Positions 1-20,244 of a stretch of DNA of 20,244 bases are shown piece by piece. Location of the stretch: IMG/VR virus record IMGVR_UViG_3300021368_001015, positions 1-20,244 of that record, one strand, 5' to 3'. The stretch's first letter is position 1, and every line of letters begins with the position of its first letter. This DNA comes from a virus. Below the pieces are notes generated by a model, which was not told where the DNA came from, did not search any database, and saw nothing but the letters and a program-made list of their open reading frames with translations. The translations under genes were made by a program, and so were the position numbers.

Positions 1-1062
1 GGGATTAGATTTACACTGATTGATAGAATATCGACTGAATCAGGATTTGACTATATTCATTTAGGAGAAGAAAATGCGTTTACAATCGCAAGAGAAGATG
101 AATTCCAAGACTTTACTGTTGTTGTAGAAGATGCTGAAGATGGAGATTACTTTAAAATTTATGGAGAAAGAGATGGAAGTGCAAGTGCATTTGAGGCATA
201 TATCTTAAATAGAATCAATACAAGTTCTGACGATATTGTCGTTTTATATGAGGTTGAGACGTATGAGCAAGTTGGTTTAAATCAAATCAAGACGTTTGAT
301 ACTACATTTACGCAAGCAGAAGATTTTGACACACCAATTTTATACCGTCCAGTAATTCAAAATGCAAATGTTGCAGTTAACTTCTCAATCGATGTAACGA
401 TGAGAATTTATAATGAGACTGATAATACACAAATCGTTAAAAGAGCAAGTTTAACCGTAAACCAGGCTCCAAAATACGGAAAATTCTTAGGAGGTGTAAA
501 TATTTCAGGTAGTAATACAATTACCGAGGTATTCAATACTCTACCAAACCTGTCTGGAAATAGAAGCGTTAGAGACGCAATTGCTGCAACTATTCCAAGA
601 ACAACTAAGAATGTTAAGACTTTTGTTGAAAGATATAATGTAGTTGCAGTCGCTAACCCTGCTGAAGGTTCAGTAAATGACATTGGTGACCTTGCTGCAG
701 TAAACGATAGATATTTTGATAGTCCTAACTTTTTAACTTCAGACAAGTTAGAAATTGGAATCTATCCAATGACAACATACTTTAAGTTTAAAATCGCTAA
801 AAAGAATGGAGACGACTTTGAAATGCTTGACTTTACTTCAGCAGAAAATATGACGCTCAACTTTGTAGATGGAAAAGTTCGTAAAAGGTTTAATCATATT
901 CCGAATAAAGATATTGATATGAGCGCAGGAGAAATTCTGTTTAGAGTCGATGAGGGAAATGCGGCTGAAGTTAGAGGAATGACAGCAAGAAAATTCTATA
1001 TCGGACTTGATAATGGTAGCGAAGAAACCGCGGTCATCAAAGGTAACTTTACAGTTGAGTAA
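1..1062 (+). CDS. Virion structural protein, C-terminal part (5' end outside window)
   Basis: The reading frame is open from the first base to the stop at 1060-1062, giving 353 visible residues without a start. The ATG at 400 is internal: the codons before it are open and protein-like, so it should not be taken as the start. The sequence is beta-rich, acidic and low in cysteine, as phage tail or baseplate proteins often are, but I recognise no specific family. The stop overlaps the next ATG by one base (TAATG), so it is translationally coupled to the tail-tube-fold gene downstream, which supports a tail or baseplate role. Function is inferred from context only. Confidence 0.6.
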   Translation, partial: GIRFTLIDRISTESGFDYIHLGEENAFTIAREDEFQDFTVVVEDAEDGDYFKIYGERDGSASAFEAYILNRINTSSDDIVVLYEVETYEQVGLNQIKTFDTTFTQAEDFDTPILYRPVIQNANVAVNFSIDVTMRIYNETDNTQIVKRASLTVNQAPKYGKFLGGVNISGSNTITEVFNTLPNLSGNRSVRDAIAATIPRTTKNVKTFVERYNVVAVANPAEGSVNDIGDLAAVNDRYFDSPNFLTSDKLEIGIYPMTTYFKFKIAKKNGDDFEMLDFTSAENMTLNFVDGKVRKRFNHIPNKDIDMSAGEILFRVDEGNAAEVRGMTARKFYIGLDNGSEETAVIKGNFTVE

Positions 1063-1613
1063 TGATTTTAAATAGTAGAAATAATACATACGACTTTAGG
1101 TTTCCAAGAAAGTTTATTCCGGAAGAGGTTGCAAACAAGTATAAGAAATATTTGGAAAAAATTCCAGGTAATCTTCTTGCAGAACCGATTGACTTTATAA
1201 ATTATTCAATCCAAGGACTAAATGTACCTGGAATGAGTTTCGACCCTGTAACCCAACAAGATAGTGATGGTACGATTAGATACCATAGAGGTGCTATTCC
1301 AATCCAAAACACGGTAGAGAGACAGTTTACCGTAACGATGCAACTTCTCGATGGCTTCATTAATTATTGGATTATGCAAGACACTCTCTTGTATTATTAC
1401 GCAAGATCAACTGAAGAGCCATATACACAGGACTTGACTCTAAGGGTTTTAGATGCTGAAGGCGCAAGTGTTGCATATTTTAAGTTTGAGAACCCAATCA
1501 TGAACTCGATCAATGAGTTAAACCTTAACATGAGTGAGAATGTCGCAGATTTTAGTACGTTTGAAGTAACGTTCTTTTATAATAAGATAAATATAGAGTT
1601 AGAAATACAATAA
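1062..1613 (+). CDS. Tail-tube-fold protein (gp19/gp54-like)
   Basis: The protein has 183 residues; T4 gp19 has 163. The pattern matches the gp19-type tube fold: an N-terminal strand region with a proline-containing loop (NVPGMSF, residues 54-60), a central ERQFTVTMQLLDG strand followed by a helix (86-110), and a C-terminal pair, NPIMNSINELNLNMSE then FSTFEVTFFYN (144-174). In gp19 the corresponding end reads GELQLDW..IQTFEVTL. It may be the tail tube protein or a tube-like baseplate junction protein such as gp48 or gp54; the sequence alone does not decide. Its ATG overlaps the upstream stop, so it sits in a structural operon. Confidence 0.6.
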   Translation: MILNSRNNTYDFRFPRKFIPEEVANKYKKYLEKIPGNLLAEPIDFINYSIQGLNVPGMSFDPVTQQDSDGTIRYHRGAIPIQNTVERQFTVTMQLLDGFINYWIMQDTLLYYYARSTEEPYTQDLTLRVLDAEGASVAYFKFENPIMNSINELNLNMSENVADFSTFEVTFFYNKINIELEIQ

Positions 1614-1620
1614 CTAAATT

Positions 1621-2001
1621 ATGAGCAATACAATTAAAACATTTAACGAGTACCTTACTGAACAGCATGTTACAGAAGAAGATTTGAGAATCTTGACAGA
1701 AGGTTTACAAGAGGAATGGACCGACGAGTTAGAGGCTAAGGTAGATGCAGCTCTAGAAGAATTTATAATAGAATACTCAAACGAGAATGGAGAACTAGAC
1801 ATTAATAGATTTAATGAAGAGGTAACTAATGAAGGTATGTTAGGTTCTATTTTTGGTGGTTTAGCTGGATTTGCACTTGGTAAAACAGTAGGTAAGATGG
1901 TCGCTAAAGTTCTTGGGATTCAAAAGGGAATTCTATATGATTTATTAACTTCAAGGTTAGTAGGTGCCGCATTGGGATCTGCACTTGGTAAAAGAATCTA
2001 A
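1621..2001 (+). CDS. Small protein with capsid-targeting-like N-terminus and glycine-rich tail
   Basis: The 126-residue product starts MSNTIKTFNEYLTE, which resembles the T4 internal-protein leader MKTYQEFIAE and the MKHVKLFEQFVNE leaders later in this window. Candidate gp21-type cuts follow YLTE (E14) and ILTE (E27), with a weaker TNE at E71. The middle is acidic and helical. Residues 72-126 are hydrophobic, glycine-rich and net basic (GSIFGGLAGFALGK, GAALGSALGKRI), a glycine-zipper-like pattern that could insert in a membrane. It ends one base before the next ATG. It could be a prohead core component or a packaged membrane-active peptide. The role is inferred; no family is recognised. Confidence 0.6.
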   Translation: MSNTIKTFNEYLTEQHVTEEDLRILTEGLQEEWTDELEAKVDAALEEFIIEYSNENGELDINRFNEEVTNEGMLGSIFGGLAGFALGKTVGKMVAKVLGIQKGILYDLLTSRLVGAALGSALGKRI

Positions 2002-2655
2002 ATGAATTACCTAGCAGTTGACTTTTCTTTAAATTCTCCAGGAGTTTGTCTCTATAATGATAAGAGTAAAAAGTACCACTTCATTTCATATATGAAGCCG
2101 GGTACCGGTACAAAGAAGGATCAAAAACTTCAAGAAGAGATGAGTCTATTAAAAGACGTGACTCTTGTTAGCCAACCTGATTTTAGTAAAGAGGAGGAAT
2201 TCTCAAGTGTTGAATTAGCAAAGATCAAGAGATATGATCGAATGGCTGATGACATTATCAATTTAGTTTTACAGGAAAGTTTTAAAGGTGATGGATTTAC
2301 AATTGCCTTTGAGGGGACCAGCTATGGATCTAAGATGGGCACTAATAATATGATCGATATGGCGGCTGGTGCCGCTATCCTTAAGCTAAAACTTTTAAAG
2401 ACTCTCATGCCAGAAGACCTAATGACAGTCGCGCCTACTACGATTAAGAAATTCGCTGGGAAAGGTAACATGAACAAGAGTCAGCTCTTTGAGGTCTTTT
2501 TTAATAATGGGATAGGGGACGAAAATCTAGAGAAGAGTCCTTTTTATGAGTGGATCAAGAGTCAGGACTTTGGGAAAAAGATTCCTAAGCCTATTGATGA
2601 TTTGGTAGACGCTTTTTTCCTCGCAGCCATGATTTCCCTTCCGCAGTCCAAGTAA
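2002..2655 (+). CDS. RuvC-like Holliday junction resolvase / RNase H-fold endonuclease
   Basis: The 217-residue protein has the RuvC arrangement of acidic residues: D7 in the first strand (YLAVDFSLNSPG), E104 in IAFEGTSYG, and the late cluster PIDDLVDAFF with D199, D200 and D203. The segment VAPTTIKKFAGKGNMNKSQL (143-162) matches the RuvC pattern of a substrate-contacting K(K)xxxGxGxxxK loop. Such enzymes resolve branched DNA before packaging, the role played in T4 by the unrelated endonuclease VII (gp49). It lies directly before the gp32, primase and UvsYW block, which fits recombination-dependent replication. Family assignment is confident; substrate is inferred. Confidence 0.8.
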   Translation: MNYLAVDFSLNSPGVCLYNDKSKKYHFISYMKPGTGTKKDQKLQEEMSLLKDVTLVSQPDFSKEEEFSSVELAKIKRYDRMADDIINLVLQESFKGDGFTIAFEGTSYGSKMGTNNMIDMAAGAAILKLKLLKTLMPEDLMTVAPTTIKKFAGKGNMNKSQLFEVFFNNGIGDENLEKSPFYEWIKSQDFGKKIPKPIDDLVDAFFLAAMISLPQSK

Positions 2656-2725
2656 CCTTATCTCTCCTTCAAGAACTTAAAGGTTTTATGCAAGCATCTC
2701 TATTTTGTTTCAAAAATAAGTAAAA

Positions 2726-2750
2726 AAGTTTTCAAGCAACATTGAAACTT
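2726..2750 (+). promoter_or_regulatory. Hairpin in the gp32 leader
   Basis: AAGTTTTCAA (2726-2735) can pair with TTGAAACTT (2742-2750), leaving one bulged T and a six-base loop. It is not followed by a T run, so it is not a typical intrinsic terminator. A second GTTTCAA copy at 2707-2713 could compete for the right arm. It may be an RNA structure; in T4 gene 32 a pseudoknot upstream of the operator helps gp32 binding, but here the hairpin is about 210 bases from the start, so the parallel is weak. Confidence 0.35.
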
Positions 2751-2760
2751 ATGTTACGTG

Positions 2761-2771
2761 AGATATATAAA
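2761..2771 (+). promoter_or_regulatory. Promoter-like motif AGATATATAAA (copy 1)
   Basis: The same eleven bases occur at 7102 and 15166, each time shortly before a gene. It resembles the T4 late promoter core TATAAATA without matching it. Here it lies about 190 bases before the gp32-like start, after the hairpin. Promoter function is inferred from position and repetition. Confidence 0.35.
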
Positions 2772-2925
2772 CTATGATGATGGATAACTTATTTTGTCTT
2801 AATTCATTCTTACTAATCACAAAGTAGACTCAATTAGGAGTAACGTCGACCGCGTAGGTAACATAGAATTAGTAGGATGTTTTAGCTGAATTTGAAACAT
2901 TGTCATTTTAAGTAATATAAGTACT

Positions 2926-2960
2926 ATTAAAGTTTAACAAAAATTAAAGGTAAATTAAAG
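2926..2960 (+). promoter_or_regulatory. Putative autogenous translational operator of the gp32-like gene
   Basis: Three exact ATTAAAG copies lie at 2926-2932, 2943-2949 and 2954-2960 in an unstructured A/T-rich stretch that ends two bases before the ATG at 2963. In T4, gene 32 mRNA has UUAAA-rich repeats at the same place; excess gp32 binds them cooperatively and blocks its own translation. The repeats and their position are seen; the regulation is inferred by analogy. Confidence 0.5.
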
Positions 2961-2962
2961 AC

Positions 2963-3871
2963 ATGGCAGATTTTGACATTTTTAATTTGGGCGTAGAAGA
3001 CGTAGAAACGCATCAGCCCACAACAAACTCCGTTAGTGAGGTTTACAAACCAACAGCTGACGATGGAAAAGACGGAACTTACAAAGCGCTAATCCGCTTC
3101 GTTCCAAACCCTGAGAATCCTCGTAATTCTCTAGTTCAAAAATACGTTCACTGGTTGACAGACTCAAACGGTGACGGTAAATTGGTTGACTCACCATCTT
3201 CAATTGGTGAAAAATGCCCAATCGCAGACGTATTCTGGAAGCTTCGCAACTCTGATTCAGCAGTTGACCGTAAAGCATCAGAAAAACTTAAGAGACGTCA
3301 ACAATACTATTCTCTAATCAAGATTATTAAGGATCCACAAAATCCAGACTTGGAAGGAACTTACATGATTTACAAGTTCGGTTACAAGATCAAAGAGAAG
3401 ATTGACGCAGAACTAAAACCAGACTTTGGCGAACCAACTCAAGTATTCGATCTATTTGAAGGAAAGAACTTTGAGTTAATCATTACCCGTCAAGGTGAAT
3501 ACAATAACTATGACAAGTCGAAGTTCTCTTCATCTCGTTCAGCAATCGATGTTTCGGGTTCTCCAGCAGAACGCACAAAGGAATCGATGGCAGCGATCAA
3601 AGAAGAGCTAGAAAACGCACCTTCACTCACATCTTATGAATACAAAGCATGGGACGGTGAAACAAGAGACTTTGTAAATGGTGTATTGAAGATGTACCTA
3701 AATCCAGGTGATGCAATTTCTGAAGTAACTTCTTCAGCTCCTAAAAAAGAGGCTAAGAAAGCTGCTCCTAAGAAAGAAAAAGTTGCAGAAACTGCGGGTA
3801 CAGAATCTTCAACCACTGAAGTTTCAAGTGATGACGATCTAGACTCTTTCCTAGATGACCTCGACATCTAA
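2963..3871 (+). CDS. 32: Single-stranded DNA-binding protein, gp32-like
   Basis: The 302-residue protein is close to T4 gp32 (301) in length and plan: a core with aromatic and basic residues (KRRQQYYSLIKIIKDPQNPDLEG, then YKFGYKIKEKIDAEL; T4 has YWANILVVKDPAAPENEG and YRFGKKIWDKINAM), a YNNYDKSKFSSSRSAI segment matching T4 NYDESKFLNQSAI, a Lys/Ala linker and an acidic tail (DDDLDSFLDDLDI) for partner recruitment. It coats ssDNA in replication, recombination and repair. The zinc site looks lost: H63 and C85 remain, but CPVC is CPIA and the other cysteine is absent; C85 is the only cysteine. The N-terminus is acidic and lacks the T4 basic LAST motif. Its end overlaps the primase start by 17 bases. 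Confidence 0.9.
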   Translation: MADFDIFNLGVEDVETHQPTTNSVSEVYKPTADDGKDGTYKALIRFVPNPENPRNSLVQKYVHWLTDSNGDGKLVDSPSSIGEKCPIADVFWKLRNSDSAVDRKASEKLKRRQQYYSLIKIIKDPQNPDLEGTYMIYKFGYKIKEKIDAELKPDFGEPTQVFDLFEGKNFELIITRQGEYNNYDKSKFSSSRSAIDVSGSPAERTKESMAAIKEELENAPSLTSYEYKAWDGETRDFVNGVLKMYLNPGDAISEVTSSAPKKEAKKAAPKKEKVAETAGTESSTTEVSSDDDLDSFLDDLDI

Positions 3872-4931
3872 TCCACAGCTTACTGAAGAGCTTAGATTAA
3901 AGATTATGAAAGCGCTGAAGGACGTATGTCTAACGGCGCATTCAAATCCCAACAAGCAAATGCTAAAGGACATGCCTGGTAGAATTACTATGGCGTGTCC
4001 TTATTGTGGGGATTCGCATAATGACGATACAAAGAAGAGGGGTAACATGTACTGGGACACCCTCCAATATCATTGTTACAACTGTGGTTATCACACCGAT
4101 CTTAAGACACTTCTTCGCGAGAACGAGGTAAGACTTCCCAGTTCAGAGGATTCATTTACTATTATTGACTATATCAAACACAATAGGTCAGTAACATCAC
4201 AGGCAGATACCCTAACACATTCTGTATTTCAAAGTGTAAGTGACTTAGCAATATCAGTTGAAGAGTTTAAGCGTGGATTTGCTGCGAGAGAAATAGAACC
4301 TGGAGACTGGATTTGGCTCTATCTAAAAAAGAGACTGCTTCATAAAAAGAGTGAAGAGTTCCTATTTAGCCCAAGAGACAATCGCCTTTGGATTCTTAAT
4401 TTTACTGGAGATGGTAAGATTATGTCGGCACAAAGTCGAAGAATGAAAGGAAAGGGACAAAGATACCTAACATATGACCTTCCAAAATTATATGAAGAGC
4501 TAGGTAAGGAATTAGAAGTCAGTCAAGAAGAACTTGAAAAGATAACAAAACTATCGACTCTGTTTGGAATTATGCAAATAAATTTCCAACGACCAGTTAC
4601 GATTTTTGAGGGTCCAATCGACTCTAAGTTTATGACTAATAGCCTTGCACTTGCAACGGCTGGTCGTAACACTGAAGAGTTCGACCAAATGGCAACTGTT
4701 CGTTATATGTTTGATAATGACAAAACTGGTAAGAAAAAGATGGCTGAAAAATTAAAGAAGGGCAGATCTGTATTTATGTGGTCTAAATTTTTAAAAGAAA
4801 ATAAATTAGATACATATGATATAAAAGATCTGAACGATTTGGTTATTAAGTGTTTCGAGCTAAAGAACCCAGCAATTAAAAAACTGGATGATTATTTCAC
4901 TTCAAGTCAATTAGATCTATGGTACGTATAG
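3855..4931 (+). CDS. 61: DNA primase, gp61-like
   Basis: The 358-residue protein (T4 gp61: 342) has an N-terminal zinc ribbon, C48-P-Y-C51 and C74-Y-N-C77, with CPYCGDSHND and HCYNCGYH closely matching T4 CPVCGDSKTD and HCYNCNYH. The TOPRIM core follows: FEGPIDSKF (E252, D256; T4 LEGPIDSLF), FDND (287-289) and a final WSKFLKEN..DIKDLNDLV segment like T4 WDKSPWKSKDVNDMI. It makes RNA primers for lagging-strand synthesis with a gp41-type helicase, which is not in this window. The first ATG lies inside the end of the gp32-like gene; an ATG at 3906 (M18) is an alternative start. Overlap with gene 32 implies coupled translation. Confidence 0.93.
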   Translation: MTSTSNPQLTEELRLKIMKALKDVCLTAHSNPNKQMLKDMPGRITMACPYCGDSHNDDTKKRGNMYWDTLQYHCYNCGYHTDLKTLLRENEVRLPSSEDSFTIIDYIKHNRSVTSQADTLTHSVFQSVSDLAISVEEFKRGFAAREIEPGDWIWLYLKKRLLHKKSEEFLFSPRDNRLWILNFTGDGKIMSAQSRRMKGKGQRYLTYDLPKLYEELGKELEVSQEELEKITKLSTLFGIMQINFQRPVTIFEGPIDSKFMTNSLALATAGRNTEEFDQMATVRYMFDNDKTGKKKMAEKLKKGRSVFMWSKFLKENKLDTYDIKDLNDLVIKCFELKNPAIKKLDDYFTSSQLDLWYV

Positions 4932-5140
4932 AAGGAATTACAGAGATGGTAGACAAGGATCTTGATGATTTTTACAGGGACCGAGACAGGTTTAAAGGGA
5001 TGAAAGCCATGCTTGGCTTTACTTCCGCCAATTATGACCATGATGCTCCAAAGATCGATATTGAGAAGCCGAAGTTTAAAAAGAAATTAAGGGTATCGGA
5101 GTTTATAAGAAAGAATAACAAGGACAAGGGACTGTTTTAA
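4919..5140 (+). CDS. Small basic hypothetical protein
   Basis: This 73-residue frame overlaps the end of the primase gene by 13 bases. An alternative start at 4946 (M10, MVDKDLDDFYRD) follows a purine-rich stretch, AAGGAATTACAGAG, and would remove the overlap; I cannot decide between them. The N-terminal half is acidic (DKDLDDFYRDRDRF) and the C-terminal half lysine-rich (KPKFKKKLRVSEFIRKNNKDK). I recognise no family. Placement between primase and UvsY suggests a small replication or recombination accessory protein, but that is context only. Confidence 0.6.
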   Translation: MVRIEGITEMVDKDLDDFYRDRDRFKGMKAMLGFTSANYDHDAPKIDIEKPKFKKKLRVSEFIRKNNKDKGLF

Positions 5141-5151
5141 TAATAATATTG

Positions 5152-5577
5152 ATGTCAAATAGAGAAAAGATCCTAGCACTGGATAAGAAATTAAGTGAAC
5201 AGCGAGAAGAATGGACTTTAAAGATCCAGGACCTAGCAAAATCACTAAGATACATAAATGGCATGGAGGACACTATTGCAATGGTTCTCTCCAATCGCCA
5301 AAAGATGATCGATCACATCGCATATATCAATGTGAAGATTAAAGATCAGAAGCGTAAGATAGCAGATCGTTATAGAGAAGCATATCTACGTTACTATGAG
5401 TATGACTACAAACTTGGTGAAAAGCAAAAAGAGCGATTCATCGAGGCCGACCTAGCTGACGAAAATGCCATACTCTCACACCTTGAAAATCAATTAGACT
5501 TTTTCAAGGAGTCGGTAAAAACCCTAGATAATATGGGCTTTGCCATCCGAAACAGGTTAGCCATTAAAGACCTGTAA
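5152..5577 (+). CDS. uvsY: Recombination mediator UvsY-like
   Basis: The start is the ATG at 5152; a TTG one codon earlier is open but unlikely. The 141-residue, almost wholly helical protein is close to T4 UvsY (137). Conserved features are the C-terminal block FIEADLADENAILSHLENQL followed by GFAIRNRLAIKDL (G129 onward), matching T4 VLSADKDVLKVDTSLQYW and GFAIKHIQDMR, and a basic middle helix. UvsY loads the UvsX recombinase on gp32-coated ssDNA. It stands directly before uvsW, as in T4, which strengthens the call. UvsX is not in this window. Confidence 0.8.
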   Translation: MSNREKILALDKKLSEQREEWTLKIQDLAKSLRYINGMEDTIAMVLSNRQKMIDHIAYINVKIKDQKRKIADRYREAYLRYYEYDYKLGEKQKERFIEADLADENAILSHLENQLDFFKESVKTLDNMGFAIRNRLAIKDL

Positions 5578-5602
5578 GGAGAATAAAAAGACTCTATCAT
5601 GA

Positions 5603-7111
5603 ATGGAGCTCAGTTTAACTGAAAATAAACAGTTGCTTAGAATCGATGATGCGACTTCATTAGAACTCGAGCAGCTGAATATATCACTTACCAAAAGAAT
5701 TGACTCGTGGAGATTCAATCCACTTGTCAAAAAGGGGGTATGGGACGGCTACATTTCCTATGTCAAGGACGATAAATGGATTCCATCTGGTCTTTGGAAA
5801 GAGGTGGTTGACATTTGTAAGGAATACAAGTACGAGCTAAAGATTAATGGAATTACCGAACTTTTCGATAGGGACATTAGTGCCGAGTCTTTTGAAAAAT
5901 GGGCATTAGATTTCTTTGATGATTCAGAGATAACACCCCGCGACTATCAAATCGACGCTGCATATAACATATTAAAATTTAGAAAGTGTCTTTCAGAGCT
6001 TGCAACATCTGCTGGTAAGACACTAATCTCATTCCTAACAGTTGCATATATTTTAGAGAAACAAAAGGCTGAAAAGATCCTGTTTATCGTACCAAACGTT
6101 TCACTTGTAATTCAAGCAAGTGAGGACTTTATGGACTATAACTATCGAAACCAGGTAAACATCAAGATTCAGCAAATTTATAGTGGTCAAAAGATCAGAG
6201 CTGGCAGAAACGTAGTGATCGGTACATATCAATCATTAATTAAGAAGAAAGCTGAATACTTTGACCAATTTGATGCTGTGATCATTGATGAAACTCACAA
6301 AGCAAAATCACAGTCAATTAAAACGATCCTATCGAAGTGTAAAAATGCCGACTATCGATATGGCCTTTCCGGTACTATACCAAAGTCTGGAACACTGGAT
6401 CGACTAACACTAATGGCCTATACTGGTCCACTAATTACCGAGGTAAGCGCAAATTTCCTTCAAACTGAGGGTTACATTGCAAACTGTCGCGTAAAAGTTA
6501 TTGAGATGGACTATGCACCTGAAAAAGCAAAAGAGGCTTTCAGAGAAATGGCATTTAATAAATATGAAAGTAAAGACGTTTTCAAATTTGAACAAAACTA
6601 TATCATTAATTCGGAGGGCAGGCTCAATTTTATTTGTAACATCATTTCCAGAGTACGCGGCAATTCCCTTGTACTTTTCCACAGGATTGAACATGGCCAG
6701 AAGATATATGAAAAACTTCGCAATGATAGCGACAAGACCGTTTACTATGTTGACGGCGGTACCGATAAGGACATTCGCGAAGAATACAAAAAGAAAATGG
6801 AGATCGGAGAAGAGGTCGTTATCGTAGCAAGCTATGGTACCTTCTCTACTGGTATTTCAATTAAGAAAATTCACAATATATTCTTCACAGAATCTTTTAA
6901 ATCAGAGGTGATAATTCGACAATCAATTGGTCGTGGATTAAGACAACATGAGTCAAAAGATAGTGTAACGATCGTTGACTTTGTAGATGACATTAGCTCA
7001 CCAGACTGGGACAACTATTTAATGAGACACTCGAAAGCTAGGCGTAAGATATACAAGGAGCAGAAGTTTCAGTATGACATTAAAAAGGTAAAGTTTGACG
7101 GAGATATATAA
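5603..7111 (+). CDS. uvsW: UvsW-like recombination DNA helicase
   Basis: The 502-residue protein (T4 UvsW: 503) is a superfamily 2 helicase. After an N-terminal domain (about 1-105) come the Q-motif-like TPRDYQ (111-116), Walker A ATSAGKT (134-140; T4 has PTSAGRS), DETH (229-232), motif III SGT (256-258), the second RecA lobe with LVLFHR (357-361) and GTFSTGISIKK (412-422), and motif VI RQSIGRGLRQH (439-449). UvsW unwinds D-loops, R-loops and stalled forks and drives branch migration, switching replication from origin-dependent to recombination-dependent initiation. It starts 25 bases after uvsY stops; its end (GATATATAA) overlaps a promoter-like motif. Confidence 0.93.
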   Translation: MELSLTENKQLLRIDDATSLELEQLNISLTKRIDSWRFNPLVKKGVWDGYISYVKDDKWIPSGLWKEVVDICKEYKYELKINGITELFDRDISAESFEKWALDFFDDSEITPRDYQIDAAYNILKFRKCLSELATSAGKTLISFLTVAYILEKQKAEKILFIVPNVSLVIQASEDFMDYNYRNQVNIKIQQIYSGQKIRAGRNVVIGTYQSLIKKKAEYFDQFDAVIIDETHKAKSQSIKTILSKCKNADYRYGLSGTIPKSGTLDRLTLMAYTGPLITEVSANFLQTEGYIANCRVKVIEMDYAPEKAKEAFREMAFNKYESKDVFKFEQNYIINSEGRLNFICNIISRVRGNSLVLFHRIEHGQKIYEKLRNDSDKTVYYVDGGTDKDIREEYKKKMEIGEEVVIVASYGTFSTGISIKKIHNIFFTESFKSEVIIRQSIGRGLRQHESKDSVTIVDFVDDISSPDWDNYLMRHSKARRKIYKEQKFQYDIKKVKFDGDI

Positions 7112-7115
7112 AAAA
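7102..7115 (+). promoter_or_regulatory. Promoter-like motif AGATATATAAAAAA (copy 2)
   Basis: Fourteen bases identical to 15166-15179, overlapping the last codons and stop of uvsW and lying about 33 bases before the start at 7148. The position before the first gene of the accessory region suggests a phage-type, possibly late, promoter. Inferred from repetition and position. Confidence 0.4.
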
Positions 7116-7147
7116 GTACAGACATAATCAAAAAATAAAATAATACA

Positions 7148-9097
7148 ATGGCTGGATTAAATTCATTTGAAGACTTCACAAAGGCTAGATCACAAAGATT
7201 AGCTGAAGAGGAAGCACAAAAACAAACAGAGGCTAGAGAAGAAACTGCACGCAGTTTCAAAGATCTATTGGCAGAATACGGAGTAACAAAAGTATCTGAA
7301 CTAGACGAAGAAAAGAGAGGAGAGTTCTTTTCAAGATTAGAAGGTACTGATCTTAATGAATCACTTTCTCTAATTGAAGAGGGAACACGTTCATTCTTTG
7401 GTAAAATTAATAAAAAGGGAGACATTCAAGCTGTTTATATGCATTATGACGGTTATCCAGAAAATATGTTACCACTAATCAAGAAGGGTTACTCAGGATC
7501 TAAGAGAAAAAACATCGACGTTGTTATTCAAAATGGAGCAGGATCTGGTTTAGAGGCTGATCCAAAGAAGATTAATTATTATAACGACGATACGGAGACA
7601 ATGTCAGGAAACGCAGGCTACATTAGAGACTTTATTGGAGATGCTAAACAGTCATGGGCAGAATTCATCTATCTATATGATGAAAGAGACGGAAAATGGT
7701 ATATGGCAGATACTTATGAAGATAATGACCTAAAACCTGCATTTGAAACAGTTGAAACTACTCGTTTTGAAAAGTTTGTTTTTGAAGCAACTGGAAGTTT
7801 TCCAATCGAATATAAGAGAGATGCTAAGAAGGTAGTAACTCAATACAATCACCTATTTGGTAAGATGTACACAAGTTTAGTAGATGGTAAAAATATGCAA
7901 CTTGGGGCAGTTAAAGTTATTTTCCAAGCTGCAATGGAGGACGCTAATTTTTCTAGAGAGGGAAATGCAATTGCTAAAAATATCAAAGGAGCACTTTCTC
8001 CGATCGTAACAAAACCAAGCGGACTTGGTAATATTGAAGTTAAAGTTTCAGCGGATAGAATTAAAGTCGCATTATATAATGAAGCTTCTAGAATTTCAAA
8101 TGCCGCTGGCTGGGGAGGACAAGGAATCGTTGAAGGAACTGCACTATACCTAGATTCTATTGGAGAGAAAACAATGGCCGCAAAATTAATCGCTGATTTT
8201 CACGCTCAATTCGAAAGTAAAGAAGTACTAGAGGCTAGAATTCTTGAAGGAAATGAGTTTGGAGCTGCAAGAGCAAAGGCAATCGCAGACGGTGAAGATG
8301 AATTTGAGGTTGACGGTGAAACGTACAAAGTAACTTCAGTAGATAAAGAGGACAAAGAGAATGCAGAAGACTTTGCAGGAGAATCAGTAGTCAACGAATG
8401 GGGTTCTTCAGATCAAAGCATCATGAATCAACAAATCCATAAAGATGCTGGTAGTCCTAAGAAAATGCCATCACCTTTTGATAGAAAACTAAGAGATGCT
8501 GCGGAAAATGCAGTTGATTGGCACTGGGATGATTGGCCAGAATACAAAAGAGATAGAGATGGTTTAATTGACGATGCGGTTAGAGGTTACCTAAGAAGTT
8601 ATTTTAAGAAAGACTTTGAAATGATGGTTAAAATGTTTGAGCCAATGGAATCAGCGGATGTTGAAGTAAGCGAAGGTCTAAATAAGAGCGATGTACAATA
8701 TCAACTTCGCATAGCGTATAGTGGTAATACACCACCAAAAGTTACAAAACTTGATAAGAAAAAACTAGAGGTTAGATACGGATTTAAAGTAAATCCAGAC
8801 TATGTAATCGATCAAGTAAAGACACTATATCCAGAAGTAGAGTTAAATCACGTTGAGTGGAGAGATATTATGTCAGGTGGTGGAGTTCATTCATTTGATA
8901 TTAAAGAATCAGCAGTTACCGAAGCTGAAGTAAAATCAGATGATGACTTCAAAGAATATGCTTTTGCAGTACTTCAAAAAGCATTTGGAGATAAATTTGA
9001 CGAAGAAAAAGCACAAGAAATAGTCGATGGTTTAATTTCAAAACATAAAGGAGATTATGGTTCTATGGTAGGAGCTTTACAATCTTCACTAGGATAA
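7148..9097 (+). CDS. Multidomain putative internal (packaged) protein with HYDGYPE domain
   Basis: The 649-residue product looks modular. Residues 1-40 are charged and helical (NSFEDFTKA is only loosely like the targeting peptide; LAE at 18-20 is a possible cut). Residues 80-190 resemble a family marked by a tyrosine/cysteine-H-W/Y-DGYPE motif (YMHYDGYPENMLPLI, 98-111), with a late aromatic strand (EFIYLYDERDGKWYMAD). Residues 207-214 read FEKFVFE/A, an internal copy of the targeting peptide. A DGEDEFEVDGETYKV module (381-395) recurs in the gene at 15198. Several further (I/L/V)xE sites occur. I cannot assign a biochemical function. It is probably cargo or prohead core processed into fragments. 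It opens the accessory region behind a promoter-like motif. Confidence 0.6.
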   Translation: MAGLNSFEDFTKARSQRLAEEEAQKQTEAREETARSFKDLLAEYGVTKVSELDEEKRGEFFSRLEGTDLNESLSLIEEGTRSFFGKINKKGDIQAVYMHYDGYPENMLPLIKKGYSGSKRKNIDVVIQNGAGSGLEADPKKINYYNDDTETMSGNAGYIRDFIGDAKQSWAEFIYLYDERDGKWYMADTYEDNDLKPAFETVETTRFEKFVFEATGSFPIEYKRDAKKVVTQYNHLFGKMYTSLVDGKNMQLGAVKVIFQAAMEDANFSREGNAIAKNIKGALSPIVTKPSGLGNIEVKVSADRIKVALYNEASRISNAAGWGGQGIVEGTALYLDSIGEKTMAAKLIADFHAQFESKEVLEARILEGNEFGAARAKAIADGEDEFEVDGETYKVTSVDKEDKENAEDFAGESVVNEWGSSDQSIMNQQIHKDAGSPKKMPSPFDRKLRDAAENAVDWHWDDWPEYKRDRDGLIDDAVRGYLRSYFKKDFEMMVKMFEPMESADVEVSEGLNKSDVQYQLRIAYSGNTPPKVTKLDKKKLEVRYGFKVNPDYVIDQVKTLYPEVELNHVEWRDIMSGGGVHSFDIKESAVTEAEVKSDDDFKEYAFAVLQKAFGDKFDEEKAQEIVDGLISKHKGDYGSMVGALQSSLG

Positions 9098-10387
9098 ATG
9101 AATAAATTATATACATACGAAGAATTTTTAACGGAAAGAGAGGTCAGAAATACTGACCTCGAACCGTTATTTGAAGGTGGAGCATATGGCCACCTTACCC
9201 ATCCGTTTGAAGACTTAGGTTTAACAATGGCGGATGTAAAAGATATGATTGATGCTACAGTTCAAGGAGCATTTGGTCCAGAAAACTTCGTTCAAGAAAA
9301 AACTGACGGACAGCAGCTTTCAATTTCATGGAAGAATGGTCAACTAATTGCTGCAAGAAATAAGAGTCATCTTAAGAATGCTGGTGAAAACGCAATGACA
9401 GCAGCCGATCTTGCCGCAAAATTCAAAGACAGAGGAGACATTGAAATTGCATACAACACAGCAATGCGCGATCTAAGTGCTTCAATTGGAGCCCTTTCTC
9501 CTGGTGATAAAGAAAAGATGTTTGGTGAAGGTACAAAATTCGCAAGCGTCGAAATTATGACTCCAGTAACACAGAACACAGTTCCTTATGGTCAAGACCT
9601 TCTAGTATTTCATGGTATTGTAGAATACGACATTGATGGAAAAGTAGTTGGAGAAGATAAACAAGCCGGTAGAGATCTTGGTAAGATGATAGCAGACGCA
9701 AACGCTGCAGCACAAGAGATGTTCTATGTTCGTGGACCACAGGATATTCCTATCAAGCCATTTAAGAATACCAAAGCGAGAGCAAAGTATTATAATGACA
9801 AACTAAAAGGTATCATGCAGGATGCAGGTATTAACTTAAATTCAACAGTACAGGATTTTGTCGTTGGTAGAGCGGTTAACGTCGTTAGAGGACTTGACAT
9901 AGATATTCCAGAAGAGTCAATTGAAGGAATTGCTAATCGTCTTGGAGGAATCAACAAATCGTATAGTGTTGCTAAAATGAAAAAGGACATGGGTCCCGAT
10001 TTAACAAAGGAGTACAGTGATTTCGAGAAAAAGAATGAAAAGATGATTAAGAAGCAAATCTATGCTCCTCTTGAAAATCTTTTCCTAGAGGTTGGTACAG
10101 AGATGATGCAACATATGGAGGCTTTCTTATCCGCAAACCCAACACAGGCTGGAGAGCAGATGCGCAAAGAGATCGAGACTGCTATTAATACTATTAGAAA
10201 AAATGGAGATGCGACAGATGTTGAAAAACTTGAACATGAATTAAGTAGAGTTGCAGCAGTTGGAGGATTAGAGAACATTGTACCTACCGAAGGTATTACA
10301 TTTGTTTATAAAGGTAAAGTCTATAAGTACACTGGTATTTTTGCACCAATCCATCAAATTAGAAGTATCTTAGCATACAAAAAATAA
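9098..10387 (+). CDS. Ligase-like nucleotidyltransferase with capsid-targeting-like N-terminus
   Basis: The 429-residue protein starts MNKLYTYEEFLTE/R, a targeting-type leader with a possible cut after E13. The body carries the motifs of covalent nucleotidyltransferases (ATP-dependent ligases and capping enzymes): motif I EKTDGQQLSISW with K68 as the likely AMP-accepting lysine, ARNKSHLKNAG (86-96), a motif III-like FASVEIMTP (about 147-156), motif IV EGITFVYKG and motif V VYKYTG near the C-terminus (about 403-416). Large phages carry a similar ligase-like family of unclear substrate. It may seal or adenylylate RNA or DNA. If packaged, it would act at once after injection. It follows the previous stop without a gap. 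Confidence 0.7.
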   Translation: MNKLYTYEEFLTEREVRNTDLEPLFEGGAYGHLTHPFEDLGLTMADVKDMIDATVQGAFGPENFVQEKTDGQQLSISWKNGQLIAARNKSHLKNAGENAMTAADLAAKFKDRGDIEIAYNTAMRDLSASIGALSPGDKEKMFGEGTKFASVEIMTPVTQNTVPYGQDLLVFHGIVEYDIDGKVVGEDKQAGRDLGKMIADANAAAQEMFYVRGPQDIPIKPFKNTKARAKYYNDKLKGIMQDAGINLNSTVQDFVVGRAVNVVRGLDIDIPEESIEGIANRLGGINKSYSVAKMKKDMGPDLTKEYSDFEKKNEKMIKKQIYAPLENLFLEVGTEMMQHMEAFLSANPTQAGEQMRKEIETAINTIRKNGDATDVEKLEHELSRVAAVGGLENIVPTEGITFVYKGKVYKYTGIFAPIHQIRSILAYKK

Positions 10388-10395
10388 GGAGTAAA

Positions 10396-10644
10396 ATGAA
10401 ACACGTAAAGCTATTTGAACAATTTGTAAATGAAGCCGATAAGAAAATCGAGAAAGAGGCTAAAACATGGTGGGCTAAAACAATGAAGGGAAGAGATTCT
10501 TGGGATGCCGAAGACATGGACATGTTCATCGACTATTTAATGGATAAAGGTCTAGTAGATCCAAATTCAGATGAACTAAGTGATACTAGAGAAGAACTAG
10601 AATCATATGTTGATAACGTTCTAGGTTATGAGTTTGACTATTAA
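10396..10644 (+). CDS. Small putative internal protein, paralogue A1
   Basis: The 82-residue product starts with the full leader MKHVKLFEQFVNE/ADKK; a cut after E13 would leave 69 residues. The rest is helical and rich in Trp and acidic residues (TWWAKTMKGRDSWDAEDMDM, then a YLMDKGL helix and an ELESYVDNVLGYEFDY end). It is a clear paralogue of the gene at 10987, differing mainly near the C-terminus. An AGGAG lies before the ATG, unusual here as most neighbours lack a Shine-Dalgarno sequence. No known family is recognised; function unknown. Confidence 0.7.
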   Translation: MKHVKLFEQFVNEADKKIEKEAKTWWAKTMKGRDSWDAEDMDMFIDYLMDKGLVDPNSDELSDTREELESYVDNVLGYEFDY

Positions 10645-10662
10645 ATAAAATATAACACCAAG

Positions 10663-10977
10663 ATGAAACACATAAAACTATTCGAACAATATATTAATGA
10701 ATCTGTAAACGTTGATGAATTAATCAAGCACCTTGAAAATGAACTTGATTGGAATCATGGCACTGCTCAAGAAATGAAAAGTAAATTTGTTCCTTATGCT
10801 TTTCCAAAAGGACCTAAAGACACAAAAAATATTTTCATAACATATAGAGGTATGAAGGGCCAATCTATTGCAAAAGATATTAGAGAGGCTATTAAAGATT
10901 TTGGTGCAAAAGCTCTACAGGTTGTTAAAGAAAATGGTGATAATGAACATTATTATAATATAGAAATTAAAAGATAA
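10663..10977 (+). CDS. Small putative internal protein
   Basis: The 104-residue product starts MKHIKLFEQYINE/S, a targeting leader with a likely cut after E13. The mature part begins with a helix (VNVDELIKHLENELDW) and continues as alternating strands and helices ending in YYNIEIKR. It lies between the two paralogues at 10396 and 10987, with short AT-rich gaps of 18 and 9 bases. I recognise no family. Role as packaged cargo is inferred from the leader only. Confidence 0.65.
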   Translation: MKHIKLFEQYINESVNVDELIKHLENELDWNHGTAQEMKSKFVPYAFPKGPKDTKNIFITYRGMKGQSIAKDIREAIKDFGAKALQVVKENGDNEHYYNIEIKR

Positions 10978-10986
10978 AAAGAAGCA

Positions 10987-11244
10987 ATGAAACACATAAA
11001 ACTATTCGAACAATTTGTAAATGAAGCCGATAAGAAAATCGAGAAAGAGGCTAAAAAATGGTGGGCTAAAACAATGAAAGGAAGAGATGTTTGGGATAAC
11101 GAAGACATGGACATGTTTATTGACTATTTAATGGATAAAGGTCTTTACGATCCAAATACAGATCCAGATGAAATATATGCTACTATAGAAGAATTAGAAT
11201 CATATGTTGAAAACGTTCTAGGTTATGCGATGTGCAGATGTTAG
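10987..11244 (+). CDS. Small putative internal protein, paralogue A2
   Basis: The 85-residue product is a near-copy of that at 10396: same leader (MKHIKLFEQFVNE/A), same DKKIEKEAKxWWAKTMKGRD block and same DMDMFIDYLMDKGL helix. The end differs: ELESYVENVLGY is followed by AMCRC instead of EFDY, and the base alignment with A1 is interrupted there by an extra stretch containing an inverted repeat (11236-11261). The tail therefore looks altered after the duplication. Function unknown. Confidence 0.7.
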   Translation: MKHIKLFEQFVNEADKKIEKEAKKWWAKTMKGRDVWDNEDMDMFIDYLMDKGLYDPNTDPDEIYATIEELESYVENVLGYAMCRC

Positions 11245-11261
11245 AAAGCTGGAAAACATCT
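11236..11261 (+). terminator. Small inverted repeat after paralogue A2
   Basis: AGATGTT (11236-11242) and AACATCT (11255-11261) form a 7-bp stem with a 12-base loop across the stop codon. It is missing after paralogue A1, although the bases on its right (TTAAATAAAATATA) match again. It may be a weak terminator or an insertion scar; there is no T run. Confidence 0.25.
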
Positions 11262-11286
11262 AATTTAAATAAAATATAGCATCAAA

Positions 11287-11733
11287 ATGAAACACGTAAA
11301 ACTATTTGAACAATTTGTAAATGAAGCCGAGTACTATGGAGTAGACCGCGATACTGAAATGAGAGCAGGTGGAATAGGAGCATCTACTAATTATATGCCA
11401 TGGAAAAATTCAAAGGGTTTTGTTTCATCGGTTAAAAAATTCGTAAAACCTAGTGATATTCAATCTTTATCAACTAGTAGAGTTACAATTAAACCAGGTT
11501 CTAAAACATTTATGACATTTAACGCCAAAGATGGGTTTGATATTGACCAAGCTATAGAAACTATTAGACCAGGTTTAGAAAGAATGGCTAGAGTAGAATC
11601 TTTACATTTCTTAATCCAAGAAATTGACGCAAATTCATTTTCACTAAGTGCTAAAAAACCATACAATGCATTTACTGATGACTATGGTAAAGAACTTAAT
11701 ATAGATAAATCTAGTAGCTATTATATAGGCTAA
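11287..11733 (+). CDS. Putative internal protein of unknown function
   Basis: The 148-residue product starts MKHVKLFEQFVNE/AEYYG, with a leader almost base-identical to those at 10396 and 10987. The mature part has a glycine-rich start (RAGGIGAST), then alternating basic strands and a helix (DIDQAIETIRPGLERMARVES) and a final Ser/Tyr-rich end. Its upstream spacer (TTAAATAAAATATA) matches the one before 10663, so it seems to have received the leader in the same duplication while carrying a different body. No family is recognised. Confidence 0.65.
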   Translation: MKHVKLFEQFVNEAEYYGVDRDTEMRAGGIGASTNYMPWKNSKGFVSSVKKFVKPSDIQSLSTSRVTIKPGSKTFMTFNAKDGFDIDQAIETIRPGLERMARVESLHFLIQEIDANSFSLSAKKPYNAFTDDYGKELNIDKSSSYYIG

Positions 11734-11752
11734 GCAAAAAATAAAGAAAAAG

Positions 11753-12358
11753 ATGAAACACGTAAAACTATTCGAGCAGTTTATTAGTGAGGCGGTAGAC
11801 ACCACTCAACCAATTGAGGGTACTGAAGTCGTGGTAATGCCTGGTAGATTCCAGCCATTTCATAATGGACATATCGCAGCCCTTAAAAATGCTGCCAAAA
11901 TGTTTGGTAAGCCAGTAGTTGCGATGCAAATAGTTTCAAAGCGTGAAGAGTCTCCATTCCCAGAAAGCCTTCTACTTCAAATTGGACAAGAGGTTGCAAA
12001 GAACGAGAAGGAGATCGCAGATTTCTTTATTTACCCAAATAGCTATGGTAGAACAGTAATTCCTTGGTTTGTTAGATTCTTAAGAGAGCAAGGATATGAG
12101 ACTGTTGGTGTAGGTGCTGGAAGCGACAGAATCAAGGCATACACACCACAGATTAAATATGTTACTGGACCAAAGACCGATACGGTTGTACATCCGGATT
12201 TTAAACTAGAAATGGTAGATGCAAGAGCAGAAGGAGGACCTAGCGGTACAAAGACTAGAGAAGCACTTGCAAATGATGATAGAGAAGCATTCGAAAAGAT
12301 GGTGCCGAAATATCTTTATAAATACTATGACAAATTAAGAAAACACATAATAAAATAA
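11753..12358 (+). CDS. NMNAT-like adenylyl/cytidylyltransferase with capsid-targeting leader
   Basis: The 201-residue protein has the leader MKHVKLFEQFISE/A and then a complete nucleotidyltransferase HIGH-type domain. VVVMPGRFQPFHNGHIAAL (26-44) holds the GRFQPxHxGH motif (H37, H40) typical of NMN adenylyltransferases of the NadM/NadR type, and SGTKTREAL (164-172) corresponds to the family's ISSTxIR motif. VGVGAGSDR (118-126) fits the substrate loop. The enzyme would join ATP to NMN to make NAD, though a different substrate such as CTP-choline-type intermediates cannot be excluded. A leader on an enzyme suggests it is packaged and delivered. Full-length, with no missing motif. Confidence 0.8.
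   Translation: MKHVKLFEQFISEAVDTTQPIEGTEVVVMPGRFQPFHNGHIAALKNAAKMFGKPVVAMQIVSKREESPFPESLLLQIGQEVAKNEKEIADFFIYPNSYGRTVIPWFVRFLREQGYETVGVGAGSDRIKAYTPQIKYVTGPKTDTVVHPDFKLEMVDARAEGGPSGTKTREALANDDREAFEKMVPKYLYKYYDKLRKHIIK
12317..12324 (+). promoter_or_regulatory. T4-late-promoter-like TATAAATA inside a gene end
   Basis: An exact match to the T4 late promoter core lies in the last codons of the adenylyltransferase gene, about 100 bases before the start at 12425. In an AT-rich genome this can occur by chance, so it is only a candidate. Confidence 0.25.
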
Positions 12359-12396
12359 GCCAGAATTTTTTATGTCAGACTTTTTAATTATATTAG
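12359..12396 (+). repeat. Degenerate copy of the terminator/promoter-like element at 19512
   Basis: The stretch TTTTTTATGTCAG, C, TTTTT and then TTATATTAG (12388-12396) repeats the element at 19512-19550. Here the left arm is changed (GCCAGAAT rather than GCCTGACAT), so the stem is poor and termination is doubtful. Both copies stand just before a gene (12425, 19588), so the TTATATTAG part may be a promoter -10 element. Confidence 0.5.
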
Positions 12397-12424
12397 TACT
12401 GTAATTAAAAACAAACAACTAATA

Positions 12425-12778
12425 ATGAGATACGTTAAATTATTTGAGCAGTTTATAGGTGAATACACGATAACTGCTAAAGAAGTAGGAAGAGATAGAG
12501 GTGTAAAATTAAACCTGAGAAAAGCGGCTAAGATACTTAAAAAGGCTGGGTATCCGGCAACTATTGAAAAAGAGGGAATTCTGGCAAATAGAATGGATTA
12601 TATTCTGACTGGACCTAAATACAAAGATAATGATCGTGATTACGGATCTATTCGATTTTTTAGAAATGGAGAGGTTTTTGGTGATGACAACTGGGCTGAT
12701 GAAATTAATTCTGAAGATGATGTAATTCCAACAATTAAGGAATTTTTAAAAGACCAAATAGAATATCATAATAAGTAA
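12425..12778 (+). CDS. Small putative internal protein
   Basis: The 117-residue product starts MRYVKLFEQFIGE/Y, a leader variant with a likely cut after E13. The mature part is basic at first (GVKLNLRKAAKILKKAGYPA), reminiscent of small nucleic-acid or protein-binding domains, followed by strands (YGSIRFFRNGEVFGDDNW) and a C-terminal helix (IPTIKEFLKDQIEYHNK). I recognise no family. It follows the repeated terminator-like element and may start its own transcript. Confidence 0.65.
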   Translation: MRYVKLFEQFIGEYTITAKEVGRDRGVKLNLRKAAKILKKAGYPATIEKEGILANRMDYILTGPKYKDNDRDYGSIRFFRNGEVFGDDNWADEINSEDDVIPTIKEFLKDQIEYHNK

Positions 12779-12786
12779 AAATAGAG

Positions 12787-13902
12787 ATGAAATACGTTAA
12801 ATTATTTGAACAGTTTGTAAGTGAAGATAAGATTCCGCGATCAAACTTTTCTTCAAAGAGGGATCCTGAATCAATCCGCAGAGAGTACAAAAAACTTAAA
12901 AAGACGTCAACTGCTGAATTAAGAAAGATGTGGTCGCTAAGTTATAAAATTGGTAACCCTAAAGGGATTGACAAAGAAGGTCTAATCTCAGACATATTAC
13001 ATAATAAACACGGTCGTAAATATGTTGCAGCTGCGTTTGAACAGTTTGTAAGTGAAAGTGGTAATGCAATTGCACAGTCCAGACCATTTGAACAACATGA
13101 AGTTGCAGCAACTCTAGAATGGATCGAGAAAAATGTTTTTCCTCATATTGGAATTACTGGTATCGGAGAGGATGCTGCAGTTATTGGAAGCGCTGGAAAA
13201 AAGAATCCAGGAGAGACTAGCGGAGATATTGATATTGCTGTTTCTGCCGATAAGATTGCAGGACACTTAGACACTTCACTGGCTAAAGTTCTTTTCGATA
13301 TGAATGATTTATTGAAAGAAAAAGGGTTAGACACCTCAATGGCTGTAGGATTCCAGCAGGTATCAATCGCTGCTCCTATTGAGGGTAAATCAAATAATGG
13401 AGTAGGTCAAGTCGACCTAATGTTATCAAGAGATATTAATTGGAGTAGATTTATGTACCACTCTCCAGACTTTACAAAAGACGAGTCAAAATATAAAGGT
13501 GCATATAGAAACATCCTCCTAATGTCGGCAATTGGTAAATCATTTGTTGAGATTATAGATCAAACAGAAGAGGGAGAAACAAAAGAGTACGAAGCATATG
13601 TAATTCGCTTGAATCAAGGAGTTGTAAAGGTTCGTAAATCATTTGTTGGTAAGAGAGGATTGGTTAAAAACGCAAAGTTACTAAAAGAATTCGATAAAGA
13701 AATTACAAGACTACCAGAAGAGATAGCAGACCTTCTCTTCGATGGCGCAAAAGTAAGTGATTTAATGACATATGAGAGTTTAAGAGATTTAATTAACTCA
13801 TCAATGTTTAAGTTTCCTAAAAAGAGAGATGAGATCTTTAAAGAATTTGAAGTTAAACTAGGAATGTCAGGTCTGCCTCTACCAGAAGACATCGCTAAAT
13901 AA
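12787..13902 (+). CDS. Pol-beta-fold nucleotidyltransferase fused to a leader module
   Basis: The 371-residue protein has two leader copies. It starts MKYVKLFEQFVSE/D, followed by a small helical module (about 14-82; TSTAELRKMWSLSYK..DKEGLISDILHNKHGRKY), then an internal copy AFEQFVSE/S (83-90, bases 13033-13056). The rest is a nucleotidyltransferase: GSAGKKNPGETSGDIDIAV (134-152) gives the GS motif and D147/D149, and GQVDLML (207-213) supplies the third acid D210. Such domains add nucleotides to RNA, drugs or proteins; the substrate is unknown. Two cuts would release a short peptide and the enzyme. It looks like two former cargo genes joined in frame. Confidence 0.75.
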   Translation: MKYVKLFEQFVSEDKIPRSNFSSKRDPESIRREYKKLKKTSTAELRKMWSLSYKIGNPKGIDKEGLISDILHNKHGRKYVAAAFEQFVSESGNAIAQSRPFEQHEVAATLEWIEKNVFPHIGITGIGEDAAVIGSAGKKNPGETSGDIDIAVSADKIAGHLDTSLAKVLFDMNDLLKEKGLDTSMAVGFQQVSIAAPIEGKSNNGVGQVDLMLSRDINWSRFMYHSPDFTKDESKYKGAYRNILLMSAIGKSFVEIIDQTEEGETKEYEAYVIRLNQGVVKVRKSFVGKRGLVKNAKLLKEFDKEITRLPEEIADLLFDGAKVSDLMTYESLRDLINSSMFKFPKKRDEIFKEFEVKLGMSGLPLPEDIAK

Positions 13903-13909
13903 TAAAACT

Positions 13910-15175
13910 ATGGCACTACAAAGCTTACATACATATTTTGAATCAACGAATAGAGAAGATTTTATGGAGATGCTAAAGTCTCCATGTGTTGTTACTGAAA
14001 AAGTACAGGCATCTTCGTTTCACGTTCAAAACGATTCAGTTGGTTACACCTATTTTAAGAGTGGTAAAAAGAAGCCGTTGGATAAAGTAGATCGCACAAT
14101 CGCTAAATATTATGAGAATGCAATTAAATATTTTGAATCGGTTGACGACGTGACAAAGGCTGAAATGCCGCTTGACTGGAAGTTTGGTTTTGACTACATG
14201 ACAGACAGTCAAACAATTGACATTAAATACGATCAAACACCAAAGAACGGGCTTATCTTAACACATATTCAGGTAATGAACCCTCTAGACAATACACTAA
14301 TAAAGAAGGTTATTAGAGACCCAAAGGTTCTTTTTGAATGGGCAGATAAATTAGATGTTCAAAGACCACAGGTTGTTTTTAAAGGAGTATTGAGTTCTCA
14401 TCAGAAAGATGAGCTAGTAAAACTATTAGAAATGAGTGATGCCGAAAGAAATCAAGCATATGAAGCGTTAAGTTTTACCAGAAGAGCATATAACATTTTT
14501 AATAATTCGTTAAGTAAGACGGCTCTTAATGAAGATCTTGATGGAGATATTGATTCTTTAGTTATTAATTTCTTTGATGGCAAGACGGTAAAAAACTTTA
14601 AACTTAGTGGAACAAAAACTGAGGTTAGTGAGTCTAGAAAACCAAGCGACACATATCAAATTTCACTATTAGACCTAGTTGAGTTCTTTTCTGAATATGA
14701 TGTTGATAATATTCAACTTGAATCAGACCAAGCAGACGAGAGATACATTGAACTAATTTCAAATGTATTTAACGCATATGTTAATGAGAATGCAGCAAAA
14801 TATGTTGGTGTTAGTTTTGATTCCGCAGACTTTAGTGATCGACCTGAATTTGAATTGAATACTAAATTTATCAAGAACGAAAAGACAATTGAATACGTAA
14901 ACAATAGGGTTCTTTCAGAACTATATAAGATTGCAATTGGTTCATTTAGAAAGAAAAGAGCAAAAGAGACTGATATTATAAATGCAGACTTAATGGAGCA
15001 AATCAATACAATTGTCGATAAAATTGAGGCAATTGTTATGTTAAAGAGTAACGAATCAAGCGTAATGCCTTTTAAGACTTATTTGAACCATCAAAAGTTA
15101 AAAACACAAGAGAGTCCTATCGATGAGTCGAATCTTCTTACGTTTTCTCAGTTCTTAGTTAAGAAAGATATATAA
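13910..15175 (+). CDS. RNA-ligase-like nucleotidyltransferase (no capsid-targeting leader)
   Basis: The 421-residue protein begins MALQSLHTYFESTN without a recognisable leader, so it may act outside the packaged set. It resembles covalent nucleotidyltransferases: motif I TEKVQASSFHV (29-39, candidate lysine K31), a conserved YFKSGKKKPLDKVDRTI block (48-64), WKFGFDYMTDSQTIDIKYD (90-108) in motif III position with PKNGLILTHI, DSLVINFFDG (215-224) as motif IV and VKNFKLSG (227-234) as motif V. Motif I lacks the usual DG after the lysine, so activity is uncertain. RNA ligases of T4 repair tRNA cut by host anticodon nucleases; a similar use is inference. The C-terminal third is helical. Confidence 0.6.
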   Translation: MALQSLHTYFESTNREDFMEMLKSPCVVTEKVQASSFHVQNDSVGYTYFKSGKKKPLDKVDRTIAKYYENAIKYFESVDDVTKAEMPLDWKFGFDYMTDSQTIDIKYDQTPKNGLILTHIQVMNPLDNTLIKKVIRDPKVLFEWADKLDVQRPQVVFKGVLSSHQKDELVKLLEMSDAERNQAYEALSFTRRAYNIFNNSLSKTALNEDLDGDIDSLVINFFDGKTVKNFKLSGTKTEVSESRKPSDTYQISLLDLVEFFSEYDVDNIQLESDQADERYIELISNVFNAYVNENAAKYVGVSFDSADFSDRPEFELNTKFIKNEKTIEYVNNRVLSELYKIAIGSFRKKRAKETDIINADLMEQINTIVDKIEAIVMLKSNESSVMPFKTYLNHQKLKTQESPIDESNLLTFSQFLVKKDI

Positions 15176-15180
15176 AAAAA
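15166..15180 (+). promoter_or_regulatory. Promoter-like motif AGATATATAAAAAAA (copy 3)
   Basis: It matches 7102-7115 in all fourteen shared bases and 2761-2771 in eleven. Like copy 2 it overlaps the last codons (Asp-Ile-stop) of the upstream gene and lies 18 bases before the start of a large putative cargo gene. Confidence 0.4.
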
Positions 15181-15197
15181 CAAAGAAACAATTAAAT

Positions 15198-17294
15198 ATG
15201 AATTTTCAAGATTTTTTAAATGAGGGAAGTAAAATAACCCTTAAGAGAAGATACACTGAAAATCACCCTGCAGTACAAGTTGGAAAAAGCGCTAGAGTTA
15301 GAAATAAAATGCTTGAAGCAATTGCCGACGGAAAAATTACGCAGGAAGAATTTGATGCAATCTTAAAAGAATATTCTAAAGATTCTTCAAAGTGGATCAG
15401 AAGAAATACAAAATACTTTAACGTTTCGGAAGAAGGTATCTCGCTTTCTACATTTGGAAAAAGAGCGCTTTCGCAAATTGCAATCATTGAAGAAGGAAGA
15501 GCGTTTGTAGCTGCCGCTAAGAAAGCAAAAGACGAAGGTAAAGAAGAATTTGAATTTGACGGAGAAACTTTCCCAGTTACAATTAAAGAAAACTCAGAAG
15601 AGCTAGAAGAAGAGTTAGAGGAAAAAGCTCCAAACCTAGCTAAAAAGCTGGCTCCAGGACTTACAGGAGCCCTAGCAGATACAATTGGTGTACCTAGAGG
15701 AACTGGCCTTGATGCTAGCGTAATCGATGATGAGGACGGCGATGGTGTTGAAGACGAAGAAGATGATGATCAACTTCACGAGACCGATTGGTTAAAAAAA
15801 CATAAAAAACCTACCCACCTATCTAAATCCAAAAAGCCAGCAATTGAAGTGTCTGTAAGATACGCTAGAGAAGCTGGTGAAGCATTTAGAGTTGATTACT
15901 CTAAAATGGGTAAGATGACTTCTGCCAATACATTCGAATTTAAGAATAGAGATGATGCAGAAGAGTTTGCAGAGTATTTAATGGATTACATTGATATCCC
16001 TGAAGAAGAAATTACAGGATGGAACTTCGATGAATCTTTTGTTAACGAAGCTGATAAATTTGAAAAAGAGGCTAAACAAATCTTAAATGATTTAATGGAT
16101 GAGTTTGATCCGTGGGAATTAACAGAGATGATGCCCGAAGAGGCTGAAGAAACAGTTGCAACTTATGGACATAAAGGTTCAAAAGCTAAAAAGATTGCCG
16201 ACCACCTTTACAACCTAGCATCAACAGGAACATTTGAATCAAAAAATAATAAAAATAATAAAGAAATGAAAAATAATTTTATATACGAATCATTTAATGA
16301 ATTCGTTGAAACACTAAAAGAGTCAGTTAATGAATCTGAAGAGATGATTGCAGAAGCATTTCAATCAATGAAGTTACAGTCAATCTTAACGGGCGCAAGC
16401 TCTATGCAAAAAGATTTTGCTAAAGTGTTCTACGGTATGGCAAAGATTCAACTTGATAAAATCCAAGATGTAGATATTATCGAAATGGATCCAGTTGAAG
16501 CAAGAAAAGAAAAGAGAAACAATGCGGTTTATCTGTATTTTACAACCAATGAAAAGGAGAACCCATATGCAGCGGACTCCTGGCACAAAACTATTCCCGC
16601 AAACACACTATTAGGTGCAACTAATGGAAAAAATGAATGGCTTGCCAGTGGATATCAAAGGAGACTAGGAGGATCAAGAGATAGAACATTAAAAACATCT
16701 AAAAAAGAAGATGCTGTTGGGTTTAATAAATCTAACGCTAGAGACTCATGGGGATCTGGAATCTCAAGTATTACTAAAGTAGCTGAACTTGCTGATAGAG
16801 CATATGTTCTTGATCTTGACATTTTAAAAGCAAGATATTCTACCTCGGCAAAACGTGATGAAAGAACTACTGCAAGAAAAGGAGCAATCGCGTTTAAAAA
16901 TGATAAAGACTTTAAGAAAGAAAATCTTGACAGATACCACATGATCCTAGCAGATAGAGCTGCTAAAATGCCTATCGATAAAGAAGTCTTAAATGCAATT
17001 GATGTAGTTACCTCTCAAATTAAAGATGGTTTAGCTACTGGTGCTAAAGGAAAATGGGGAGATGTTATCATCGGAAAGGATCCTAAAGGCCGTGAGGTTA
17101 AACTAAGAGATGCTTCAAACGCAATGCAAAATCTTCTAGATGATTTTAACAGATATGTAGACTATACAAATCAAGCAAAGCGTGAAGAAGAAGAAGGATA
17201 TAGTAGCAATTACTATTCAAGAGAAGTGAAGAACTACGCTAAGTCAATTAAAGACAGAATCTCTAAGATTAAAAAAATGGATTACGTTTGGTAA
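15198..17294 (+). CDS. Large modular putative internal protein (possible polyprotein)
   Basis: The 698-residue product starts MNFQDFLNE/G, a short leader with a likely cut after E9. Modules follow: a helical part with a DGETFPV motif (121-127, matching the gene at 7148), a very acidic stretch DDEDGDGVEDEEDDD (177-191) like calcium-binding loops, a strand-helix domain (214-275), an internal leader SFVNE/A (280-285, bases 16035-16052), a helical module to 345, a low-complexity ESKNNKNNKE linker (347-356), and from M357 a new leader-like start MKNNFIYESFNEF. The final 300 residues have no family I know. The linker bases (AT-rich, ending in ATG at 16266) look like a former intergenic spacer, so two genes probably fused. 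Fragments are likely produced by the prohead protease. Confidence 0.65.
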   Translation: MNFQDFLNEGSKITLKRRYTENHPAVQVGKSARVRNKMLEAIADGKITQEEFDAILKEYSKDSSKWIRRNTKYFNVSEEGISLSTFGKRALSQIAIIEEGRAFVAAAKKAKDEGKEEFEFDGETFPVTIKENSEELEEELEEKAPNLAKKLAPGLTGALADTIGVPRGTGLDASVIDDEDGDGVEDEEDDDQLHETDWLKKHKKPTHLSKSKKPAIEVSVRYAREAGEAFRVDYSKMGKMTSANTFEFKNRDDAEEFAEYLMDYIDIPEEEITGWNFDESFVNEADKFEKEAKQILNDLMDEFDPWELTEMMPEEAEETVATYGHKGSKAKKIADHLYNLASTGTFESKNNKNNKEMKNNFIYESFNEFVETLKESVNESEEMIAEAFQSMKLQSILTGASSMQKDFAKVFYGMAKIQLDKIQDVDIIEMDPVEARKEKRNNAVYLYFTTNEKENPYAADSWHKTIPANTLLGATNGKNEWLASGYQRRLGGSRDRTLKTSKKEDAVGFNKSNARDSWGSGISSITKVAELADRAYVLDLDILKARYSTSAKRDERTTARKGAIAFKNDKDFKKENLDRYHMILADRAAKMPIDKEVLNAIDVVTSQIKDGLATGAKGKWGDVIIGKDPKGREVKLRDASNAMQNLLDDFNRYVDYTNQAKREEEEGYSSNYYSREVKNYAKSIKDRISKIKKMDYVW

Positions 17295-17315
17295 TTAAAA
17301 ACTATACTAATAAAA

Positions 17316-17510
17316 ATGAAACACGTAAAATTACTTGAACATTTCGTAAATGAAGCAAAGGTAATCTCTACATCAGCATTAAAGAAAGAAATTGAAGAAG
17401 CTTGTGATTATTTAGAAAACACTTCAGATATATCTCAACAAACTATTGATTTTATTAGGAAAATGGGACCCCAAATGATAGATTTTACATCAAAATATCA
17501 AAAATTCTAA
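17316..17510 (+). CDS. Very small putative internal protein
   Basis: The 64-residue product starts MKHVKLLEHFVNE/AKVI; the cut would leave 51 residues forming two helices (ALKKEIEEACDYLEN and QTIDFIRKMGPQMIDF). The start follows an A-rich leader. It is separated from the next member by 11 bases. No family is recognised; it is real rather than chance because the leader is conserved at base level. Confidence 0.65.
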   Translation: MKHVKLLEHFVNEAKVISTSALKKEIEEACDYLENTSDISQQTIDFIRKMGPQMIDFTSKYQKF

Positions 17511-17521
17511 TCAAAATAAAA

Positions 17522-17887
17522 ATGAAACACGTAAAATTATTTGAAGAATTCTTAATCGTAAATGAATCTATGAGCAGAGAAGATTACAAAAAAGTTGTCG
17601 ATGCAGTAGACGCCCACAAAAAGGAAATCAAAGATGATCTTTATAAAGCAACAGGACACATGTACTGGAAAATACAAGCTTTGCCAAGTTATGATAATAA
17701 AATTGGTGGATATAATTTAACGGCAACGGCAACAGACCTAGCAGAACGAAACCATGTATTAGATAAGTTTGATGTAAAGCGGGCCATATCAAGCATTAAG
17801 AAATTACCATTTGTAAGTAAATCTAAAAGATCACCTGCTTACGCCAAAGAATATGTAACTGCAATTTCGATAGGGCTAAAGCTATAA
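17522..17887 (+). CDS. Small putative internal protein
   Basis: The 121-residue product starts MKHVKLFEEFLIVNE/S. The leader is two residues longer than usual (FLIVNE instead of FVNE), so the predicted cut lies after E15. The mature part has a charged helix (DYKKVVDAVDAHKKEIKDDLY), then strands (MYWKIQALPSYD, GGYNLTATATD) and a basic end (SKSKRSPAYAKEYVTAISIGL). The fold could be an alpha/beta sandwich. No family is recognised. Confidence 0.6.
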   Translation: MKHVKLFEEFLIVNESMSREDYKKVVDAVDAHKKEIKDDLYKATGHMYWKIQALPSYDNKIGGYNLTATATDLAERNHVLDKFDVKRAISSIKKLPFVSKSKRSPAYAKEYVTAISIGLKL

Positions 17888-17899
17888 AATATTTAAACA

Positions 17900-17950
17900 A
17901 TAGAGCACGTAAAACTATATGAAGATTTCGTAAATGCCAAGTCAAAGTAA
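17900..17950 (+). pseudogene. Decayed capsid-targeting leader
   Basis: Read from ATA at 17900, the bases encode I-E-H-V-K-L-Y-E-D-F-V-N-A-K and stop at 17948-17950. This is clearly the leader with the ATG changed to ATA. It is one frame off from the gene whose ATG at 17934 lies inside its last codons, so a leader was apparently lost from that gene by start-codon change and a small indel. Confidence 0.7.
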
Positions 17951-18539
17951 AACACAGCAAAGATTAATGGGAGTAGCATACGCTGTTAAAAAGGGCGATA
18001 TGCAGATTTCGGACGTCGATTCAGATTATAGAGACAAAGTAAAAGATCTTGCCAGTGGTATGACTCTAAAACAATTAAAAGGTTTTGCAGAAACAAAACA
18101 CGAAGGCCTCCCAGAGGTTGTTGAAAATATCTCAATTGATAGCGTCGGAGGAATCGGACCAGTCAAGCTTCCAACATCTACAGAGAACGGTTCTGGTGAT
18201 GTTCCTGCAGGCCAAGGCGATGCAGAAGAGGAATACAAAAAAAAGAAAAGAAAAATGAAACACTTAAATAACTTTGAATCCTTTGTAAATGAAGCCAAAA
18301 CTGGAGAATACCCTCAAGAGGTTGAAAACATCATTAACGAATTGGTGAAAATATTACCATTCAAAAAATATCAAATGAGTGCTAATAATAATTATGGGGT
18401 CTGGTTTATAGAATTGCCGGTAACTGCTGTTCCATTTCAATATTTGCTTGACATAAATAAAATTATACCTTCATTTGTTATCGGTATTTATGGAGGAAGA
18501 TCGACCTTACAGATTAGAACTGAAATTAAAGTAAAATAA
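17934..18539 (+). CDS. DUF3008-like protein fused to a putative internal protein
   Basis: The 201-residue frame has two parts. Residues 1-65 (MPSQSKTQQRLMGVAYAVKKGD..., ETKHEGLPEVVE) match the small DUF3008-type phage family (SKxQQRxMG, TKHxGLPE). A Gly/Ser linker and a lysine-rich EEYKKKKRK follow. From M108 (ATG at 18255) a normal leader, MKHLNNFESFVNE/A, begins a separate 94-residue cargo protein. The bases for the lysine run are A-rich and look like a translated intergenic leader. The ATG at 18255 may also serve as an internal start, giving 18255-18539 as its own product. A decayed leader lies out of frame just upstream. Confidence 0.65.
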   Translation: MPSQSKTQQRLMGVAYAVKKGDMQISDVDSDYRDKVKDLASGMTLKQLKGFAETKHEGLPEVVENISIDSVGGIGPVKLPTSTENGSGDVPAGQGDAEEEYKKKKRKMKHLNNFESFVNEAKTGEYPQEVENIINELVKILPFKKYQMSANNNYGVWFIELPVTAVPFQYLLDINKIIPSFVIGIYGGRSTLQIRTEIKVK

Positions 18540-18550
18540 ATTAAATAATT

Positions 18551-19102
18551 ATGAAACACTTAAATAACTTTGAATCATTTGTAAATGAAGCTAGTGAACT
18601 TACAAATGAGGCAATCACATTTCAAGATCTTGTAAATAAGTATAAAGACAACCCATATGGCATAGGTGCAAACTCTGTTGAGTATGTCGAAAGTGAAAAC
18701 TGGGGTAATCAATTAGTTTTAAGATTTGAAGATAATTACGATCGCAAAGAAACTGAAGCTAAACTTAAAAAGATGGGCATCAAAGCTAAAACGATGTCAA
18801 AGTCTACAGCAGATAAAGCATTTAAGTACAGATACGAACTTACAGTTAATGAATCTAAAGTCAATGAAGAATATATTGAACTACCGAGTTTTGATGTACC
18901 AGCAACGAACCTAATTGAAGAGTTTAAAGATTGGTATAAAGAAACTGCAAATAATTGGGAAGATTTTTCAAGATATATGTCCGAAGATTCTGTTGATGAA
19001 GCTGCTAAGAATGCTCAGATGGAAATCTTAGCCTACCTTTCTAACGAGATGAATAACATTATTAAAGATAGAAAGTTTAAAGTTAGAGCGGACTTTAGAT
19101 AA
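18551..19102 (+). CDS. Putative internal protein
   Basis: The 183-residue product starts MKHLNNFESFVNE/ASE; bases of this leader are almost identical to those at 18255. A second possible cut follows LTNE (E21), and LTVNE and KVNE occur near residues 97-104, dividing the protein into a strand-helix domain (about 25-95, with NQLVLRFEDNYDRKETEAKLKK) and a C-terminal helical domain. It may be processed to two fragments. No family is recognised. Confidence 0.6.
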   Translation: MKHLNNFESFVNEASELTNEAITFQDLVNKYKDNPYGIGANSVEYVESENWGNQLVLRFEDNYDRKETEAKLKKMGIKAKTMSKSTADKAFKYRYELTVNESKVNEEYIELPSFDVPATNLIEEFKDWYKETANNWEDFSRYMSEDSVDEAAKNAQMEILAYLSNEMNNIIKDRKFKVRADFR

Positions 19103-19154
19103 AATACTCACTTTACTTTATTAAACTAGCGGCACTGAAAAAAAACGTAGAAAA

Positions 19155-19475
19155 ATGAAACATTTAAAAACATTTGAGAGCTTTTTAAGCAATGACTTCG
19201 TTAATGAGGCCATGTCGCTTCAAGATCTTGTAGAAAGTGATGCAGAAGACATAAATAAATGGGTTGATGATTACAATAGCCTTGTAGATGAATATGAATC
19301 TTTAGTAACAGATGCAAAAAAAGATTTAGAACAATCTCTAAAAAATATTAAGAGAAAATATAAACCTAAAACAAAACGCTTTGATAAACTTGGGTTAGAA
19401 CCTGTCTCAACAGGTTCTGATATGTGGGGTGAGTTAGTGTATCGTCTACAAACACTACTTGATGATCTTTATTAA
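19155..19475 (+). CDS. Small coiled-coil putative internal protein
   Basis: The 106-residue product starts MKHLKTFESFLSNDFVNE/A; the leader carries an extra SFLSND insertion, so the predicted cut is after E18. The mature part is charged and helical (VDDYNSLVDEYESLVTDAKKDLEQSLKNIKRKYK), likely a coiled coil. The gene is flanked by near-identical 15-base direct repeats at 19100-19114 and 19484-19498 (one mismatch), as if it had been inserted as a cassette. Confidence 0.6.
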   Translation: MKHLKTFESFLSNDFVNEAMSLQDLVESDAEDINKWVDDYNSLVDEYESLVTDAKKDLEQSLKNIKRKYKPKTKRFDKLGLEPVSTGSDMWGELVYRLQTLLDDLY

Positions 19476-19477
19476 GA

Positions 19478-19485
19478 TATAAATA
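19478..19485 (+). promoter_or_regulatory. TATAAATA, T4-late-promoter-like
   Basis: Exact match to the T4 late promoter core, two bases after the stop of the gene at 19155. It stands only 27 bases before a strong terminator, which argues against a role for the next gene, so it may be a chance match in AT-rich DNA. Confidence 0.25.
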
Positions 19486-19511
19486 AAACACTCACTTTTG
19501 CAAAATAATTG

Positions 19512-19539
19512 GCCTGACATTTTTTATGTCAGGCTTTTT
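19512..19539 (+). terminator. Rho-independent terminator closing the accessory region
   Basis: GCCTGACAT (19512-19520) pairs perfectly with ATGTCAGGC (19526-19534) over nine base pairs with a five-T loop, followed by TTTTT (19535-19539). It ends the leader-gene region before the phosphatase gene. TTATATTAG at 19542-19550, also found at 12388, may be part of the promoter of the next gene. Confidence 0.85.
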
Positions 19540-19587
19540 GTTTATATTAGCATAGGAAACAAGTGTAAACCTGCCTATATAAACGAT

Positions 19588-20193
19588 ATGAAGGTAATCT
19601 TTTTGGACAATGATGGTGTAATCTGCCTCTCAAATAACTGGGGCACTCGCTTTAAAAAACAGAGGGCATTCTTTACCGAAGATAACCCCCGTAGAGGCTT
19701 TGGTGCTAATGGGCCAGTTGAAGTGCGTTTCGATAACTTTGACAAGAAAGCAGTCAAATTACTTAACTCAATCCTAGAAGAAACAGGAGCGGAGATAGTA
19801 GTATCATCAGATTGGAGATTTCATGCAAACCTGGAAGAATTGGGAGATTACTACGAGTCTCAGGGTATTATAAAGAGACCGATTGACGCTACTGGAATGT
19901 TTAAAGACTTATTTCCAAGTGAATGGTCGAGGTTGAGATCTAGGGCAGATCTTGAATTAGAGCGCAGTATGGAAATTCAACACTGGTTAGATAACAACGA
20001 GGTTACGGACTGGGTTGCAATTGATGATTTAGATATGGGAGTTGAATTCTTAGGAGATAGGTTTGCGGCAAAAGATGGCTCGGATAATAAGCCAGGTTTA
20101 ATCAATTTTGTACATACTCCAAGATCTAACGAAGGAATTAAGCAGTCCGGCATAAAGGATAAAATACTTAAATTTTTAAATGATAATAAATGA
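19588..20193 (+). CDS. HAD-superfamily phosphatase (RNA-repair-type HAD domain)
   Basis: I start at the ATG at 19588, since the longer frame from a TTG at 19498 would translate through the terminator. The 201-residue protein has HAD motif I FLDNDGV (5-11, nucleophile D7 and acid D9), motif II SSDWR (73-77) and the late acidic AIDDLDM (144-150). The DWRFHANLEEL pattern (75-85) resembles the HAD domain found in RNA repair proteins. Such enzymes remove phosphate from nucleic-acid ends or nucleotides. The substrate is not shown. It may complement the ligase-like proteins upstream. It carries no capsid-targeting leader, and its stop overlaps the next ATG by four bases. Confidence 0.75.
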   Translation: MKVIFLDNDGVICLSNNWGTRFKKQRAFFTEDNPRRGFGANGPVEVRFDNFDKKAVKLLNSILEETGAEIVVSSDWRFHANLEELGDYYESQGIIKRPIDATGMFKDLFPSEWSRLRSRADLELERSMEIQHWLDNNEVTDWVAIDDLDMGVEFLGDRFAAKDGSDNKPGLINFVHTPRSNEGIKQSGIKDKILKFLNDNK

Positions 20194-20244
20194 AAATAGC
20201 ACTAATAGCACACGATGGCAAAAAGGCAGACATGGTTGCCTTTG
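20190..20244 (+). CDS. mgsA: Methylglyoxal synthase, N-terminal 18 codons only
   Basis: The frame MKIALIAHDGKKADMVAF runs off the window. It matches the first residues of methylglyoxal synthase very closely (B. subtilis MgsA starts MKIALIAHDKKKQDMVQF), including the conserved AHD with the phosphate-site lysines. The enzyme turns dihydroxyacetone phosphate into methylglyoxal and phosphate. Its ATG overlaps the phosphatase stop (ATGA), implying one operon. Only 18 residues are seen, so identity is likely but the catalytic part cannot be checked. Confidence 0.7.
   Translation, partial: MKIALIAHDGKKADMVAF

Follow-up and report, generated by a model that had tools for sequence, protein, structure and literature searches.

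A leader-tagged HIGH-superfamily adenylyltransferase of T4-like phages and its possible part in capsid-delivered nucleic-acid repair

We identified a HIGH-superfamily nucleotidyltransferase of 201 amino acids (positions 11753–12358, + strand) in a 20,244-base IMG/VR virus record (the window, that is, the whole stretch of DNA analysed here). Its N-terminus resembles the capsid-targeting sequence (CTS) of phage T4 internal proteins, and RNA-ligase-like proteins are encoded next to it or, in relatives, joined to it by fusion. Our best explanation, to which we give an even chance as a whole, is that of a capsid-delivered adenylyltransferase working with RNA-ligase-like partners in nucleic-acid repair. 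The N-terminal leader would carry the ATP-type (adenylyl) transferase into a T4-like prohead, where the S77 prohead protease would cut it after the glutamate of FISE/A (the slash marks the predicted cut) and free the enzyme. The freed enzyme would be packaged alongside the DNA and reach the host at infection, and would act together with the RNA-ligase-like protein at 9098–10387, a Pol-beta nucleotidyltransferase and an RNA-repair phosphatase, all encoded alongside. Such a kit could mend or protect nucleic acid ahead of phage gene expression, the most plausible target being tRNA that host defence has cleaved.

The enzyme and its leader

The open reading frame starts with ATG and encodes MKHVKLFEQFISEAVDTTQPIEGTEVVVMPGRFQPFHNGHIAAL...GPSGTKTREAL..., with the (H/T)xGH motif in GRFQPFHNGH together with GSDR and SGTKTR. 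Both PF01467 (Pfam, E 1e-7) and TIGR00125 (adenylyltransferase/cytidyltransferase) matched above their cut-offs, and PHROGs 'cytidyltransferase' families matched at 1e-11 and 2e-9. AlphaFold2, with a 16-sequence alignment, predicted a confident HIGH fold (mean pLDDT 84) in which residues 1–16 scored below 50, as expected for a removable leader. With (H/T)xGH in a Rossmann-like fold and SxTxxR, the protein is, by its motifs and predicted fold, a HIGH-superfamily nucleotidyltransferase of the adenylyltransferase type; the earlier note, which had read a complete HIGH-type nucleotidyltransferase from GRFQPFHNGH and SGTKTREAL, was correct in this. We take the SGTKTR/SATxVR motif of the family to indicate an adenylyl rather than a cytidylyl donor, and adenylyl transfer is the likely chemistry. 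A DNA-level search of phage records returned no matches, and six window proteins had none in PADLOC. Scans of viral contigs yielded 33 loci and then 80 loci, and in the second scan 363 places were confirmed as relatives.

The leader, MKHVKLFEQFISE/A (11753–11794, + strand), has a predicted prohead-protease cut after E13, a residue that is invariant in 16 homologues. T4 IPII and IPIII begin with MKTYQEFIAE/A, and [FY]xxF[ILV]xE/A is common to IPIII and the window leader. Mutational mapping of IPIII assigned targeting mainly to residues 4 and 7, and processing to residues 8 and 10 (PMC9026906); residues matching these determinants occur in MKHVKLFEQFISE/A with the same spacing, three residues later. 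The enzyme has at its N-terminus the arrangement aromatic-x-x-aromatic-[ILV]-x-E that defines T4-type CTS cargo leaders.

We compared the frequency of a strict leader pattern, [FY]xx[FYW][ILVMT]xE, in the first 24 residues of proteins with that in internal segments of 24 amino acids. The pattern was found in 11 of the 26 non-overlapping ORFs of the window as against 4 of 225 internal segments (p=2e-9), and the leader that had been proposed for the enzyme is thus present above chance. It was also enriched in the 166.6-kb relative G002 (19/203 N-termini, 16/1840 internal; p=4e-11), in G014 (33/342 and 14/2727; p=7e-22) and in G006 (13/208 and 13/1903; p=2e-7), and more weakly in G008, where the leader is scarce (7/217 N-termini; p=0.003). 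The 49 leader-pattern proteins of three genomes were alignable in the leader only, with a mean column identity of 7%, and gave the leader consensus MKxIxTFxxFLNE. Among homologues of the enzyme, a looser version of the pattern is kept in 24 of 25 unique stand-alone proteins. Of 60 unique homologues, 59 have an [ILVF]xE site no more than 26 residues ahead of the HIGH domain, with a background of 40%, and 44 have the stricter [ILVF]xE[AG], with a background of 10%. The HIGH domain lacks the leader in the stand-alone relatives L099 and Moby and in a contig from a cellular bin (L202).

Comparison with T4 and packaging

The window encodes gp32, a primase and a DNA helicase, and a related contig (G001, locus L002) with a 100% identical enzyme encodes the S77 prohead protease and gp23; on these grounds a T4-like origin is indicated for the window. 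Both the S77 protease and gp23 were present in all eight related contigs first tested, and a T4-like portal was found in G002; the protease, portal and gp23 genes all lie outside the 20-kb window. Between portal and protease, G002 and G006 each have a small acidic gene that bears the leader, at the position of gp67/gp68 in T4. The leader on this gene is the strongest non-experimental argument that it is a prohead-core signal. In G002 the S77 protease ORF (43482–45410; L054:5482–7410) encodes 642 amino acids and is three times as long as T4 gp21; a scaffold may be fused to it as its C-terminal portion.

We conclude from this comparison that the product of 11753–12358 is likely to be packaged in the head. 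The earlier note had called it a packaged NMN adenylyltransferase, and the leader match, the gp67/68-position gene, the S77 protease and gp23 all speak for the first half of that name; the NMN role fares less well, as described below. A different account would have the enzyme outside the head, the leader serving for docking to some other phage structure, or being a shared translation-initiation cassette copied with genes. The packaging evidence is indeed comparative for all members of the family, and the residue after the leader is not always A (R, K, T or D in some leader proteins), where a change of residue 10 in the T4 leader can block cutting (PMC9026906). However, the spacing and residues fit the mapped T4 signal, the gp67/68-position gene carries the leader, and fusions retain the xE site internally, where an initiation signal would be needless; we regard this account as very unlikely.

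The likeness to the CTS of T4 IPI–IPIII and Alt extends beyond the N-terminal M-K...[YF]xxF[IT]xE/A leader to the T4-type portal, S77 protease and gp23, and to the placing of one leader ahead of diverse, unrelated mature proteins. Compared with T4, the leader of the phage family has about three extra residues, many more genes per genome are tagged (33 in G014 and 19 in G002 by the strict pattern), and enzymes are among the tagged proteins, as are polyprotein-like fusions whose domains are separated by xEA sites. What these phages probably have is a variant of the T4 CTS cargo system, unusually expanded to enzymes and polyprotein-like fusions. T4 itself packages few CTS-tagged proteins, among them IPI*, an injected anti-restriction protein (PMC3012670) that blunts host defence at injection, whereas its relatives apparently tag dozens of proteins, recognisable enzymes included, with the same signal. 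If this is true, phage counter-defence enzymes could be listed by reading leaders, and the repair of damaged tRNA could start ahead of the first phage transcript.

RNA-ligase-like partners and the acceptor

Motifs, an AlphaFold2 model and Foldseek matches together point to an RNA-ligase-like covalent nucleotidyltransferase at 9098–10387 (+ strand; leader MNKLYTYEEFLTE). Its KxDG motif I (K68, D70, G71) is invariant in 24 sequences, and E152, E398-G399 and K410 resemble motif III, IV and V residues. With the model (pLDDT 86), the top Foldseek matches in the PDB were T4 Rnl1, the fungal tRNA ligase Trl1 and Rnl2; the top matches were all RNA or DNA ligases and individually weak (best E 4e-3, TM about 0.2). 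Pfam, PHROGs and PDB profile searches gave no usable matches for this family or for that of 13910–15175, and only the AlphaFold2 model of the 9098 protein was informative. The protein at 13910–15175 (+ strand; EKVQASSFHV) is a second, weaker ligase-like candidate, so called by its motifs only because profile comparison found no relation to the 9098 family; the lysine of its family is lost in some relatives.

A Pol-beta-type nucleotidyltransferase is predicted at 12787–13902 (+ strand; leader MKYVKLFEQFVSE), where GS..SGDxD..QxD, with all three acids, is invariant in 13 homologues and Pfam returned weak palm matches only. We considered membership in RlaP for this protein and rejected it, a Pfam match being absent. 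It also holds an internal copy of the leader, FEQFVSE/S, at the place where single-domain relatives begin; relatives with a single leader exist (for example, G002 69944–70828), and the gene seems to have gained an additional leader-plus-domain cassette at its front. The window further encodes a HAD phosphatase of the 'Swiss Army Knife RNA repair' type (SAK-HAD; 19588–20193, + strand; PF18143, E 1.3e-22), which has no leader.

The association with ligase-like genes is widespread, a 9098-type gene lying within about 5 kb of the HIGH domain in 70 of the 80 loci and a 13910-type gene in 62 of 80. The majority of distant relatives carry the HIGH domain as a C-terminal fusion to a 13910–15175 homologue, with an [ILV]xEA-like site directly ahead of it, and in Microcystis phage Mel-JY01 it is fused directly in front of a 9098-type protein. 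Three loci (L032, L133 and L079) have, fused ahead of the HIGH domain, a relative of the N-terminal domain of the large leader protein of the window (15198–17294, + strand; MNFQDFLNE). L101 and L095 are polyprotein-like forms in which a leader-like segment separates the enzyme from another domain. A leader-type site is kept across every architecture, stand-alone and fused. Because the enzyme stands beside, or is fused to, RNA-ligase-like proteins, an injected RNA-repair kit is likelier than a NAD-making one, and the gene arrangement leads us to favour a reading in which the enzyme and its RNA-ligase-like partners would act together on damaged nucleic acid.

A review covers what such enzymes do in RNA repair (PMC7824862). 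Like the phage RNA-repair systems described there (T4 Rnl1/PseT; RlaP, CCA-adding enzyme, SAK-HAD), these phages have RNA-ligase-like, Pol-beta nucleotidyltransferase, SAK-HAD, CCA-adding and P-loop kinase proteins. They differ in that several of the enzymes carry a capsid-targeting leader and that the HIGH nucleotidyltransferase is fused or adjacent to a ligase. Neither leader-tagged repair enzymes nor a fusion or adjacency of this kind is described in the passages of that review consulted, and term searches of the literature for a CTS-tagged RNA ligase or adenylyltransferase returned no papers.

NadM-type chemistry joins AMP to a 5′-phosphate, and for this reason the acceptor of the HIGH enzyme may be a 5′-phosphate end. 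A bolder version, which we consider decidedly unlikely, is that the T4-like lineage loads an RNA-repair kit into its capsid by means of the shared cleavable leader, in some members as polyproteins that the prohead protease would cut inside the head. The kit would comprise the RNA-ligase-like protein, the Pol-beta nucleotidyltransferase, the CCA-adding enzyme, the kinase and the HIGH adenylyltransferase, the last having shifted from NMN to a nucleic-acid 5′-phosphate and making an activated end for the ligase.

The earlier note had instead proposed that an NMN adenylyltransferase enters along with the DNA and, once a host defence has destroyed NAD, makes it anew from NMN. The leader is in keeping with the delivery, and NadM (archaeal, NMNAT-Nudix) has the HIGH fold, GRFQPFHxGH and SGT/SATxxR in common with the window enzyme. 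A family profile searched against solved structures placed NadM first (1f9a, 4e-12; 1ej2, 1e-8), ahead of PPAT (5e-6), and most homologues had NadM as their closest NCBIfam model. All of the curated NadM models, however, scored far under their cut-offs, the window enzyme reaching 26.9 bits against a curated threshold of 127 and 21.5 against 181, and the Nudix domain is missing. Structure comparison, which the note had suggested for NadM, did recover NMNAT by Foldseek, but NadD and PPAT scored alike and the three were inseparable; FAD synthetase was also matched. Our genome scan for cellular relatives found mostly archaeal or CPR NadM-like proteins, with a search pattern that was built on GRFQPF and is hence biased towards such proteins. 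When a tree was built together with cellular NadM-like sequences, those of the phages grouped in one clade on a long branch, with a support of 0.88 alone and of 1.00 when the very divergent cellular L227 was included.

Nearly all of the cellular NadM proteins compared share a tryptophan in the loop or helix after strand 4, as placed by sequence alignment, and all 60 phage sequences have I, V, P or L in its place. This tryptophan is known as the residue that stacks on nicotinamide. Its loss argues against NMN use, with a weight that is limited because the comparison is an alignment of sequences only and a Trp lies two residues further on in the window's own subclade.

The genomic setting also bears on NAD synthesis. 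The nicotinamide set free by NADases is of no use to an NMN adenylyltransferase on its own. Phage NAD salvage and NARP1 (NadV, NadM/NadR, Adps/Namat) likewise employ a HIGH adenylyltransferase, in NadV–NadM/NadR salvage, whereas 24 of the 28 related records, which may be incomplete, lack the PF04095 partner (NadV, PncB or Namat type), although every NadM phage surveyed in PMC9503650 also carries NadV; the window itself spans only 20 kb. With PF04095 in only four records (G015, G021, G023 and LR756500), we rejected the salvage reading; G023 has, moreover, a separate NadD-like gene near its NadV. Namat itself is Nampt-like and not a HIGH enzyme (PMC12774641). Alt/ART, Macro, NADAR and Nudix domains were absent among the 49 leader proteins of three genomes and among the ten leader proteins of G002 that were scanned. 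Taken with the missed cut-offs, the separate clade, the lost tryptophan and the ligase-like fusions and neighbours, the rarity of PF04095 tells against the NMN/NAD role, and we hold NMN to be a possible but unlikely acceptor.

An equally unlikely account makes the protein a packaged cargo enzyme whose acceptor is some other small molecule (a sugar phosphate, pantetheine phosphate or a signalling nucleotide) and whose role has nothing to do with RNA or NAD. The spread of Foldseek matches across NadD, PPAT, NMNAT and FAD synthetase fits this account, as does an acceptor pocket that is not conserved with any named family, and PMC7824862 assigns other phage HIGH nucleotidyltransferases to NDP-sugar synthesis. 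It is opposed by the repeated linkage and fusion of the HIGH domain to ligase-like proteins, and we recognised no sugar or coenzyme genes beside the enzyme in the window.

Wider leader cargo

In G002, leader-like starts were found on a CCA-adding enzyme (137480–138634; L059:4480–5634; 1.7e-34), an HD protein (144897–145772; L059:11897–12772) and a P-loop kinase (125095–126063; L058:11095–12063). The leader cargo of G014, G006 and G008 is wider than RNA repair and includes RimK-like, GNAT, KTSC and PAP2 domains.

Several further genes on the + strand of the window have the leader pattern. Three encode small leader proteins, at 10396–10644 (with no Pfam match), 10663–10977 (MKHIKLFEQYINES) and 10987–11244 (MKHIKLFEQFVNEA), the first being a paralogue of the third; the two are near-identical, as in a tandem duplication with one gene between the copies. 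Others lie at 11287–11733 (MKHVKLFEQFVNEA), 12425–12778 (MRYVKLFEQFIGE) and 18551–19102 (MKHLNNFESFVNEA). At 7148–9097, the window encodes a 649-aa protein with a phrog_1987 domain and a leader-like start, MAGLNSFEDFTKA.

The fusion proteins L096–L143 end in a tail, LLTFxQFxxK, that resembles the leader; by analogy with T4 Alt, which is cut at both ends (PMC9026906), it may be a C-terminal propeptide. A bacterial bin contains the same cassette on an Erysipelotrichales MAG contig (L202, JAFLUY010000008.1), with a Pol-beta nucleotidyltransferase, a KVDG ligase-like protein and a leaderless HIGH enzyme.
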